A stretch of 64,000 bases of DNA from an uncultured Gammaproteobacteria bacterium (GTDB lineage Bacteria > Pseudomonadota > Gammaproteobacteria > JAADHQ01). Each line of letters begins with the position of its first letter. Position 1 is the first letter of the stretch. The notes under the pieces are model-generated. The model searched no databases. It saw nothing but the letters and a program-made list of their open reading frames with translations, and was not told the origin of the DNA. This document shows, piece by piece, positions 1-64,000 of the stretch. Location of the stretch: contig CAMYJO010000008.1 of NCBI GenBank assembly GCA_947258755.1, positions 1 through 64,000 on the forward strand, given 5' to 3'. The translations under genes and the position numbers were made by a program.

Positions 1-93
1 CTGCGCACCAGTGTGGAAACCGGCAATACCCAGGCCGTACTGGATGGTGATCTCGATGCATTTATCGAGGCGAGTTTGAAGAGTGGAATATAA
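1..93 (+). CDS. prfB: Peptide chain release factor 2, C-terminal end (partial)
   Basis: Only the last 30 codons are in the window, in frame 1 and ending with TAA at 91-93. The encoded tail reads [20 protein letters not shown] followed by [10 protein letters not shown], which closely matches the C-terminus of bacterial RF2 (domain IV end). RF2 recognises UGA and UAA stop codons and triggers peptide release on the ribosome. lysS follows after 24 bp on the same strand, the usual prfB-lysS pairing of gammaproteobacteria. The GGQ motif and the autoregulatory frameshift site lie outside the window. Confidence 0.93.
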
Positions 94-117
94 CAACAAG
101 TAGCAAAGATTGAGAAC

Positions 118-1632
118 ATGAGCGAAGACAAGAACACTGAACAACAGACGCAACAGGATGAAAATAAACTGATTGCAGAGCGCCGCGCTAAACTAGCGGG
201 TATTCGTGAACAGGGTAATGCCTTTCCCAACGATTTCAGGCGTAATGTCGTCGCCGGTGAATTACATGCCGAGTATGCCGACAAGAGCAAGGAAGAGCTG
301 GAGGAATTGAATATTCGTGTCACTATTGCTGGGCGCATGATGTTAAAGCGCGTCATGGGCAAGGCCAGTTTTGCCACTATTCAGGACATGTCCGGTCGTA
401 TTCAATTTTATGTAGTGCGTGATGACCTGCCCGAAGGTGTCTATAACCAGCAGTTCAAGAAATGGGATATCGGCGATATCATCGGTGGTGAAGGTGTGCT
501 GATGAAGACCAACAAGGGCGAGCTATCAGTCAAGGTGGATAGTATCCGCCTGCTGACCAAGGCGCTGCGGCCATTGCCGGAAAAATTCAAGGGCCTGACC
601 GATACCGAGGCGCGCTATCGTCAACGTTATATCGACCTGATCATGAATGACGTTACCCGTAAAACATTCAATACGCGTAATCGTATCATTACCTATATCC
701 GTAATTTCCTCAATGACAGAAGTTTCATGGAAGTGGAAACGCCAATGATGCAGGTCATTCCAGGCGGTGCAACGGCACGGCCTTTTACCACGTTTCATAA
801 TGCACTGGACATGGACCTGTTTCTACGTATTGCCCCGGAACTGTATCTGAAGCGCCTGGTGGTCGGTGGCTTTGAACGGGTTTACGAAATCAATCGTAAC
901 TTCCGCAATGAAGGACTGTCGACCCGGCATAACCCTGAGTTCACCATGATTGAATTCTACGAGGCCTATGCTGACTACCGGGACCTGATGAACCTGACCG
1001 AGCAAATGTTACGTGGTATTGCCGAAGATGTGATTGGCTCAAGTACCATCCATTACCAGGGCGATGAGTATGATTTTGGCAAACCGTTTACACGCATGAC
1101 CGTAGTGGAATCGATTCTGCATTTTAATGAATCGATCAGCGCCGACATGTTACAGGATCTGGACAGTGCTCGCGCCGTGGCCAAGGGCCTGGATATACCT
1201 TTAAAAGATAGCTATGGACTGGGCAAGGTGCAGATCGAGATCTTCGAAAAAACCGTTGAACACCGTCTCAAGGACCCAACCTTTATTACTGCCTACCCGA
1301 CCGAGGTTTCTCCACTGGCGCGCCGTAATGATGATGATCCGTTTGTCACCGACCGCTTCGAATTCTTTGTCGGCGGGCGAGAAGTGGCCAATGGCTTTTC
1401 TGAATTGAATGATGCCGAAGATCAGGCCGAACGTTTCCGCATGCAGGTTGAAGAGAAAGATGCCGGTGATGAAGAGGCCATGCATTTTGATGCTGATTAT
1501 ATCTGTGCGCTGGAACATGGTATGCCACCGACGGCAGGTGAAGGTATCGGTATCGACCGCCTGGTGATGCTGTTTACCGATTCACCCTCTATTCGGGATG
1601 TATTACTGTTTCCGCACATGAGACCTGAATAG
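118..1632 (+). CDS. lysS: Lysyl-tRNA synthetase, class II
   Basis: Cytosolic enzyme that charges tRNA-Lys with lysine using ATP. The 504 residues match the usual length. An OB-fold anticodon-binding domain lies at about residues 65-160 ([17 protein letters not shown]), followed by the class II catalytic core with motif 2 ([16 protein letters not shown], about 265-280) and motif 3 ([20 protein letters not shown], near the C-terminus). The substrate-pocket segment GGATARPF is present. The N-terminal 30 residues are charged and Gln-rich, as in other LysS. Start ATG at 118 lies 24 bp after prfB, so the two genes are probably co-transcribed. No frameshift or missing motif seen. Confidence 0.98.
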
Positions 1633-2163
1633 GGTTTCTTCTTTATACCTTTGTCTGCCTGGCATTGGTCTATGTCGGCAATGATCGAGCGATTAAATTA
1701 GCATGCTGCCTGCTGCGGCCTGCCTTTGTTTATCGGTCAATATATGCATTTCTGATCTGACTGCCAGTATCACCATGGACAATACCCACCTGTCCAATTC
1801 CACATAGTTGTACCAATATTCGACTTTGACCCGCTTGTTTTGGTCTTCAATATTTCGTTTATCGCCACGTCTTATAAGAACATGCATAGCTGCGGATAAT
1901 AATGTATTTCGTGTATGTGCACCAAAAAACAGCAAAAAGTCACAAATAAGATATAAGTATTTATTATTTATAGTAAATTTAAGTTGATCATGCCAGGTTT
2001 CAATGATGGGATAGGTATAGACACGGGTGTTTATATTTATTATATTAGTGTTTAATAAAATTAACATGATAGTTAAATTATTGATATAAGTCGTTATCGT
2101 CTTATCGCTTTTTGAAACGATGACTATGGATAGTTTTTATTGTGACTTGGGCAGGTATGCAAG
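1633..2163. other. 531-bp intergenic region, no convincing gene
   Basis: AT-rich spacer between lysS and the first regulator. A 124-codon open frame lies on the minus strand (2067 to 1693). Its first 50 residues are Ile/Asn/Tyr-rich and resemble translated AT-rich DNA. Its middle has an RRGDKR segment that faintly recalls a PilZ start but no complete PilZ motif. I do not call it a gene. No clear terminator follows lysS. The promoter of the gene at 2164 should lie in the AT-rich part at 2040-2150. Confidence 0.5.
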
Positions 2164-3078
2164 ATGATAAATCGATCTAGGCTATTAAGAATATGTTTTA
2201 CTCGAGAGGATACTCCTCTGGAGACACCGGAATTGGCAAAGAAATACCTTGAGATTTATAGTGCCAGAATCTCACCTTCCTTACTTGAAGACATTGCCGA
2301 TGTTGATCCAGATATTCTTTGTTTCGATTTCGACTACCCGGATGAATCACAACTACTTTTGTTACGTAAAATAAAAGAAAAGCTTCCTGCCATTCCTATA
2401 TTGATGATGACTGACTACCATTCAGAAGCACTAGTGCTTTGGGCATTACGCGCACGCGTGTGGGATTATTTTATCAAGCCATTAAATCCAGAAGAGTTTA
2501 TAAAATCCGTAAAAAAACTCAATAGATTTAAAAATGAAAAAGAGTTAGTTGATTCGCGTAAATTAATACGTCCGACGTCACCCGTTCAATATATAGGTAG
2601 GGTAGGTGTATCTGAAAGCATAGGTAGTTCCAGCGTCCGGCGTGCGGTCACTAAGGCTATGATATATATCGAGAACAATATCAGCAAAAAAATATCTTTA
2701 AAGAAGATTGCGGAACATTGTGGGATAAGCCCATCATATTTAAGTAGAGAATTTAAGACAATATCTGGTATGACTTTTTCAGATTATCTGCTTAAAACCA
2801 GAATAAAACTTGCCATTAAATTACTCAGTAAAGATGATATGACTGTAACTGCAGTTTGTTATGATGTTGGATTTCATGACTTGACTTATTTCGGACGTAT
2901 ATTCAAACGCTATACAGGGGTTAACCCATCAAGCTACCATGAAAGTGTCGTTAGCAAAAGCCAGGAGTGTCTGGCAAATTCTGACAAGCAATTTGCAAAT
3001 ATCAATGCAGATATCGATAATTCAACTGCGAATCTTCGTGCGGAATTATTCTTGCAGCGTTGTCGTGGCGAAGCGTGA
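2164..3078 (+). CDS. Receiver-domain AraC-family transcriptional regulator, copy 1
   Basis: A 304-residue protein with an N-terminal receiver-like domain (about 1-125) and a C-terminal AraC/XylS double helix-turn-helix (about 165-265; SPSYLSREFKTISGMTFSDY and CYDVGFHDLTYFGRIFKRY). In the receiver, the probable phospho-acceptor Asp55 (ILCFDFDYP), the switch Thr83 (MMTDYHSE) and Lys105 (YFIKPL) are present, so phosphorylation is conceivable. The N-terminal acidic pair is not clearly conserved. No histidine kinase gene is adjacent. A paralogue lies just downstream, and both precede the Tad pilus locus in the same direction, so I infer they control it. Orphan response regulator is the cautious name. 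Confidence 0.85.
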   Translation: MINRSRLLRICFTREDTPLETPELAKKYLEIYSARISPSLLEDIADVDPDILCFDFDYPDESQLLLLRKIKEKLPAIPILMMTDYHSEALVLWALRARVWDYFIKPLNPEEFIKSVKKLNRFKNEKELVDSRKLIRPTSPVQYIGRVGVSESIGSSSVRRAVTKAMIYIENNISKKISLKKIAEHCGISPSYLSREFKTISGMTFSDYLLKTRIKLAIKLLSKDDMTVTAVCYDVGFHDLTYFGRIFKRYTGVNPSSYHESVVSKSQECLANSDKQFANINADIDNSTANLRAELFLQRCRGEA

Positions 3079-3141
3079 ACGCCAGGGTATTTCGAACAGC
3101 CAAAACATAAAGCCCTTTATGTTCACTCTTGTATTAACGAT

Positions 3142-3173
3142 TTAACTCTTACGGAAGAGAGAGTTAAGTTTTT
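3142..3173 (+). terminator. Probable intrinsic terminator after regulator copy 1
   Basis: Inverted repeat TTAACTCT (3142-3149) and AGAGTTAA (3160-3167) with a 10-nt loop, followed by GTTTTT. It lies 64 bp past the stop of the upstream regulator gene, so the two paralogues are probably separate transcripts. Confidence 0.6.
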
Positions 3174-3642
3174 CCCGAATAATCTCATTATCTTCAGCGA
3201 GTTACTGCTCTGCATCATTGCTATAAATTCATTTTGATTCTAAATATCTGCATTTTGATAGTTTTATTACTCAGGTAAACGTATGTTCGAGAGTAGCTAA
3301 GGGTCAGCAAAAGAATTTAGTATGGAATATGAGCTGAAGTGTAACGATATTTATAATGAATCCAGGTGGTTGTAACAATATAGAATATTTTACATTAAAA
3401 AATAATAATAAGTTTATATAAATATAAATTAACAAATGATAATAAAATACTAACTAAAGGCAATATTGTACTAACGCCATTACATGTTTCTCCTGTATCA
3501 ATTATAAACAGTGCAAGTAAGGTTTAATTATCGAAAACAAAACTTTAACGCACACAGAATAAAATAAAAAATAATAATAAAAAAAACAGGACCTTATAGT
3601 TGGTAAATCATTTTGTCGCGCAGATGTCGCCTAGGGGATAAT
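3174..3642. other. Very AT-rich intergenic region between the two regulators
   Basis: About 470 bp without a supported gene. The part at 3380-3600 is extremely AT-rich with runs of A and AT, typical of a promoter or H-NS-type silenced spacer. No riboswitch or conserved RNA was recognised. Confidence 0.5.
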
Positions 3643-4518
3643 ATGAAAAAGCAAGTATTGCTTAGAATGAACTTAACAGGTACATCATCAAGGATGGAGT
3701 TACCTGCTAATCTCGAAAAATCTATAAATGTAATTGATATAGTTCCAGGACAAGATGTAGAAAAGACTATATCGCTTAATAAACCCGGTATCATATGCTT
3801 TGATTTTGACTGCCCGTTTGTTCAGGGTCTTAGTTTGCTTCGTAGTATAAAGCAGAAATTTCCTTCGATTCCGATTTTAATGCTAACAGAGCACCATTCC
3901 GAATCACTTGTGTTATGGGCTTTGCGTTCCCGCGTCTGGGATTATTTTGTCAAGCCTGTTAACGACAAATCACTAGCCAGCATATTATTGCAAGTGGAAG
4001 CATTAGGTGATGTCAACGTTAATAGAGAAAATAGAAAGTTAGTGTTACCAAGATCACTAGTGCAGGGATGTGAAAATGATACCAGTAGCGAGAACGGCAG
4101 GGATAAGACTAAAAATGCCATAGAAAAAGCGATATTTTATTTGAATAACAATTTAAGTAAAAAAATTATTGCCAAGGAAGTAGCAAGTCATTGTGGTATG
4201 AGTCCATTTCACTTTAGTCGCTCATTTAAACAGGTCTGCGGTGTTACTTTTTCTGATTATTTATTAGAAAGACGTATTACAAAGGCTAAGGAGTTGATTT
4301 ATGATCATAATGTTTCGATCACAAGTGTGTGTTATGACGTAGGTTTTCGCGATCTTTCGTACTTTAGCAGAGTGTTTAAACGCTATCATGGAATGACACC
4401 ATCTGAATACCGAAAATACTGCAATAACAAGCGTTATATTAAAAATGATCATGCGCGACCAAGACAGGCAGGGGCGCGTATAGTAAATGAAGAAGGTGTT
4501 TCTTTATTGCATATATAA
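3643..4518 (+). CDS. Receiver-domain AraC-family transcriptional regulator, copy 2
   Basis: A 291-residue paralogue of the gene at 2164 with the same two-domain plan. I chose ATG 3643 because AGGGGAT lies just upstream; an in-frame TTG at 3613 has no such site. Receiver residues Asp54 (ICFDFDCP), Thr82 (MLTEHHSE) and Lys104 (YFVKPV) line up with copy 1. The AraC region carries SPFHFSRSFKQVCGVTFSDY and CYDVGFRDLSYFSRVFKRY. Similarity to copy 1 is strongest around VLWALR and VWDYF and in both recognition helices, so the DNA targets may overlap. The last ~30 residues are basic and divergent. Duplication with later divergence is likely. Confidence 0.85.
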   Translation: MKKQVLLRMNLTGTSSRMELPANLEKSINVIDIVPGQDVEKTISLNKPGIICFDFDCPFVQGLSLLRSIKQKFPSIPILMLTEHHSESLVLWALRSRVWDYFVKPVNDKSLASILLQVEALGDVNVNRENRKLVLPRSLVQGCENDTSSENGRDKTKNAIEKAIFYLNNNLSKKIIAKEVASHCGMSPFHFSRSFKQVCGVTFSDYLLERRITKAKELIYDHNVSITSVCYDVGFRDLSYFSRVFKRYHGMTPSEYRKYCNNKRYIKNDHARPRQAGARIVNEEGVSLLHI

Positions 4519-4926
4519 ATAAAGCTCAACATCCAAGAGAGTTATAAAGTGAATATAATGCACAAGATTGGTGCCTGGTTAATGCATAAAAATATTTCCT
4601 ACAATAACCTATAAAAGCACAGACTAGACTGGATATGCTAACAGTCTTGAAAGTAATGATTAATATTATAGTGCAGTATTTTTGTCTACTTTACTTATAC
4701 TCAATCAGGTTTTATAAAGTAAAATATCATACCTAAAGCATGCATAGCGGCGATGCAATGTCGTCATAATGTTTTATGTCTTGCAGTGAATCAATTCTAA
4801 AATAATTATACCTTCCAGCAACAGACTCATAGCAATAATAAAATGAATTGCGTAAATTAATATTGAAGCGAGGTTTTATTTCGCCTATTTATTAAATTCA
4901 ATAATCCCATTTGGAGGGTATTTAAA
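4519..4926. other. Intergenic region upstream of the pilin gene
   Basis: About 408 bp, AT-rich, no supported gene. It must hold the promoter for the Tad operon and is the natural place for binding sites of the two AraC-type regulators. A strong ribosome-binding site GGAGGGT (4914-4920) precedes the pilin ATG. I did not find a sigma-54 -24/-12 motif. Confidence 0.5.
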
Positions 4927-5115
4927 ATGTCTACGTTACTTCAACATGTAAAAGACTTCATCCAGGATGAAGAAGGTTTGACAACCGTCGAATATGCTAT
5001 TGCTGGCGGCCTGATAGGACTTGCTGTAATAACAGCATTTCAGGCACTAGGCGGAACAGTAGGCGGTATTATAACTGCGATCGATACTCTGCTTAGTGGA
5101 GCTACAGGTCCATAG
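4927..5115 (+). CDS. flp: Flp-family type IVb prepilin
   Basis: The 62-residue major pilin subunit of the Tad (Flp) pilus. A 17-residue leader ends in Gly17, followed by LTTVEYAIAGG with Glu at +5 and Tyr at +6 of the mature protein, the signature of Flp pilins cut by a TadV-type peptidase. The mature part (45 residues) is a single hydrophobic helix with a short Gly-rich tail. Translation starts at ATG 4927 behind a near-consensus GGAGGG site, fitting high expression. A hairpin follows the stop codon, so the pilin is probably made in excess over the downstream assembly genes. Confidence 0.95.
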   Translation: MSTLLQHVKDFIQDEEGLTTVEYAIAGGLIGLAVITAFQALGGTVGGIITAIDTLLSGATGP

Positions 5116-5124
5116 CAATTCGTC

Positions 5125-5155
5125 AAGGGAGAGACATCCAGTCTCTCCCTTTATT
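5125..5155 (+). terminator. Hairpin after flp (partial terminator or mRNA stabiliser)
   Basis: Perfect 11-bp stem AAGGGAGAGAC (5125-5135) / GTCTCTCCCTT (5141-5151) with a 5-nt loop, followed by TATT. The T-run is short, so partial read-through into the assembly genes is plausible. Confidence 0.65.
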
Positions 5156-5201
5156 GCTAATAGTAAGCTGCAAAAATCAAATTTAATTACGATAACACGC
5201 T

Positions 5202-5729
5202 ATGACTCTATTAATATATTTCAAGCTAAGTCTAATAATACTGCTCGGTGTAGCAGTGGTCTGTGACTTACGCGAAAACAGAATACCTAATTCGATAGTG
5301 CTGTTAATCCTCGTACTCGGCGTGACATCCAGTGCGTATGTGCAAGGGTCTGATACCGTATTGATGTCATTAGCAGGTGTTGTTACAGGGATATGTTTAT
5401 TCCTGCCATTTTATGTTTTTGGTGGAATGGGAGCGGGTGATGTGAAATTGATGGGGGCTGTTGGTGCTTTTCTCGGTCCAGCAACAACGGTATTTGCTGT
5501 CGGTTTAACGCTGATAACGGGAGCAATTCTGGCAATAGCTGTGTTGGTATATTTTACGACACAAAAAAACAGGTCTCCATCTTATAACACGGTAGAGATA
5601 GCACAATCTAATAGTAGTGATGCGCTCGGCGGACCGGATTTACAGAGTGGTTCGTCTCATCTGCTCAAGAAGCGCTTTCCGTATGCAATTGCCATTGCAT
5701 TTGGGTCGACAATTGCTTTATTCATATAA
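5202..5729 (+). CDS. tadV: Prepilin peptidase, A24 family (TadV/CpaA)
   Basis: Inner-membrane aspartic peptidase that removes the leader from Flp prepilin and the TadE/F pseudopilins. The 175 residues form several hydrophobic helices. Catalytic Asp22 (VVCDLRENRIPN) and Asp80 in GGMGAGDVKLMG (the GxGD motif) are both present. It lacks the N-terminal methylase domain of PilD, as TadV/CpaA proteins do. A loop at about 125-155 before the last helix is hydrophilic. It sits 86 bp after flp in the same direction. Confidence 0.93.
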   Translation: MTLLIYFKLSLIILLGVAVVCDLRENRIPNSIVLLILVLGVTSSAYVQGSDTVLMSLAGVVTGICLFLPFYVFGGMGAGDVKLMGAVGAFLGPATTVFAVGLTLITGAILAIAVLVYFTTQKNRSPSYNTVEIAQSNSSDALGGPDLQSGSSHLLKKRFPYAIAIAFGSTIALFI

Positions 5730-5760
5730 GTATTATGTGCGGTAGAGGCTCATAGACAGA

Positions 5761-7116
5761 ATGACATATTTATCACAACAAGAAAAATATAGCGTTACTG
5801 ATCATCTAATGCCAGATGTAGTCGCGCTCGCACCACGGCCACGGAAAATGATTGAGACAGGACTCAGTCGTAACTATCTTGAGGAGATAGTAGCCAAGCA
5901 CCTGTATGATGGTGGTGTACAGGACTTGCAAACACTTATCGCACGAATTGCACTGTCAGGACCCGTATTAGAAGAAATAATAGGTCATCTACGTAACAGT
6001 CATTATGTAGAAGTGCGTGGTATGTCAGATCATAATGTGGGGCTACGCTATGCATTGACTGACAAGGGACGTGCGCTTGCAAGTGCGGCACTGCTTAAAA
6101 GCGGGTACCTGGGTCCAGCGCCTATAACTGTTGAACATTATGCAAGCATCGTAAATGCACAGACAGTACACGGTCATGAAATTACTAAAGAAAAAATGCA
6201 AAGTTTCTTTTCAGACGTAATTATTGATTCAAATTTGCTGAATGAGCTGGGGCCTGCCATGCACTCGGGGCGTCCAGTGTTTTTGTACGGGCCACCGGGT
6301 ACTGGTAAAACCTATATTGGCCAGCGTCTTGCACGTTTGTTGAGCGGGCCAGTATTAATTCCACATGCAATTGCAATAGGTGAAACTACTATTCAACTTT
6401 TTGATCCGGTTGTGCATCAGCCTATCGAATTAAATGATGATGGTATGAGGTTGCAGCAGGGCTTTGACCCTAGATTATTGTTGTGTGAAAAACCTGCCAT
6501 AGTGTCGGGAGGAGAGCTCACTCTTGATATGCTCGAGATACAATATAGCGAAAACACAAAGACCTACCAGGCTCCATTGCATTTAAAAGCGACTAACGGG
6601 ATTTACTTGATTGACGACCTGGGTAGGCAGCGAGTTGACCCTGTAGATTTATTTAATCGATGGATCGTACCTTTGGAAAATAAAGTTGATTATCTGAATC
6701 TAGGTACAGGTAAACGTTTTCCAATACCGTTCGATATGGTGTTGCTATTTTCGACAAATTTAAATCCAGTAGATTTGGCGGACGACGCATTTCTACGACG
6801 CATAGGACATAAAATTCACTTCCGTCCTGTTTCACCAGTCGAGTATAAACAGATATGGAAAGGCGTCTGTGCAGAGCGGTCAATCGATTATGATGCGGAC
6901 CTCCTGGATTTTGCAATAAACCACTTGCATAAAAAACATGAAGTGTCTTTACTGCCCTGTCACCCGCGTGATCTGCTGGGAATGGCGCTGGATCAGGCTC
7001 GCTATCTGTCAAATAACAACTCAATAACACAGGACATGCTTGAAAAAGCCTGGTCAAATTACTTTATATCACTTGATTCGGATTTACAGACAGTTTCACC
7101 TGATATGCATATATAG
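5761..7116 (+). CDS. AAA+ ATPase of the Tad locus, unknown role
   Basis: A 451-residue protein with an N-terminal ~110-residue winged-helix-like segment (LEEIVAKHLYDGGVQDLQTL) and a C-terminal AAA+ module: Walker A GPPGTGKT near residue 177, Walker B-like YLIDDLGRQ near 281, and sensor region LLFSTNLNP. It differs from TadA and TadZ, the standard ATPases of the system, both of which are present further on. It lies between tadV and rcpC in the same direction with gaps of 31 and 20 bp, so it is part of the operon. A MoxR-like or regulatory remodelling function is possible. I cannot assign a substrate. Confidence 0.8.
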   Translation: MTYLSQQEKYSVTDHLMPDVVALAPRPRKMIETGLSRNYLEEIVAKHLYDGGVQDLQTLIARIALSGPVLEEIIGHLRNSHYVEVRGMSDHNVGLRYALTDKGRALASAALLKSGYLGPAPITVEHYASIVNAQTVHGHEITKEKMQSFFSDVIIDSNLLNELGPAMHSGRPVFLYGPPGTGKTYIGQRLARLLSGPVLIPHAIAIGETTIQLFDPVVHQPIELNDDGMRLQQGFDPRLLLCEKPAIVSGGELTLDMLEIQYSENTKTYQAPLHLKATNGIYLIDDLGRQRVDPVDLFNRWIVPLENKVDYLNLGTGKRFPIPFDMVLLFSTNLNPVDLADDAFLRRIGHKIHFRPVSPVEYKQIWKGVCAERSIDYDADLLDFAINHLHKKHEVSLLPCHPRDLLGMALDQARYLSNNNSITQDMLEKAWSNYFISLDSDLQTVSPDMHI

Positions 7117-7136
7117 ACGTACGTGGAGAATATATT

Positions 7137-7928
7137 ATGACAAGGTCCGGAAAGACATTTACATTATTTATCGTTGCGTTATTTCTTGGTGTAGCAGCAA
7201 CATGGGCAGCCAATCGCTGGATACAGAACAGATTGCTTCCGTCAGAAAATAATCAGGCAGATACTGCAACAGTCGTCGTAGCTGCTCTTGATATTCCGTT
7301 TGGCCAAAAAATCGAGTTGGCTCATGTTACCACCATTAATTGGCCGAAAAATTCTGTTCCTAAAGGTGTTTTTTCTGATCTGGAGCAAGTTAATGGTAAA
7401 ATCACAAATCAAAAAGTACTAAAAGGTGAGCTGTTACTTGATAAGCGTATTGTCGATGAAGCCAGCGGAAGCACCCTTTCAGCAATGGTGGCACCAGGAA
7501 AACGTGCCATCACTGTCAGAGTCAACGATGTTATCGGTGTCGCAGGATTTCTACTCCCGGGCAATCGTGTCGATGTGCTTGCATCAAGAAAAGATAAAAG
7601 TAGACGCGCATACACAGATATCATTCTCGAAAATCTTAAAGTATTGGCTGTTGACCAAACTGCTACAACAGAACGAGACAAGCCTGTAGTTGTACGTGCA
7701 GTTACCTTGGAAATGGACCCAAAGGAAGCAGAAAAGCTAGTTAAGGCGACTGAAGAAGGAAGTGTCCAGCTCGCTTTACGCAACCCATTGGATGAAAGTG
7801 AAATACTCACGCGTACTGTTTCGGCGCCTAAGAAGGCTATTAAATATAAAAAGCGGAGTAAATCAAAACGGAGTTCAGTAACTGTAATACGTGGTACGAC
7901 TGTAAATGTTTCTAAGGTCAAACTGTGA
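7137..7928 (+). CDS. rcpC: Flp pilus assembly protein CpaB/RcpC
   Basis: A 263-residue periplasmic protein with an N-terminal membrane anchor (about 7-24, FTLFIVALFLGVAATWA) and a SAF-type domain (about 43-105; VVVAALDIPFGQKIELAHV). The central part (MVAPGKRAITVRVNDVIGV) matches the conserved CpaB/RcpC core. The tail from about residue 235 is strongly basic (KYKKRSKSKRSS), an unusual extension that might bind peptidoglycan or secretin. RcpC is thought to work with the outer-membrane secretin of the Tad system, and the secretin gene follows directly. Confidence 0.92.
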   Translation: MTRSGKTFTLFIVALFLGVAATWAANRWIQNRLLPSENNQADTATVVVAALDIPFGQKIELAHVTTINWPKNSVPKGVFSDLEQVNGKITNQKVLKGELLLDKRIVDEASGSTLSAMVAPGKRAITVRVNDVIGVAGFLLPGNRVDVLASRKDKSRRAYTDIILENLKVLAVDQTATTERDKPVVVRAVTLEMDPKEAEKLVKATEEGSVQLALRNPLDESEILTRTVSAPKKAIKYKKRSKSKRSSVTVIRGTTVNVSKVKL

Positions 7929-7996
7929 ATAGACTTGTAGTCAGCAAAAATAGTTGCTTGTTACAATATCGTTGTGCCTATTGGGAGATATAAAAA

Positions 7997-9673
7997 ATGA
8001 TAATCACAAAATCTGGATACAGAGCGCTAAATTGCATAAATTGTTATCAGAAATATACATATAGACTATTAGTCTTAACAATTATATTTTTCATGTTTTT
8101 GCCACTCCCATCGCACGCGCAACAGGTGATGTCATTGACCAATGCGATCGACAAGGGAAATCTTGCAGTTGCCCTGCATAAATCAAGGGTAGTTCGATTG
8201 GATCACCCTGCAAGACGTATATCTGTCGGTAACCCGGGTATTGCAGACATTCTTATCCTCAAAAGTAGACAGCTGTATATTATTGGCAAGACATTAGGCA
8301 CAACTAATGTTGTTATATGGGATCAAAAAAGTAACATCCTTGCTTCTTTTGATGTTGAAGTCACACACGATCTGGAAACCCTGAAGTATAAGCTGCATGA
8401 GCTTTTGCCTGGAGAAGACATAAAGGTCCATTCAGCACAAGAGAGACTTGTGCTTAGCGGACAAGTGAAGAATGTTATCAAGATGAAAGCAGCGGAAGAG
8501 CTGGCATTTAGTTTCTTACAGGAATGCATCCAACCTGATTCTAATGTTGTCATTAGCGACAGCTCCAGGAAATCAGATCCCGTCATCATACAACAAGGGG
8601 CTAAGTCATCACCAACAGGTAGTCAGGAATGTAAAGAGGGCAGTGTTGTCAATCTAATGCAGGTTGGTGGTGCCCAGCAGGTCATGCTGGAAATCAAGGT
8701 TGCAGAGATAGCACGTACAGTCGTGAAGGAACTGGATACTGATTTCAATTTTATTAATATAAGTGGCGGAACTCAGTTCGGGGGCGTGAGCGGTGGAGCA
8801 ACCTGGCCTAATGCCTTGCTGGATACGTTAGATGCTGCAGGTAATCCAGTGCAACGTGAAATCCCAATATTAGGGGGGGGTACGCCGATTGGTCCTGTAA
8901 TCGATAAATATGATCCAACAACGCCTTCAATAGATGATAAGGGTTTATTTTTAAGCAGGCTGACAAGTGAATGGTATCTTCAGGCGGCCATTGAGGTTTC
9001 GCGTCAAAAAGGTCTGGCAAAAATACTCGCAGAGCCTGTCTTAACTGCACTAACAGGACAAGAGGCAAAATTTCTGTCGGGTGGCGAATTCCCAATACCG
9101 GTCCCACAAGGTGATAATCGTATCACCATTGAATTTAAGGAGTTTGGTGTTGGCGTGAAATTTATCCCGGTGGTACTTGATAGTGGCCGAATCAATCTAA
9201 AAATGAATGTGTCTGTCAGTGAATTAAATAGTGATAATCAAGTAGTGCTGGGTGTGACTAATACTGCCAGTACTTTCATCATTCCATCACTTACGATGCG
9301 TAGCACAGCAACATCGATCGAATTAGGGGACGGTCAGACTATTGGTATTTCCGGTCTGATCAATGACAGTGTGCGCGAAGTCCTGGATAAACTCCCTGGT
9401 ATTGGTGATGTTCCGATTTTGGGCACGTTATTTCGCAGTCAGCAATATATCTCTGGTCAGACTGAGCTTGTAATATTTGTAACACCCAAGCTCGCGCGTC
9501 CAATTGCCAAGGAAGATATTAAATTACCGACTGACAGTTTTATCCCGCCAAATGATACAGAATTTTATTTGTTAGGAAAAATGGAAGGTAGTGAATCGAG
9601 AGTCAAAAAAATGAGACCCAACAGCAGTATTGATTCACCCAAGCAAGCGCAGAATTATGGCCACGACTTATAA
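7997..9673 (+). CDS. rcpA: Tad secretin CpaC/RcpA
   Basis: A 558-residue outer-membrane secretin forming the exit pore of the Flp pilus. It has a signal peptide ending near PLPSHAQ (about 40-42). Next comes an N-terminal domain typical of CpaC (SRVVRLDHPARRISVGNPGI), then a BON-like segment (HSAQERLVLSGQVKN), and the secretin domain from about 330 to 510 (EPVLTALTGQEAKFLSGGEF, the VPVLGxIPxLGxLF-like LPGIGDVPILGTLFRS). The motif LVIFVTPKLARP ends the domain. The N-terminus before the hydrophobic core is long, so a later start cannot be excluded. Gaps of 68 and 12 bp to neighbours support one operon. Confidence 0.95.
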   Translation: MIITKSGYRALNCINCYQKYTYRLLVLTIIFFMFLPLPSHAQQVMSLTNAIDKGNLAVALHKSRVVRLDHPARRISVGNPGIADILILKSRQLYIIGKTLGTTNVVIWDQKSNILASFDVEVTHDLETLKYKLHELLPGEDIKVHSAQERLVLSGQVKNVIKMKAAEELAFSFLQECIQPDSNVVISDSSRKSDPVIIQQGAKSSPTGSQECKEGSVVNLMQVGGAQQVMLEIKVAEIARTVVKELDTDFNFINISGGTQFGGVSGGATWPNALLDTLDAAGNPVQREIPILGGGTPIGPVIDKYDPTTPSIDDKGLFLSRLTSEWYLQAAIEVSRQKGLAKILAEPVLTALTGQEAKFLSGGEFPIPVPQGDNRITIEFKEFGVGVKFIPVVLDSGRINLKMNVSVSELNSDNQVVLGVTNTASTFIIPSLTMRSTATSIELGDGQTIGISGLINDSVREVLDKLPGIGDVPILGTLFRSQQYISGQTELVIFVTPKLARPIAKEDIKLPTDSFIPPNDTEFYLLGKMEGSESRVKKMRPNSSIDSPKQAQNYGHDL

Positions 9674-9685
9674 GGAGTACGCGCA

Positions 9686-9967
9686 ATGAAAATTAGTAAA
9701 ATAACACTTAATGCACTACCCATATTTATCATACTGGCAGGGTGTTCATCTACTGATCCTGTTCGTGTAGAAAAAGACTTCGGCAATTCAGTCAGGCATA
9801 TGGTTGAATCGCAAACCTATAATCCAGCGGCAATTCGCAACCCATCATCCGAGCCACCAACAGAATTAGATGGTGAGAAAGCAAGTGCTGTCATAGAGTC
9901 ATATCGCGCCGCAACAAGTAAACCAGAGAACATTGAAAAACCAATAGTTATTAATGTCGGTAAATAG
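9686..9967 (+). CDS. Small lipoprotein of the Tad locus
   Basis: A 93-residue protein with a lipoprotein signal peptide and lipobox LAGC (Cys19), followed by SSTDPVRVEKDFGNSVRHMV. The mature part is about 75 residues, hydrophilic, with no known enzyme motif. It sits directly after the secretin (12 bp) and 15 bp before the TadG-like gene. By position it may be the CpaD/RcpB-type outer-membrane partner or a pilotin of the secretin. It is much shorter than typical CpaD, so I leave it unnamed. Confidence 0.8.
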   Translation: MKISKITLNALPIFIILAGCSSTDPVRVEKDFGNSVRHMVESQTYNPAAIRNPSSEPPTELDGEKASAVIESYRAATSKPENIEKPIVINVGK

Positions 9968-9982
9968 ATATCTATATACGAA

Positions 9983-11191
9983 ATGAATAAGCAGCCGTCA
10001 ATAGCAACATCACAACGGGGTTCTGTTATCGTTGTTGTAGCGATAGGTCTTGTCGCAATCATAGGTATAGCCGGGCTTGCGATTGATATGTCGCATGCCT
10101 ATCTTAACAAAAGCAGGTTACAAAATGCTCTCGATTCTGCTGCGCTAAGCGCTGCTCGTATTTTAAACGAAGGCAGTACTGTTGCTACTGCCAGCATGGC
10201 AGGATCAGACACATTTTCACAGCATCTTGTTGGTGAAATGGCTGATGCAAATCCGGAGTTAACATTCGAGTATTCACAAACTCTAGTCCCCTTTACGCCT
10301 GGTGCAATCGAGCCACAGGCACGCTATGTACGTGCACGGATTGATAATTTTCAAATGGAGTACTGGTTTGTTCATATACTACCTGCAATTGCTGCAAATC
10401 AGACGGTAACAGGGTCTGCTGTTGCGGGACCGAGTCCTCCTCTTGGTACTGGAGAAGATGGAGAAGTCTGTGATATTGCGCCTCTACTCGTTTGCGGTAG
10501 CCCGGGCGATACAGATTGTTCAGATGGAAGTTGTTACGGCTACGACGTCAATACAGAAGATGAACTGGTTCTTAAAACTAATTCAAGTAACAGTAAGAAC
10601 TGGGAAATAGGGCCAGGTAATTTCCAGTTAATCCAGCTTGACTGTGGGCCAGGTGGGTCATGTGTACGTGGAAATCTTGCTGGTGAATATTCCGGATGCA
10701 TTCGAAATGACGAAACAGTAACCACAGAGCCCGGTAATACAGTAGGACCGACGGCCCAAGGATTTAACACCAGGTTTGGTATGTATCAGGGCCCAGTGTC
10801 AATAAGTGAATACCCGCCTGATGTTGTGACATTTAACAGTGATGGATTTTGGTACGACGATTACCTTGATCGACTTGAAAACGGACCACACGACTACACG
10901 CCGATATCTGAAGGGGGTCTTGGAGTACGTAAAAGGCGCATACTCGCTATTGTATTTGGTGATTGTAGCACGACTGTTAACGGACGTGGCGATGTCCCAG
11001 TGCTAGGTCTTGGCTGTTTCTTTATGACCAGGCCTACTTCCCACTCGGGTAATACACAAACAATTTACGGGCAACTTATCGATTCATGTGAGGCTTCTGG
11101 AGGATTTGGTGAAGATCCACCAGGGCCAGGAACTGGTCCAGTTCTTTATAAGATTATTTTGTATAAAGATCCTGACCGAATAGACTCATGA
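9983..11191 (+). CDS. tadG: TadG-like pilus assembly protein, Cys-rich C-terminus
   Basis: A 402-residue protein whose N-terminus (QRGSVIVVVAIGLVAIIGIA, then GLAIDMSHAYLNKSRLQNAL) is the typical pilin-like helix of TadG/Tad-domain proteins. The remainder is expected in the periplasm. There is no recognisable von Willebrand A domain, which longer TadG proteins carry. Instead residues about 155-390 contain ten cysteines, clustered as CDIAPLLVCGSPGDTDC and CGPGGSC, suggesting disulfides. Its stop codon lies immediately before the next gene's start, so translation is probably coupled. Confidence 0.85.
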   Translation: MNKQPSIATSQRGSVIVVVAIGLVAIIGIAGLAIDMSHAYLNKSRLQNALDSAALSAARILNEGSTVATASMAGSDTFSQHLVGEMADANPELTFEYSQTLVPFTPGAIEPQARYVRARIDNFQMEYWFVHILPAIAANQTVTGSAVAGPSPPLGTGEDGEVCDIAPLLVCGSPGDTDCSDGSCYGYDVNTEDELVLKTNSSNSKNWEIGPGNFQLIQLDCGPGGSCVRGNLAGEYSGCIRNDETVTTEPGNTVGPTAQGFNTRFGMYQGPVSISEYPPDVVTFNSDGFWYDDYLDRLENGPHDYTPISEGGLGVRKRRILAIVFGDCSTTVNGRGDVPVLGLGCFFMTRPTSHSGNTQTIYGQLIDSCEASGGFGEDPPGPGTGPVLYKIILYKDPDRIDS

Positions 11192-11656
11192 GTGGCCAAT
11201 ATGTATACATTAAATAACAAGTATAACGGCTTAGCCACAATTGAAATGGCAGTTACATTGCCCATACTGTTGTTGTTAATGGTCAGTGCTGCAGAATTAG
11301 GGCGTGTATTTTATCAATATAATACATTGACTAAAGCAACACAGGGGGCTGTGCGTCACCTCGCAGATATAGCAACAAATGGAACAACTGGATTGATACA
11401 ATTAGGTGATAGTAAAGTTTTGCAAATCAAAAACCTTGTAGTATATGCCAATACAGCAGGAGCAGGTGATCCTTTATTAATTGGTTTAGATATCGATGAT
11501 GTGTCTGTTTCCTCCATCGATGCTAACCATATTCAAGTCAATACGAGTTATACCTATAACTCGATTTTTTTGTCTATTCCAACCTTTGGGTTGACTACAT
11601 CAAGTATCTCTACCAATTTTACGCTGAATACTACATCCACCATGAGAGCCCTATGA
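11192..11656 (+). CDS. tadE: TadE-like pseudopilin, first
   Basis: A 154-residue pseudopilin with a short basic N-terminus followed by LATIEMAVTLPILLLLMVSA, the TadE signature with the pilin-like Glu. GTG 11192 directly follows the upstream stop; ATG 11201 (giving MYTLNNKYNG) is an equally good start. The C-terminal part is Thr/Ser/Asn-rich and beta-like. It overlaps the next gene by 4 bp (ATGA). TadE and TadF are processed by TadV and are needed for pilus assembly or surface attachment. Confidence 0.87.
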   Translation: MANMYTLNNKYNGLATIEMAVTLPILLLLMVSAAELGRVFYQYNTLTKATQGAVRHLADIATNGTTGLIQLGDSKVLQIKNLVVYANTAGAGDPLLIGLDIDDVSVSSIDANHIQVNTSYTYNSIFLSIPTFGLTTSSISTNFTLNTTSTMRAL

Positions 11657-12126
11657 GAAAGTGTTATCAAAAAGGTACAACAACAGTAGAATTTGCCATT
11701 GTTGGAACTTTGTTTTTTGTAGTGCTGTTTGCCGTAATAGAAATAGGCAGGGCTTTGTTTGTTTGGAATACGATTACGGAATCTACAAGAAGGGGTGCAC
11801 GTGTCGCGGCAGTATGTCCAGTAGGTCATTCATCAGTACCTACTATAACGATCTTGGCATCTCCTGGAAGTGGACCTACAAGCCCCATTTTGCACGGACT
11901 TACAACCGGAAATGTACAGATTGACTATCTGGATGACGCAAATAATACAACGCTTAACTATGCAGATATAAAATTCGTACGTGTGGGTATAAATAATTAT
12001 CAACATACTTTATTAATACCGCTATATACACGAACGATTACTGTGCCGTCTTTCAGTACTACGTATCCTGCGGAAAGTCTTGGATATATTCCTGACACAG
12101 GAGAAAGGAAATGTTTTGGAGCTTAA
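11653..12126 (+). CDS. TadE/TadF-like pseudopilin, second
   Basis: A 157-residue protein starting at ATG 11653 inside the stop of the previous gene. The N-terminus KGTTTVEFAIVGTLFFVVLF has the G-x-x-x-V-E-F pattern expected of a TadV-processed pseudopilin, followed by a single hydrophobic helix. Two cysteines near residues 54 and 155 could form a disulfide. It is the second of a TadE/TadF-type pair; I cannot say which is the TadF counterpart. Confidence 0.87.
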   Translation: MRKCYQKGTTTVEFAIVGTLFFVVLFAVIEIGRALFVWNTITESTRRGARVAAVCPVGHSSVPTITILASPGSGPTSPILHGLTTGNVQIDYLDDANNTTLNYADIKFVRVGINNYQHTLLIPLYTRTITVPSFSTTYPAESLGYIPDTGERKCFGA

Positions 12127-12177
12127 TGTTAGATTTTATAAATATATAACAACGAAACCTATCTAGTGGTGGACTAA

Positions 12178-13377
12178 ATGATGAATTTACAGCAAAACAG
12201 TAAAACAAACGTAATGGTATCCAGTCGTTCAATGAGCACACTGTCTACTTTTGAAAACGTATTAAAGGAACAGCAAAATATTGATTTGGTTACACATCAT
12301 TTAGTTAATGGTACGGTCGATCCATTAAAAGGTGTAACAGCAGTACCTGATTTACTCATCATGGAACTTGGTTCAGATTGGCAGCAAGAGCTGGCCGCTG
12401 TGAGTTCACGACCTGCGCACGCTAGACCTGCTATTATTGCTGTCTCCACTGAGGATAATACTCGAATTATGCGTACAGCAATGCAGGCAGGTGTACGAGA
12501 TTTCTTTACTCATCCATTACCTGTTCAGGAGTTGCTGGAGTCAGTCAATACACTGGCTAATGAGGCGTATATGAATGATGCAAATCATAATGGCCAGGTT
12601 ACAGCTATTATCAACGCCAAGGGTGGCTCGGGCGCGTCTTTTATAACTGCGAATGTAGGAGATATTCTATCATCAGCCATGCAGCATAAAACGGCATTAT
12701 TTGATCTTGACCTTCAATTCGGTACTTTACCGCTCTATCTAGACTTGAACCCAGAGTATACATTGCTTGATGCATTGGATGTGACTGATGAGCTTGATGG
12801 TATTGCACTTGAGGGATTCATGTCCAAACACCATAGTGGGCTACATGTTTTGTCCTCCATGTCAGATAATTTGGGAATGCCATGGGAGATACCAGAGGCA
12901 AACATGGCATATATTCTGGATATTGCAAAACAGCAATATCAGAATATTATTGTTGATCTGCCAAGGCAGATCGATCCACTGACAAGTTGTATCATCGAGC
13001 ATGCTGACATAGTGTTTATTGTAATTCAACAAAGCCTGACTCATCTACGTGATGCGCGTCGTCTAATGCAGATATTAACAAATGAAATCGGTATGCCGAC
13101 TAATCAGATTAAGATTATAATTAATCGATACAACGAAAAGAACGCTATTACACTTTCCGATATAAAACAAACCATAAAAAATGATGATATGTTTACCATT
13201 CAAAATGATTATAAACGTGTCTCAGAATCAATTAATTCCGGCCAGCCACTACGGGAAATAGCGAAGTCTGCTGCAATCACTGATTCACTGAACCGCATTG
13301 CGTATCAAATAACCGGCAATCACAATATGGAGAGTCATGGTGTTCTTCGTAAGGCCGTTTCATACCTTTTTAATTAA
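12178..13377 (+). CDS. tadZ: Tad pilus localisation ATPase TadZ/CpaE
   Basis: A 399-residue cytoplasmic protein with an atypical receiver domain at the N-terminus (about 8-130) and a MinD/ParA-type ATPase at about 140-370. The deviant Walker A reads NAKGGSGASFITANVG and the following switch is TALFDLDLQFGTLPLYLDL. TadZ proteins mark the pole or site where the Tad machine assembles. The receiver-like part lacks the usual phospho-acceptor context, as is normal for TadZ. Two adjacent ATGs (12178, 12181) follow GGTGG; either may be used. It is separated by 51 bp from the pseudopilins and 18 bp from tadA. Confidence 0.93.
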   Translation: MMNLQQNSKTNVMVSSRSMSTLSTFENVLKEQQNIDLVTHHLVNGTVDPLKGVTAVPDLLIMELGSDWQQELAAVSSRPAHARPAIIAVSTEDNTRIMRTAMQAGVRDFFTHPLPVQELLESVNTLANEAYMNDANHNGQVTAIINAKGGSGASFITANVGDILSSAMQHKTALFDLDLQFGTLPLYLDLNPEYTLLDALDVTDELDGIALEGFMSKHHSGLHVLSSMSDNLGMPWEIPEANMAYILDIAKQQYQNIIVDLPRQIDPLTSCIIEHADIVFIVIQQSLTHLRDARRLMQILTNEIGMPTNQIKIIINRYNEKNAITLSDIKQTIKNDDMFTIQNDYKRVSESINSGQPLREIAKSAAITDSLNRIAYQITGNHNMESHGVLRKAVSYLFN

Positions 13378-13395
13378 AATATAGAGACTATCATT

Positions 13396-14775
13396 ATGAT
13401 GACATTGCCGGGTAGTAAGCGAAAGAATATTGATGAAGCGGGCCAGGACTCGCAACAGCCAGAAGTGCGCATTGGTAGCAAGCGACTGGCTGCTTCTTCC
13501 AATAATCCAAGCGAACAGGACTGGTTGTTAAAGTTACATGAAAAAATAATTAACGTATTGGATTTGTCATTGGTAACGTCATTGCCAGAGCGAGAGGCCC
13601 GAGCGCATATACGTGATACTGCGCTTGGGTTATTAAATGACGATTCCGCGCCTTTGACTGCGTCAGCAAGACAAAAACTTGCCACACAACTGGAAAATGA
13701 GATTCTTGGGATAGGGCCACTCGAACCGTTAATGGAGGATCCGTCTGTTGCTGATATCCTCGTCAATGGCTATGACTCGGTGTACGTTGAACGGTACGGA
13801 AAACTTGAGCCTACAGATGTTAAATTTAGAAGCAATTCACACTTGATGAATATTATTGACCGTATAGTCTCAATTGTAGGAAGACGAATCGATGAATCTT
13901 CGCCGATGTGTGATGCGCGACTCCAGGATGGTTCACGTGTTAATGTGATAATACCGCCATTAGCACTCGATGGCCCGATACTATCAATACGACGCTTTGC
14001 CGTCGAACGCTTAGGCGTTGACAGCCTTGTTGAAAATGGAAGCTTAACTCCAAGTATCGCTGAAGTATTACATGGAATTGTTAAATCACGATTGAATGTT
14101 CTTATATCAGGTGGTACAGGCAGTGGTAAAACGACATTGCTTAATATTGTCTCCGGTTTTATACCTCATAACGAACGTATCGTCACTATAGAAGATTCGG
14201 CTGAGCTTCAATTACAACAACCGCATGTAGCAAGGCTGGAAACACGACCACCCAATGTCGAGCAGAAAGGTGAGGTCACACAGCGTGATCTTGTACGTAA
14301 TAGTTTACGTATGCGCCCGGATCGTATCGTTGTGGGTGAGGTACGAGGAGCGGAAGCGCTTGATATGCTTCAGGCTATGAACACAGGCCATGATGGCTCA
14401 CTGACGACTATTCATGCGAATACTCCGCGAGATGCACTTAGTCGTGTAGAGACAATGGTTACGATGGCAGGTTTGAATTTACCCGTTCATGCTACTAGAT
14501 CTCAAATTGCATCAGCAATTAATGTTGTTGTTCAATTGGAACGCATGGAGGATGGGAAAAGACGTATGGTAAGTCTCCAGGAGGTACAGGGTATGGAGGG
14601 TGAGGTCATTACCATGTCTGAAATCTTTAAATATCAGCGAAGAGGTCTTGATGAGGATGGTAATGTGATTGGCCAGTTTGAGTCTACGGGTGTTGTTCCG
14701 AAATTTAATGAGCACTTACGCCAACGCGGCATTCAACTCGATCTAAAGTTGTTCAGGCCAAATACTGGTCTCTAG
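13396..14775 (+). CDS. tadA: Tad secretion ATPase TadA/CpaF
   Basis: A 459-residue hexameric ATPase that powers Flp pilus extension (and probably retraction). N-terminal domain to about 130 ([20 protein letters not shown]), then the GspE-type core with Walker [10 protein letters not shown] (about 238-246), Asp box, and Walker B region [18 protein letters not shown] followed by the His box [17 protein letters not shown]. All expected motifs are intact. It lies 18 bp upstream of tadB on the same strand. Confidence 0.97.
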
Positions 14776-14793
14776 ATACGGAGTAGTACGCTT

Positions 14794-15765
14794 ATGTCCA
14801 CCGATGTATTAATCTTTTTGGGTATGGTTTTTGTTGCTGCTTTCTTGCTTGCAACATCAGTGATGGTGCCTACGATTGGCACAGAGAGCAAGGCAACTCG
14901 GCGTCTCAGGAATCGGATAAAGGCGATTACCGAAAGTTTTGATCGTGAGTCGATTAACCTGTTACGGCAGAGTCGACTTAATAAAATGAATCCGCTAGAC
15001 CGTAAACTGGAAAACATTCCGGGAATGAGTGGTCTTAATCAACTTATTGAGCAAGCAGGTTATTCGATCCCTGCCTATCGTTTTGTACTTATCATGCTTG
15101 TTTCATCTATCTTTGTATTTATTGCTATGTACTTTATTAGCAAGCATCCAATAATCGCATTATTTGCCGCGAGTATATGCTGGATACTACCATTACAAAA
15201 GCTCCGAATTGAGCGCAGCAAACGGATGTCTCGATTCGAGGAGCAACTGCCGGAAGCATTGGATATAATGAGTCGTGCATTACGAGCTGGCCACCCCTTT
15301 ACAGAAACACTGAATCTTGTGGCAGAAGAAATGGATAGCCCTATTGCTTATGAGTTTGGAAGGACTTTTTCAGATATAAACTACGGTGTTAGTATCAAGC
15401 AAGGATTCTTAAGTCTCCTTGAGCGCATTCCAAGTATGAGCCTTATGACTGTCATAACCGCTGTTTTAATCCAACGAGAAACCGGCGGCAATATGGCAGA
15501 AATACTGGATAAGATTTCTGCAGTAGTACGTTCACGTTTTCGTTTTCAACGCAAAGTTAGAACACTTTCTGCAGAAGGGCGCTTATCAGCCTGGATATTG
15601 ACCTTGGTTCCTTTTGTTCTTGCGGCCGTTATCATGCTGCTTAATCCAGATTACTTACCCATGCTGACCAAAGATCCATTGGGTAGAGATCTTATCGTTA
15701 CCGCCTTCGTAATGATAAGTGTCGGAATACTCTGGATTCGCAAGCTAATCAGAATAGATGTATGA
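14794..15765 (+). CDS. tadB: Tad inner-membrane platform protein TadB
   Basis: A 323-residue protein with an N-terminal helix (about 5-27), two central helices around 95-135 and C-terminal helices around 270-310, and a T2SSF (GspF-like) cytoplasmic domain between them (EQLPEALDIMSRALRAGHPF and RETGGNMAEILDKIS). It forms the inner-membrane platform together with TadC and interacts with the TadA ATPase. It begins 18 bp after tadA and ends 11 bp before tadC. Confidence 0.95.
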   Translation: MSTDVLIFLGMVFVAAFLLATSVMVPTIGTESKATRRLRNRIKAITESFDRESINLLRQSRLNKMNPLDRKLENIPGMSGLNQLIEQAGYSIPAYRFVLIMLVSSIFVFIAMYFISKHPIIALFAASICWILPLQKLRIERSKRMSRFEEQLPEALDIMSRALRAGHPFTETLNLVAEEMDSPIAYEFGRTFSDINYGVSIKQGFLSLLERIPSMSLMTVITAVLIQRETGGNMAEILDKISAVVRSRFRFQRKVRTLSAEGRLSAWILTLVPFVLAAVIMLLNPDYLPMLTKDPLGRDLIVTAFVMISVGILWIRKLIRIDV

Positions 15766-15776
15766 GGTAGGCTTGT

Positions 15777-16733
15777 ATGGAATATTTAATTCAATTCTTC
15801 AATAATCTGGCAGCAAATCAGGAGCAGGCACGTTGGCTTTTAGCTTTGTCACTCGGCGGTGCTGCAACATTATTTGCTCTCGGGATCATGTTTCTTGTTA
15901 CTAATGCTACTGATCCGATCAGGCGTCGTTTACGCATGATTAATAATGGTGATGATAGTAAGTCAAATGAGCATCAAATGGCTGCAATCGTCGAACCGAT
16001 ATCAGCATATGTCCTACCGAAGAAAGAAAAAGAAATTACCAAGATACGCACACATTTGATTCATGCAGGCTTTCGCTCACAGAACGCGTTTGCTTCATTT
16101 TATGTCATTAAAACGCTGTTGGCGCTTTCCTTGATGGCGCTTGCATTGTTGGGTGCAACATTATACCCAAAACTGACTTTGTATCAGGTTGTATTAGTTA
16201 CATTTATAACTGGCTTTATAGGCTTAATCATCCCTAATTTTATCCTCAATCGAAAAGTCGAACGTCGTCAGCGAATATTAATGAACTCATTCCCGGATGC
16301 ATTGGACTTACTTGTTGCTTCGACTGAGGCAGGTCTGGGTCTCAATGCAGCCCTGGAAAGAGTCTCGGAGGAACTCATGGTCAGCTCTCCTTCACTTGCA
16401 GAAGAACTGGCCCTGGTGAATGCACAAATAAGGGCTGGTGTAGACAGAGTAGAGGCTCTGAGAAACCTGTCAAGTCGTACTGGACTGAAGGATATTCGGG
16501 GGCTTGTTTCTCTGCTTACTCAAAGTCTTCGTTTCGGTACAAGTGTTGCCGATACACTGCGAATATATGCCGAAGAGTTTCGCGACAAGCGTATGCAGCG
16601 CGCCGAAGAAAAAGCAGCACTGATTGGCACGAAAATGATATTTCCACTGGTATTGTGCATGTTTCCGGCATTTTTTGTTGTCGCTGTTGGCCCAGCTATA
16701 TTGGGAATATTGGAAGTTCTTCGAGGACTCTAA
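15777..16733 (+). CDS. tadC: Tad inner-membrane platform protein TadC
   Basis: A 318-residue membrane protein related to TadB, with an N-terminal helix at about 20-42, a central helix pair around 108-155, the T2SSF domain (FPDALDLLVASTEAGLGLNA and LTQSLRFGTSVADTLRIYAE) and a C-terminal hydrophobic stretch (FPLVLCMFPAFFVVAVGPAI). TadB and TadC together anchor the pilus assembly machine. It starts 11 bp after tadB. Confidence 0.95.
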   Translation: MEYLIQFFNNLAANQEQARWLLALSLGGAATLFALGIMFLVTNATDPIRRRLRMINNGDDSKSNEHQMAAIVEPISAYVLPKKEKEITKIRTHLIHAGFRSQNAFASFYVIKTLLALSLMALALLGATLYPKLTLYQVVLVTFITGFIGLIIPNFILNRKVERRQRILMNSFPDALDLLVASTEAGLGLNAALERVSEELMVSSPSLAEELALVNAQIRAGVDRVEALRNLSSRTGLKDIRGLVSLLTQSLRFGTSVADTLRIYAEEFRDKRMQRAEEKAALIGTKMIFPLVLCMFPAFFVVAVGPAILGILEVLRGL

Positions 16734-16810
16734 TATTTAAGTATTAGTTTGTAGTTACATGGGGAAATGTCTCCACTGCATGTAGATTTGCAATTACAGG
16801 AAGCTTAATC

Positions 16811-17716
16811 ATGAAGTATTCAAATAATATCAATCTATACAAACCCGTCATTCTATTGATTTCTTTACTGACAGTTTTGTTATTAAATGGCTGTGCGATG
16901 TCGTCAAAATCGACAAAAACAGTATTAACAGAAGCAGAAAAGCATAAGCAGGTACAGCAGTTCACTACGCAGGGCGACCAGGCGTTGCGTGTCAGCGATT
17001 ATAAGAAATCGATTTATAATTACATGGAAGCACTTAGACTTGATGCTCAAAATGTAGATATACTGTATAAGGTGGGTGCCATACATCGTCAGATAGGTGA
17101 TCTGGATACTGCAAAAAAAACCTTTGCGCAAATATTGCGAATAGAGCCCGCACATTCAGGTGCATTGGAAGAACTGGGGCTTGTCTTGCTACACAAGCGA
17201 AATTACGAAGAAGCTAAAGTTTACTTATTAGAATCGATACGTTTTGATCACAAACGTTGGCGCGCACTTAATGCGATGGGTATTATTTCTGATATTGATA
17301 ATAACCATGCAGACGCCATTACGTATTTTCGTGAAGCACTGTATATTCGTAGCAATAATCCGATGCTTTTAAACAATATGGGCTATTCTTATTATCTTTA
17401 TGGTAATTGGGCATCTGCTGAACACAACTTTAAAAAGGCCATCGCACTTGACTCAAAGCATGTGAAAACACTGTCTAATCTCGGCATGTTATATGTACGT
17501 CAGGGTCACTATGACAAAGCCCTTGATACATTTACACGCCATATGAAAAAACCGGAGGCTTATCTGAATATGGGTTATATATGCCAGCTGGAGGGTAACT
17601 ATAGCCAGGCAGAAGTATTCTATATGAGTGCGATTCGACTTTCATCTTCCTACTTTGAAGAGGCACACAAAAGTCTAAATTATGTCCGTTCAACTTATCT
17701 CGCGAGGGCAAAATAA
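16811..17716 (+). CDS. tadD: TPR lipoprotein TadD
   Basis: A 301-residue protein with a lipoprotein signal (LLNGCAMSS; Cys at about 28) and six or more tetratricopeptide repeats between about 45 and 290 (for example YKVGAIHRQIGDLDTAKKTF and LNNMGYSYYLYGNWASAEHN). TadD is the pilotin-like TPR lipoprotein of Tad systems and helps the secretin assemble. It ends the pilus gene run; the next gene is convergent. Confidence 0.9.
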   Translation: MKYSNNINLYKPVILLISLLTVLLLNGCAMSSKSTKTVLTEAEKHKQVQQFTTQGDQALRVSDYKKSIYNYMEALRLDAQNVDILYKVGAIHRQIGDLDTAKKTFAQILRIEPAHSGALEELGLVLLHKRNYEEAKVYLLESIRFDHKRWRALNAMGIISDIDNNHADAITYFREALYIRSNNPMLLNNMGYSYYLYGNWASAEHNFKKAIALDSKHVKTLSNLGMLYVRQGHYDKALDTFTRHMKKPEAYLNMGYICQLEGNYSQAEVFYMSAIRLSSSYFEEAHKSLNYVRSTYLARAK

Positions 17717-17930
17717 CATCAGTAAAAGAGATTATAGTAGGGCTATATATTTACAAGCCGCTCTGAATTTATTCATATAGCGAGCATTCTTGACGATCAC
17801 AGGTAACAGGGGTTGCACAATATATTGGTTTTAAACGTCTGCTTATGTTGTTTGCCAATGCAGCGTGTATTCTCGATGAGCCGCTGTTTCCAAAAACGTG
17901 TTTGAGTAAAATACCAGTCTCAGCAGCTAT

Positions 17931-19334
17931 TCAAAAAACCGATGAATCCACATCGGGGAATAATAATTGGGGTGTATTCCTGCGTGCCAACTCCTTGTCA
18001 TCGTGCCAGGTGAGCAAGTCATAATAGATACGGATGTTTTCAACATAATGGACTGGTTCATTACCACGGGCATAGCCGTATTGCGTTTTCTTATACCATT
18101 TTTTCTGACTCAGTAATGGCAGGCTTTCTTTGACATCGATCCATTTATCCGGGTCCTTACCTAATTGCTGAGTGATTTTTCTCGCATCCTTGAGGTGATA
18201 ATAGCCGACATTATAGGCGGCCAATGCCAGCCATGTTTTGTCAGGTTCACCAATACTATTAGGTAGTCGATCGAGTATGCGACGCAGATACCTGGCGCCG
18301 CCATCAATACTTTGTTCGGGATCGAGGCGATTGTCGATGTTAAGTTGCCTGGCCGTGACCTGGGTCAGCATCATGATGCCACGTACACCCGTAGGTGACT
18401 TGGCCTTAGGTCGCCAGTGCGACTCCTGATAACCAATCGCTGCCAATAGACGCCAGTCGATATTATAGGCCTTTTCCGCTTTCTCAAAAGAATTCTGAAA
18501 ATCCTGTAGTCGCGTTTTTATGTGGCGTAGATAAAGTCGTGTACCGACAAAACCCAGTTGATCTGCATGACCATAATAACGTTCAATTAATTGTTCAAGC
18601 TCACCGCTGCTGCGTAATTTTCGAAAGAAATTTTTCGCCTCAGCTTGTAGTGAGTTATCGGTATTGTAGGGCATGGCCCATGCCAGTGACTGTGGCTCAC
18701 TGATAGCAAAAGCTGCATGCACTTCCTTATGATAGCGTTTAAACAGGGTCAGGTCATTGGAATCGGCAATGGTGTAATCGATCACTTGTTCATTGACGAG
18801 GTTGAGTAATTCATTGGCGCTCAGGTTGCGGTTTTCTTTCCAGTTTAATTGCGGGTGTGTTTTCGCGTGCTCCTGTAAACTCTCGACATGGCTGCTACCG
18901 GCCATGACCTCAAGTTGGCCATTGTGTATGTCTTTCAGTCCTTTAGGTCTTTTGCTGCCGCTGCGATAAACGAGATGTTCGGTAATTTCCTGATAAGCGG
19001 GCCCAAAGCGCACGATTTTGCTTCTGTCCGTGGTAACCGTTAGACCCGCCGCAGCCAGGTGTGCCTCGCGGCGAACGATCATTGGCAGGATGTCTTCGAG
19101 GCTGTCAGGAATAATGAGCTTCAGCTTGACTCCGAGGTATTTGGCAAAGCGGTTAGCGAGCTCATATTCCAACCCCATGCTGCCATCCGGACCCTGGTAA
19201 TAAGTGGTGGGACTATTACGGGTGATCACGACAAGTTCGCCTTCGTTGCGAATTTGCTCTAACACGCTCATGGCCTGTTCGTTGCTGCAGGCAGACATAT
19301 AAAGGAGTAACAATGTGAAAGTGAGTGTGCGCAA
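17931..19334 (-). CDS. mltF: Membrane-bound lytic murein transglycosylase F
   Basis: A 467-residue lipoprotein that cleaves the glycan strands of peptidoglycan. Signal peptide with lipobox-like MSACSNE, then a periplasmic solute-binding-type domain (SBP_bac_3, about 30-265; GELVVITRNSPTTYYQGPDG) and a C-terminal SLT catalytic domain (about 285-430). The catalytic Glu is in LLAAIGYQESHW, with the following SPTGVRGIMMLTQ and AAYNVGYYHL motifs. The two-domain order is diagnostic for MltF. It is convergent with tadD and divergent from uup. Confidence 0.96.
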   Translation of the reverse strand: MRTLTFTLLLLYMSACSNEQAMSVLEQIRNEGELVVITRNSPTTYYQGPDGSMGLEYELANRFAKYLGVKLKLIIPDSLEDILPMIVRREAHLAAAGLTVTTDRSKIVRFGPAYQEITEHLVYRSGSKRPKGLKDIHNGQLEVMAGSSHVESLQEHAKTHPQLNWKENRNLSANELLNLVNEQVIDYTIADSNDLTLFKRYHKEVHAAFAISEPQSLAWAMPYNTDNSLQAEAKNFFRKLRSSGELEQLIERYYGHADQLGFVGTRLYLRHIKTRLQDFQNSFEKAEKAYNIDWRLLAAIGYQESHWRPKAKSPTGVRGIMMLTQVTARQLNIDNRLDPEQSIDGGARYLRRILDRLPNSIGEPDKTWLALAAYNVGYYHLKDARKITQQLGKDPDKWIDVKESLPLLSQKKWYKKTQYGYARGNEPVHYVENIRIYYDLLTWHDDKELARRNTPQLLFPDVDSSVF

Positions 19335-19759
19335 AAAGGCCTCGTAATCTATCTACATTTCATTATATCGGGGTCAAACAGCTACACTTAAACCCGTCTG
19401 TTTAGATTGGGTTTAAAACTGACCGCTCTTTATTATATTTATCAATAAGATATACATCATAACTAAACCAGATTCAAGTAAAATATTGTTTTTTATTGGC
19501 AGTGAATTGCACATCTGACCGTGTCTGCGGCCGCAGCTGTCAGCTAGTTTCTGAATACCTGGCCGGTTTCGTGTGTTTGCAGCTGAGCCTGGACGAGTTC
19601 AGCTATAGGTTCTTGTGGTTACTGTATTTGTCCATATTCCGGGCGCAAATCGTGTAAGATAGCGCCTCCATCCTGGCCCTGAATAAGAGCTTGCAGCACT
19701 AAAATTGCTGCAACTTATCAGGACATGGCGTTTGCATGATTAAGGTCGTCACTCAATTT
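19335..19759. other. Divergent intergenic region mltF/uup
   Basis: About 425 bp between the mltF start (minus) and the uup start (plus). It must hold both promoters. No small RNA, riboswitch or terminator was recognised. Confidence 0.5.
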
Positions 19760-21649
19760 ATGAATATACTCAAACTGGACAAAGTCAGTCTTGCCTATGG
19801 CCACCATCCCTTACTCGACCAGGTTGATTGTCAGGTCACAAACGGTGAACGCGTCTGCTTGATCGGCAGGAATGGTGCTGGAAAATCATCCTTGCTCAAG
19901 GTGATCTGCGGTAAACAACAAGCCGATGAAGGTGAGATCTGGTTACGTTCTGGTACGCGTGTGGCCTATCTTGAACAAGATGTGCCGGCGGACGAAATGC
20001 TAAGCGTGTTTGAGGTCGTCGCCAAGGGCCTGGGAGAGCTGGGAGACCTAATCAAGCGCTATCATGAAGTCGCCCACGAGGTCTCTATTCAACATACCGA
20101 TGCGCTAATGACTGAAATGGTTGTACTGCAACAACGTCTCGATGCAGAAGAGGGTTGGGGCTTAACCCAGAAGGTCGAGACGGTGATATCGAAGCTGGAC
20201 CTGGATGCGGATAAAAAACTGAGTGAATTGTCCGGAGGTATGCGCCGCAGGGTGATTCTGGCGCAGGCATTGGTTACCGAGCCGGATCTATTGTTATTGG
20301 ATGAGCCGACCAACCACCTGGATATCAGTTCTATTACCTGGCTGGAGGATTTCCTGATTGGCTATCCTGGCACCCTCATATTCATCACCCATGACCGTAC
20401 ATTTTTGCGCCACCTGGCAACCCGGATCATTGAGCTAGATCGCGGTATTCTGAGGTCATATCCAGGCAATCTCGATAATTATTATAAGCGTAAAGAACAG
20501 GAGCTGGCCGCTGAAGAGACAGCCAATAAGCATTTTGACAAAAAATTGGCTCAGGAGGAGCAATGGATACGCAAGGGCATCAAGGCACGTCGTACCCGCA
20601 ATGAGGGTCGAGTGCGTGCCTTAGAAGCAATGCGTAAATCACGTTCACAGCGGCGTGAGCAGCAGAGTAATGTCAATATGAAACTGGAATCAGCAGGGCA
20701 GGCCGGTAAGATTGTTGCCGATCTACGCCATGTTTCATTTGAGTATGATGGCAAAAGCATTATCAAGGATCTGTCCACGCGTGTTATGCGAGGTGACCGC
20801 ATCGGTGTTATTGGTGCAAATGGATCTGGAAAAAGTACCTTATTGAAATTGATCCTGGGTCAACTTGAGGCGCAGCAGGGTGAAGTGGTGCTGGGGACTA
20901 AATTGCAGGTAGCTTATTATGATCAACAGCGCGATCAATTGGCACTGGAAAAGTCAGTTAAAGATAATCTAAATGATGGGCAGGATTTTGTTACGGTCAG
21001 AGGGCAATCGCGACATGTCATTAGCTACCTGAAGGATTTTCTGTTTCCGGCCGAAAAAGTCAATACACCGGTCAAGGCCTTGTCCGGTGGCGAGCGCAAT
21101 CGCCTGATGCTGGCAAAGACCTTTATGCAGCCGGCCAATCTGCTGGTGCTGGATGAGCCAACCAATGATCTCGATGTGGATACGTTGGAATTGCTTGAAG
21201 AGTTACTATTGGAATTTGATGGTACCTTGCTGCTCGTCAGCCATGACCGAACTTTCCTCGATAATGTTGTGACGTCAACACTGGTATTTGAAGGTAACGG
21301 CCATGTGCAGGAATATGTGGGTGGTTATGAAGACTGGTTGCGGCAGGCAAAGGCTTGTTCACAGGAGAGCAATAATAAGTCCCAGACAACGCCTGCTGCA
21401 GTAGGGAAAAAAGATTCTACTGCGGCGAAAAAGAAACTGAGTTACAAAGATCAGCTGGAACTGGAGCAGTTACCGGAAAAAATAGAGGCGCTGGAATCGG
21501 AAAAGGATCGTTTGCAGCAGGCAATCAATCAACCTGAATTTTACCAGCAGGACCAGCCTGTGATTAAAGCTACGCTGGATGAATTTGCCGTATTAGAGGA
21601 AGACTTATCGCGTGCTTATGCAAAGTGGGAGTTGCTGGATCAGGGTTGA
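19760..21649 (+). CDS. uup: ABC-F family ATPase Uup
   Basis: A soluble tandem ATPase of the ABC-F family (no membrane domain), linked in Escherichia coli to ribosome function and to precise excision of transposons. Two nucleotide-binding domains: Walker A GRNGAGKSS and signature LSGGMRRR in the first, GANGSGKST and LSGGERNR in the second, with a basic linker between them and a C-terminal coiled coil (LSYKDQLELEQLPEKIEALE). The C-terminal domain separates Uup from EttA and YheS. I chose ATG 19760 (MNILKLDKVSL) because family members start just before the first strand; ATG 19736 is also in frame. Confidence 0.93.
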   Translation: MNILKLDKVSLAYGHHPLLDQVDCQVTNGERVCLIGRNGAGKSSLLKVICGKQQADEGEIWLRSGTRVAYLEQDVPADEMLSVFEVVAKGLGELGDLIKRYHEVAHEVSIQHTDALMTEMVVLQQRLDAEEGWGLTQKVETVISKLDLDADKKLSELSGGMRRRVILAQALVTEPDLLLLDEPTNHLDISSITWLEDFLIGYPGTLIFITHDRTFLRHLATRIIELDRGILRSYPGNLDNYYKRKEQELAAEETANKHFDKKLAQEEQWIRKGIKARRTRNEGRVRALEAMRKSRSQRREQQSNVNMKLESAGQAGKIVADLRHVSFEYDGKSIIKDLSTRVMRGDRIGVIGANGSGKSTLLKLILGQLEAQQGEVVLGTKLQVAYYDQQRDQLALEKSVKDNLNDGQDFVTVRGQSRHVISYLKDFLFPAEKVNTPVKALSGGERNRLMLAKTFMQPANLLVLDEPTNDLDVDTLELLEELLLEFDGTLLLVSHDRTFLDNVVTSTLVFEGNGHVQEYVGGYEDWLRQAKACSQESNNKSQTTPAAVGKKDSTAAKKKLSYKDQLELEQLPEKIEALESEKDRLQQAINQPEFYQQDQPVIKATLDEFAVLEEDLSRAYAKWELLDQG

Positions 21650-21660
21650 TGACTAAGGCT

Positions 21661-22380
21661 TCAGGATTGTGAGACTGATTCAATATCATCGCGATATTGC
21701 CAGTGATGAGTAGCAGTAATAATATTTGCTTGATCCATGGCAATCGCGGCGCGGTAGCGTTGCGGTACATCGATGACCTTTACCCACCATTGTTTGAGCA
21801 GACTATCCGTAATGACTGTTTCTTGTTGCAGGTCTTTTGCGCTGAAGCTGAAAGATGATAATCCTGCCTGCAAGCCGAGGCCGCCGGCCTTGAGGCAAGC
21901 TTCCTTGTGACACCACAATTGATAAAAAAATGCATGTTGTTGTGCCGGTTCGGTACGGCTAAGCCATGTGTATTCATCGTCGCTAAAAAATCGTCTGGCG
22001 ATAGCAAGAACATTACGCGCAGGTTTTACAGTCTCAATATCAACACCCAGCCTGGAGGTTGGCGATAAGGCCAATAAGGCATAGTTGTCGGTATGACTGA
22101 GATTGAAGAACAATTGTTTGTCATTGTCTAATCGAGGCTTGCCGTGTTTATTATTAATATAGGTTATCGAAGATGGTGCTAATTGCAGTTTCTCAGCGAG
22201 TATCAGTCGCATGGCAGCATGCGAGGTAATATAGGTATTTTTTTGTTGTTCAGAATGCGCTCTGTCGGCACGATGCTGTTCTGCTGTCGATAGTAATGTA
22301 TAGAGGCGCTGTACTACGGCATCATCTATGACGGTAGGGATATGCCAGATGGCTAATTGATGTTGGCTGGCGGAAGACAT
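21661..22380 (-). CDS. Sfp-type 4'-phosphopantetheinyl transferase
   Basis: A 239-residue enzyme that transfers phosphopantetheine from coenzyme A to a serine of carrier proteins. The Sfp-type two-fold structure is seen with the motifs NLSHTDNYALLA, GVDIETVKP (metal-binding Asp/Glu) and LWCHKEACLKAGGLGL (W-x-x-K-E-A). The length fits the Sfp/Gsp class rather than the ~125-residue AcpS. No polyketide or peptide synthetase gene is nearby, so its carrier protein is unknown. It is convergent with uup, 11 bp apart, and lies downstream of motB on the same strand. Confidence 0.92.
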   Translation of the reverse strand: MSSASQHQLAIWHIPTVIDDAVVQRLYTLLSTAEQHRADRAHSEQQKNTYITSHAAMRLILAEKLQLAPSSITYINNKHGKPRLDNDKQLFFNLSHTDNYALLALSPTSRLGVDIETVKPARNVLAIARRFFSDDEYTWLSRTEPAQQHAFFYQLWCHKEACLKAGGLGLQAGLSSFSFSAKDLQQETVITDSLLKQWWVKVIDVPQRYRAAIAMDQANIITATHHWQYRDDIESVSQS

Positions 22381-22473
22381 GCGCTAAAATGGATACCTGT
22401 ATCAGACTATCCTTGAATAATATCAGATAATAGTTTTTTACTATAGTGAGCGCTGTCTACGCTCAGGGTGTTA

Positions 22474-23727
22474 TTACTGATCTCTTGGCGGCAATAACGA
22501 TGGGTCTATGATTGGCGGCAGGGTGATAAATGATTTCGCGGTGCCCTTTTTACGTACAATAACCTCAGTCTCGTTTGTGTCAGCAGTGGAATCTGAAAAT
22601 CTTTGTTCCTGCAGAAATGAGTCTGTCGCCGGGTTATCAACTTTGTTCTTGTTGCTGCCGGCCGTTGTTTTCTTAGCTTTCTTGGAAATGCCATGTAATT
22701 CAAGACCGGCTCCCAAGCCAGAATCATTGTCGGTCAGTACTGCATCGGAAGTTTCATTGTCCATTAATTCCAGTTCGTCACTGGACAAGGAGCCAAAGCC
22801 ACCATTCTTGAGTTGCTCCAGGTCGTGACTCTGCTGCATTAATTCCTTCGGGATGGCCTTGATCGCTTCGTCCTTTTTGATCATGTCCGAGATCTTACGC
22901 TTCATGATCAGAATGGATATCCTGCGATTAGCGGGGCTATATGGATTCTCAATATCCAGCAGGGAAGTAGAAGCTAATCCTGTGATGCGTCCGACCTTGT
23001 CGGGATTGAGGCCACCTTGCAGCAGTGCACGACGGGCTGAATTGGCACGATCACTAGAGAGTTCCCAGTTCGTATACATTCCGTTACGCTTGGACATAGC
23101 GCTGATGTCAGTATGGCCACTAATGGTTATTTTGTTGGGTACGGCATTAATGGTTTTGGCCAATTGATACAGGATTTCCCGGGTGTAGGGTTTCAGTATG
23201 GCGCTGCCGCTTTCAAACATAGGGCGGTCTTGCTTGTCGATGACCTGAATACGTAAACCATCGTCGGTGATTTCCATTAACATCTGATCTTTGGAGCCTT
23301 GTAATGCCGGACTATCACTGATTTCCTCGCGTAGTTTTTCCAGCAATGCTTCCAGTCGTCGTTGTTCCTTGAGCTTGTCAACGGAAACATAGGACATGCC
23401 ACCATCCCTGATTTTATCTACCTTGGTTTCATCGGCCTTTTGCACTTCGATGGAAGTACCGAAAGATATCAGGCTCATACCGGCACCGCCCGGACCGAGT
23501 GATCCGGTCGGCGCTTCGCTGTGTCCAGGTACCATACTGGGGTTCTGGAAGTATTCGGCGATACCACCGCGTTTTTGTGCATCCGTTTGTCCGACCAACC
23601 ATAGCACCATGAAGAAGGCCATCATCGCCGTGGCGAAATCGGCAAAGGCGACTTTCCAGGAGCCGCCATGATGACCATGGCCCTGTATAATCTTTTTGAC
23701 GACTATCGGTTGTTTTTTATCTTCCAT
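22474..23727 (-). CDS. motB: Flagellar motor stator protein MotB
   Basis: A 417-residue stator subunit that anchors the motor to peptidoglycan. N-terminal transmembrane helix with the proton-binding Asp in GSWKVAFADFATAMMAFFMV, then a plug/linker, and an OmpA-like domain at about 170-275 (ITISGHTDISAMSKRNGMYT and SPANRRISILIM). Residues from about 285 to the end are a Ser/Asp-rich, probably unstructured extension not found in short MotB proteins. It follows motA by 25 bp. I infer proton coupling from the general MotB pattern, not proven. Confidence 0.95.
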   Translation of the reverse strand: MEDKKQPIVVKKIIQGHGHHGGSWKVAFADFATAMMAFFMVLWLVGQTDAQKRGGIAEYFQNPSMVPGHSEAPTGSLGPGGAGMSLISFGTSIEVQKADETKVDKIRDGGMSYVSVDKLKEQRRLEALLEKLREEISDSPALQGSKDQMLMEITDDGLRIQVIDKQDRPMFESGSAILKPYTREILYQLAKTINAVPNKITISGHTDISAMSKRNGMYTNWELSSDRANSARRALLQGGLNPDKVGRITGLASTSLLDIENPYSPANRRISILIMKRKISDMIKKDEAIKAIPKELMQQSHDLEQLKNGGFGSLSSDELELMDNETSDAVLTDNDSGLGAGLELHGISKKAKKTTAGSNKNKVDNPATDSFLQEQRFSDSTADTNETEVIVRKKGTAKSFITLPPIIDPSLLPPRDQ

Positions 23728-23752
23728 GTCTGCTTCAATCGGTCAGCGGTCG

Positions 23753-24607
23753 TTACTTATTTTCTTTTAAATGCGTTTCCATGTCGGCAAAACTGGGTCG
23801 ATATGCTGATGGCATGGCCTTGCGACCAAATTCGATACAGATCTGGGGGCTGTAACCATTTACATTCGCCATTAAGCAAACCTTCATGACCTGATAAAAA
23901 CTGGCTTCTTCGGCATTGCGTGTCTCCAGTGAATTCGCCATCGGGCCAACCAGACCGTATGCAAACAGGATACCGAGGAAGGTACCGACCAGGGCGGCAC
24001 CGACTTTGGCGCCGATTTCTTCGGCCGGGCCGCCGAGAGATCCCATGGTGATAACGATACCCAATACCGCGGCAACGATACCAAAGCCGGGTAGGCCATC
24101 GGATACCCGGGTTATCGCGGTTGGAACAGCTTCAGCCTCATGGTGATGGTTGTCCAGTTCAACATCCATCAGATTTTCCAGTTCAAACGGATTCATGTTG
24201 CCGCCGACGATGATGCGCAGATAGTCAGTTATGAAATCGCGTACATGGTGGTCCTTGATGACCTTCGGATACTCACTGAACAGGGGGCTGTTCTCTGGGT
24301 CTTCGATATCATCTTCGATCGACATTAGTCCTTCTTTTCTTGCCTTTTGAAATATGCCGAACATTAGGGTCAACAGGTCCATATAGATTTGCTTGTTATA
24401 CTTAGAGCCGCCCAACAGGGACAGGGCCCCTGCGAAACTTTTCTTGACAGTGCTCATCGGATTAGCGATAACAAAGGCACCGAAGGCTGCACCAAGGATG
24501 ATAACCAGCTCAAAGGGATGCCACAGTGCGATCAGGTTCCCGTTTGAAAATACGTAACCGATCCCGACACTGCCAAAGACAATAATAAAACCAAAAATAA
24601 AATTCAT
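23753..24607 (-). CDS. motA: Flagellar motor stator protein MotA
   Basis: A 284-residue inner-membrane protein that with MotB forms the ion channel driving flagellar rotation. Four hydrophobic helices: about 2-20, 30-50, 165-190 and 200-220, with the conserved motif around the last two (DGLPGFGIVAAVLGIVITMG and VGAALVGTFLGILFAYGLVG). The cytoplasmic loop at 60-160 carries the expected charged residues. A sigma-28-type promoter lies 48 bp upstream of its start codon, so motA-motB is probably a late flagellar operon. No other flagellar gene is in the window. Confidence 0.96.
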   Translation of the reverse strand: MNFIFGFIIVFGSVGIGYVFSNGNLIALWHPFELVIILGAAFGAFVIANPMSTVKKSFAGALSLLGGSKYNKQIYMDLLTLMFGIFQKARKEGLMSIEDDIEDPENSPLFSEYPKVIKDHHVRDFITDYLRIIVGGNMNPFELENLMDVELDNHHHEAEAVPTAITRVSDGLPGFGIVAAVLGIVITMGSLGGPAEEIGAKVGAALVGTFLGILFAYGLVGPMANSLETRNAEEASFYQVMKVCLMANVNGYSPQICIEFGRKAMPSAYRPSFADMETHLKENK

Positions 24608-24654
24608 GCGTAATCCTTATCTCTTTAATACTAATCCTCGGTGAACTGACCCAT

Positions 24655-24681
24655 TTATCGACCAGATTGATAGCAACTTTA
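24655..24681 (-). promoter_or_regulatory. Sigma-28 (FliA) type promoter of motAB
   Basis: Read on the minus strand: -35 TAAAGTTG (24681-24674), 11-nt spacer, -10 GTCGATAA (24662-24655). The consensus is TAAAGTTT-N11-GCCGATAA, so 14 of 16 positions match with the exact spacing. It lies 48 bp upstream of the motA start. Confidence 0.85.
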
Positions 24682-24770
24682 AGAAAAATGCCTAAAATAG
24701 ATTTGCTTGCGGTCGTCAACTATTTCTGTAATATCAGGCCCTTAAATGACCGCTTAGAGGCCTCAATGGG

Positions 24771-24797
24771 TCAAGTTTTCAGGAAAAATGCCGACAT
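24771..24797 (+). promoter_or_regulatory. Probable sigma-28 type promoter of the HDOD gene
   Basis: TCAAGTTT (24771-24778), 11-nt spacer, GCCGACAT (24790-24797). 13 of 16 positions match TAAAGTTT-N11-GCCGATAA with the correct spacing. It is 48 bp upstream of the start at 24846 and divergent from the motAB promoter. Confidence 0.65.
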
Positions 24798-24845
24798 GCA
24801 CATCAATAAAACAGTTATTTTCGGGAAATTTGGCCAACGACGTTC

Positions 24846-26312
24846 ATGAGTAATGTAAATTTGAGTCAAACGATGGGATTGCAGGACTGGCTAGATAAGC
24901 TGGAAAATGAGATTTTTCCGGTTTTTGCTGAAACCAGTAGCAGTTTGCAGCATATGAGCGAGGAAGATGCGAATCGCTCAGTGGATCGTTTTTGCTCGGA
25001 AATCCTGTTCGACCCGGGCGGGGTCATTGCCATACTGCGCCGGGCAAATGCAGGCAGGCGTGGCGGACTCGGTGCCAGGGTATCGACGGTGGAAAATGCG
25101 GCGATGATGATTGGCGTGAATTCGATGCGCGCCATGACAGAGGGTTACCCTACCATTGATCCGCCGGGACAGAATGCCGCAGAAAAAGGCTATCTGAAAA
25201 TCGTTGCCCGTGCATACCATGTTGCCTATCAGGCCTATGACTGGGCCGTTATCCGCGGTGATATGACACCGAAGGAGATTTTTGTTGCCGCATTCCTGCG
25301 CGATATCGGTGCCATGACGCTGTGGCTGTATGCCAGTGAACAAATGCAGGCTGTGCACGAATTAAAATGGGAAAAACAGGTGCCGGATGACGAGGCCCAG
25401 TATGTTGTATTGGGGTTCAGCCAGGAACAGTTGGGCCAACGCCTGACCGAACTCTGGAGCTTACCCGAGATGGTAGCCGAGTGTCTGCAGGCCGAAGATG
25501 CGCATAACCCCAGGGCGTTGACGGTTAAACTGGCCAACCAGATGGTGCATCTATCAGAGACGGGTTGGTATACCGAAGACATGGTCGAGTGCCTGCAAGC
25601 CGTGTCAAAACTACTGGACATTTCCTACGACGATCTGGTCAAGCGCGTGCACAAAAATGCCATCGAGGTCGCCCGTGAAACGGCCCTCTATGATGTTTCA
25701 CCCTCGGCAGCCTTATTGCCCATGACCTCGGCAGAATGGCCGACAGTGCATGGTCAAAAACGTGATGAAGAGGATGGTAAACACTTTTGTTTGGTGCCGC
25801 AAAAGTATATGTACGACGCGGCCAAAACCTCATTGCAGAAATTTTTGTCCGAACCCGCAGGCGTTAATGATATTGTTGAAATCGCCATGGCCGGATTACA
25901 TGATGGCTTAGGTCTAAATCGAGTGGTTTTTGCTCTCCTAAGCAAGGACATGAACAGACTGGAAGGTCGCCTTATCAATGGAGCAGACAGTGATCCGAGC
26001 TTCAGTCAGTTTGCAGTGGATGTGGATTTAAGCAGGAATGATCTGTTTACACAACTATTGCAAAAACCACGTAGTGTCTGGGTCAGTGAAGACAATCATG
26101 ACAGGATATGGCCGTTGGTCCCGGATAAATTCAAGGAACTGATCAATACGACAGAATTCTACACAATGTCCGTATTTGCAAAGGGGAAACCCCTGGGAAT
26201 TTTCTATGCCGACCGGCATCTGGCCGATTCTCATCTTGACCCGAAGAGTTATGATGAATTCAAGGAACTCTGCATGATCGTATCAAAGGCGATTGATTTC
26301 GGTCGGAAATAA
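24846..26312 (+). CDS. HDOD-GAF domain signalling protein
   Basis: A 488-residue protein with an HDOD domain at about 20-235 (SSSLQHMSEEDANRSVDRFC, FVAAFLRDIGAMTLWLYASE) and a GAF-like domain at about 335-485 (DIVEIAMAGLHDGLGLNRVV, FAKGKPLGIFYADRHL). HDOD proteins are non-catalytic relatives of HD phosphohydrolases and act in signalling, motility or stress control. The residues LRDIGAM replace a true HD pair, consistent with a non-hydrolytic fold. It is transcribed away from motAB and appears to share sigma-28 control, so I infer a motility-linked role. Confidence 0.88.
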   Translation: MSNVNLSQTMGLQDWLDKLENEIFPVFAETSSSLQHMSEEDANRSVDRFCSEILFDPGGVIAILRRANAGRRGGLGARVSTVENAAMMIGVNSMRAMTEGYPTIDPPGQNAAEKGYLKIVARAYHVAYQAYDWAVIRGDMTPKEIFVAAFLRDIGAMTLWLYASEQMQAVHELKWEKQVPDDEAQYVVLGFSQEQLGQRLTELWSLPEMVAECLQAEDAHNPRALTVKLANQMVHLSETGWYTEDMVECLQAVSKLLDISYDDLVKRVHKNAIEVARETALYDVSPSAALLPMTSAEWPTVHGQKRDEEDGKHFCLVPQKYMYDAAKTSLQKFLSEPAGVNDIVEIAMAGLHDGLGLNRVVFALLSKDMNRLEGRLINGADSDPSFSQFAVDVDLSRNDLFTQLLQKPRSVWVSEDNHDRIWPLVPDKFKELINTTEFYTMSVFAKGKPLGIFYADRHLADSHLDPKSYDEFKELCMIVSKAIDFGRK

Positions 26313-26390
26313 AGCGCTCATAGGATGTAAATCCCCGCTAAAAATTGCATCCAGCCTGTATCTGCGGTACGCTTGCGCGTTCAAAATTCT

Positions 26391-26412
26391 GGAGAGGTGT
26401 CTGAGCGGCTTA
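26391..26412 (+). pseudogene. Truncated tRNA-Ser 5' fragment
   Basis: 22 bp identical to the 5' end of the functional tRNA-Ser at 26557 (GGAGAGGTGTCTGAGCGGCT plus TA). It stops in the D-loop, and a cluster of hairpins follows where the anticodon arm should be. No 3' half is found in place. It is a relic of a duplicated or disrupted tRNA gene. Confidence 0.85.
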
Positions 26413-26413
26413 C

Positions 26414-26508
26414 AAAATCGTCAGGAACGATTTTGAGCGACCTGCGGTCGACCCCGTAGGGGCGGAGGGCATGGACAGCCCGGAGTAACGAGCACGTGGC
26501 GTGCTCCG
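26414..26508 (+). repeat. Hairpin cluster replacing the body of the truncated tRNA-Ser
   Basis: Five consecutive hairpins in under 100 bp. AAAATCGT/ACGATTTT with loop CAGGA (26414-26434). CGACC/GGTCG (26438-26450). CCCC/GGGG (26452-26462). GGGC/GCCC with loop ATGGACA (26467-26481). GAGCACG/CGTGCTC (26490-26506), extended by CGGAG/CTCCG. No open frame is supported. Confidence 0.75.
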
Positions 26509-26556
26509 TTCCCAAAGTAATATGATTGTATTTTGAAGTGATTGAGTAAAATACCT

Positions 26557-26893
<337 letters not shown>

Positions 26894-26899
<6 letters not shown>

Positions 26900-27313
26900 T
26901 TAAAAATAGTAGCTAGTTGCGAGTAGCTAGTGGCTAGGAAAAGAACAGGAAAACTAACCAGGGAGGGATTAGAGCCCTCGGTTATATTAAGCCGGTTCGA
27001 AAAAATGCCATGGAAGGCATTTTTCACAGCGCGATAGCGCTGCCCCGAAGGGGTGAGCCCCAGGAAGGGGTGAGTGAATCCCATTGCCCAAGGAAGGGCC
27101 GGTGTCGCGCAGCACACGGAAGTGCGAGAGCGACCATTGCCCAAGGAAGGGCCGGTGTCGCGTAGCACACGGAAGTGCGAGAGCGACCATTGCCCAAGGA
27201 AGGGCCGGTGTCGCGTAGCACACGGAAGTGCGAGAGCGACCTCCCGGATTATCAGAGCCTATCCCGTTCTAAAAGTGCCATACTCAAATATCCCTTTATC
27301 TCCCTCTCCGCCA
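26894..27313 (+). repeat. tRNA-Ser-derived hairpin repeat, copy B, with nested insertion
   Basis: Same order as copy A: CCGCCA, AGTAGCTAG flank, inverted tRNA-Ser piece from 26961 (GGGAGGGATT), hairpin AAAATGCC/GGCATTTT with loop ATGGAA (27002-27023), AGCGC/GCGCT, GCCCC/GGGGT, CCCC/GGGG with loop AGGAA, then AATCCC. Here the closing AATCCC-CTCCC is split by a 3 x 53 bp tandem repeat (27081-27239). The copy ends with a well-preserved tRNA 3' end CTCCCTCTCCGCCA (27300-27313). The CCGCCA spacing is 414 bp; minus 159 bp of insert it is 255 bp, matching copy A. Confidence 0.8.
27081..27239 (+). repeat. 3 x 53-bp tandem repeat (hairpin units)
   Basis: Three near-identical 53-bp units start at 27081, 27134 and 27187; unit 1 differs from the others at one base (CGCGCAGC versus CGCGTAGC). 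Each unit folds into GCCC-AAGGAA-GGGC and a longer hairpin GTCGC...GCAC-ACGGAA-GTGC...GCGAC. There is no spacer between units, so it is not a CRISPR array. Short open frames across it on both strands are artefacts of the repeat. Confidence 0.92.
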
Positions 27314-27471
27314 TAAAAAATAGTAGCTAGGATCGATTTGCCAGGTACTAGGTAAAACCAGCCAAAGTTAAACAGAAGGGATTCGAGTGTTTGATATAGG
27401 AAGGCGGGGCCTTCCTGTTTGCATGGCTCGACCCTAGACAACTGCTGCTGAGGGTAAGCCTAAAAGCACAA

Positions 27472-29436
27472 CTAATACAGTTTTCGATCACTTAACCAAT
27501 AAAAACGATACGGTGGTATTACCAGTTGATCCTTGAATAGATTCGGTGACTCGCCAGTGTACAGGTCCTGTAGCTGTCCATATTTAAAGCAGCCCCGATT
27601 ACTCAGGTCACTGAGGTTCAGTGATTGAGGTGTGCCCTCAAAGTTTCCTATTACCAGTATATTATCATTCAGTTGGAAAGGATTGCTGCGTATGAATACA
27701 AACAGGTGCGGATTACCTGTTTCCAGTAGTTCCCGGTTATTAAAGTCTGCAAATGCGGGAATATTTTTGCGAGCTGCAATCATCTTCTTCAGGCCATCGA
27801 ATATCTGTTGTTCCGGACTGCCGTGTTGATGACGGAGTTCAGCCTTATCCCAGTCAATATCAGGCCGGTGCATCCAGCGATTGTCATGTTTCTTGTGCTC
27901 GTCCTGCAGATAGGTATAGTTGTTAAGCGTGCCGATTTCATCACCGTAGTAGAGTAGTGGGATGCCACCGAAAGACATGATCATGCTGTGCATCAACAGA
28001 ATGAGATCGATGCTCTGCTGAATGGCAGCCGGGTCTTGATTTTCAAGTGCGGTTTCAAGCCCCACGAGCGAGGCCAGTGAGCCGGATATGCGTGCATCGC
28101 CAGTTTTTTCATTACGTCCAAAAGGCTGGCCGCGGGCGGGCGAAGCATCATAAATGCCAGTATAAAAATCAACCAGGAACTTCCTGTGTGCATATGGTTT
28201 ATAGCCGGCCAGATTGATGTCAGTGTCATCGAATCCCAGCCCTATATCATCATGACAGCGCACGTAGTTAAGCCAGGTGGCGCGGTCTAGTTTATCCGGC
28301 AGGTTGTGTATACCCTGCTCTAGTAGGTTGGTGTTCTTGGTAGCCACCGCATCCCAGAGTAGCGCCATAAAGGTAGCATTGTAGGCAATTTCACATTCCT
28401 TGGCGATGACCGCGTCCTCCCCGAAATATTTGCTTATCTCAACAGGTGCTACAATGGCTTCGGCAATGAATAATACCCCTGGTGCAGTCACCTGGCAGCA
28501 GTCTTTCATCAATTGCAGGATGAGATGTGCTTCGCGTTCATTCTGACTGGTGGTACCGATTTTCTTCCATAGAAAGGCGACTGCATCCAGGCGCACAATA
28601 TCTGCACCCTGGTTGCCCCAGAACAGGATAATGTTCAACATCTCAATGAAAACCGCGGGATTACTGTAATTCAGATCCCATTGATAATGATTGAATACCG
28701 TCATTACCCACTTTTCCATAGCCTCGTCGTAGGTAAAATTGCCAGGTGATGTCTCAGGAAAGATCTCTGGCATGGTTTCCTCGAACATGTCAGGGATGTC
28801 GCGGTTATCGAAAATATAATAATAGTCTTGATGTTTTTTGTCGCCTTCTCTGGCCATTTTTGCCCAGGCATGCTCATCTGATGTATGGTTTACAACAACG
28901 TCCAGTGTGAGCAGGATGTTGCGACGGCGCATGTCGCTGGACAAAGACTGCAGATCGGTCAAAGTGCCAACGCGTTCATCCACGTTGCAGAAATTGCTGA
29001 CCGCGTAACCACCATCACTTGCCCCTTGTGGGCATTCAAGAATGGGCATCACGTGTATCATGTTGACACCCAGTTCCTGAAAGTAACTGAGTCGTTGTCG
29101 AAGACCCTGCAGGTTGCCGGCGAAGCCATCGCTATACAATGCCATGCCGACCCATTCCTGACTGAGAAACCAGTTATGATCATTTTCACGTTCGCGGTCG
29201 AGTTGCTTGAGAATAGAATCACGTCTGATGTACTGGGTAGCCATGGTCTCTACCAGTCGTACCAACTGTTGCTCGAAATCTTCGCGTGAGCCATACAACA
29301 AATGAAACAATGAATAGATGGCGTAAAAATTTGCTCCCAGCCGGGTATAGAAATGACGCAAATCCTGCTCACTAATCTCTGGCTTGAGTTTATCAAGAAT
29401 TTTATTTAGTAGTGAATGTGAAACTTGTTCATACAT
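27472..29436 (-). CDS. ams: Amylosucrase (GH13)
   Basis: A 654-residue glycoside hydrolase family 13 enzyme that splits sucrose, releasing fructose and transferring glucose to an alpha-glucan. The length and N-terminal helical domain (about 1-90) fit amylosucrase rather than the shorter sucrose phosphorylase. Catalytic Asp in GADIVRLDAVAFLWKK, acid/base Glu in VLFIAEAIVAP, third Asp in YVRCHDDIGLGFDDTD; region DVVVNHTSDEH is also present. It is the last gene of the minus-strand sucrose cluster, 15 bp after fructokinase. With the kinase it can turn sucrose into fructose phosphate plus glucan. Confidence 0.92.
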   Translation of the reverse strand: MYEQVSHSLLNKILDKLKPEISEQDLRHFYTRLGANFYAIYSLFHLLYGSREDFEQQLVRLVETMATQYIRRDSILKQLDRERENDHNWFLSQEWVGMALYSDGFAGNLQGLRQRLSYFQELGVNMIHVMPILECPQGASDGGYAVSNFCNVDERVGTLTDLQSLSSDMRRRNILLTLDVVVNHTSDEHAWAKMAREGDKKHQDYYYIFDNRDIPDMFEETMPEIFPETSPGNFTYDEAMEKWVMTVFNHYQWDLNYSNPAVFIEMLNIILFWGNQGADIVRLDAVAFLWKKIGTTSQNEREAHLILQLMKDCCQVTAPGVLFIAEAIVAPVEISKYFGEDAVIAKECEIAYNATFMALLWDAVATKNTNLLEQGIHNLPDKLDRATWLNYVRCHDDIGLGFDDTDINLAGYKPYAHRKFLVDFYTGIYDASPARGQPFGRNEKTGDARISGSLASLVGLETALENQDPAAIQQSIDLILLMHSMIMSFGGIPLLYYGDEIGTLNNYTYLQDEHKKHDNRWMHRPDIDWDKAELRHQHGSPEQQIFDGLKKMIAARKNIPAFADFNNRELLETGNPHLFVFIRSNPFQLNDNILVIGNFEGTPQSLNLSDLSNRGCFKYGQLQDLYTGESPNLFKDQLVIPPYRFYWLSDRKLY

Positions 29437-29451
29437 ACAATTGTCGCTTCG

Positions 29452-30336
29452 TTAGATTTCGAGTCCCCAACTTTCTATAAACGCGAGATAGAATGCTGGT
29501 TCGCTCACTATAGCACCACGATGGGTCACCAAACCAGATGCAAAATCCTGCGCTCGTTCTAATGTAATATCCAGTGGCCAGTTGTTGGCAAGACCCAGGA
29601 TCATTACCGAAGCAAAGGCATCTCCAGCACCTACTGTATCGACCACAGTAATGTTTTCTGTTGGCCTGATTGTGTAATGTTCACCATTGGCCGTAATCAG
29701 CTCAGCACCTGCCGATCCATGGGTGACCAGTAGCCCTTTCAGCTTGTGGTTATTGAGAAATTGTTTTCCTTTTTCCGTGCCTTGTTTGTTAGATGTATCA
29801 AGCAGATTCAATTCGTCAGTATTGAGTTTGACCCAGTCTGCGCTGTCCAGCATATCCAGTAGTTGTGTTTTATGCCACCAGGGAGGGCGCAGGTTAACAT
29901 CAATAAAAACAATATCCGGCCTAGCCGATTTGATTGACTCTATTGCCTGAAGAGATGTGCTTTCGCGAAGCGCCAGACTTCCATGATACAGCAGGTGGCA
30001 ATCGTAGCCATCGGGTTCCACAGCGATAGCATCGTAGGCGCATTGTTCGGATATGTCATACTCAGGTTCACCATTGACAAAATTCACATTGACTCTTCCG
30101 GTAGGCCGCTGTGGATCAATCTGCAGCTTATCTGTGCGCATATTCCAATCGTGCATGGCCTGCTTCACCGTATCACCCTCGGGATCATTGCCTACCCGGC
30201 TGATAAAGCAGGGTGCCTGGCAGAAGGCTTGCAGATGCCAGGCAACATTAAAGGGTGCACCACCGAGTACCCGTTTGCCATCCGGAAAATGATCAAACAG
30301 TACTTCGCCAAATATACATAAACAACCGTGTTTCAT
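29452..30336 (-). CDS. PfkB-family fructokinase
   Basis: A 294-residue ribokinase-like sugar kinase. PfkB signatures: N-terminal GGAPFNVAWHLQAF and C-terminal anion-hole motif DTVGAGDAFAS with the catalytic Asp. It begins 15 bp upstream of amylosucrase and overlaps the end of the phosphatase gene by 4 bp (ATGA), so translation is coupled. In the same cluster of halotolerant methylotrophs this gene encodes an ATP-dependent fructokinase acting on the fructose that amylosucrase releases. I infer that specificity from context. Confidence 0.9.
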   Translation of the reverse strand: MKHGCLCIFGEVLFDHFPDGKRVLGGAPFNVAWHLQAFCQAPCFISRVGNDPEGDTVKQAMHDWNMRTDKLQIDPQRPTGRVNVNFVNGEPEYDISEQCAYDAIAVEPDGYDCHLLYHGSLALRESTSLQAIESIKSARPDIVFIDVNLRPPWWHKTQLLDMLDSADWVKLNTDELNLLDTSNKQGTEKGKQFLNNHKLKGLLVTHGSAGAELITANGEHYTIRPTENITVVDTVGAGDAFASVMILGLANNWPLDITLERAQDFASGLVTHRGAIVSEPAFYLAFIESWGLEI

Positions 30337-31205
30337 GAGTATTCACTCCGCTGGTCTTTAAAACCCATCCATTCGAGCGTTTCAGGATAATAATGGGCGA
30401 TGCCTTCCAGCATACCCGCGGCATAATTGCCGTTCATGCCCATAAAGTTGCCTTGTGCAATATACAATTGCTCAGCATAACCGTTGCTATCAGCAAGCTG
30501 TTGTGCCAATTGCTTCACATCCGGAAGACTGTTTGCAACCAATACTGCAGGAATAGCACTGGCCATTACTTCGATATCATTGCCACTGTCACCGCAAAAG
30601 ACAGTATTACCAAGATCAAATTTATGTTCCTTCATCAGTGCTTCTACCGCATGAAACTTGGTTGCCCGTTCCGGTAATATATCCAGCAAGCCGATTCCAT
30701 TTGGTTCATCAACACTCCAGATCAGACTGGCTCGAACATTCACCCGGGATAATCGCTCACGTATCAGTGCTGACAGAGCGTCCTGATCAGATTGCAAAGG
30801 AATATAATAGCTTAGCTTGTACCTGTTTTGTTTTGCATGTTGCTGCAGTCTTAATTCCTTTATACCGAGCAATAACTTCTTTAGGTCTGCATGATTTTTG
30901 TTTCCCCAGTCTCTGGCGATCTCCTTTTCCCATGCAGTCTGCCGCTGCCAATCCTGTTCTGTGCCTACATGATAAATGCTGGTGCCAACATCTCCGACGA
31001 CAAAATCAGGCAGTGGCAGACTGTAATGTGCTATGGCTTGTTCTATTAATGCACGGTGGCGCCCGCTGACATAGGTCAGGGTGACCTCGGGGCGATTTAC
31101 CAGGGTTGTAAAATGTTTCCTTGCCCCTTGTGATTCGGATTGTGGTCCATTGGGTATCAATGTCCGATCGAGGTCAGTGCAGATAAACAGTCTATCGATC
31201 ATCAA
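30333..31205 (-). CDS. spp: Sucrose-6-phosphate phosphatase (HAD family)
   Basis: A 290-residue HAD-superfamily phosphatase. Motif I DLDRTLIPNG near the N-terminus (FICTDLDRTLI), motif II TYVSGRH, and motif IV region VFCGDSGNDIEV are intact, with a C2-type cap between. It removes phosphate from sucrose-6-phosphate to release sucrose. It overlaps sps by 4 bp upstream and fructokinase by 4 bp downstream, placing it in a tightly coupled operon. A plain Cof-type phosphatase is the alternative, made unlikely by the operon. Confidence 0.9.
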   Translation of the reverse strand: MMIDRLFICTDLDRTLIPNGPQSESQGARKHFTTLVNRPEVTLTYVSGRHRALIEQAIAHYSLPLPDFVVGDVGTSIYHVGTEQDWQRQTAWEKEIARDWGNKNHADLKKLLLGIKELRLQQHAKQNRYKLSYYIPLQSDQDALSALIRERLSRVNVRASLIWSVDEPNGIGLLDILPERATKFHAVEALMKEHKFDLGNTVFCGDSGNDIEVMASAIPAVLVANSLPDVKQLAQQLADSNGYAEQLYIAQGNFMGMNGNYAAGMLEGIAHYYPETLEWMGFKDQRSEYS

Positions 31206-33346
31206 GCCTCCGGAGCTTCGCAGGTATTAAAGAAATCATAGTACTTGATTGCCTCAAGCATGCCGGCCGCGTAGGGTTCTTTGGCAAAATAGATGCGTTC
31301 CTGATCAACTAACTGCGACAATTCCTCATGATGTCTATTGCCAACCACCACAGCCAGTGTATTACCTCGCATCATGTCTTCATCTGCACCTGATCCACCC
31401 GCTACCAGGATATGCTCCAGCGGGATATCGAGCCTCTGTGCGACATAGCGTAACGCCTGACCCTTGGAGGCACGTGACGGCACAATATCGATGAACTGAC
31501 CAAAAGAAAAGAGCACGTTGGCGGTAATTTCCTTTTTCCGCATAAGGGCAACGATATCATCCACGGCGGGTGCCTTGTGCAGGTCATAGTAATAAGAAAT
31601 CTTGAAATGGCTCAGCTCTGTCTTGGGCTGAAGTTCAAGTCCGGGCAGTTCAGCAAGTACTCGCCTGACCCTTTCCGGGCTCCAGTCATGGTCGATATGG
31701 TCGGGCCAATAGGCGTCCTCAGTCAGGGACTGACCATAATGTATTCGAGTTCCCAGGCTGCTGATCAGAATATCAGGAGTCGGGATTTTGTATTTTTTTA
31801 TTAATGCCAAAGCGGTGTCGAGGCGACGGCCGGTTGCTATGCCAAAAGTCACGCATCTACGATTCTGACGCATCAGATCTGAAAACTTTTCCAAGGCTGC
31901 CTGATTGCCGAGCAGGTTCTGGTCCAGATCAGTGAACAGGGCCCTGTCACGGTAACGTATTGTGCGTGGCGCAGGGCGTTCATATGGGAGAGGTTCGTAA
32001 GTGCCATGCTGTTGACTTATTCTTTCCAGGTAGCTTTCGGCGTGCGCCCACCACGTATAGTGTTTTCGTACCCCATTCAGGCCATTACGTGAGGCCTTTG
32101 ACCAGGTATCAGGATTTTGCAGCAGCTTGAGTAATGCATTAGTAATTGCTTGTTTATCCAGGGGATCGACCAACTCTCCATTGTGACAGTTGGCGATAAT
32201 GTCCACCGGCCCGCCATTTTCAGTCGCCACCACCGGCAATCCACTGGCCGCAGCTTCGAGAATAGTAAGGCCGAAGGGTTCGGTCAGTGCCGGATTGATA
32301 AACACGCCTCTACTCGATGCAGCCAGACGATATATTTGTGGCACCTCGTCGGGCAGGTGGTTTTTTGGTACGACGACTTTGCCATAGAGATCATAGTAGT
32401 CAATCAGTAGCAGGATGTTGGTTAATACGGACTGCGCACCAGTATCCATGTCACGGATATCATCACGATTACCTGCGACAATCAACAAGTTCGCAATTTC
32501 CTGTAACTGTGTTGATTCACCAAAGACTTCCACCAAGGTCAGGATATTTTTTCGTTCATCCGGTCGACAAAGCGATAAGATGACAGGTTTTTCCGGTTTA
32601 CTAAGGAAACGATCCAATTCTGCAGAAAAGGAGATAGTTTCATCGCTGACCGGAGGATGAAACATTTGCAGATCGGTGCCAGGTGGTATAACCACCATAC
32701 GACTGGGATCATAGTAATTATAGAGTCCGTATTGTTCTTCGATCTCGTTTTTTGTGCTGGTGATGACCACATCCGCATTCGCAAGTACCTCTTCTTCAGC
32801 ATCGATACGCCGTTCGATATTATAGGTACTTTCAATCTCTTGACGCGACAGACCGCTGGCCAGTAGTCGCTTGCGCTTATCTCTTCCTAGAGAATGTCCA
32901 GTATGGACGAGAGGCACACCTAGCATGTTGGTAAGACGTACACCTACGTAACCGGCATCTGCATAATGCGTATGCACCACGTCCGGCAGACTCGGCTGCT
33001 CGTTGAGCCAATTCAGCAGGTTGTCCGTGAAACTATCAAGATGATCCCATAGTTGTTCTTTGGGAATGTATTCATCCGGCCCGGCTGCTATGCGGATAAT
33101 ACGCGCCTTCCGGGATAAGCTCTCGACAGGATTGGCATAGTCGTCATCGATAGCTGGATCAATAATTCTCCGTGTAACGAGATCAACCTTGCCGATGTCG
33201 CCGTGCTCAGCAAGGCTGCGAGCCAGATCCAGTACATATTTGGTCTGTCCGCCGGTATCGGCATCAGATCCAAGCTCCAGATCATGGCCGCGTATAAGGC
33301 CATGAATACTAATCAATAGTATGTAGGGATTATATCGTGTATTCAT
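31202..33346 (-). CDS. sps: Sucrose-phosphate synthase with C-terminal HAD domain
   Basis: A 714-residue GT4 glycosyltransferase joining NDP-glucose and fructose-6-phosphate to sucrose-6-phosphate. N-terminal GT-B domain with ISIHGLIRGHDLELGSDADT and GGQTKYVLDLARSL, C-terminal GT domain with NPALTEPFGLTILEAAASGL (the E-x7-E motif), then a HAD-like domain from about 465 (LFTDLDQNLLGNQ, GSGADEDMMRG). Plant and some bacterial SPS carry the same fused phosphatase-like domain. First gene of the operon. It is expected to make sucrose as a compatible solute. Confidence 0.94.
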   Translation of the reverse strand: MNTRYNPYILLISIHGLIRGHDLELGSDADTGGQTKYVLDLARSLAEHGDIGKVDLVTRRIIDPAIDDDYANPVESLSRKARIIRIAAGPDEYIPKEQLWDHLDSFTDNLLNWLNEQPSLPDVVHTHYADAGYVGVRLTNMLGVPLVHTGHSLGRDKRKRLLASGLSRQEIESTYNIERRIDAEEEVLANADVVITSTKNEIEEQYGLYNYYDPSRMVVIPPGTDLQMFHPPVSDETISFSAELDRFLSKPEKPVILSLCRPDERKNILTLVEVFGESTQLQEIANLLIVAGNRDDIRDMDTGAQSVLTNILLLIDYYDLYGKVVVPKNHLPDEVPQIYRLAASSRGVFINPALTEPFGLTILEAAASGLPVVATENGGPVDIIANCHNGELVDPLDKQAITNALLKLLQNPDTWSKASRNGLNGVRKHYTWWAHAESYLERISQQHGTYEPLPYERPAPRTIRYRDRALFTDLDQNLLGNQAALEKFSDLMRQNRRCVTFGIATGRRLDTALALIKKYKIPTPDILISSLGTRIHYGQSLTEDAYWPDHIDHDWSPERVRRVLAELPGLELQPKTELSHFKISYYYDLHKAPAVDDIVALMRKKEITANVLFSFGQFIDIVPSRASKGQALRYVAQRLDIPLEHILVAGGSGADEDMMRGNTLAVVVGNRHHEELSQLVDQERIYFAKEPYAAGMLEAIKYYDFFNTCEAPEA

Positions 33347-33500
33347 GCCTAGCTTTGCTGTATGTCTCCATTCTCATGTGTTATTTCCGTTCAACGACTG
33401 TGTAGAAATAGAGTATCATTTATTTGATGCCTTTTATAAAGACTACCGTTCATGATTGATGTTTCCCGGTTATGTCTGCTATCATTCGGCGCTCATCTAT

Positions 33501-33612
33501 GGTGGCTTTTGTCGGTCCCCTCGCGACGATAAGCTGTGAACCCCGCCAGGCCCGGAAGGGAGCAACGGCAACAGTGGATTCGGGCGCCGGGGTGTGGCTG
33601 GCATTAGCCGCC
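33501..33612 (+). ncRNA. ffs: Signal recognition particle 4.5S RNA
   Basis: A 112-nt RNA whose ends pair (GGTGGCT 33501-33507 with AGCCGCC 33606-33612). The conserved apical domain is visible: GCCAGGCCCGGAAGGGAGCA with the GGAA tetraloop and GCAACGGCA asymmetric loop, followed by CGCCGGGGTGTGGCTGGC. It binds Ffh to target inner-membrane proteins. A T-rich stretch (ATTTTTCTT, 33620-33628) follows. The position directly before dnaX is conserved in gammaproteobacteria. Confidence 0.95.
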
Positions 33613-33819
33613 TCCAATTATTTTTCTTAGACCTGATGTGCATACGGCGCTTTGCCCCGGATTCATAATGGCGTTAGGCGTAATTTATAAGTTATTGTTA
33701 TTTAACATAATAAACATAATAATTATATTTAAAAATGCTTTATAATTGTGGCATGAAATGTCATCTAACATGGGCCCCTGAGGGTGGCGCTTGAATAGCA
33801 GCGTATTTGAGAATCCAGT

Positions 33820-35430
33820 ATGAATTATCAGGTTCTGGCACGAAAATGGCGGCCTAAAAATTTTTCCGAGATGGTCGGACAGGAGCATGTGCTACGCGCA
33901 CTGATCAATGCTCTCGATAACGATCGCCTGCATCATGCCTTTTTATTTACCGGTACACGTGGTGTAGGTAAAACCACGATCGGCCGTATTCTGGCCAAGT
34001 CGCTCAATTGTGAAGAGGGTATCAGCTCTACACCCTGCGGTGTTTGCAGCGCCTGCCAGGAAATCAATGACGGTCGTTTTATCGACCTGATCGAGGTGGA
34101 TGCGGCATCCAGGACCAAGGTTGAGGATACCCGTGAATTACTTGAGAATGTGCAGTATGCACCGACGCGTGGTCGTTTTAAGGTATACCTGATCGACGAA
34201 GTGCACATGCTGTCTAATCACAGTTTTAATGCGCTGCTGAAAACACTGGAAGAGCCGCCGCCTCACGTCAAGTTCCTGTTGGCCACAACTGATCCACAAA
34301 AATTACCCGTTACCATCCTGTCACGCTGTCTGCAATTCAACCTGAAACGCCTGTCGGTGAAGGCGATTGCTGATCATATGGAATACATACTTGGACAGGA
34401 GGGCATCGAGTTCGAAGCCAAGGCCGTGTTTGCCATCGCGACAGCGGCCGATGGTAGCATGCGTGATGCATTGAGCTTGCTGGACCAGGCCATTGCCCAC
34501 GGTGGCGGCGGCGTAATGGCTGCCGAGGTCCATGATATGCTCGGTACCATTGAACAGCACCATGTCGAGCACTTATTGCAAGCAGTGATTGCCGGTGATG
34601 CCGCACGCGTTATTGATGAAATAGGGCAGGTGGCGGAGAAATCACCGGATTTCCAGGCGATCCTGGCTGATTTGATTTCCTTGTTACATCGAATCGCTGT
34701 TGCACAGATGGTACCGACTGCTATCGATGATAGCCTGGGTGACAGTGAAACGGTAATGGCTCTGGCGCAATCGATGGCGGCAGAAGATATTCAGTTATAT
34801 TACCAGATTGCCTTGATCGGCAAACGCGATTTGGCCCTGGCGCCGGATATGCGTGCCGGTCTGGAAATGATTTTGCTGCGCATGCTGGCCTTCCGTCCAT
34901 ACGAGGTGAATAGTTTGCCGGCAGCAGGTAGTGGAAACAACAGGCCGGCGCAGCAGCCTGATTCACCGCTAGCTCAAAAAAAATCAAATGTTCCTGCTTC
35001 CACAGCAACAGCTACTGCGGCTACGGCAACCGCTGTCAACGCCGATGCAGATAGCTCTGAATGGGGGCAAATCGTCGCTGCGCTCGGTCTGAAAGCAATC
35101 GCACGTGAACTGGCAACGCATAGTGTTTTTGAAGGGCGCAAGGATAAAATGGTTAAACTCAGTCTTGACCCTGCGTACGAGCAGCTTTGCACTAACAGTG
35201 CCAAGCAAAGGCTGGAACAGGCCTTGGCGGCTTATTTTAATGACAGCATTAGTCTTGATATCAAGATTGTTAAGTCAGACAAGGAAACTCCGGCGGCGCA
35301 CACCGAGCGTAAACAACAGGAGAAACAGACATCAGCAGAACAGGCGATCAAGAGTGATCCGTTTGTACAGGAATTACAGGATGTCTTTAATGCAGATCTG
35401 GATGCAGCCGTTATTCAACCTACAGAATAA
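33820..35430 (+). CDS. dnaX: DNA polymerase III subunit tau (and possibly gamma)
   Basis: A 536-residue clamp-loader ATPase. Walker A GTRGVGKTT at about 45-53, the four zinc cysteines at 64, 73, 76 and 79, Walker B LIDEVHML, and sensor SRCLQFNLKRL. The C-terminal part (from about 400) should bind DnaE and DnaB, as in tau. Codons 386-388 are CAA AAA AAA, part of a run of eight A (34976-34983). That run creates the slippery heptamer A-AAA-AAA in the correct phase; a -1 shift would end at TAG 35052 and give a ~411-residue gamma-like product. Part of the ffs-dnaX-ybaB-recR cluster. Confidence 0.96.
   Translation: MNYQVLARKWRPKNFSEMVGQEHVLRALINALDNDRLHHAFLFTGTRGVGKTTIGRILAKSLNCEEGISSTPCGVCSACQEINDGRFIDLIEVDAASRTKVEDTRELLENVQYAPTRGRFKVYLIDEVHMLSNHSFNALLKTLEEPPPHVKFLLATTDPQKLPVTILSRCLQFNLKRLSVKAIADHMEYILGQEGIEFEAKAVFAIATAADGSMRDALSLLDQAIAHGGGGVMAAEVHDMLGTIEQHHVEHLLQAVIAGDAARVIDEIGQVAEKSPDFQAILADLISLLHRIAVAQMVPTAIDDSLGDSETVMALAQSMAAEDIQLYYQIALIGKRDLALAPDMRAGLEMILLRMLAFRPYEVNSLPAAGSGNNRPAQQPDSPLAQKKSNVPASTATATAATATAVNADADSSEWGQIVAALGLKAIARELATHSVFEGRKDKMVKLSLDPAYEQLCTNSAKQRLEQALAAYFNDSISLDIKIVKSDKETPAAHTERKQQEKQTSAEQAIKSDPFVQELQDVFNADLDAAVIQPTE
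34976..34983 (+). promoter_or_regulatory. Possible programmed frameshift or slippage site in dnaX
   Basis: Eight consecutive A residues placed so that zero-frame codons read CAA AAA AAA. The heptamer A-AAA-AAA fits the X-XXY-YYZ rule for -1 shifting. GCGG and CCGC about 33-45 nt downstream could form a weak stem. E. coli dnaX uses A-AAA-AAG at a comparable protein position to make gamma. Confidence 0.5.
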
Positions 35431-35478
35431 GTGTTGTGTGTACAGTGAAATTATATTTTTGAATTTGAGGATGAAGCG

Positions 35479-35802
35479 ATGAAAGGTGGTTTAGGCGATT
35501 TAATGAAGCAGGCGCAACAAATCCAGGAGGATATGCAAAAGGCGCAAGGCGAGCTGGCGAATCTGGAAATCGAAGGCCAGTCAGGCGGTGGCATGGTGAC
35601 AGTGACGATGAATGGTAAGCACGAAGTCAGCCGCATTAAGATTGATGATAGCCTGTTGCAGGAAGATAGGGACATGTTGGAAGACATGATCGCAGCGGCT
35701 GTCAATGATGCGGTGCACAAGGTCGGTTCTGCGACCCAGGAAAAAATGTCCGGCATGACTGCAGGCATACCGCTGCCGCCCGGATTCAAGTTACCTTTCT
35801 AG
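35479..35802 (+). CDS. ybaB: YbaB/EbfC family nucleoid-associated protein
   Basis: A 107-residue DNA-binding protein of the YbaB/EbfC family, forming a tweezer-shaped dimer. It has the usual N-terminal helix rich in Gln/Lys ([20 protein letters not shown]), the core [20 protein letters not shown], and a C-terminal [12 protein letters not shown] tail. It sits between dnaX and recR, its usual location, 48 bp and 13 bp from them, with GAGGATGAAGCG upstream of the start. Confidence 0.96.
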
Positions 35803-35815
35803 TACGACTGAATTT

Positions 35816-36412
35816 ATGTCCTTATCGCCGTTGATTGACAAGCTGATTGAATCCTTGCAGGTGTTGCCCGGGGTCGGGCCAAAAAGCGCACAAAGAATGG
35901 CATTTTATTTACTGGAAAGGAACCGCGACGGTGCCCAGAGTCTGTCCGAGGTACTGCAGGATGCAGTAGAGAATATAGGTCATTGTAGTCAATGCCGCAC
36001 CCTGACCGAGCATGAGCGTTGCTCGATCTGTGCCAATCCGGCACGTGATGAATCCCAGCTTTGTATTGTTGAAAACCCCTCCGACGTGATGCTGGTTAAC
36101 AAGGCCACCGGCTATAAAGGCCTGTATTTTGTGTTGATGGGGCATCTGTCACCATTGGATGGCATCGGACCGGATGAGTTGGGGCTCGAGCAATTGGCCC
36201 AGCGTCTTGATAGCGGTATTGTCGAAGAGCTAATCCTGGCGACCAATCCAACGGTCGAAGGTGAGGCAACTTCCCATTATATCAGTGAGATGGCGCGCAA
36301 AAGGGGCATACGGGCGACGCGTCTGGCGCACGGTGTGCCACTCGGCGGTGAGCTGGAATTTGTTGACGGTGGCACGCTCTCGCAGGCCTTTAGTGACCGG
36401 CGGGACCTCTAG
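35816..36412 (+). CDS. recR: Recombination protein RecR
   Basis: A 198-residue RecFOR pathway protein that helps load RecA on gapped DNA. N-terminal helix-hairpin-helix ([18 protein letters not shown]), a four-cysteine zinc finger ([16 protein letters not shown], about 57-72), and a Toprim domain ([20 protein letters not shown] to [14 protein letters not shown]). The length equals the family standard. It starts 13 bp after ybaB, in one transcription unit with dnaX. Confidence 0.97.
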
Positions 36413-36527
36413 TCAGGGCCGTCACAGCGCGGTTTCTGGCCATTTTCACCTGATTTGGCTTATTGTAAAGATATGCTAAACTTAAGTGATACCTTTGTCT
36501 TAGTATGTCCCGTTACCCGGTAGGCCC

Positions 36528-36872
36528 ATGGAAATAGCTGCATATCCAGTACCTTATGTTGTGCCCGCTTTCCCGCAAACAGCGGAAGTACGGCCTGTGC
36601 GTGCTACCGACTCCGGACTGCCTTCCAGGCAGGGGCAATCACAGTCGCCACAAGAAAGAGTGCTTCAGGGTGAAGTGCTTAATCATGGCCGCGCGCGCAC
36701 GGATGCTGACTCCGCATCCCGGTATACCTTCGAGCAACAAGCCCGCAGGGCAAGACCCGACCTGTCGGCACTGACGCCGGGTAGTCGCCAGGCGATCCTC
36801 TCTTATCTGGATAACGAAGAGCTCATCAGTCAACAACGCTATAGTCGTTCCTTAATCGACGAGTATGTATAG
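36528..36872 (+). CDS. Small protein of unknown function
   Basis: A 114-residue protein that I do not recognise. The N-terminal 75 residues are Pro/Gln/Arg-rich and probably disordered. The last 40 (LSALTPGSRQAILSYLDNEE followed by LISQQRYSRSLIDEYV) look like two amphipathic helices. No signal peptide or transmembrane helix. It starts at ATG 36528 and is flanked by recR and the HIT gene, both on the same strand. The codon use resembles the neighbours, supporting a real gene. Confidence 0.6.
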   Translation: MEIAAYPVPYVVPAFPQTAEVRPVRATDSGLPSRQGQSQSPQERVLQGEVLNHGRARTDADSASRYTFEQQARRARPDLSALTPGSRQAILSYLDNEELISQQRYSRSLIDEYV

Positions 36873-36975
36873 TTCTGCTAAATAAATCACTTCCTATGTT
36901 GGGCATGCGTTTGCCTTGTCAGTGCAAATCAATAAAGAATACAATCTAAATACTAAAAAGTGTTGGAGATAAAAT

Positions 36976-37320
36976 ATGACTGATTGTCTGTTCTGTAAAA
37001 TGGTCAGTGGCGACATCAAAGCGGATGTAGTGTATGAGAATGATCAGGTGTTGGTGTTCCGCGACATAAATCCACAAGCGCCGGTGCATGTACTGGCCAT
37101 TCCCAAGCAGCATGTTAGTACGATTAATGATCTGACTGCTGCCGACACAGATATGATTGGACAATTATACCTGGCCGCTAAAGAGGTTGCTACGCAGTTG
37201 GGTGTCGCCGAAGATGGTTATCGAACGGTAATGAACTGTAACGCCATGGCTGGGCAGACGGTCTTTCATATTCACCTGCATATCCTTGGTGGACGTTCGA
37301 TGCATTGGCCGCCGGGGTGA
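36976..37320 (+). CDS. hinT: HIT-family purine nucleoside phosphoramidase
   Basis: A 114-residue histidine triad protein. The HIT motif is HIHLHILGGR at about 97-106, with the N-terminal zinc-like CLFCKMVSGDI. HinT hydrolyses AMP-linked phosphoramidates and lysyl-adenylate. The protein ends soon after the motif (GRSMHWPPG), the normal end for HinT. A good ribosome-binding site (TTGGAGATAAA) precedes ATG 36976. It is convergent with rsgA. Confidence 0.94.
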   Translation: MTDCLFCKMVSGDIKADVVYENDQVLVFRDINPQAPVHVLAIPKQHVSTINDLTAADTDMIGQLYLAAKEVATQLGVAEDGYRTVMNCNAMAGQTVFHIHLHILGGRSMHWPPG

Positions 37321-37363
37321 AAATAAACCCTTCTCTAAGACTGTAGGCGCAAGTGTATTACAA

Positions 37364-38362
37364 TTAGCCCTGCTTGAGCTCATCAAGCATATCCTGGTAG
37401 CTTTGCAGGCGTTGGCCAGAAATACTGCCTTCCTCGACAGCCTGTTTGATTGCGCAATCCGGTTCATTGATATGCCTGCAATTGTGAAAACGGCATTGTC
37501 CCTGATAGGGCCTGAACTCCGAAAAACCGGCGGCAATCTGTGCTTCGCTGATATTCCAAATGGCAAAGTCCCTGATGCCGGGTGAATCGATGATGTCGCC
37601 ACCTAAGGGTAAATGGTAGAGCGTCGATGATGAGGTGGTATGCTTGCCATGATTGGCCTGGCTTAATTCGCTAGTGCGTAATTCAAGTTCAGGTAGCATT
37701 TGATTAATCAGCGATGATTTACCGACGCCTGATTGACCGACCAGTATGCTGGTGCGATCTTTTAGTATGGTTTGTAACTGCTTAAGGCCCTGGTTATCTT
37801 TGACACTACAAAAAAGTACCTGGTAGCCAATGTTCTGGTAAACAAGCAGGCGTGACGCTATCTCAGACATGGAACTATCATCGAGTAGATCAGCCTTATT
37901 GATGACGATAATACCGTGTAAGCCCGTCGTTTCCACAATGACCAGGTATCGATCCAGCAGGTGTTCACTGAGTTCAGGTTCGGGGGCCGCCACGATAATG
38001 ATTTGATCTATGTTGGCTGCAAATGGTTTGGGTTTTCGATTAAAATCAGGCCGTGCCAATACGCTTTTGCGTTCCTTGACTGCCAGTATCACCGCTTCCT
38101 GATCTTCTGGACTGCGCTGATAAATGACCCTGTCACCACAGACTATGTTACCCAGATTTTGTCTAATTTTACAGTTGATCAAGTGGCCATTCTGTTCTTC
38201 CACGATGGCCTGCTTGCCATGATGTTGTATAACGATACCTTCAAATTGTTGCTCATGTGGGTTGTCTGAGCTCGATGTAGATTCAATATTTTTTCGGGTT
38301 CTATCTTGCTGCGCGCGAATGCGTTGTTGTTGCTGTTTGTTGAGTTTTCGCTGCGCCATCAA
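37364..38362 (-). CDS. rsgA: Ribosome small-subunit-dependent GTPase A
   Basis: A 332-residue circularly permuted GTPase that matures the 30S subunit. N-terminal basic segment and OB-fold (about 40-100), then GTPase motifs in permuted order: G4 INKADLL, G1 GQSGVGKSSLINQM, G3 DSPGIRDF. The C-terminal zinc domain is CRFHNCRHINEPDCAIKQAV. All motifs are intact. It overlaps phhB by 4 bp on the same strand, and orn lies beyond, a common grouping. Confidence 0.97.
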   Translation of the reverse strand: MMAQRKLNKQQQQRIRAQQDRTRKNIESTSSSDNPHEQQFEGIVIQHHGKQAIVEEQNGHLINCKIRQNLGNIVCGDRVIYQRSPEDQEAVILAVKERKSVLARPDFNRKPKPFAANIDQIIIVAAPEPELSEHLLDRYLVIVETTGLHGIIVINKADLLDDSSMSEIASRLLVYQNIGYQVLFCSVKDNQGLKQLQTILKDRTSILVGQSGVGKSSLINQMLPELELRTSELSQANHGKHTTSSSTLYHLPLGGDIIDSPGIRDFAIWNISEAQIAAGFSEFRPYQGQCRFHNCRHINEPDCAIKQAVEEGSISGQRLQSYQDMLDELKQG

Positions 38363-38700
38363 TCACGAACTTTATTCAATAACTGTTCTATTTTTGCTGC
38401 ACAGATAAAATCATTGTCAGATAGGCCGCCGATTGAATGCGTACTATAGCGCACCAGACAATGTTTGTAGCCGACCTCCAGGTCCGGATGGTGGTCCTGT
38501 TGATGGGCGATCCACGCCAGGGCGTTGACAAAGGCCATGGTCTCATGGAAATTTTTGAATGTGAAATCAAACGTCATGCTTTGGCCGCTGCTATCAATTT
38601 GCCATGCATTGTTTAATTCGGCCAATAGGGTATTGGCCTGTGGTGTGGTCAATGCTTTTTCATTGACAATTACTTTACAATCTCTATCGGCCAGTTTCAC
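38359..38700 (-). CDS. phhB: Pterin-4-alpha-carbinolamine dehydratase
   Basis: A 113-residue DCoH/PhhB-family protein. Active-site region AWIAHQQDHHPDLEVGYKHC with the paired histidines, then VRYSTHSIGGLSDNDF. It recycles the tetrahydropterin cofactor of aromatic amino acid hydroxylases. No phenylalanine hydroxylase gene is in the window, so the role may be more general. It sits between an M48 peptidase gene (5 bp gap) and rsgA (4 bp overlap), in one transcription unit. Confidence 0.94.
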   Translation of the reverse strand: MKLADRDCKVIVNEKALTTPQANTLLAELNNAWQIDSSGQSMTFDFTFKNFHETMAFVNALAWIAHQQDHHPDLEVGYKHCLVRYSTHSIGGLSDNDFICAAKIEQLLNKVRD

Positions 38701-38705
38701 AATGC

Positions 38706-39968
38706 TTAGCCTGTCGGTTGACTTTGCTTTTTAAGGTGATCGATGCGCACGGGGGCCGGGGGGTGCGAGTCATAAAAACTGGAATAGACCGGGTCCGGCG
38801 TCAGTGTGCTGGCGTTTTCCTCGTACATTTTAACCAGGGCAGTGATCAGTAAGTTGGCATTGCGTTGCTTTGATGCATAGGCATCGGCCTCGAATTCATG
38901 TTTACGCGATAGCAGGGACATCAGTGGTGTCAGGAAAAATCCGACCAGAGGCGTTAACAGCATAAACAGTGTCAAACCCATATAGGTTGATGCGGTGCTG
39001 ACGCCGAGGCCATGATAAAACCAGTCAGGCTTGATTAACCAACCGAGAATAGCCAGGCTAATCAGACTAATGATGCCCATGCCGATCAGGCGTTTACGAA
39101 TATGATGCATACGGAAGTGGCCCAGTTCATGTGCCAGCACGGCTTCAATTTCATCGCCGTCCAGTTGCTCCATTAGCGTATCAAAAAACACGATTTGCTT
39201 TTTATTACCGATGCCGCTGAAGTAGGCATTGCCATGAGCCGATCGGCGCGAACCGTCCATAACAAAAATGCCATTGCTGTGGAATCCACACTGGTCCATT
39301 AATTTTTCGATGCCGTCTTTTAATTCACCGTTTTCCAGTGGTTTGAACTTATTGAATAGTGGCGCGATGAAAGCCGGGTAGGCCCACATCAGGAATAAGC
39401 TGAAGCCAAACCATACCGCCCAGACATACAGCCACCAAAGCGGACCTGATACTTCCATAATCCACAACACCAGCCATAGCAGCGGCACACCAATCGCCAA
39501 TGTCAACAAAGTGCCCTTGAAAAGGTCGGCAAAGAAGGTGGCGGACGTGGTCTTGTTAAAGCCAAAGCGTTGTTCGATAACAAAGGTACGATAGGCGGAG
39601 AAGGGTAAATCGAGTAATGAACTGATCAGCATGACAGCGACCATGAAGCCAATGCCGGTCCAGATCGGGCTCCACCCCAGGCTGCGCCAGGCCTGATCGA
39701 GTATTTCCAGGCCACCCCCCAGTGTCCATATTAACAATAGAATTGAGCCGACAACGGCTTCGTAGCGACTGAAGCGTGTACGTGTCAGTGTATAGTCGGC
39801 GGCTTTTTGGTGGGCCTCTAAAGAAATCTGATCCTTGAATTCGTCCGGCACACGAGCACGATTTTTTTGCACGTGGCCGAGCTGACGGGCGATCAACCAT
39901 AGCTGTGTAGCCAGGGACAGGACGAGTAAAATAATAAAAAAGTTACTTAAAGTATTCATAGTTGTCAT
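38706..39968 (-). CDS. M48-family membrane metallopeptidase (STE24-like)
   Basis: A 420-residue multi-pass inner-membrane zinc peptidase. Zinc site HELGHFRMHH near residue 286 with the third ligand in HEFEADAYAS near 360. At least six hydrophobic segments are visible: N-terminal about 8-25, then around 70-90, 105-125, 155-200, and 300-345. The length and layout match CAAX prenyl protease 1/STE24-type bacterial homologues rather than the shorter HtpX. The substrate is unknown. Start M1 at 39968 or M4. It leads the minus-strand unit with phhB and rsgA. Confidence 0.92.
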   Translation of the reverse strand: MTTMNTLSNFFIILLVLSLATQLWLIARQLGHVQKNRARVPDEFKDQISLEAHQKAADYTLTRTRFSRYEAVVGSILLLIWTLGGGLEILDQAWRSLGWSPIWTGIGFMVAVMLISSLLDLPFSAYRTFVIEQRFGFNKTTSATFFADLFKGTLLTLAIGVPLLWLVLWIMEVSGPLWWLYVWAVWFGFSLFLMWAYPAFIAPLFNKFKPLENGELKDGIEKLMDQCGFHSNGIFVMDGSRRSAHGNAYFSGIGNKKQIVFFDTLMEQLDGDEIEAVLAHELGHFRMHHIRKRLIGMGIISLISLAILGWLIKPDWFYHGLGVSTASTYMGLTLFMLLTPLVGFFLTPLMSLLSRKHEFEADAYASKQRNANLLITALVKMYEENASTLTPDPVYSSFYDSHPPAPVRIDHLKKQSQPTG

Positions 39969-40098
39969 TCAAAGCCATTATTTCTGCTAACATGTGATTG
40001 AAAATAATATGTTATGGTAGTGGTGCTAATAGGGAATCGCCATCATTACGGCTCGATTCTAGCAAAAAATCAACAATAACTGTATTTAGGATGTCATT

Positions 40099-40641
40099 AT
40101 GACACAAGATCCAACGAATCTGATCTGGATAGACCTGGAAATGACGGGTCTGGACACCCAGAACGATGTGATTATTGAAATCGCCACAATAGTGACCGAT
40201 GCGAATCTGAATGTTCTCGCCGAGGGACCGGTCATGGCAATCCATCAGGATGATGAAATATTGAATGGTATGGATGAATGGAATACCCGTCAACACGGTA
40301 GTTCGGGGCTGGTTGAGCGTGTTCGCAAAAGTACCTTCAGCGAGCTGGATGCGGAGCGGCAAACGATCGATTTTCTCGAACCCTATGTGCCGCCTGGCAA
40401 GTCACCTATGTGTGGCAACAGCATTTGTCAGGACAGGCGTTTTATGGCGCGTAGTATGCCGGACCTCGAAGAGTATTTTCATTACCGTAACCTCGATGTC
40501 AGTACGATTAAAGAACTGGCTGCGCGTTGGTGTCCGGAAATTCTGTCTGGATTGAAAAAAGAGGGCTCGCATCTGGCGATGGACGATATTCGGGATTCGA
40601 TACAGGAATTAAAATATTACCGTGAGCATTTTTTTAAATAG
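40099..40641 (+). CDS. orn: Oligoribonuclease
   Basis: A 180-residue DEDDh 3'-5' exoribonuclease that degrades short oligonucleotides, including pGpG from cyclic di-GMP turnover. The catalytic residues are visible: [12 protein letters not shown] (Asp and Glu), CQDRRF (Asp), and [12 protein letters not shown] (His and Asp). Length and sequence match gammaproteobacterial Orn. Divergent from the M48 peptidase gene. Confidence 0.97.
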
Positions 40642-40951
40642 GTGTCTGCTTTGTGGCGTCGGGGTTGGAGGATGGTGCGGGTTACAGATGGTCTCAAACT
40701 CAGAGAATACCGGGCTTCGTTTATAGCGGCCAAGGGCCGCTCCTACATAATTACGACATTTATTTTATTATTCATAATATCGTTAATGAATAGTTTCTAA
40801 GAAGGCTTATATTTGTGGGAGCGGCCCTTGGCCGCGAAAACCGCATTCGTGCCATCATAGCTTTTGTGGCATGGTCACTTTTTAAGCTGCAGTTCAAACT
40901 GAAAGCGTATGGAACCCCATCTCTTCATTCTTCCCGGGTAGGAGGGTAAAG
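40642..40951. other. Intergenic region containing an inverted REP pair
   Basis: About 310 bp between orn and the convergent rhodanese gene. Besides the REP doublet at 40726-40835, no gene or promoter is evident. The REP structure probably also acts as the shared transcription end. Confidence 0.7.
40726..40835. repeat. Inverted pair of REP elements (REPIN-like)
   Basis: Left GCGGCCAAGGGCCGCTCCTA (40726-40745, continuing CA) and right arm 40814-40835, which is its reverse complement with one mismatch (TGTGGGAGCGGCCCTTGGCC then GC). Each arm is itself palindromic (GCGGCC/GGCCGC). The sequence resembles the GTGGGAGCGG...CCGC REP family of pseudomonads and relatives. The 66-bp AT-rich spacer gives the REPIN layout. 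Confidence 0.85.
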
Positions 40952-41770
40952 TTACTTCTCAACCGGCGTGTCCGGCAGATTCCCCCACTCAGACCATGCT
41001 CCAGGGTAGCCCGCAATATTTTGATAGCCCAGATGCTTGAGTAAAATATAGGTATGCGAGGAACGGTGATGGGTCTGACAATAGGTAACAATCTGCTTGT
41101 CTGCGGTGATACCCAGATCGTTTAGCATTTGTTGTACCTGTTGGTCGGGCAGGAAGCGTAGATTCCGTTGCTGATCCATGGTCAGCATCCAGTCCAGGTT
41201 GATCGCATGCGGAATATGCCCACCGCGTGTGGCAAAACATTTTTCACCGCTATATTCCTGAATGGAACGTGCATCGAGTAATACCACGTTAGGGTCTTGC
41301 AGGTGTTCGAGGATATAATCCTTGTTGGCAATGCCCTTATTACCAATATTAACTTGATAGTTTGCTGGTGTTGGCTGTACGGCGCCGCTTTCAAGCGCAT
41401 GCCCTTCATTAGCCCAGGCATGCAATCCACCATTCAACAGCGAATAACGGCTATGTCCGATAATATCCAGGGTCCACAACAAGCGACAGGCCTTACCGCC
41501 ACCTTCATCGTCGTAAGCGACAACATGGGTGTCAGGGCTGATACCCAACGAACCGAGTACCTCGCTCAGTGTGTTACTGTCAGGCACCAGTCCCATTACC
41601 GGTTTTTCTACATGCAATATCCGTGGATACTGCAAATGAACAGCGCCGGGTATATGAGATTGCAGGTAGGTTTCGTCTTTGCTCAGATCAATAATACATA
41701 TGTTCTCATCATTGAGATGCTGTTCCAGTTCATCGGCTTCGACGATGAGTGCTATTGTTTGCTCTGACAT
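40952..41770 (-). CDS. Cytosolic two-domain rhodanese (sulfurtransferase)
   Basis: A 272-residue protein with two rhodanese domains (about 5-125 and 145-265). The C-terminal domain has the catalytic Cys in TYCQTHHRSSH, a loop different from the CRTGxRA-type of the other rhodanese in the window. The first domain lacks a catalytic Cys (YDDEGGGKACRLLW), as usual. No signal peptide, so it acts in the cytosol, probably passing sulfane sulfur to an acceptor. It lies 58 bp downstream of pgm on the same strand. Confidence 0.9.
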   Translation of the reverse strand: MSEQTIALIVEADELEQHLNDENICIIDLSKDETYLQSHIPGAVHLQYPRILHVEKPVMGLVPDSNTLSEVLGSLGISPDTHVVAYDDEGGGKACRLLWTLDIIGHSRYSLLNGGLHAWANEGHALESGAVQPTPANYQVNIGNKGIANKDYILEHLQDPNVVLLDARSIQEYSGEKCFATRGGHIPHAINLDWMLTMDQQRNLRFLPDQQVQQMLNDLGITADKQIVTYCQTHHRSSHTYILLKHLGYQNIAGYPGAWSEWGNLPDTPVEK

Positions 41771-41828
41771 GGTAATCCTTGGTCTGTGTCGTTTGTATGG
41801 GTTGTGTATATAGATCGAGCATCACTTG

Positions 41829-43538
<1,710 letters not shown>

Positions 43539-43544
43539 TTATCT

Positions 43545-44057
43545 ATGAATGCAGTAAAGCGAAATCAGCTGAAAAAAATCCTGGCACGCAGAAGTTTTGC
43601 CGGTCTGATGGAGCTTTATGAGCAGAATTTTAATTTGCTCAAGCTGCTATTGCCTGATATCGTGAAGATCCCGGATAAATTGATTTCCAGGATCTCGGGT
43701 TCCCCAGACCTGTATTTGACCATCCAGGAGCGCTGTAAGTATACAACAACAATATTACTGACATATTATTTCCCGGTATCAGAGCAGGAAAGTGTCGCCA
43801 ACCCTGGACTGGTAATCAAAATATATCATGATGCAGGGCAGGCTGAGGCTATGGCCTGCATGAAAACAGGTTTTATGCCGGTTGAGCACAGCCACAGGAA
43901 CAAACAGCCCTATGTTGATTGTCGCTGGCAAAGTAATGTTTTTGTCGAGAAGTGGCTGCGATTTACTATACATCAAGGTCATATATTTAGCATGCAAGCG
44001 ATACAGTCCAATCAGGTTGATCAAGTAGAGTGTGCAACTGAATGTCTGGATAGATAA
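43545..44057 (+). CDS. DUF1249 (YqiB-like) family protein
   Basis: A 170-residue cytosolic protein of unknown function, matching the YqiB/DUF1249 family by the conserved order: SFAGLMELYEQNFNLLKLLL, YTTTILLTYYF, LVIKIYHDAGQAEAMACM and a W near the end (NVFVEKWLRFTIHQGHIF). It is somewhat longer than E. coli YqiB (about 140) at the C-terminus. Divergent from pgm and followed within 12 bp by the periplasmic rhodanese gene. Confidence 0.85.
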   Translation: MNAVKRNQLKKILARRSFAGLMELYEQNFNLLKLLLPDIVKIPDKLISRISGSPDLYLTIQERCKYTTTILLTYYFPVSEQESVANPGLVIKIYHDAGQAEAMACMKTGFMPVEHSHRNKQPYVDCRWQSNVFVEKWLRFTIHQGHIFSMQAIQSNQVDQVECATECLDR

Positions 44058-44069
44058 AAAAGGAATGTG

Positions 44070-44957
44070 ATGAAAAGCCTGAAACAAATAACCCTGGTAC
44101 TGATGCTGACGTATGCTGCAACGGTCAATGCCTCAACGCTACTGGTCGATACCGACTGGTTGAGCAAGCATATGACTGATACGGATGTAGTGCTGATTGA
44201 TATGAGTAGTGATGCCACCCAGTATCAACGTTTTCATATCCCCGGTGCGGTCTATCTCGGCTATGGCAATTTGGTGCAGAAACGCAAAAAGGACAAGGTA
44301 TCCTTAAGAATTTCAGACGAACGTTTATATAAAATCCTCGGCTTACTGGGCATTAGCCGGCAGTCACATATCGTTATCTATGATGATATGGGTGGGCTCA
44401 ATGCCGGGCGTTTTTACTGGGAGCTGGAACGCATCGGTCATCCACGCGTATCCATTGTCGATGGTGGCCTGGTGACATGGATTCTGCAGGGTCGCAAGGT
44501 AGATAACCGCAATGTTACACGCAAACCGGTCAGGTATCAGCCAGTAGAAAAGGTTTTTTCGAATGGAATCGATTTTGCCGGCGTCAGCAAGGCCCTTGAA
44601 TCCGGGAGCCATACGCTAATAGATGTACGTACTAAAGAGGAATACATCGGTTATCCCAAGTACAAACGCACCGGACATATACCGGGCGCCCAGCTGTGGC
44701 CCTGGGACGACTCTGTCGCCTTCGATAAAGGTTTTGTCCTGAAATCGGCTGCACTGCTGCAGCAAAGCCTGGACCGTATTGGGGTCAAAGACAAGGAGCA
44801 GCCACTGCTGCTCTATTGTCGTACCGGCCATCGCGCCTCACAGGCCTACTTGACCCTGAAACACCTTGGCTATAAGCAGGTCAAACTCTATGATGGCTCG
44901 ATGGCTGAATATAGTCGCATTAAACAGGCGCCAATCAAGCAGGGCCCAAAGCCATAA
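44070..44957 (+). CDS. Periplasmic two-domain rhodanese (sulfurtransferase)
   Basis: A 295-residue exported sulfurtransferase. Start ATG 44070 follows AAAAAGGAATGTG; a GTG one codon earlier is possible. A signal peptide (KQITLVLMLTYAATVNAS) is followed by two rhodanese domains. The catalytic Cys is in LLLYCRTGHRASQAYLTLKH, the classic CRTGxRA-type loop. It probably transfers sulfur in the periplasm from thiosulfate or a persulfide. Domain one has YDDMGGLNAGRFYW without Cys. It lies behind a DUF1249 gene, probably co-transcribed. Confidence 0.9.
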   Translation: MKSLKQITLVLMLTYAATVNASTLLVDTDWLSKHMTDTDVVLIDMSSDATQYQRFHIPGAVYLGYGNLVQKRKKDKVSLRISDERLYKILGLLGISRQSHIVIYDDMGGLNAGRFYWELERIGHPRVSIVDGGLVTWILQGRKVDNRNVTRKPVRYQPVEKVFSNGIDFAGVSKALESGSHTLIDVRTKEEYIGYPKYKRTGHIPGAQLWPWDDSVAFDKGFVLKSAALLQQSLDRIGVKDKEQPLLLYCRTGHRASQAYLTLKHLGYKQVKLYDGSMAEYSRIKQAPIKQGPKP

Positions 44958-45092
44958 AAATCTTGGCTATCGAGGCAATATGTAAATCAATCTGCAATTA
45001 TTTAACCTAATTTATCAAATAACAAACACACCATAAATACTTGAATTAATGCGTAAAAAAACTGTCTTAATTGTAGATAGCCAAGAATTTTT
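44956..45092. repeat. 137-bp element with terminal inverted repeats (MITE-like?)
   Basis: AAAAATCTTGGCTATC (44956-44971) and GATAGCCAAGAATTTTT (45076-45092) are inverse copies; 11 bp match perfectly and the T/A extension has one extra base. They are separated by about 104 bp of AT-rich DNA without a gene. It may be a small non-autonomous element or a long-range terminator stem for the rhodanese gene (a T-run follows). Confidence 0.45.
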
Positions 45093-45224
45093 TCAAGTTT
45101 TACAAAATGTTACATCTCTAATGTTGACTGTTTCACTCAGGTCATCAATACTCTTGGTATAGTTTATTTATCACTACTATATATGTGTATATGTGCACAC
45201 CAGACAGGGTGCAGGAGAGTCGAA

Positions 45225-45692
45225 ATGAAGTTATCTACGAAGGCAAGGTATGCAATAACTGCAATGATGGAATTGGCCTTGAATGAGAACAAGAAACCAA
45301 TCACGCTGGCCGATATATCAGAATATCAGAAAATATCCTTATCGTATCTGGAGCAATTGTTCGCCAAGCTAAGGGCCAGAGGGCTAGTGCGCGGCGTTAG
45401 AGGACCGGGCGGTGGTTATCATCTTGCCAAATCGGCATCTGATCTTAGTATTGCCAGTATCGTCGCCGCCATCAATGATGAAAAATCAAAGCACGATGCC
45501 AATATGGTTATCGAGCAGGGCTCTGAGCAGGAAGTACTGGAGTCCATGTGGGATAATCTGAGTCAGAAAATGTATGGTTTCCTTGAGAGTATCTCATTAC
45601 AAGATCTGGTCAATGACTACAATCTTCAACAGTCAGAAGCGCCAGCCAGTAATTCGATGGAAACACCGACCAGGCATATGGCCTCGTTCTAG
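45225..45692 (+). CDS. Rrf2/IscR-like regulator without cysteines
   Basis: A 155-residue Rrf2-family regulator. The start ATG 45225 (MKLSTKARYA) is preceded by GCAGGAGAGTCG and matches family starts; an upstream TTG/ATG-like extension is not needed. The winged helix-turn-helix is typical (EYQKISLSYLEQLFAKLRAR, VRGPGGGYHLAK). IscR binds an iron-sulfur cluster with three cysteines at the position occupied here by DEKSKHDANMVIEQGSEQEV, and the whole protein has no Cys. It must therefore sense something else or work cluster-free. Confidence 0.88.
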   Translation: MKLSTKARYAITAMMELALNENKKPITLADISEYQKISLSYLEQLFAKLRARGLVRGVRGPGGGYHLAKSASDLSIASIVAAINDEKSKHDANMVIEQGSEQEVLESMWDNLSQKMYGFLESISLQDLVNDYNLQQSEAPASNSMETPTRHMASF

Positions 45693-45704
45693 ACACTAAT
45701 CTGC

Positions 45705-45744
45705 CTGAAAATATGACAGCACATTTAAGCCGTCATATTTTCAG
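45705..45744. other. Strong hairpin between the Rrf2 and DsrE-like genes
   Basis: A 13-bp perfect stem CTGAAAATATGAC (45705-45717) / GTCATATTTTCAG (45732-45744) with a 14-nt loop. It lies 13 bp after the regulator gene and 17 bp before the next start. There is no T-run, so it may be a stabiliser or regulator target rather than a terminator. Confidence 0.6.
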
Positions 45745-45760
45745 ATGCTAGACAATTCCT

Positions 45761-46258
45761 ATGTGTAAACCGTTTAATTCCTTACTTCTCTTTTTTATTG
45801 TTCTGCAGTCAATTGTTTTGACGCCAAGCCATGCTGAAACGGCTACCGATGCTGTGCAAGCAATCCTGAAATCTGCCAAGGCACCCACAGGGGTTGTATT
45901 CGAGATCGCCTTAGCCGATGCCGATGCCTTGCAATGGGCCATTCCGCGCATTCAGGAATATGCCAAACAACTACGATCTAAATTTCCGCAAATGGAAATC
46001 GCTGTGGTGACCCATGGCCGCGAACAGTTCGCATTACAAACAGCAAAAAATGACGAATACCGAAAAGTGCACGAAACAGTCAAAGCCTTGTCAGAAACAC
46101 AGGATATCCCCGTGCATATCTGTCAAACCTTTGCTGCGTGGAATGATGTTGAACCAGAAGCTTTTCCGGACTATGTCACTGTCTCGGCAACAGGTCCACA
46201 ACAGGTCAATGATTACATCGATCTTGGTTATAAGCTCATAAAAATAAGGCGTCGATAG
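45761..46258 (+). CDS. Periplasmic DsrE-like protein
   Basis: A 165-residue protein with a signal peptide (FIVLQSIVLTPSHAE, cleavage near residue 25) and a DsrE/DsrF-like domain. The single mature Cys sits in VHICQTFAAWND, the position of the conserved DsrE cysteine, and the C-terminus (NDYIDLGYKLIKIRRR) fits the family end. It could carry or transfer sulfane sulfur in the periplasm. It follows the Rrf2 gene on the same strand, near two rhodanese genes. Confidence 0.8.
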   Translation: MCKPFNSLLLFFIVLQSIVLTPSHAETATDAVQAILKSAKAPTGVVFEIALADADALQWAIPRIQEYAKQLRSKFPQMEIAVVTHGREQFALQTAKNDEYRKVHETVKALSETQDIPVHICQTFAAWNDVEPEAFPDYVTVSATGPQQVNDYIDLGYKLIKIRRR

Positions 46259-46263
46259 CGCTA

Positions 46264-46662
46264 TTAAGTTTGTCGGCTGGTATTCCGTAGTTGCATGCTG
46301 ATCAGTACAAATAGACCTGAAATTATATAATTGATTATCTTGAATCCGTCGAGTGGAGTTGCTACCGCATGACCATCTGCAATGGCTTCGATCGCACGAT
46401 AGTACGGTAGCATGACACTCAGTGTCAGTAACAGCATGTTAATACCGCCCTCGATTATGCCAAGAATTGGCTCCAGGCTTTTCCATTTCCACATCAGTCC
46501 TGCAACGCACATACAGAACAGATAATAAATTATTTTCCAAACTGGATAATTTTCTAAAGAAGCAATGCGTATGTTCCAGCCGAACAGCTCGTCGACAAGT
46601 AAAAATATAGGTGTTGTCAGATAAAATCCAAGCAGTAGTTGTTGTCGACTCAACATAGTCAT
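46264..46662 (-). CDS. Small membrane protein of unknown function
   Basis: A 132-residue protein with about four hydrophobic helices (LLLGFYLTTPIFLLVDELFG, IIYYLFCMCVAGLMW, GINMLLLTLSVMLPYY, INYIISGLFVLISMQL). No signature motif. It is convergent with the DsrE-like gene, 5 bp away. I do not recognise the family; function unknown. Confidence 0.65.
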   Translation of the reverse strand: MTMLSRQQLLLGFYLTTPIFLLVDELFGWNIRIASLENYPVWKIIYYLFCMCVAGLMWKWKSLEPILGIIEGGINMLLLTLSVMLPYYRAIEAIADGHAVATPLDGFKIINYIISGLFVLISMQLRNTSRQT

Positions 46663-47272
46663 TTGGCCTTATTTGGGCTGTGCAGGTATAGAGCTGCTGT
46701 GGCATAGGCAATATATCATTAGGATGAGTCTGTTAGTCTGTTTTTTTGTTGATAATGGCCTATAATAATTGGCATTGTTGTAATGGCTTAGAAGTTTGTA
46801 GGCAGTGGTTTAGTATAACTCAGCTGTTTGTAGTCGTTCGTACCTGTACAAGTCGAGCTAGAAAAATACAGCATCAATGCCATTTCCCGCCAAGGTGAAG
46901 TGGTAAACATGGATTAATACACTATATGGAATTAGTAACATCTCTATCTACCCCAATAATATATTCACACTTTAATACCATGCCATATGTATTGTTATAG
47001 GTCGGTATAAATGTATTTTAAGGTTTACTGGTGTAAATCTTAACTTTATATAATGAATTGCTAAAGTTTTGAAGAAAGCTGACGCTCATGTGCATGCTAG
47101 AGATGTAACAAATCTCTTACAATTAAGGGCTTGTGTGCTATTAGCAAGTTGCTAGACTGTTTCGAGATGGAGAGTTTTTGCTGTTAGAAGGTAGTGCTGA
47201 AGGCACGGCTAGGCATTCGCTATAAAAATAACTGGTTTAATATGACCCATAAAATCTGGAATGAAGGCTTAT
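46663..47272. other. Long upstream region of the giant repeat-protein gene
   Basis: About 610 bp without a supported gene. It contains a sigma-28-like box (47062-47088, described separately). No cyclic di-GMP riboswitch or other known leader RNA was recognised. Confidence 0.5.
47062..47088 (+). promoter_or_regulatory. Possible sigma-28-like promoter for the giant gene
   Basis: TAAAGTTT (47062-47069, perfect -35), 11-nt spacer, GACGCTCA (47081-47088, 5 of 8 matches to GCCGATAA). The spacing is exact but the -10 is weak. It lies 185 bp upstream of ATG 47273. Confidence 0.3.
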
Positions 47273-50200
47273 ATGAATAATAACAAATGGATCCACAGTT
47301 TTTTTATTCTGTTTTTCTACATGATCATCGGAATTCAAACTGTCCACGCAGAAGGCAGCTTTCAGATTGGACTAAATCAAACGCTTGAGGAACATGCGAC
47401 CACCGGCGTTCGTATGAATGTGGATATTCAAACGGCCGGTGAGGTTATCAATGTGCATCTATGTGGTGATGCAAACAATGATAATGTTCGCGTACGCATA
47501 TATGACCCTTCTGATAATCGCGTCGTCAATACCACTCTGAGCAGTGGTAACGTGAACTGTAACGACGCGTTCACTGCAGTGCTGACCAATCCCGTGCAGT
47601 ACGATACCACCAGTGTAGGCGCCGGCACCTATTCGATTGAGCTGGACAATATGGATGGCAGTGTGCTTGAGCGTTTCGACGTCACGGTAACACCCAATAC
47701 CTCCACCAACCCAGATCCAACAGCCCTGGGTGGTAGACTGTGGTCAAATAAATGGTCTTTTAACAATGGCACTTATGACCTGGCCGATGCAACAGATGCA
47801 GATTTTTATCCGCTTGTTCCCGGTGGTAGAGCCAATACAAACTATGTCTGGAAGCTCGATCTGAACCGATTTTCGGGTTTTCAATATAACATTATAGCCA
47901 ATGATTTTGGCGTCAATGCACCACGTTCAGGCTATAGTACCGCTAAAAGTGGATTTTCGGCCACACCCAAGTTCCCAATTTATGTTTCCTATCCTGCGAA
48001 TGCGAATCCACGTCCCACAGACCCGCCGGTTATCAATTCATTCCGTTTTATCGATGACGCAAACCAGGACTATGCTATTTCACCTGCAGTGAGCACAGGT
48101 ACACAGGATAGCGGTAATTTTGAATTTAACTCTGACACTGACGGCACCTATGAAATAGTTATCGATACCAATTCTGACGGTATCTATGATGGTAGCGATG
48201 TTCGTTTACTCGGTGTTGCGACGTCGGGTCTTAATACGGTTGCTTGGGATGGAAAAACAGCGACTGGTGCGACTGTCGCAGACGGTACCTACGGAGTGAA
48301 ATTGCAATTGCGACTCGGTGAATATCACTTTATAGCCGACGATGCCGAGACCAGTGGTGGCGGCACCGATAATGGTCTAACCATTTATCTCGCCAACAGT
48401 AATGTTAGTCAAACGGATACATTGGTGTACTGGGATGATGCAACCTTTCTGAGTGCGCAAGGTGGTACAACCACACTGCCTGGCGGCGCTTTGTCATCAA
48501 CTGCGACGGCCAAGCATACCTGGGGTAACTTCACCTCGGGTGGCATCGGTAATGAAACATTTATTGACACCTATGTATATGGACTGAGTTCTACGGCAAC
48601 TGCTGTGGTTGCGATCAGCCCTTCGGATGCATTGCAAACCGGTGTGGACGGTACTATCGCTGTTTCGCCAAGTAAGGGCGCACCGGGGGATACATTAACA
48701 GCAACGGTAACTGATGCAGATCTAAATCTGCTGGCAACGGTTGCTGAGTCAGTTGTCGTTCGCTTGGTAAACAACCGAAGTTCTGAAATTGAGCAGTTGA
48801 CCTTAACCGAAACTGGCGTAAATACAGGTATATTTACCAGCACTATCAGTACAGTGTCGAATGCTACGGCAGGCACTAATAATGATGGGTCGATTAATTC
48901 TGCTGTCGGTGATGTTATTACTTTCACCTATCAGGACCTGTTGGATTCTGTTGGCGCCAGTGTCGCCAGGACTGCATTGCACTCCCAGGAAGTGGCCGCT
49001 GCAGGGACGAGTACGATTTCTACATCACCCGCCAGTATTACCGCTGATGGTAGCAGTACCAGTACCGTTACCGTGCAACTTAAAGATTCGGGTGGCACCA
49101 ATCTGACTGCAGGTGGTGATACAGTCGTATTGTCCACTACCGCAGGTGCTTTAGGTAGTGTGACCGATAATAATGATGGTACCTATACAGCGACCTTAAC
49201 CAGTTCAACCGCAGTTGAAACAGCGACCATCAGTGGCACCTTGAATGGCGCTGGCAATCCCATCACCGATACGGCAACAGTTTCTTTTACAGCTGATGCT
49301 GCATCAACGGCAACCAGTACAATCACAGCAGCGCCGACCAGTATTACCGCAAATGGCACCAGCACCAGTACCGTCACTGTGCAGTTGAAGGATGCCAATG
49401 GTAATGACCTGAGCGCGGGTGGTGATACGGTGGTATTGAGTACCACGGCAGGATCTCTGGGCAGTGTTACGGATAATAATGACGGAACATATTCTGCTAC
49501 GTTGACCAGCCCGGCAAGCATCGCCGTTGCGACGATTAGTGGTACCCTGAACGGTAGCGGCAATACCATAACTGATACCGCCACAGTTGCATTTATAGCA
49601 GGCCCGGCGGCCACGAGCACCAGCACCCTGACGACATCACCGACCAGTATTACTGCCGATGGCAGCAGTACCAGTACGGTAACGGTGCAATTGAAGGATG
49701 CCAGTGGTAACAACCTGAGTAGCGGTGGCGATACAGTCGTACTATCTACAACGGCCGGTACCCTGGGTGCCGTGACCGACAACAATGACGGTACCTACAC
49801 AGCGACTCTGACCAGTTCTACCACGGCCGGCACAGCGACCATAAGTGGTACGCTGAACGGTAGTGGCAATGCGATTGTCGATACCGCGACCGTCAACTTC
49901 ACAGCGGGTGTGGCTGCGACTGCGATCAGTACCATTACCGCATCACCCACCAGCATTACTGCCGATGGCGCCAGTACCAGCAGCGTGACAGTCCAGTTGA
50001 AGGATACGAATGGCAATGATCTCAGTACGGGTGGCGACACGGTCGTACTATCTACCACGGCGGGTACCCTGGGTGCGGTGACCGATAACAACGACGGTAC
50101 CTATACAGCGACATTGACCAGTTCAACCACAGTTGAAACGGCGACGATCAGTGGTACGCTGAACGGTGCCGGTAACGCGATTGTCGATACCGCGACGGTT

Positions 50201-53200
50201 GCCTTTACTGCGTCCACAGCTTCGACGGCAACCAGCACGATCACGGCGACACCCGCTAGTATTTCGGCCGATGGCAGCAGCACCAGTACCGTGACGGTCC
50301 AATTGAAGGATGCCAACGGTAATGATCTGAGCAGCGGTGGCGACGCCGTCGTATTGAGTACCACAGCCGGCACGTTGGGTGCAGTCACCGATAACAATGA
50401 TGGCACCTATACGGCGACCTTGACCAGCTCAACCACGGTTGAAACGGCGACCATCAGTGGCACCCTGAACGGTTCCGGTAACGCGATTGTTGATACCGCG
50501 ACGGTCGCCTTTACCGCCGGTGCGGCCTCCACGGCAACCAGCACGCTGACGGCAGCACCGACCGACATCACGGCCGACGGCAGTTCGACCAGTACGATCA
50601 CCGTACAGTTGAAGGATGCCAATGGTAATGACCTGACGACAGGTGGCGACACTGTGGTATTGAGTACAACCACGGGTACGCTGGGTGCGGTCACTGATAA
50701 CAATGACGGTACCTACACGGCGACCCTGACCAGCCCGACCACAGCCGGCACGGCGACCATCAGTGGCACCTTGAACGGTGCCGGTAACGCGATTGTTGAT
50801 ACCGCGACGGTCACCTTCACCGCCGGCGCGGCCTCTACGGCAACCAGCACGCTGACGGCAGCACCGACCGACATCACGGCTGACGGCAGTTCGACCAGTA
50901 CGATCACCGTGCAGTTGAAGGATGCCAACGGTAATGACCTGACGACAGGTGGCGACACTGTGGTCTTGAGTACAACCACGGGTACGCTGGGTGCAGTCAC
51001 CGATAACAATGATGGTACCTATACGGCGACCTTGATTAGTTCAACCACAGCCGGTACGGCGACCATCAGCGGTACGTTGAATGGCAGTGGTAATGCGATT
51101 GTCGATACCGCGACGGTGACATTCTCACAAGGCTCGGCTTCAACCGCGACCAGTACCATTACAGCGTCCCCGACCAGCATCGCAGCTGATGGCAGCAGCA
51201 CCAGTACCGTGACGGTACAGCTGAAGGATGCCAGTGGTAATGATATTACTACCGGTGGTGACACCGTCGTATTGAGTAGCACAGACGGTACCCTGGGTGC
51301 CGTGACCGATAACAACGACGGCACTTACACCGCAACCTTGACCAGCTCGGCCACAGTCGGTACGGCGACCATCAGCGGTACGTTGAATGGCAGTGGCAAT
51401 GCGATTGTCGATACCGCGACGGTGGCATTTACAGCGGGTGCGGCATCAACAGCAACCAGTACACTGAGTGCATCACCTGCGGATATTACTGCAGATGGTA
51501 GTAGCACCAGTACGATTACGGTGCAATTGAAGGATGCCAGTGGCAACAACCTGAGCACGGGTGGCGACACGGTTGTGTTAAGCACCACGGCCGGTACCCT
51601 GGGTGCCGTGACCGATAACAATGACGGCACCTACACGGCGACGTTGACCAGTTCGACCACCGTTGAGACGGCCACGATCAGTGGTACATTAAATGGCAGT
51701 GGCAATACCATTACCGATACCGCAGCCGTTACATTCTCCGCACTAGGTACCGCCTCGACTGCGACCAGTACCTTAACGGCGTCGCCGACCAGCATTGCGG
51801 CCGATGGTGTTAGCACCAGTACGGTAACGGTACAGCTCAAGGATGCCAGTGGTAATAACTTGAGCACCGGCGGTGATACAGTCGTACTGTCAACTACGGC
51901 CGGTACCCTGGGTGCCGTGACCGATAACAACGACGGTACTTACACCGTGACCTTGACCAGCTCAACCACAGCCGGTACGGCGACCATCAACGGTACGTTG
52001 AATGGCAGTGGTAATGCGATTGTCGATACCGCGACGGTAGCATTTACAGCGGGTGTGGCGTCAACAGCGACCAGTACATTGACGGCCGCTCCTAGCAGTA
52101 TTGAAGCTGATGGCAGTAGCACCAGTACCGTGACTGTGCAGTTGAAGGACGCGAACGGTAATGATCTGACGTCGGGTGGTGACACAGTTGTATTATCTAC
52201 CACAGCGGGTACCTTGGGTGCGGTCACTGATAACAATGACGGTACCTACACGGCGACCTTGACCAGCTCGACTACGGTTGAGACGGCCACGATCAGTGCT
52301 ACGCTGAATGGCAGTGGAAATACGATTGTCGATACTGCGACCGTAGCGTTCACGATAGGTGTGGCTTCAACGGCGACCAGTACGTTGAGCGCATCACCAG
52401 CCGACATTACCGCTGACGGAAGTAGCGCCAGCACGATTACGGTGCAACTAAAAGATGCTGGCGGTAACAACCTGAGCACGGGTGGTGACACGGTTGTGTT
52501 GAGCACGACAGCCGGTACCCTTGGTGCGGTGACCGACAATAACGATGGTAGCTACACGGCAACGTTGACCAGCTCGACCACGGTCGAGACGGCCACGATC
52601 AGCGGTACTTTGAATGGTGCCGGTAATGCGATTGTCGATACCGCCACCGTTACATTTTCTGCATTAGGTACCCCATCGATCGCGACCAGTACACTGACAG
52701 CGTCACCGACCAGTATTGCAGCCGATGGTGTCAGTACCAGCACGGTTACCGTACAGTTGAAGGATGCCAGTGGTAATGATATTACCACGGGTGGTGACAC
52801 CGTCGTCTTGAGTACCACAAACGGTACCCTGGGTGCGGTGACCGACAACAACGACGGTAGCTACAGTGCGACCCTGACCAGTTCAAATGCAGCAGGAGCG
52901 GCAATCATCAGTGGTACGCTGAATGGTAATACGATTACTGAAACAGAGACGGTGTTATTTACACCAGGTGCTGCATCGACAGCGACTAGTACCTTAACAG
53001 CAGCACCGACCAGTATTGCAGCGGATGGCAGCAGCACCAGCACGGTCACCGTACAGCTGAAGGATGCCAACGGTAATGACCTGACCACGGGTGGCGACAC
53101 CGTCGTATTGAGCACAACCGCTGGCACCCTGGGTGTGGTGACCGACAACAACGACGGTACCTACACGGCAACGTTGACCAGCTCGACCACGGTCGAGACA

Positions 53201-55933
53201 GCGACCATTAGTGGCACTCTGAACGGTGCCGGTAATGCGATTGTCGATACCGCCACGGTGGCGTTCGCGATTGGAGCAGCTTCAACGGCAACCAGTACAT
53301 TAACGGCAGTGCCGGCCAGCATTGTCGCCGATGGCAGCAGCACCAGCACGGTTACCGTGCAGTTGAAGGATGCCAGTGGCAATGACCTGAGCACGGGTGG
53401 TGATACGGTCGTGTTAAGCACAACCGCGGGCACTCTCAGTGCAGTCACCGACAACAACGATGGTACCTATACAGCGACGTTGACCAGCTCGACAACGGTT
53501 GAAACGGCGACCATTAGTGGCACCTTGAACGGCGCCGGTAATGCCATTGCCGCTACTGCGACAGTCGACTTCACGGCCGACGCAGCATCCATCGCGACTA
53601 GTACGTTAACCGCATCACCGACCAATATCACTGCCGATGGCAGTGCTACCAGTGCCATCACGGTACAACTGAAGGATGCCAATGGTAATGATCTGAGCAC
53701 GGGTGGCGATACAGTCGTATTGAATACCACTGCCGGTACCATCGGTAGTGTGACCGATAACAACGACGGCACCTACTCAGCTACGCTGACCAGTTCAACC
53801 ATCGTTGAAACGGCCACAATCAGTGGTACCTTGAACGGCGCCGGTAACACCATTACCGATACCGCCAGCGTCAACTTTACTGCCCTGGCAGATGCTGATG
53901 GCGATGGTATACCCGATGTCGATGAAGGCACCGGTGATACCGATGGCGATGGTATCCCTGACTTCCAGGATCCGGACAGTGATAACGACGGCATCCCGGA
54001 TGTAGATGAGACTAACATCGATGCCGATAATGACGGTGTGCCTAACTACATCGACCTCGATAGTGATAACGATGGCGTCACCGATGCCGTCGAAGGTATG
54101 ACTGATACCGACAACGATGGTACCGAAGATTTCCTTGATCGGGATACCGACAACGACGGTATCCCCGATATCACCGAAGCGGGTGGCACCGACATCGATG
54201 GTAATGGCCAGGTGGACAACCTGACCGATGCCAATAGCGATGGTCTGGACGACACAATCGCCACCAACCCACTGCCGGATACCGATACCGATAATGATGG
54301 TACCCCGGATCGCCAGCAACTGGATAGCGATAGCGATGGTATCAATGACCTGGTCGAGGCGGGCGGTCCTGACGCCAATAATGATGGTCTGGTCGACGGC
54401 TATACCGATGGCGACAGCGATGGTCTGGATGACACCATCGCGGCCACACCATTACCGGTCGATGATACCGACCAGGATGGCGTACCGAATTACCGTGACC
54501 TGGATAGTGATAACGATGGTCTACTGGATGTAGACGAAGGCACAGTCGATACCGATAACGATGGTGTGCCGGATTACCTGGATCTTGACAGCGACAACGA
54601 CGGTATCCCGGATATCACTGAAGCTGGCGGTACCGATACGGATGGCGATGGCCAGATCGATAACCCGGTCGATAGCAATGGCGACGGTCAGGACGATACT
54701 ATCGCCACTACACCATTAGCGGATACCGACAGTGATAACGACTCGATCCCTGATCGCCGTGAACTGGATAGTGATAATGATGGCCTGTTGGATCTGGTCG
54801 AAGCAGGTGGTGTGGATGGCAACAACGATGGCCTCGTGGATGGCTTCACTGATGTTGATGGCAACGGCTATGATGATACCTTGTCAGCGACACCGCTGAG
54901 TCCGCCGGATAGCGACAACGACGGTATCCCGGACTTCCAGGACAATGATGACCTCGACAATGACGGCATCCCGGATACAGCGGACCTGGATACCGACAAC
55001 GACGGCATCCCGGACTCGGTCGAAGGCACGAATGACTCCGACAATGACGGTATTCCGGATTCACGCGAACTGGACAGCGACAATGATGGTCTGAACGACA
55101 TCATCGAAGCCGGTGGTACCGATGCCAATAACGACGGAATGGTCGACAACCCAGTGGATAACAACAATGATGGTCTGGATGACAGCATTGCCGCGACACC
55201 ATTACCGGATACCGACAGCGATAATGATGGTCTGCAGGATCGTCGTGAACTAGACAGTGACAACGACGGCATCCCGGATGCGATTGAAGGACTGACCGAC
55301 ACCGATGGTGATGGTGTTCCGGATTATCGTGACCTGGACAGCGACAACGATGGTATCCCTGACGCTGATGAAGGCAACGTTGATAGCGACAATGACGGCG
55401 TTCCTGACTATCAGGATTTGGACAGCGATAATGACGGTATCGCGGATATCATCGAAGCCGGTGGTACCGACGCCGATGGTGATGGCAAGGTCGATAACCC
55501 GGTCGATAATAATGGCGATGGCCTGGACGATACGATTGCCGCTAACCCATTAGCGGACCAGGACAGCGATAATGACGGTACCCCGGATCGTCAGGACCTG
55601 GACAGTGACAACGATGGTTTCTGGGATCTGGAAGAGGCGGGTGGCATCGATGCTAATGGTGACGGTATCGTCGATAACTTCACCGATAACGATGGCGATG
55701 GTCGTGATGATGCCACTGCAGCAAGTCCACTGACGCCACCGGACGCTGATAATAATGGTATCCCGGACTTCCAGCAGTCTGCTGGCAAGATCGAAACAGG
55801 ACTGATTGGTATTGGCGGCGGTTGCACAGCCTCGAATCATACAGGTGTGGATCCGGTGTTACCGCTGTTCATGCTGACGTCATTCCTGTATATGTTGACA
55901 CGAATAAGAAAGGCCAGGAAAAACGATGAATAA
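47273..55933 (+). CDS. Giant secreted protein: 16 Ig-like repeats, Ca-binding repeats, C-terminal sorting tail
   Basis: 2,886 residues. Start ATG 47273 ([11 protein letters not shown]) is preceded by AAGG at optimal spacing; ATG 47261 is in frame but less likely. Signal peptide to about 30 (TVHAEG). The N-terminal region to about 575 includes a FlgD-like segment ([20 protein letters not shown]). Sixteen invasin-like Ig domains of ~102 residues (about 577-2205; [20 protein letters not shown] and [19 protein letters not shown]). Then ~630 residues of thrombospondin type 3-like Asp repeats (DSDNDGIPD). The tail has GGGC (2848-2851), a hydrophobic helix ([14 protein letters not shown]) and basic RIRKARK: a CTERM-type sorting signal. 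Likely a surface adhesin or matrix protein. The stop overlaps the OmpA-family start by 8 bp. Confidence 0.93.
49003..53887 (+). repeat. 16 tandem ~306-bp coding repeats
   Basis: Coding repeats of about 306 bp, each giving one Ig-like domain, with spacing kept by the VTDNNDG segment. Units 6 and 7 (about 50525-51125) are almost identical in DNA, and others differ mainly at third positions. Two units carry 1-residue longer linkers (SALGT) and one lacks a few codons ([10 protein letters not shown]). Long minus-strand open frames every 306 bp are by-products. Confidence 0.93.
53890..55785 (+). repeat. Asp-rich calcium-binding repeat region
   Basis: About 630 codons made of DxDxDGxxD-type units ([21 protein letters not shown]) with interspersed [11 protein letters not shown] blocks. 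They resemble thrombospondin type 3 and EF-hand-like calcium loops. The DNA repeats are less regular than the Ig-like part. Confidence 0.85.
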
Positions 55934-57023
55934 AAAAATTAATAATATAGCTTTAGTTCTAGCCTGTGGCCTGTCTGTGCCAGTAGTGGCGGATACTGGT
56001 TTTAAAAACGGTTGGTATGCCGGTATCGGTGCAGGTATATCGCACCTGGAGCCGGATACCAACACGACCGGCTTTAGCGTAGATGATGACAGTAGCTCCG
56101 GTTTTAAACTATATCTCGGTTACGACTGGGATGAAAAGTGGGGTATCGAGGGTTATGTGGTTGATCCAGGTGAGGCCAGTTTAGCGCCCACGGGTACGGT
56201 CGAATACACGGACTTTGGCGTCAGTGGTTTGTATCACTTTTTTAACAACCGCGGTGAAGCCGCCAGAGATAGCCGTACCCATCTTTCCTTGTTCGGTAAA
56301 GTCGGTCTCGGTTTTATGAAAAATAGCAGCGATGTACCGTACGACCGTCTTAATGATGCCCATATACTATTGGGGGCAGGGTTGGAATATGGCTTCTCCA
56401 ATGGCTTTGCCGTGCGTGCCGAGGCGGAGCTGTTCGATAAAGACTCGCAGTTTTATTCGCTCAGTATATTAAAGCGTTTTGGCAAGAGTGCGAAGAAAGC
56501 GGCGCCGGTTGTCGCTGCAGTGCCTGCGGTTGTGCCTAAGCCAGTTGCCACGACGGCTCCTGCTCCAGTTCCGGTCGTGGTTGTGGATCAGGACAGTGAC
56601 GGTGACGGCGTGATGGACTCGGTTGACTTATGTCTTGACAGTAAGCCGGGTGCTCGGGTTGGTGTTCGCGGATGCAAGATTGCCGATGTCATCGTACTTG
56701 AGGGTGTTCAATTCAAAACCAGTTCAGCAAACCTGAAATCGGTTTCAATCGACGTGCTCAATGAAGCGGCGGCTACATTGAATCGCTATCCGGACATGAA
56801 AGTAGAAGTGGCCGGGCATACCGATAGTCGAGGTGCGGCTTCATTCAACCAACATCTGTCGGAAAAACGTGCGCAATCAGTACGTGATTATCTGATCTCA
56901 AAAGGCGTGTCGGCAGGCAGGCTAAGCGCGAAGGGCTATGGCTCCGCTCAGCCAATCGCGGACAATGCCACACGCGAAGGCCGTGCGACTAATCGTCGAG
57001 TGGAATTGCATATACAGAAGTAA
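55926..57023 (+). CDS. OmpA-family outer-membrane protein
   Basis: A 365-residue protein with a signal peptide ([15 protein letters not shown]), an N-terminal eight-stranded-type beta-barrel (about 25-185; [26 protein letters not shown]), an Ala/Pro/Val-rich linker with one Asp-rich calcium motif ([14 protein letters not shown]), and a C-terminal OmpA peptidoglycan-binding domain ([32 protein letters not shown]). The start overlaps the giant gene's stop, so the two are translated together. It may anchor or display the giant protein; that is inference. Confidence 0.92.
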
Positions 57024-57041
57024 AACAAGCTTTACTTGTAA

Positions 57042-57075
57042 CCCGTTACATCCAGATGTGTAAGGATGTAGCGGG
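57042..57075 (+). other. Hairpin after the OmpA-family gene
   Basis: CCCGTTACATCC (57042-57053) pairs with GGATGTAGCGGG (57064-57075) with one G-U pair. There is no T-run, so it is more likely an mRNA stabiliser or processing signal than a terminator. The protease gene follows. Confidence 0.55.
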
Positions 57076-57235
57076 GCACTTCCTAATAAATCACATCCCT
57101 GACAACCTTAATCAGAGTGAGCAGTCTGAATTTCACCTGCCACTTGCTGTGATAGATATCTTTTCTGATGTACCATGTTGTGATGTAATCGCGTAGTAGT
57201 GTTGGCATGTTCACATGAATTCAGGAAATTCGCGA

Positions 57236-57682
57236 ATGAGACAGACCAGGTTTTACAAAAGCACGAATTTTTGGCTTTTTCTACTGGTGGCCATACCTTT
57301 CTGGTTATGTCTGATCTATGTTTTCAATGTCGAAACCAATTTCCGCTGGTTTCGTGAACATTTGTTGAGCTACTTGTATCTGGCCTTGCTGCTTCCTGTT
57401 CTTGAAGAAATAGTGTTCCGTGGTTTCATTCAGGAACAACTTTCTAAGGTCTTTGATAATCGCAGACTAGGTATGCTGAGTTATGCAAACATAGCGACCA
57501 GTGTCATTTTCTGTGCATTGCATTTTTTCTATCATCACCCTGTATGGGCAGCGTTGGTTTTTATTCCATCCCTGATATTTGGTTATTGCAAGGATCAGTA
57601 TAAAACCTTGATAGCGCCGATTATTTTACATGTTTTTTATAATGCCGGTTATTTCCTGATCTTTGGGGTAGGCATAGAATAG
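57236..57682 (+). CDS. CPBP-family glutamic intramembrane protease (MrtJ-like)
   Basis: A 148-residue membrane protease; ATG 57236 has AGGA 9 bp upstream, ATG 57215 has none. About four hydrophobic helices. The CPBP motifs are complete: EEIVFR (Glu57-Glu58...Arg62), FCALH (His96) and HVFYN (His132, Asn136). The protein is short and gene-neighbour to a protein with a GGGC/helix/basic tail, as in the JDVT-CTERM/MrtJ pairs I recall from sorting-system catalogues. It probably cleaves the giant protein's tail. A general CAAX-type protease is the alternative. Confidence 0.85.
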   Translation: MRQTRFYKSTNFWLFLLVAIPFWLCLIYVFNVETNFRWFREHLLSYLYLALLLPVLEEIVFRGFIQEQLSKVFDNRRLGMLSYANIATSVIFCALHFFYHHPVWAALVFIPSLIFGYCKDQYKTLIAPIILHVFYNAGYFLIFGVGIE

Positions 57683-57688
57683 TGTAAA

Positions 57689-58879
57689 TTATATCCTTTC
57701 AGCCAGTATGCTATGTATTTCGGCATCACTCAACACGATGGGGTTGGTTTTCATGCTACTGCCGCGACTGTTGGCAACTATACGATCAAAATCTGCTTGC
57801 TGAACACCAAAGCTACCAAGCCGTTTTAACTGCATGTCTGTTGTCCATTTATCTAGTAGTGACAAGAGATTAATATAGGCATCATCCCGTTCTTTGAATT
57901 TTCGGTTACAGAGTATGGTTGCCAGGCGCGCGTATTTCTCCAGTGCCGGGCTATCGGGTTCGCGCTGTTGCATGGCTTTAATATTGACACGCGTGGCAGT
58001 ACTAACGAGGGTGCCGCAGACATCACCATGCGGGATAGGGAAAAAGGCGCCGAGAGGTGATGCCAGCCCATGCACCGAGCCCAGCCCGGTTTGGGCGAGA
58101 TTAATGCCGGACAGCAGTGAGGCATAGGCCATCGATGCGCGTGCCTGTTGTTGGTCGCCACTTTTGTGGTACCAGGCCGGTAAGCCGTCACGACAGGCGC
58201 GCAGTCCGCTGATGGCGAGTGCATCGGTGATGGCATTGGCCTTGAGTGACACAAAGGATTCCATTAATTGGGTCAGTGCGTCCATGCCATTGGCCGCAAT
58301 CAGATCTGCCGGGCAAGTCGTCAATAGATCCGGATCAACAAGCGCATATTCCGCCACCAGTTGTTCATCACGAAATGATTTTTTGAAACCATCTTGGCCT
58401 TGCATGCTGAGTACCGAATTTTTTGTCGCCTCGCTACCTGTGCCGGCTGTCGTTGGTACAGCGATGAAGGGAACTGCAGGACCAGGGTAGGTTATCTCTG
58501 GTCCAACACCCTCAAGAAAGTCCATCACTGAATGCTTAATGCGCAGTAATCCGGCGATGGCCTTGGCGGCATCAAGCACGCTGCCGCCGCCAAGGCCGAT
58601 GACCACATCGATGCTCTGATTGCGGTAACGATCGACCATTGCGTCAATGATGGCAGGTGATGGCTCTTGAGTAATCCTGACCTGGAAACTGTCTATCTGC
58701 ACATGACCTAGCCAAGTTTGTATTTGCGGCCATTGCGCTGTTTTCTCAATAGAACCGCTGCCAGTGACCAACAAGATACGGTTGCCATAATGTTGTGCCA
58801 ATTCTGGTAAGCGGCCGAGTGCGCCACTGCCGAATTCTATTCGTGGTAGCCGGGCAATTGAAAAAGGGTTTATGTACAT
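57689..58879 (-). CDS. Iron-containing alcohol dehydrogenase
   Basis: A 396-residue group III alcohol dehydrogenase. NAD-binding GGGSVLDAAKAIA and TTAGTGSEATKNSV, with metal-ligand histidines in GSVHGLASPLGAFFPIPHGD and the acidic ligand in NGMDALTQLMESFVS. The substrate is not predictable. It follows the ABM-domain gene on the same strand by 30 bp; both are likely in one unit. Confidence 0.93.
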   Translation of the reverse strand: MYINPFSIARLPRIEFGSGALGRLPELAQHYGNRILLVTGSGSIEKTAQWPQIQTWLGHVQIDSFQVRITQEPSPAIIDAMVDRYRNQSIDVVIGLGGGSVLDAAKAIAGLLRIKHSVMDFLEGVGPEITYPGPAVPFIAVPTTAGTGSEATKNSVLSMQGQDGFKKSFRDEQLVAEYALVDPDLLTTCPADLIAANGMDALTQLMESFVSLKANAITDALAISGLRACRDGLPAWYHKSGDQQQARASMAYASLLSGINLAQTGLGSVHGLASPLGAFFPIPHGDVCGTLVSTATRVNIKAMQQREPDSPALEKYARLATILCNRKFKERDDAYINLLSLLDKWTTDMQLKRLGSFGVQQADFDRIVANSRGSSMKTNPIVLSDAEIHSILAERI

Positions 58880-58909
58880 CGTGTCAGTTTTCCTGTGTCG
58901 GTAGTCGGA

Positions 58910-59203
58910 TCATGCAGGAAACAGCCCGGTATGCACAATCCCTTGACGGGGTTGTGACATCCAGTCGGCGACTGTATCTCGCCATTGCAGGTAGTGGGCG
59001 GTTTGCTTATGCAAATCGGCCGACTGTTTGTTGTCATAGGCTTCGTATAAGACGAATTTACCGGGCTCGTCCGCCTGTTGCATAACATCAAAGCGTTGAT
59101 TGCCGGGTTCCTGAATCGAGGCCTGATGGTTTCTGCGCGTCGCCTCAATAAAGTCGGGTATGTGATCCGGCTTTACATAGACATGAACGATCGTAATATA
59201 CAT
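58910..59203 (-). CDS. ABM-domain (quinol monooxygenase-like) protein
   Basis: A 97-residue protein with the antibiotic biosynthesis monooxygenase fold (MYITIVHVYVKPDHI, FVLYEAYDNKQSADLHKQTA). It resembles LsrG/YgiN-type small dimeric proteins. It lies directly upstream of the iron alcohol dehydrogenase gene. The substrate is unknown; an aldehyde/quinone detoxifying pair is possible. Confidence 0.88.
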   Translation of the reverse strand: MYITIVHVYVKPDHIPDFIEATRRNHQASIQEPGNQRFDVMQQADEPGKFVLYEAYDNKQSADLHKQTAHYLQWRDTVADWMSQPRQGIVHTGLFPA

Positions 59204-59278
59204 GACTGCATGTTTCCCAAAACAGTGACCCTATAATGATAAGCAATCTATGCCAATATGCATAGGACTAGATATATC

Positions 59279-60181
59279 CTATTCGATCTTTGTGATGTCA
59301 ACGCTGACCCTGGGTCTTCTCCAGTTATGTGCGAGCAGGCCGGTCAGAATCAGGCCGGTACCGGCCAGCAGGGTCCAGCCGACATCCTCGGCATTAAATA
59401 CATAGCCGATCAGTAATGCTATGACCGGTGTAATCAGGGGTATCAAGCCGATCTTGTTCGCATCCATATTCTTTAATGCATAAAAGAATAGTGTAAAGCC
59501 AACGACATTCGCAAAAATACCGAGGTACAGGATCGAGCCACCAGACTTTAGTGGAATAACATCGGGCAGGTGGCTGTCTGTCAATGACCAGACCAGTAGA
59601 AATAACAGGCTGGAGATGAGCAGGGTGCCTGTATTAATAATGATGCCGGGTAATCGACAATCGATTTTTTTGATCATGACTGTGCTCAGTGAGTGCAGGC
59701 CGGTTGCTGCGATAACGGCAACAATCCCGTAATAAGCGTTACTGCTTCTGGCAATGTCACTATAAAAAACAACAACTAAACCACACAGAGCAATGACAAT
59801 ACCCAGCAGTTTATTCGGTGCAAGGCTTTTTTCCTTTAGCATGAAAGCGGCGAAAACACTGGTTAACAGCGGCGACAGACCGAACAGGACCGATACCATA
59901 CCTGAGGTAATATATTGCGCGCCCCAGTATACAAACAGCATAGAGCCGAAAATACCGAGACTGGCAGCCAGGTAGGTCTGTACGGCCTGTTTGTGCCAAT
60001 GTAGACGCAGACGCATGAAGGCCAAAATCAGCAGACACACCAATGCGCCAATCAGCATGCGTGAGGTTACGCCGAAAAGAAAACCGGGACCATCACCACT
60101 CCATTTGATTGCCAGTGGCGTGGTTGACCAGATCAATATAATGCCAAGGTAGGCAGCGTTTACGGACATTGTTTGTCTCAT
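59279..60181 (-). CDS. EamA-family exporter (DMT superfamily)
   Basis: An inner-membrane transporter of about 300 residues with ten hydrophobic helices and two EamA repeats (IWSTTPLAIKWSGDG, SGMVSVLFGLSPLLTSVFAA; ALKNMDANKIGLIPLITPVI). DMT exporters move amino acids or other metabolites. The in-frame ATG 60193 lies only 9 bp after a strong terminator-like stem, so I prefer ATG 60181 (MRQTMSVNAA) or 60169. An attenuator-like leader precedes it, suggesting regulation by its substrate. Confidence 0.9.
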   Translation of the reverse strand: MRQTMSVNAAYLGIILIWSTTPLAIKWSGDGPGFLFGVTSRMLIGALVCLLILAFMRLRLHWHKQAVQTYLAASLGIFGSMLFVYWGAQYITSGMVSVLFGLSPLLTSVFAAFMLKEKSLAPNKLLGIVIALCGLVVVFYSDIARSSNAYYGIVAVIAATGLHSLSTVMIKKIDCRLPGIIINTGTLLISSLLFLLVWSLTDSHLPDVIPLKSGGSILYLGIFANVVGFTLFFYALKNMDANKIGLIPLITPVIALLIGYVFNAEDVGWTLLAGTGLILTGLLAHNWRRPRVSVDITKIE

Positions 60182-60193
60182 GTTCTGTTGCAT

Positions 60194-60235
60194 AAAATCA
60201 AAAAGGCCACAGTTCCGATGGGAATCTGTGGCCTT
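60194..60235 (-). terminator. Intrinsic terminator in the leader of the EamA gene
   Basis: Minus-strand stem AAGGCCACAG (60235-60226) / CTGTGGCCTT (60212-60203), extended by inner pairing around TCC/GGA, followed by TTTTTGATTTT. It stands between the transglutaminase gene and the EamA gene, just before the latter's start. Confidence 0.85.
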
Positions 60236-60265
60236 CAGGTTTGCTGAATATGGTTTAAGGGTTAA

Positions 60266-60361
60266 TTAATAAGCTGTCCTCAAGGCGCACAGGAAATCGG
60301 TTGACCACATTAGGCGGACAACACGGCGGGCTTTAATTAGTGCGACGACTTTATTCAACAT
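60266..60361 (-). CDS. Possible leader peptide of the EamA gene (31 codons)
   Basis: Minus-strand frame ATG 60361 to TAA 60266, reading MLNKVVALIKARRVVRLMWS then TDFLCALRTAY. It overlaps two RNA segments that could switch the downstream terminator on or off: GTTGTCC (60322-60316) pairs with GGACAGC (60279-60273), and CTGTGCGCCTT (60292-60282) pairs with the terminator's 5' arm AAGGCCACAG. No ribosome-binding site is visible before the ATG, so translation is uncertain. Confidence 0.4.
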   Translation of the reverse strand: MLNKVVALIKARRVVRLMWSTDFLCALRTAY

Positions 60362-60396
60362 GCGTCTAGACTGCCGAATTCAACTGAGGCTGTCAA
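60266..60396 (-). promoter_or_regulatory. Putative attenuator leader and promoter for the EamA gene
   Basis: TTGACA (60396-60391) is a perfect -35 box overlapping the upstream stop codon. The -10 region 17 nt later (CAGTCT) is weak. Downstream, mutually exclusive pairings are present: segment 1 with 2, segment 2 with 3, and terminator 3 with 4, as described under the leader peptide. Confidence 0.5.
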
Positions 60397-62387
60397 GCAA
60401 TAATTGGACGCCTGCCTGATCTGGGTTTAAAATGACGAATACGTTGTTTGAATTGTGAAAAAAGTTGTTCCGGCGGGTTACGGCCATAACGGAGTTGTAT
60501 ATAGAACCGGGTAATCAGTTCGACTTCCTGGCTGAGGTCCTGGCGTTTCTGTGACACGCGCCGGGCGAAATCCGTCGGTCCTTCATGAGGCTGGCGTTGA
60601 AGGCCAATGCGCGCCAGGCGCTGGCAGTATTGCTGGTACAGACGGGCAATGGAGTCCTTGTGTCTTTGCCTGTTTTGCAGGTTCAGCCATAGGGAAATGA
60701 CCAAGACCATGCTGCCGAGCGTGACCATAATAGCAATGGCAATGTCCTGCCAATTATCGGAATTGATTCCCAGCCGTTGTAGGAAACTGCGTTGCTTGCC
60801 GGCATCATAGCCGAGCACCCAACGATCCCAGCGATAATTGATAGAGTCCCAATACAGAATCAGGTTTCGTAGCAACGGACTGCTGCTCCTGCTTAGGCCA
60901 CCGCTCGATGCGCGTTCCGGCAAAGCGGAATCGATACCGGTCTCGACACGTTCAGGGGCCACGGCTGCGGTAGGGTCAATCCGAATCCAGCCTTTATTGG
61001 CCAACCAAACCTCAGCCCAGGCATGCGCATCTGATTGCCTGACAATCAGATAATCACCGAGCTCATTGTATTCACCGCCCTGGTAACCGAGTACCACCCT
61101 GGCCGGGATATCGAGCAGGCGCATCAAATAAACAAAACTACCGGCGTAGTGTTCACAAAAACCGCTGCGTGTGTTAAATAGAAAGTCATCAACGGAATTG
61201 CGGCCAAGCAGGGGAGGGTTCAATGTGTAACTAAAGTCCTGTTGGCGTAGTTGCGCCAGGACATGTTGAATGCGTTGGTTATTGTCGCTAAATTGTTGGC
61301 GTAGTTGATCGGCCCAGTCTCGAGTCCGGGGATTGAGCGTTTCCGGTAGTAATAGGCTGTACTGTCTTTGCATGTACTGCAGTTCAAGATCGATTTGATA
61401 GCGATTATATGAGCCGACCGTGTACTGTTTCAGCTGACTGATATCTTTGTTTGCTAGCAGGGTATAGTCGGGATTAATAAAACTTTCCGCTGGCAACTCG
61501 ACTGGCATGTCCAAGGCAAACAGCCAACGTTTGTGATGCGGCTCGAGGGTGATGGTATAAGTGGTTTTGTCGCCACTATGTTGGATAGATTCAGTACTAC
61601 CAGGTACCGGTAAAGAACGGTTATACCAGGTACGACCGTCAAAATAGCTTAACACCGGCCCTCGCCAGTACAGTTGTGAAAGCGGTGGCGCTTGTTGCTC
61701 GAACTTTACCCGGAATGCCACGGCATCGGATTGGATCAGAGAGCTGATATCGCCCGGACTCATGTTGTCGCTAAGTCCGGTGACGCCGCTTTTTTTATCT
61801 TCCGGCATGAACCACAGTGGACTGGGCAATCGTGGAAACAACACGAACAGGATTAGCATCAAGGGTATTGCCTGCAAGACCAGTGTACTGGCAACACGCA
61901 GATTACTAAAAACATGCAGACCCTGGTCATGCCGACTTAGCATGACCAGGGTGCTGGTCAGGCCAATACTGGCCAGCAACATATAAACAGCCATTGCGAT
62001 AGACTGCGAAAACAGGAAGCTGGTGACAACCAGGAAATAACCCAGGAATACGAACAGAATCACGTCCCGGTGGGTTTTCAGTTCCAGTAGTTTTAACGTC
62101 AGCATCAGTACCAATAGGGCCACCCCTGCATCCCTGCCGACAAGCGTACTATAACTATAAGCAACCGAGACACAAGCAATGATCACCAGTGCCAGGCGTA
62201 TCCACATGTTGGGGTAGCTCCACTTCCTGACAGTGATTAAATATCCCCAGGCGGCTATAAGCAGGCATAAAAGGCTGATGCCGATATGCATATGTTGCAC
62301 ATGTGGCAAAACCACAGCGGCTTCACAAAGCAGTAGCCAGCGCATTCTGGGCGCATTTATTTTCTCGCCTATAGCCTGCGTGCTCAT
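60393..62387 (-). CDS. Transglutaminase-like membrane protein (TgpA/DUF3488)
   Basis: A 664-residue inner-membrane protein with an N-terminal helix bundle (about 20-190), a large periplasmic transglutaminase domain with Cys in SGFCEHYAGSFVYLM, His in SDAHAWAEVWLANKGW and Asp in RIDPTAAV, a further helix near 555, and a cytosolic C-terminal domain. It matches TgpA, essential in Pseudomonas aeruginosa. It overlaps the DUF58 gene by 4 bp. moxR-DUF58-tgpA is a conserved order. Confidence 0.94.
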   Translation of the reverse strand: MSTQAIGEKINAPRMRWLLLCEAAVVLPHVQHMHIGISLLCLLIAAWGYLITVRKWSYPNMWIRLALVIIACVSVAYSYSTLVGRDAGVALLVLMLTLKLLELKTHRDVILFVFLGYFLVVTSFLFSQSIAMAVYMLLASIGLTSTLVMLSRHDQGLHVFSNLRVASTLVLQAIPLMLILFVLFPRLPSPLWFMPEDKKSGVTGLSDNMSPGDISSLIQSDAVAFRVKFEQQAPPLSQLYWRGPVLSYFDGRTWYNRSLPVPGSTESIQHSGDKTTYTITLEPHHKRWLFALDMPVELPAESFINPDYTLLANKDISQLKQYTVGSYNRYQIDLELQYMQRQYSLLLPETLNPRTRDWADQLRQQFSDNNQRIQHVLAQLRQQDFSYTLNPPLLGRNSVDDFLFNTRSGFCEHYAGSFVYLMRLLDIPARVVLGYQGGEYNELGDYLIVRQSDAHAWAEVWLANKGWIRIDPTAAVAPERVETGIDSALPERASSGGLSRSSSPLLRNLILYWDSINYRWDRWVLGYDAGKQRSFLQRLGINSDNWQDIAIAIMVTLGSMVLVISLWLNLQNRQRHKDSIARLYQQYCQRLARIGLQRQPHEGPTDFARRVSQKRQDLSQEVELITRFYIQLRYGRNPPEQLFSQFKQRIRHFKPRSGRRPIIA

Positions 62388-63334
62388 GTTACTTTAGACC
62401 CGTAGAGTGCCAGTGCCGACAGGCAGCAATGGCGGTGCCGGTGTCCTTTGCCGGGGGAGATGCTATGCCCCGGCATTCGCAGTCCATATTCGTTCCCGGC
62501 TGACTCGCACAATAATATCCATGCGCACAGGCGTGACAAGCGTTGTTCCAGTGAATGGCTGCCGGCCATGTCCCAATCCAGCCATAATGACTTGACACCC
62601 GTGCCGGAAAATTCTTTGCTGAACATGCCGGCGCCGCGTGCGCTCTGTTTCCAGGCAATAGATTTAATAGAATCGCCGTGCTGATAACGGCGTAGGCCGC
62701 TAAAGTCATCCTGTCCACGTTGCCGGGCTTGACCTTCACCCTGGCCTTGTAGTTCAAAGTCTGGAGTTGGGCCATTCTTTTCCGGAGTCGGGTATACCGT
62801 GCAGGCAGCATCCGGGTGTATCCACGACCAGGCATGGAAAAGGCCGAGTGGGTATTCGGTTGCGACTTTTAATCGTCCACTCATTAGCCTGCCGCGTTGA
62901 CGACTGGTAACCGACAACCTGGCCGTGACGGTGCTGGCCGCCGGTACGTTGATATTGATCTCCTCATTATCCATGCGTCTTAAGTTGACCGAGATCTTAT
63001 CCAGTGCATTACGGTTGCTGAGAACAATAGGGAATTCGGCCTCTTGGCCACAAAAGACGGATTGAGTACTAGCACAACGTATCTGTAAACCAGAAAGGTT
63101 TCGATGTGTATGTAGCATGGATACCAGAGCAACACTACCCATCAAAAAGGTCAGCGCAAATGCCAGGCTGTTATTATAATTGATGGCGCCGATCAGCATC
63201 AGTATTAATAACACTGTAAACAGACCGCCGTAGCGCGTCGGTAATATATAGATTCTGCGGCGGTGCAGGATGATGGGTTCTTGCTCAGGGCCGACGAGGC
63301 GTCGTGTCGAAAGCTTTTCAGCCAGGCTGCTCAT
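62384..63334 (-). CDS. DUF58-domain protein
   Basis: A 316-residue protein with two N-terminal helices (about 35-75) and a DUF58 domain (QDDFSGLRRYQHGDSIKSIA then W, about 210-230) that may adopt a von Willebrand-like fold. Usually located with MoxR ATPases. The C-terminus after about 270 is His/Cys-rich (GKGHRHRHCC). It lies 6 bp after moxR and overlaps tgpA by 4 bp. The function is unknown, thought to be linked to MoxR chaperone activity. Confidence 0.92.
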   Translation of the reverse strand: MSSLAEKLSTRRLVGPEQEPIILHRRRIYILPTRYGGLFTVLLILMLIGAINYNNSLAFALTFLMGSVALVSMLHTHRNLSGLQIRCASTQSVFCGQEAEFPIVLSNRNALDKISVNLRRMDNEEININVPAASTVTARLSVTSRQRGRLMSGRLKVATEYPLGLFHAWSWIHPDAACTVYPTPEKNGPTPDFELQGQGEGQARQRGQDDFSGLRRYQHGDSIKSIAWKQSARGAGMFSKEFSGTGVKSLWLDWDMAGSHSLEQRLSRLCAWILLCESAGNEYGLRMPGHSISPGKGHRHRHCCLSALALYGSKVT

Positions 63335-63340
63335 GTGTTG

Positions 63341-64000
63341 TTAGGGAATGGCTACAGACTGTAACAATTGTTGTGCCAGATCCTTCGTAGCACTGGCATC
63401 AGACTGTTGGCGCAAACGATGATTAACAACGGCCGGTAAAATGGCCTGAATGTCTTCCGGGATGACCGCGTCGCGGCCATCGAGAAAGGCCCAGGATTGC
63501 GCACTGCGTAATAAGGCCAGACTACCGCGAGGCGATAGGCCCGGCCCATCCATGCGTTCACTGCGACTGAATTCGACCAGGTCCTGCAGATAATCCAGCA
63601 AGGGTTCAGAAACGTGTATTTGTGGGACCTTGGCCTGATAAGTTAGCACCTGTTCAGGTGAGACACAAGCTTGCATCGTTTGTAGCAACATACTGCGGTC
63701 ACGCCCGGTCAGGATACGGCGCTCGGCCTGACGTGATGGATAGCCCAGCTCTATGCGCATCATAAAACGATCATACTGGGATTCGGGTAATGGAAAAGTA
63801 CCAATGTGGTGAGCTGGATTTTGCGTGGCGATAACAAAAAAAGGTTCCGGCAGTTCGCGTGTTACGCCTTCGGCGCTCACTTGTCTTTCTTCCATCGCTT
63901 CGAGCAAGGCGCTTTGTGCTTTCGGCGAGGCGCGGTTTATTTCATCAGCTAGGATCACTTGGGTGAATATCGGTCCTGGATGAAATGAGAAGCTATCATT
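63341..64000 (-). CDS. MoxR-family AAA+ ATPase (partial, N-terminus outside window)
   Basis: The last 219 codons of a MoxR ATPase run off the end of the window. Visible motifs: FHPGPIFTQV, Walker B VILADEINRASPKAQSALLE, sensor 1 FFVIATQNPAH, and the C-terminal lid GLSPRGSLALLRSAQSWAFL. Walker A is beyond the window. It heads the moxR-DUF58-tgpA operon. MoxR proteins act as chaperones for metal insertion or complex assembly. Confidence 0.95.
   Translation of the reverse strand, partial: NDSFSFHPGPIFTQVILADEINRASPKAQSALLEAMEERQVSAEGVTRELPEPFFVIATQNPAHHIGTFPLPESQYDRFMMRIELGYPSRQAERRILTGRDRSMLLQTMQACVSPEQVLTYQAKVPQIHVSEPLLDYLQDLVEFSRSERMDGPGLSPRGSLALLRSAQSWAFLDGRDAVIPEDIQAILPAVVNHRLRQQSDASATKDLAQQLLQSVAIP

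Follow-up and report, generated by a model that had tools for sequence, protein, structure and literature searches.

Gene Content of the Locus

The window, a stretch of DNA of 64,000 nucleotides, carries three consecutive genes on the forward strand: a gene for a giant exported surface protein (47261..55933), a gene for an OmpA-family partner (55926..57023), and a gene for a glutamic intramembrane protease, MrtJ (57215..57682). As originally predicted, the first two genes overlap, the ATG of the partner coinciding with the stop of the giant over 8 nt (ATGAATAA). The distance from the OmpA gene to the protease gene, previously given as 160 bp, is 191 or 212 bp, depending on the start codon chosen. 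Promoters and terminators around the cluster are no commoner than in shuffled sequences (13 versus 13.1 and 4 versus 8.6, respectively).

The Giant Surface Protein and Its Sorting Tail

The giant comprises 2890 residues from the first ATG of its open reading frame (47261) and 2886 residues from the ATG at 47273, which has an AAGG just 5′ of it; the translation begins with a signal peptide, recognized by eye. The stalk (approximately 48998..53845) is composed of 16 Ig-like repeats of the Big_1/Invasin_D3 type with a period of 102 residues, as judged from 16 repeat anchors and from 16 stretches each matching PF09134 and PF02369. It is followed by a DxDxDG repeat region (approximately 53873..55705) with 31 motifs in residues 2211–2809, which by eye resembles thrombospondin type 3 repeats of the calcium-binding type. 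The protein has three cysteines only, at positions 68, 100, and 2855 of 2890, and is probably a sticky surface protein.

The C terminus consists of GGGC, a hydrophobic helix, and RIRKARK, in that order, in agreement with the exported 2,886-residue protein of the original prediction when residues are counted from the ATG at 47273. The cysteine of this sorting tail (55772..55930) is residue 2855, or 2851 in the earlier numbering, and is encoded by codon 55823–55825. When scanned as a tail, the segment scores 28.6 bits against the JDVT-CTERM model (NF033191, cut-off 27), and in the genome search it scores 29.2 bits; the whole 2890-residue protein reaches only 22.3 bits, below the cut-off. JDVT-CTERM is the sole match at E ≤ 0.1, with no match to the GlyGly-CTERM model (TIGR03501), and an alignment of eight tails shows an invariant TGL-G-GGC...D signature.

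The OmpA-Family Partner

The 365-residue partner has a signal peptide (by eye), an eight-stranded β-barrel (56010..56480), and an OmpA C-terminal domain (56712..56996; PF00691, residues 263–357). Its barrel is delimited by the family alignment and by the DSSP strands of the predicted structure, from 29–41 to 174–185. Matches to PF13505, PF01389, and PF00691 all exceed their cut-offs, the model contains eight strands, and its fold matches OmpA in the PDB. Two more specific assignments were rejected: the protein scores 113 bits against TraB (cut-off 700), over the C-terminal part only, and 92.1 bits against PdsO of the dedicated sortase system (TIGR03789, cut-off 152.2). It is therefore not filed as TraB, although it may work like TraB. 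A plasmid search with the OmpA protein returned only partial matches, over the C-terminal third.

The presence of a barrel gene next to an invasin-like stalk raises the question of whether the giant is an inverse autotransporter. Members of this class, such as intimin and invasin, have an N-terminal barrel and a stalk of Big_1/Invasin_D3 Ig repeats. No barrel family was found in the giant by Pfam scan, and its assignment as an inverse autotransporter was rejected on that ground. In a modified form of the idea, the giant would be related to inverse autotransporters but anchored at its C terminus, and the adjoining OmpA barrel would take over translocation from the N-terminal barrel that the giant lacks. 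The shared stalk and the adjacent barrel gene fit this arrangement, but the partner is of the eight-stranded OmpA type, which is too narrow for the passage of a protein chain, and a type II secretin is present in the genome, which together make it very improbable.

The Protease MrtJ

The protease has 155 residues, or probably 148 from the ATG at 57236, upstream of which lies AGGAAA. It scores 104.7 bits against the MrtJ model NF033192 (105.9 in the genome search, cut-off 75) and 65.1 bits against the CPBP family PF02517 (cut-off 22.4). The catalytic motifs (57404..57643) are EExxxR at 57404–57421 (E64, E65, R69), FxxxH at 57509–57523 (F99, H103), and HxxxN at 57629–57643 (H139, N143); their residues are conserved in nearly every row of the alignment (65 to 67 of 67, the window among them), confirming the complete motif set predicted for a 148-residue CPBP protease. 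In the second of two fold comparisons, the model overlays with Rce1 (4cad; Z 9.4, rmsd 3.3, 134 aligned residues; next row Z 3.6), a value to be read with the caution that is advised for helical folds at Z under about 13. Foldseek gave nothing at E ≤ 0.001, Rce1 being absent from its 14 matches at E ≤ 10, and a search with a sequence profile turned up no solved structure. Since tail and protease both reach curated models, the JDVT-CTERM/MrtJ assignment is borne out.

Distribution of the Cassette

The window's genome contains one JDVT tail and one MrtJ, both in the same gene cluster, and a profile search found no second copy of either. In a congener (G003), the two flanks of the cluster are joined and exactly these three genes are missing, and another genome (G002) has the full three-gene cassette at the place of this empty site. 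The three genes are one block, present or absent together.

Across the class, MrtJ was found in 52 of 369 genomes. An OmpA-family gene lies directly before mrtJ in at least 12 of the 52, in seven family groups; in eight of these 12 genomes a gene with a cysteine tail directly precedes the OmpA gene, and in two more the cluster is apparently split over two contigs. Whether the OmpA-linked MrtJ proteins form a single clade was judged from changes of linkage, of which there are six on the best tree and one that is forced.

The same survey bears on whether the OmpA gene is simply an operon neighbour of a genuine JDVT/MrtJ pair, with no joint function. No OmpA gene was seen beside mrtJ in 40 of the 52 genomes, some of whose contigs end just before mrtJ, or in 14 of 15 loci of one set; the pair can therefore function in its absence, and the 191–212 bp between the two genes is likewise compatible with mere proximity. 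Against this explanation, which we regard as unlikely, stand the overlap or contact of surface-protein and OmpA genes in several families, the fusion of both into one frame described below, the tail signature that such pairs share, and the precedent of TraA/TraB.

MrtJ and tails are not always in a one-to-one relation, because a relative (G147) has seven JDVT matches (E ≤ 0.05) and an mrtJ without an adjacent tail gene, located behind an OmpA gene and a further gene, which we take to be hemB-like. Many CTERM tails with an unlinked protease, the case named in the original prediction as counting against it, thus exist in this relative; in the window's genome the only tail is linked.

The Tail Cysteine and MrtJ

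Relatives of the barrel-OmpA protein are paired with surface proteins across the class, and the tails of these proteins mostly have a TGLxGxG-like signature. A tail neighbour was not recognized at 24 of 83 barrel places, a count that includes five places of at least 70 bits added on re-examination. All 17 barrel-linked tails with a cysteine are in genomes with MrtJ, even where mrtJ is on another contig, whereas 37 of the 42 barrel-linked tails without cysteine are in genomes that lack MrtJ and five are in genomes that have it. Counted by place, the association is 17/0 versus 5/37 (Fisher p = 9e-11); leaving out the eight seed sequences gives 9/0 versus 5/37 (p = 7e-7), and by genome it is 15/0 versus 2/17 (p = 1.5e-7), all of these tests ignoring descent. 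A tree-based test found two independent pairs on supported branches, both agreeing in most pairings, and has no power because there are only two. Sub-cut-off MrtJ-like proteins are present in two of the 17 genomes with neither MrtJ nor a tail cysteine (G366, 54.9 bits; G083, 42.5 bits).

The tail profile also has matches in six genomes in which no MrtJ reaches the cut-off. Among these, the tails of G202 and G204 are barrel-linked and lack the cysteine, and the match in G120 is not a tail. Counting against the association, G085, G337, and G128 have cysteine tails, without a barrel link, and no MrtJ over the cut-off; G085 has an MrtJ-like protein of 59 bits, G337 is 75% complete, and in G128 (98% complete) an MrtJ-like match is absent at E ≤ 1e-4.

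These three tails, together with a rhombosortase of 113 bits in the window's genome (G000) and GlyGly-CTERM-like tails in 12 of the 42 pair relatives without cysteine, could suggest that MrtJ has some other substrate and that the tail either is processed by rhombosortase or simply anchors the protein in the membrane. This is a distinctly improbable reading: JDVT-CTERM is matched by all 17 barrel-linked cysteine tails and GlyGly-CTERM by none (E ≤ 0.1), such tails are restricted to MrtJ genomes, and mrtJ belongs to the cassette that is missing as a block in G003. Of the 42 tails without cysteine, three are still recognized by the JDVT model (E ≤ 0.1). In this family of pairs the tail appears to come in two kinds: one has the cysteine and is served by MrtJ, and the other is rich in glycine, lacks the cysteine, and is perhaps served by rhombosortase.

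Fusion of Surface Protein and Barrel

In 27 of 59 pairs, the surface protein and the barrel-OmpA protein are encoded in one open frame, and the fused or split state changes at least nine times on supported branches. The fused frames total 28, of which 27 have a tail; one, in G133, has no tail cysteine, a barrel of 65 bits, and no MrtJ in its genome. In 24 of the 28, a helix, a basic loop, a second helix, and an A-x-A-type site precede the barrel, as would be the case in a polyprotein cut twice. Internal start codons might account for some of the fused frames but not all: of the 26 frames in which two helices were found, the hairpin loop lacks ATG in 19 and lacks ATG, GTG, and TTG in eight.

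To judge from these relatives, surface proteins of this kind and barrels go together, in many cases as one chain. In a fuller proposal, which we consider evenly balanced between right and wrong, adhesin and barrel-OmpA anchor would form an obligate pair, encoded in the course of evolution now by two genes that overlap and now as one polyprotein. In the fused form the basic loop would play two roles, ending the tail on the cytoplasmic side and supplying the n-region of a signal peptide inside the chain. Of the hairpin's arms, one would be cut by the sorting protease (MrtJ for cysteine tails, rhombosortase for glycine tails) and the other by signal peptidase, yielding two outer-membrane proteins at 1:1, with the sorting enzyme exchangeable and the pair constant.

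Proposed Mechanism

The three genes probably constitute one cassette for building a cell-surface adhesin, with a cysteine tail cut by MrtJ, a barrel-OmpA partner in the outer membrane, and membership in a wider family of pairs. The giant would be exported by its signal peptide, after which the helix of its tail would keep it anchored in the inner membrane. By analogy with the myxosortase model, the tail cysteine is probably lipidated before the cut, by an enzyme encoded elsewhere, and MrtJ would cut next to this cysteine. The product would be moved to the surface by a type II secretion system. GspD exceeds its cut-off in 33 of 36 genomes, including that of the window; its presence is not specific, because G001 and G003 lack the cassette yet have GspD. 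In the outer membrane, the barrel-OmpA protein would partner the giant and tie it to the cell wall, as is thought for TraB and TraA, and in the wider family of the class such pairs would occur as overlapping genes, as neighbours, or as one fused chain. The comparisons support the OmpA-type barrel as the genetic partner of the giant because of the recurrent overlap, the repeated fusions, and the empty site; docking by the OmpA protein, contact between the partners, cleavage near the cysteine, and lipidation we infer. The description of the system as self-contained was too strong, because the cassette has no lipidating enzyme, passage across the outer membrane would require a type II system encoded elsewhere, and a rhombosortase is present in the genome.

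A sorting system defined by computation, JDVT/MrtJ, thereby becomes a three-gene cassette that is movable and testable. The same pair, with the cysteine where MrtJ is present and without it where MrtJ is absent, offers natural experiments on what a sorting enzyme reads, and from the fused frames one would expect a bacterial polyprotein in which both arms of a membrane hairpin are cut. TraAB already provides an OmpA-type partner for adhesins that are sorted at the C terminus, and such a partner may be widespread in the window's class.

Comparison with Known Systems

Similar to inverse autotransporters, the giant has a Big_1/Invasin_D3 Ig stalk; it differs in having no N-terminal barrel and in being anchored at its C terminus. 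GlyGly-CTERM/rhombosortase, in which the protease is unrelated and the tail has no cysteine, may act on homologous pairs where the genome lacks MrtJ, but the tail in the window does not match its model. Exchange of tails among homologues is known for other protein families (PMC3237569).

The JDVT-CTERM/MrtJ pairing (NF033191/NF033192) is already known and has been described as a two-gene unit (PMC11980579). The window resembles it in the model matches of both proteins, the invariant cysteine, and the single target clustered with the protease, and differs in the OmpA-barrel gene in between and the extra TGLxGx before the cysteine. The literature searched contained no OmpA partner of a JDVT or GlyGly protein and no such polyprotein beyond MXAN_5598.

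The coupling of the OmpA gene to the giant gene, originally put forward as the new element, is real; it is not wholly new, because traA/traB and MXAN_5598 precede it. The traA and traB genes overlap by four bases (PMC3325183), and TraB is required for TraA clustering as an adhesin (PMC6626042). The window shares with TraA/TraB and MrtX of Myxococcus xanthus a cysteine-tailed adhesin, an overlapping downstream barrel-OmpA gene, and a CPBP protease. It differs in that its tail is of the JDVT rather than the MYXO type, mrtX is outside the traAB operon, and the partner is TraB-like only in its C-terminal part. MXAN_5598 is a fusion of adhesin, MYXO-CTERM, barrel, and OmpA from Myxococcota (PMC11980579), its parts being arranged as they are in the fused frames described here. 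Unlike this one case, the 28 fused frames are from the window's class, include both tail flavours, and belong to a family that switches between the fused and split states.

Architecture of the Cassette

The original prediction placed a giant exported protein, an OmpA-family partner, and a protease side by side, and open reading frame, translation, motif, and overlap checks bear out this arrangement. On the forward strand, the giant gene occupies 47261–55933, the partner gene 55926–57023, and mrtJ 57215–57682. The giant more likely starts at the predicted ATG at 47273, which has AAGG upstream; the gap before mrtJ, given previously as 160 bp, is actually 191 or 212 bp, and mrtJ probably starts at 57236. 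Behind a signal peptide recognized by eye, the giant has an N-terminal part of ~550 residues, then 16 Ig-like repeats, each 102 residues long, then 31 DxDxDG motifs, and finally the tail. Of its three cysteines, only the tail cysteine falls within the last 2,790 residues. The 16 repeats (48998–53845) are very alike, and the copy in the relative G002 (locus L019) is broken by N; the repeat number may hinge on the assembly.

The proposed assignment to the JDVT-CTERM sorting tail (NF033191) and its glutamic intramembrane protease MrtJ (NF033192) holds: the protease scores 104.7 bits (cut-off 75) and the tail 28.6 and 29.2 bits (cut-off 27), or 22.3 bits with the whole protein scanned. All other myxosortase models matching the protease fall under their own cut-offs. 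The predicted MrtJ structure (mean pLDDT of 92.7) appears to resemble the CAAX protease Rce1 (4cad; Z of 9.4, rmsd of 3.3, 134 residues; next row, Z of 3.6); Rce1 is absent from the Foldseek list for this model. Family models, predicted structure, and fold matches identify the partner as an 8-stranded barrel plus an OmpA domain, and the low pTM of its model (0.48) may stem from uncertainty in how the two domains sit relative to each other. Neither a second MrtJ nor a second JDVT-type tail was found in the window's genome (3.2 Mb, 49 contigs).

In the congener G003, the left neighbor of the cassette (46264–46662) adjoins the right neighbor, an iron-containing alcohol dehydrogenase (57689–58879), on one contig, and the giant, OmpA, and mrtJ genes are all missing; the flanking genes are the same on both sides except for a small ABM gene. 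Profile searches of G003 and G001 gave no MrtJ, tail, or barrel match. The empty site in G003 fits gain of the cassette as well as loss. In G002, OmpA and mrtJ genes sit at the equivalent place with a tail gene ahead of them.

MrtJ and Its Genomic Neighbors

MrtJ exceeds its cut-off in 52 of the 369 class genomes, at 53 places, all of which were read (the window and 52 fetched loci; a partial second match of 63.7 bits in G070 was left out). At least 12 of the 52 carry an OmpA-family gene directly before mrtJ (G000, which is the window's genome, G002, G213, G313, G259, G147, G079, G307, G318, G103, G066, and G181), a lower bound because several contigs start near mrtJ. The predicted three-gene association survives in part: a Cys-tail gene directly precedes the OmpA gene in 8 of those 12 genomes, giving tail–OmpA–mrtJ in 8 of 52, and no OmpA gene was found before mrtJ in the other 40 of 52. 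G103 and G181 have tail and barrel at one contig end and OmpA domain and mrtJ at another's, and each is therefore likely one cluster. G259 and G147 have what we take to be a hemB-like gene ahead of OmpA, and their tail proteins are encoded elsewhere, away from OmpA–mrtJ. A single-protein search of named genomes returned 15 mrtJ loci, with OmpA in one (L019). Because 12 of 52 genomes and 1 of 15 loci show OmpA beside mrtJ, this form is a minority, yet recurrent. As a rough estimate, 20 OmpA genes per 3,000 (assumed) would yield 0.3–0.4 chance mrtJ neighbors in 52 genomes.

JDVT matches (E ≤ 0.05) number 0 to 7 per MrtJ genome, with at least one in 47 of 52 and one over cut-off in 39 of 52. At seven loci (L020, L022–L024, L073, L082, and L090), mrtJ has neighbor genes in common and no adjoining tail protein; MrtJ is thus often encoded apart from its targets. 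There is likewise no tail protein beside mrtJ at L069, L081, L077, and L079 (G259, G147, and G354), with an OmpA gene present or absent; a presumably hemB-like gene lies ahead at L069, L081, and L079, and no such gene was seen at L077, where the contig begins near mrtJ. The two mrtJ copies of G354 are nearly identical. MrtJ-like proteins outside the beta- and gammaproteobacteria occur in Nitrospira (L031 and L032), Thermodesulfovibrionales (L033), and a Sulfurovum mangrovi plasmid (L271). GGGC-type tails lie close to these genes at L032 and L033, and the annotated plasmid mrtJ follows an S8 peptidase and Ig-like pieces.

The Surface Protein and Barrel Family

In eight aligned OmpA-coupled tails, T-G-L-x-G...G-G-C and a later D are invariant. 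A profile of these tails matches in 43 of 369 genomes (E ≤ 1e-3), and a profile of 10 linked barrels in 50 of 369 (E ≤ 1e-8). Every barrel place of at least 70 bits was fetched, and below this only one was taken in (G133, 65 bits; fused, no Cys, in a genome without MrtJ). The 83 places reaching 70 bits in the per-locus search (78 in a first set, 5 later) have, with tails sorted by eye, a Cys tail ahead in 17, a glycine-rich no-Cys tail in 42, and no recognizable tail neighbor in 24, among them L100, which completes the split pair of G181. Some no-Cys tails carry a loose form of the TGLxGxG signature (e.g., TDLEGGVGGG).

Ig-like or SdrD_B domains are present in the OmpA-coupled surface proteins checked (window, L078, L085, and fused L201). 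Six JDVT proteins from two-gene loci include three peptidases (two subtilases and a metallopeptidase), and the rest have no telling domain. From the domains of these few proteins, four and six, adhesin-like stalks seem to accompany the OmpA form. The N-terminal part of a fused no-Cys protein (L205:4024-7176) matches the XopAE/XopAC models well short of their cut-offs (65 of 600 and 56 of 450 bits), probably sharing only leucine-rich repeats.

Barrel and surface protein share one open frame in 27 of 59 tail-bearing pairs, and the best tree has 14 changes between the fused and split states, no fewer than 9 of them on supported branches. The first 78 places include 28 fused frames, one of them (L245) tail-less. 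Ahead of the barrel, 24 of 28 (all except L205, L209, L234, and L245) have a helix, at least two Arg/Lys, a second helix, and a site of the A-x-A type, as called by a simple hydropathy window plus a regular expression, used without shuffled control or trained predictor. No ATG lies between the two helices in 19 of 26. The window has the same tail, loop, and signal elements, split by the 8-nt overlap of the giant's stop and the partner's start. Four Cys-type fusions (L201, L203, L206, and L208) would need MrtJ cutting within a longer chain.

Tail Cysteine, MrtJ, and Rhombosortase

Every one of the 17 Cys places falls in a MrtJ genome, and 37 of 42 no-Cys places fall in genomes without MrtJ (p = 9e-11). 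The contrast persists with the eight profile-seeding places removed (Cys 9/0 vs no-Cys 5/37, MrtJ/no MrtJ; p = 7e-7) and by genome (15/0 vs 2/17; p = 1.5e-7), the sequences in all three tests being related by descent and kinship uncorrected. On the best tree, the Cys label switches 6 times, only 2 of these switches being forced, and just 2 independent pairs are supported, too few for a tree-based test. Within one genus, G077 has MrtJ and the Cys form and G204 has neither; G191 versus G053 and G295, also of one genus, is the second close pair. Cys-tail gene and mrtJ are on separate contigs in G077, G265, G191, and G147, and the link is thus more than neighborhood.

A renewed search of the 17 no-MrtJ genomes (E ≤ 1e-4) found MrtJ over cut-off in none, with weak matches in G366 (54.9 bits) and G083 (42.5 bits). 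The tail profile matches in six genomes without MrtJ over cut-off: the matches in G202 and G204 are barrel-linked and lack Cys, that in G120 is not a tail, and those in G085, G337, and G128 are Cys tails unlinked to a barrel. Because of these last three, the Cys–MrtJ rule holds for barrel-linked tails in the sample, not for every Cys tail. G085 has a 59-bit MrtJ-like protein, G337 is 75% complete, and G128 (98% complete) has no MrtJ-like match at E ≤ 1e-4 despite its Cys tail. The G128 tail (GGGGGCSVSQDGRFDPLW...) ends a short open frame (L272:916-1365).

At E ≤ 0.1, all 17 Cys segments match JDVT (2 also MYXO), and the 42 no-Cys segments match GlyGly-CTERM in 12 cases, JDVT in 3, and two MYXO models in 4 each. 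Rhombosortase, which may process the no-Cys form, is over cut-off in all 22 genomes with no-Cys places (125 of 369 overall) and also in 14 of 15 Cys genomes, including that of the window, and so does not separate the two flavors. The rhombosortase of the window's genome (G000:C27:38012-38458, 113 bits) may belong to a second C-terminal sorting system running beside MrtJ.

Proposed Mechanism and Comparison with Known Systems

Parts, gene coupling, and co-occurrence are read from sequence. On the MrtX/TraA model (PMC11980579) and the TraB model (PMC3325183 and PMC6626042), the giant would be lipidated at its tail and cut by MrtJ near the tail Cys, exported by a type II system, and brought into contact with the barrel protein. 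GspD passes its cut-off in 33 of 36 genomes, among them the cassette-less G001 and G003.

A literature search, whose coverage did not extend to Haft 2024, found no description of a three-gene cassette of the JDVT type, the TGLxGxG signature common to its tails, a tail-flavor swap with protease inside one adhesin–barrel family, or repeated polyprotein-like fusions. Tail exchange among homologues has been reported for other protein families (PMC3237569). The JDVT/MrtJ pairing is already known, as is the OmpA coupling of a Cys-tailed adhesin in myxobacteria, an arrangement similar to that of the window's cassette.
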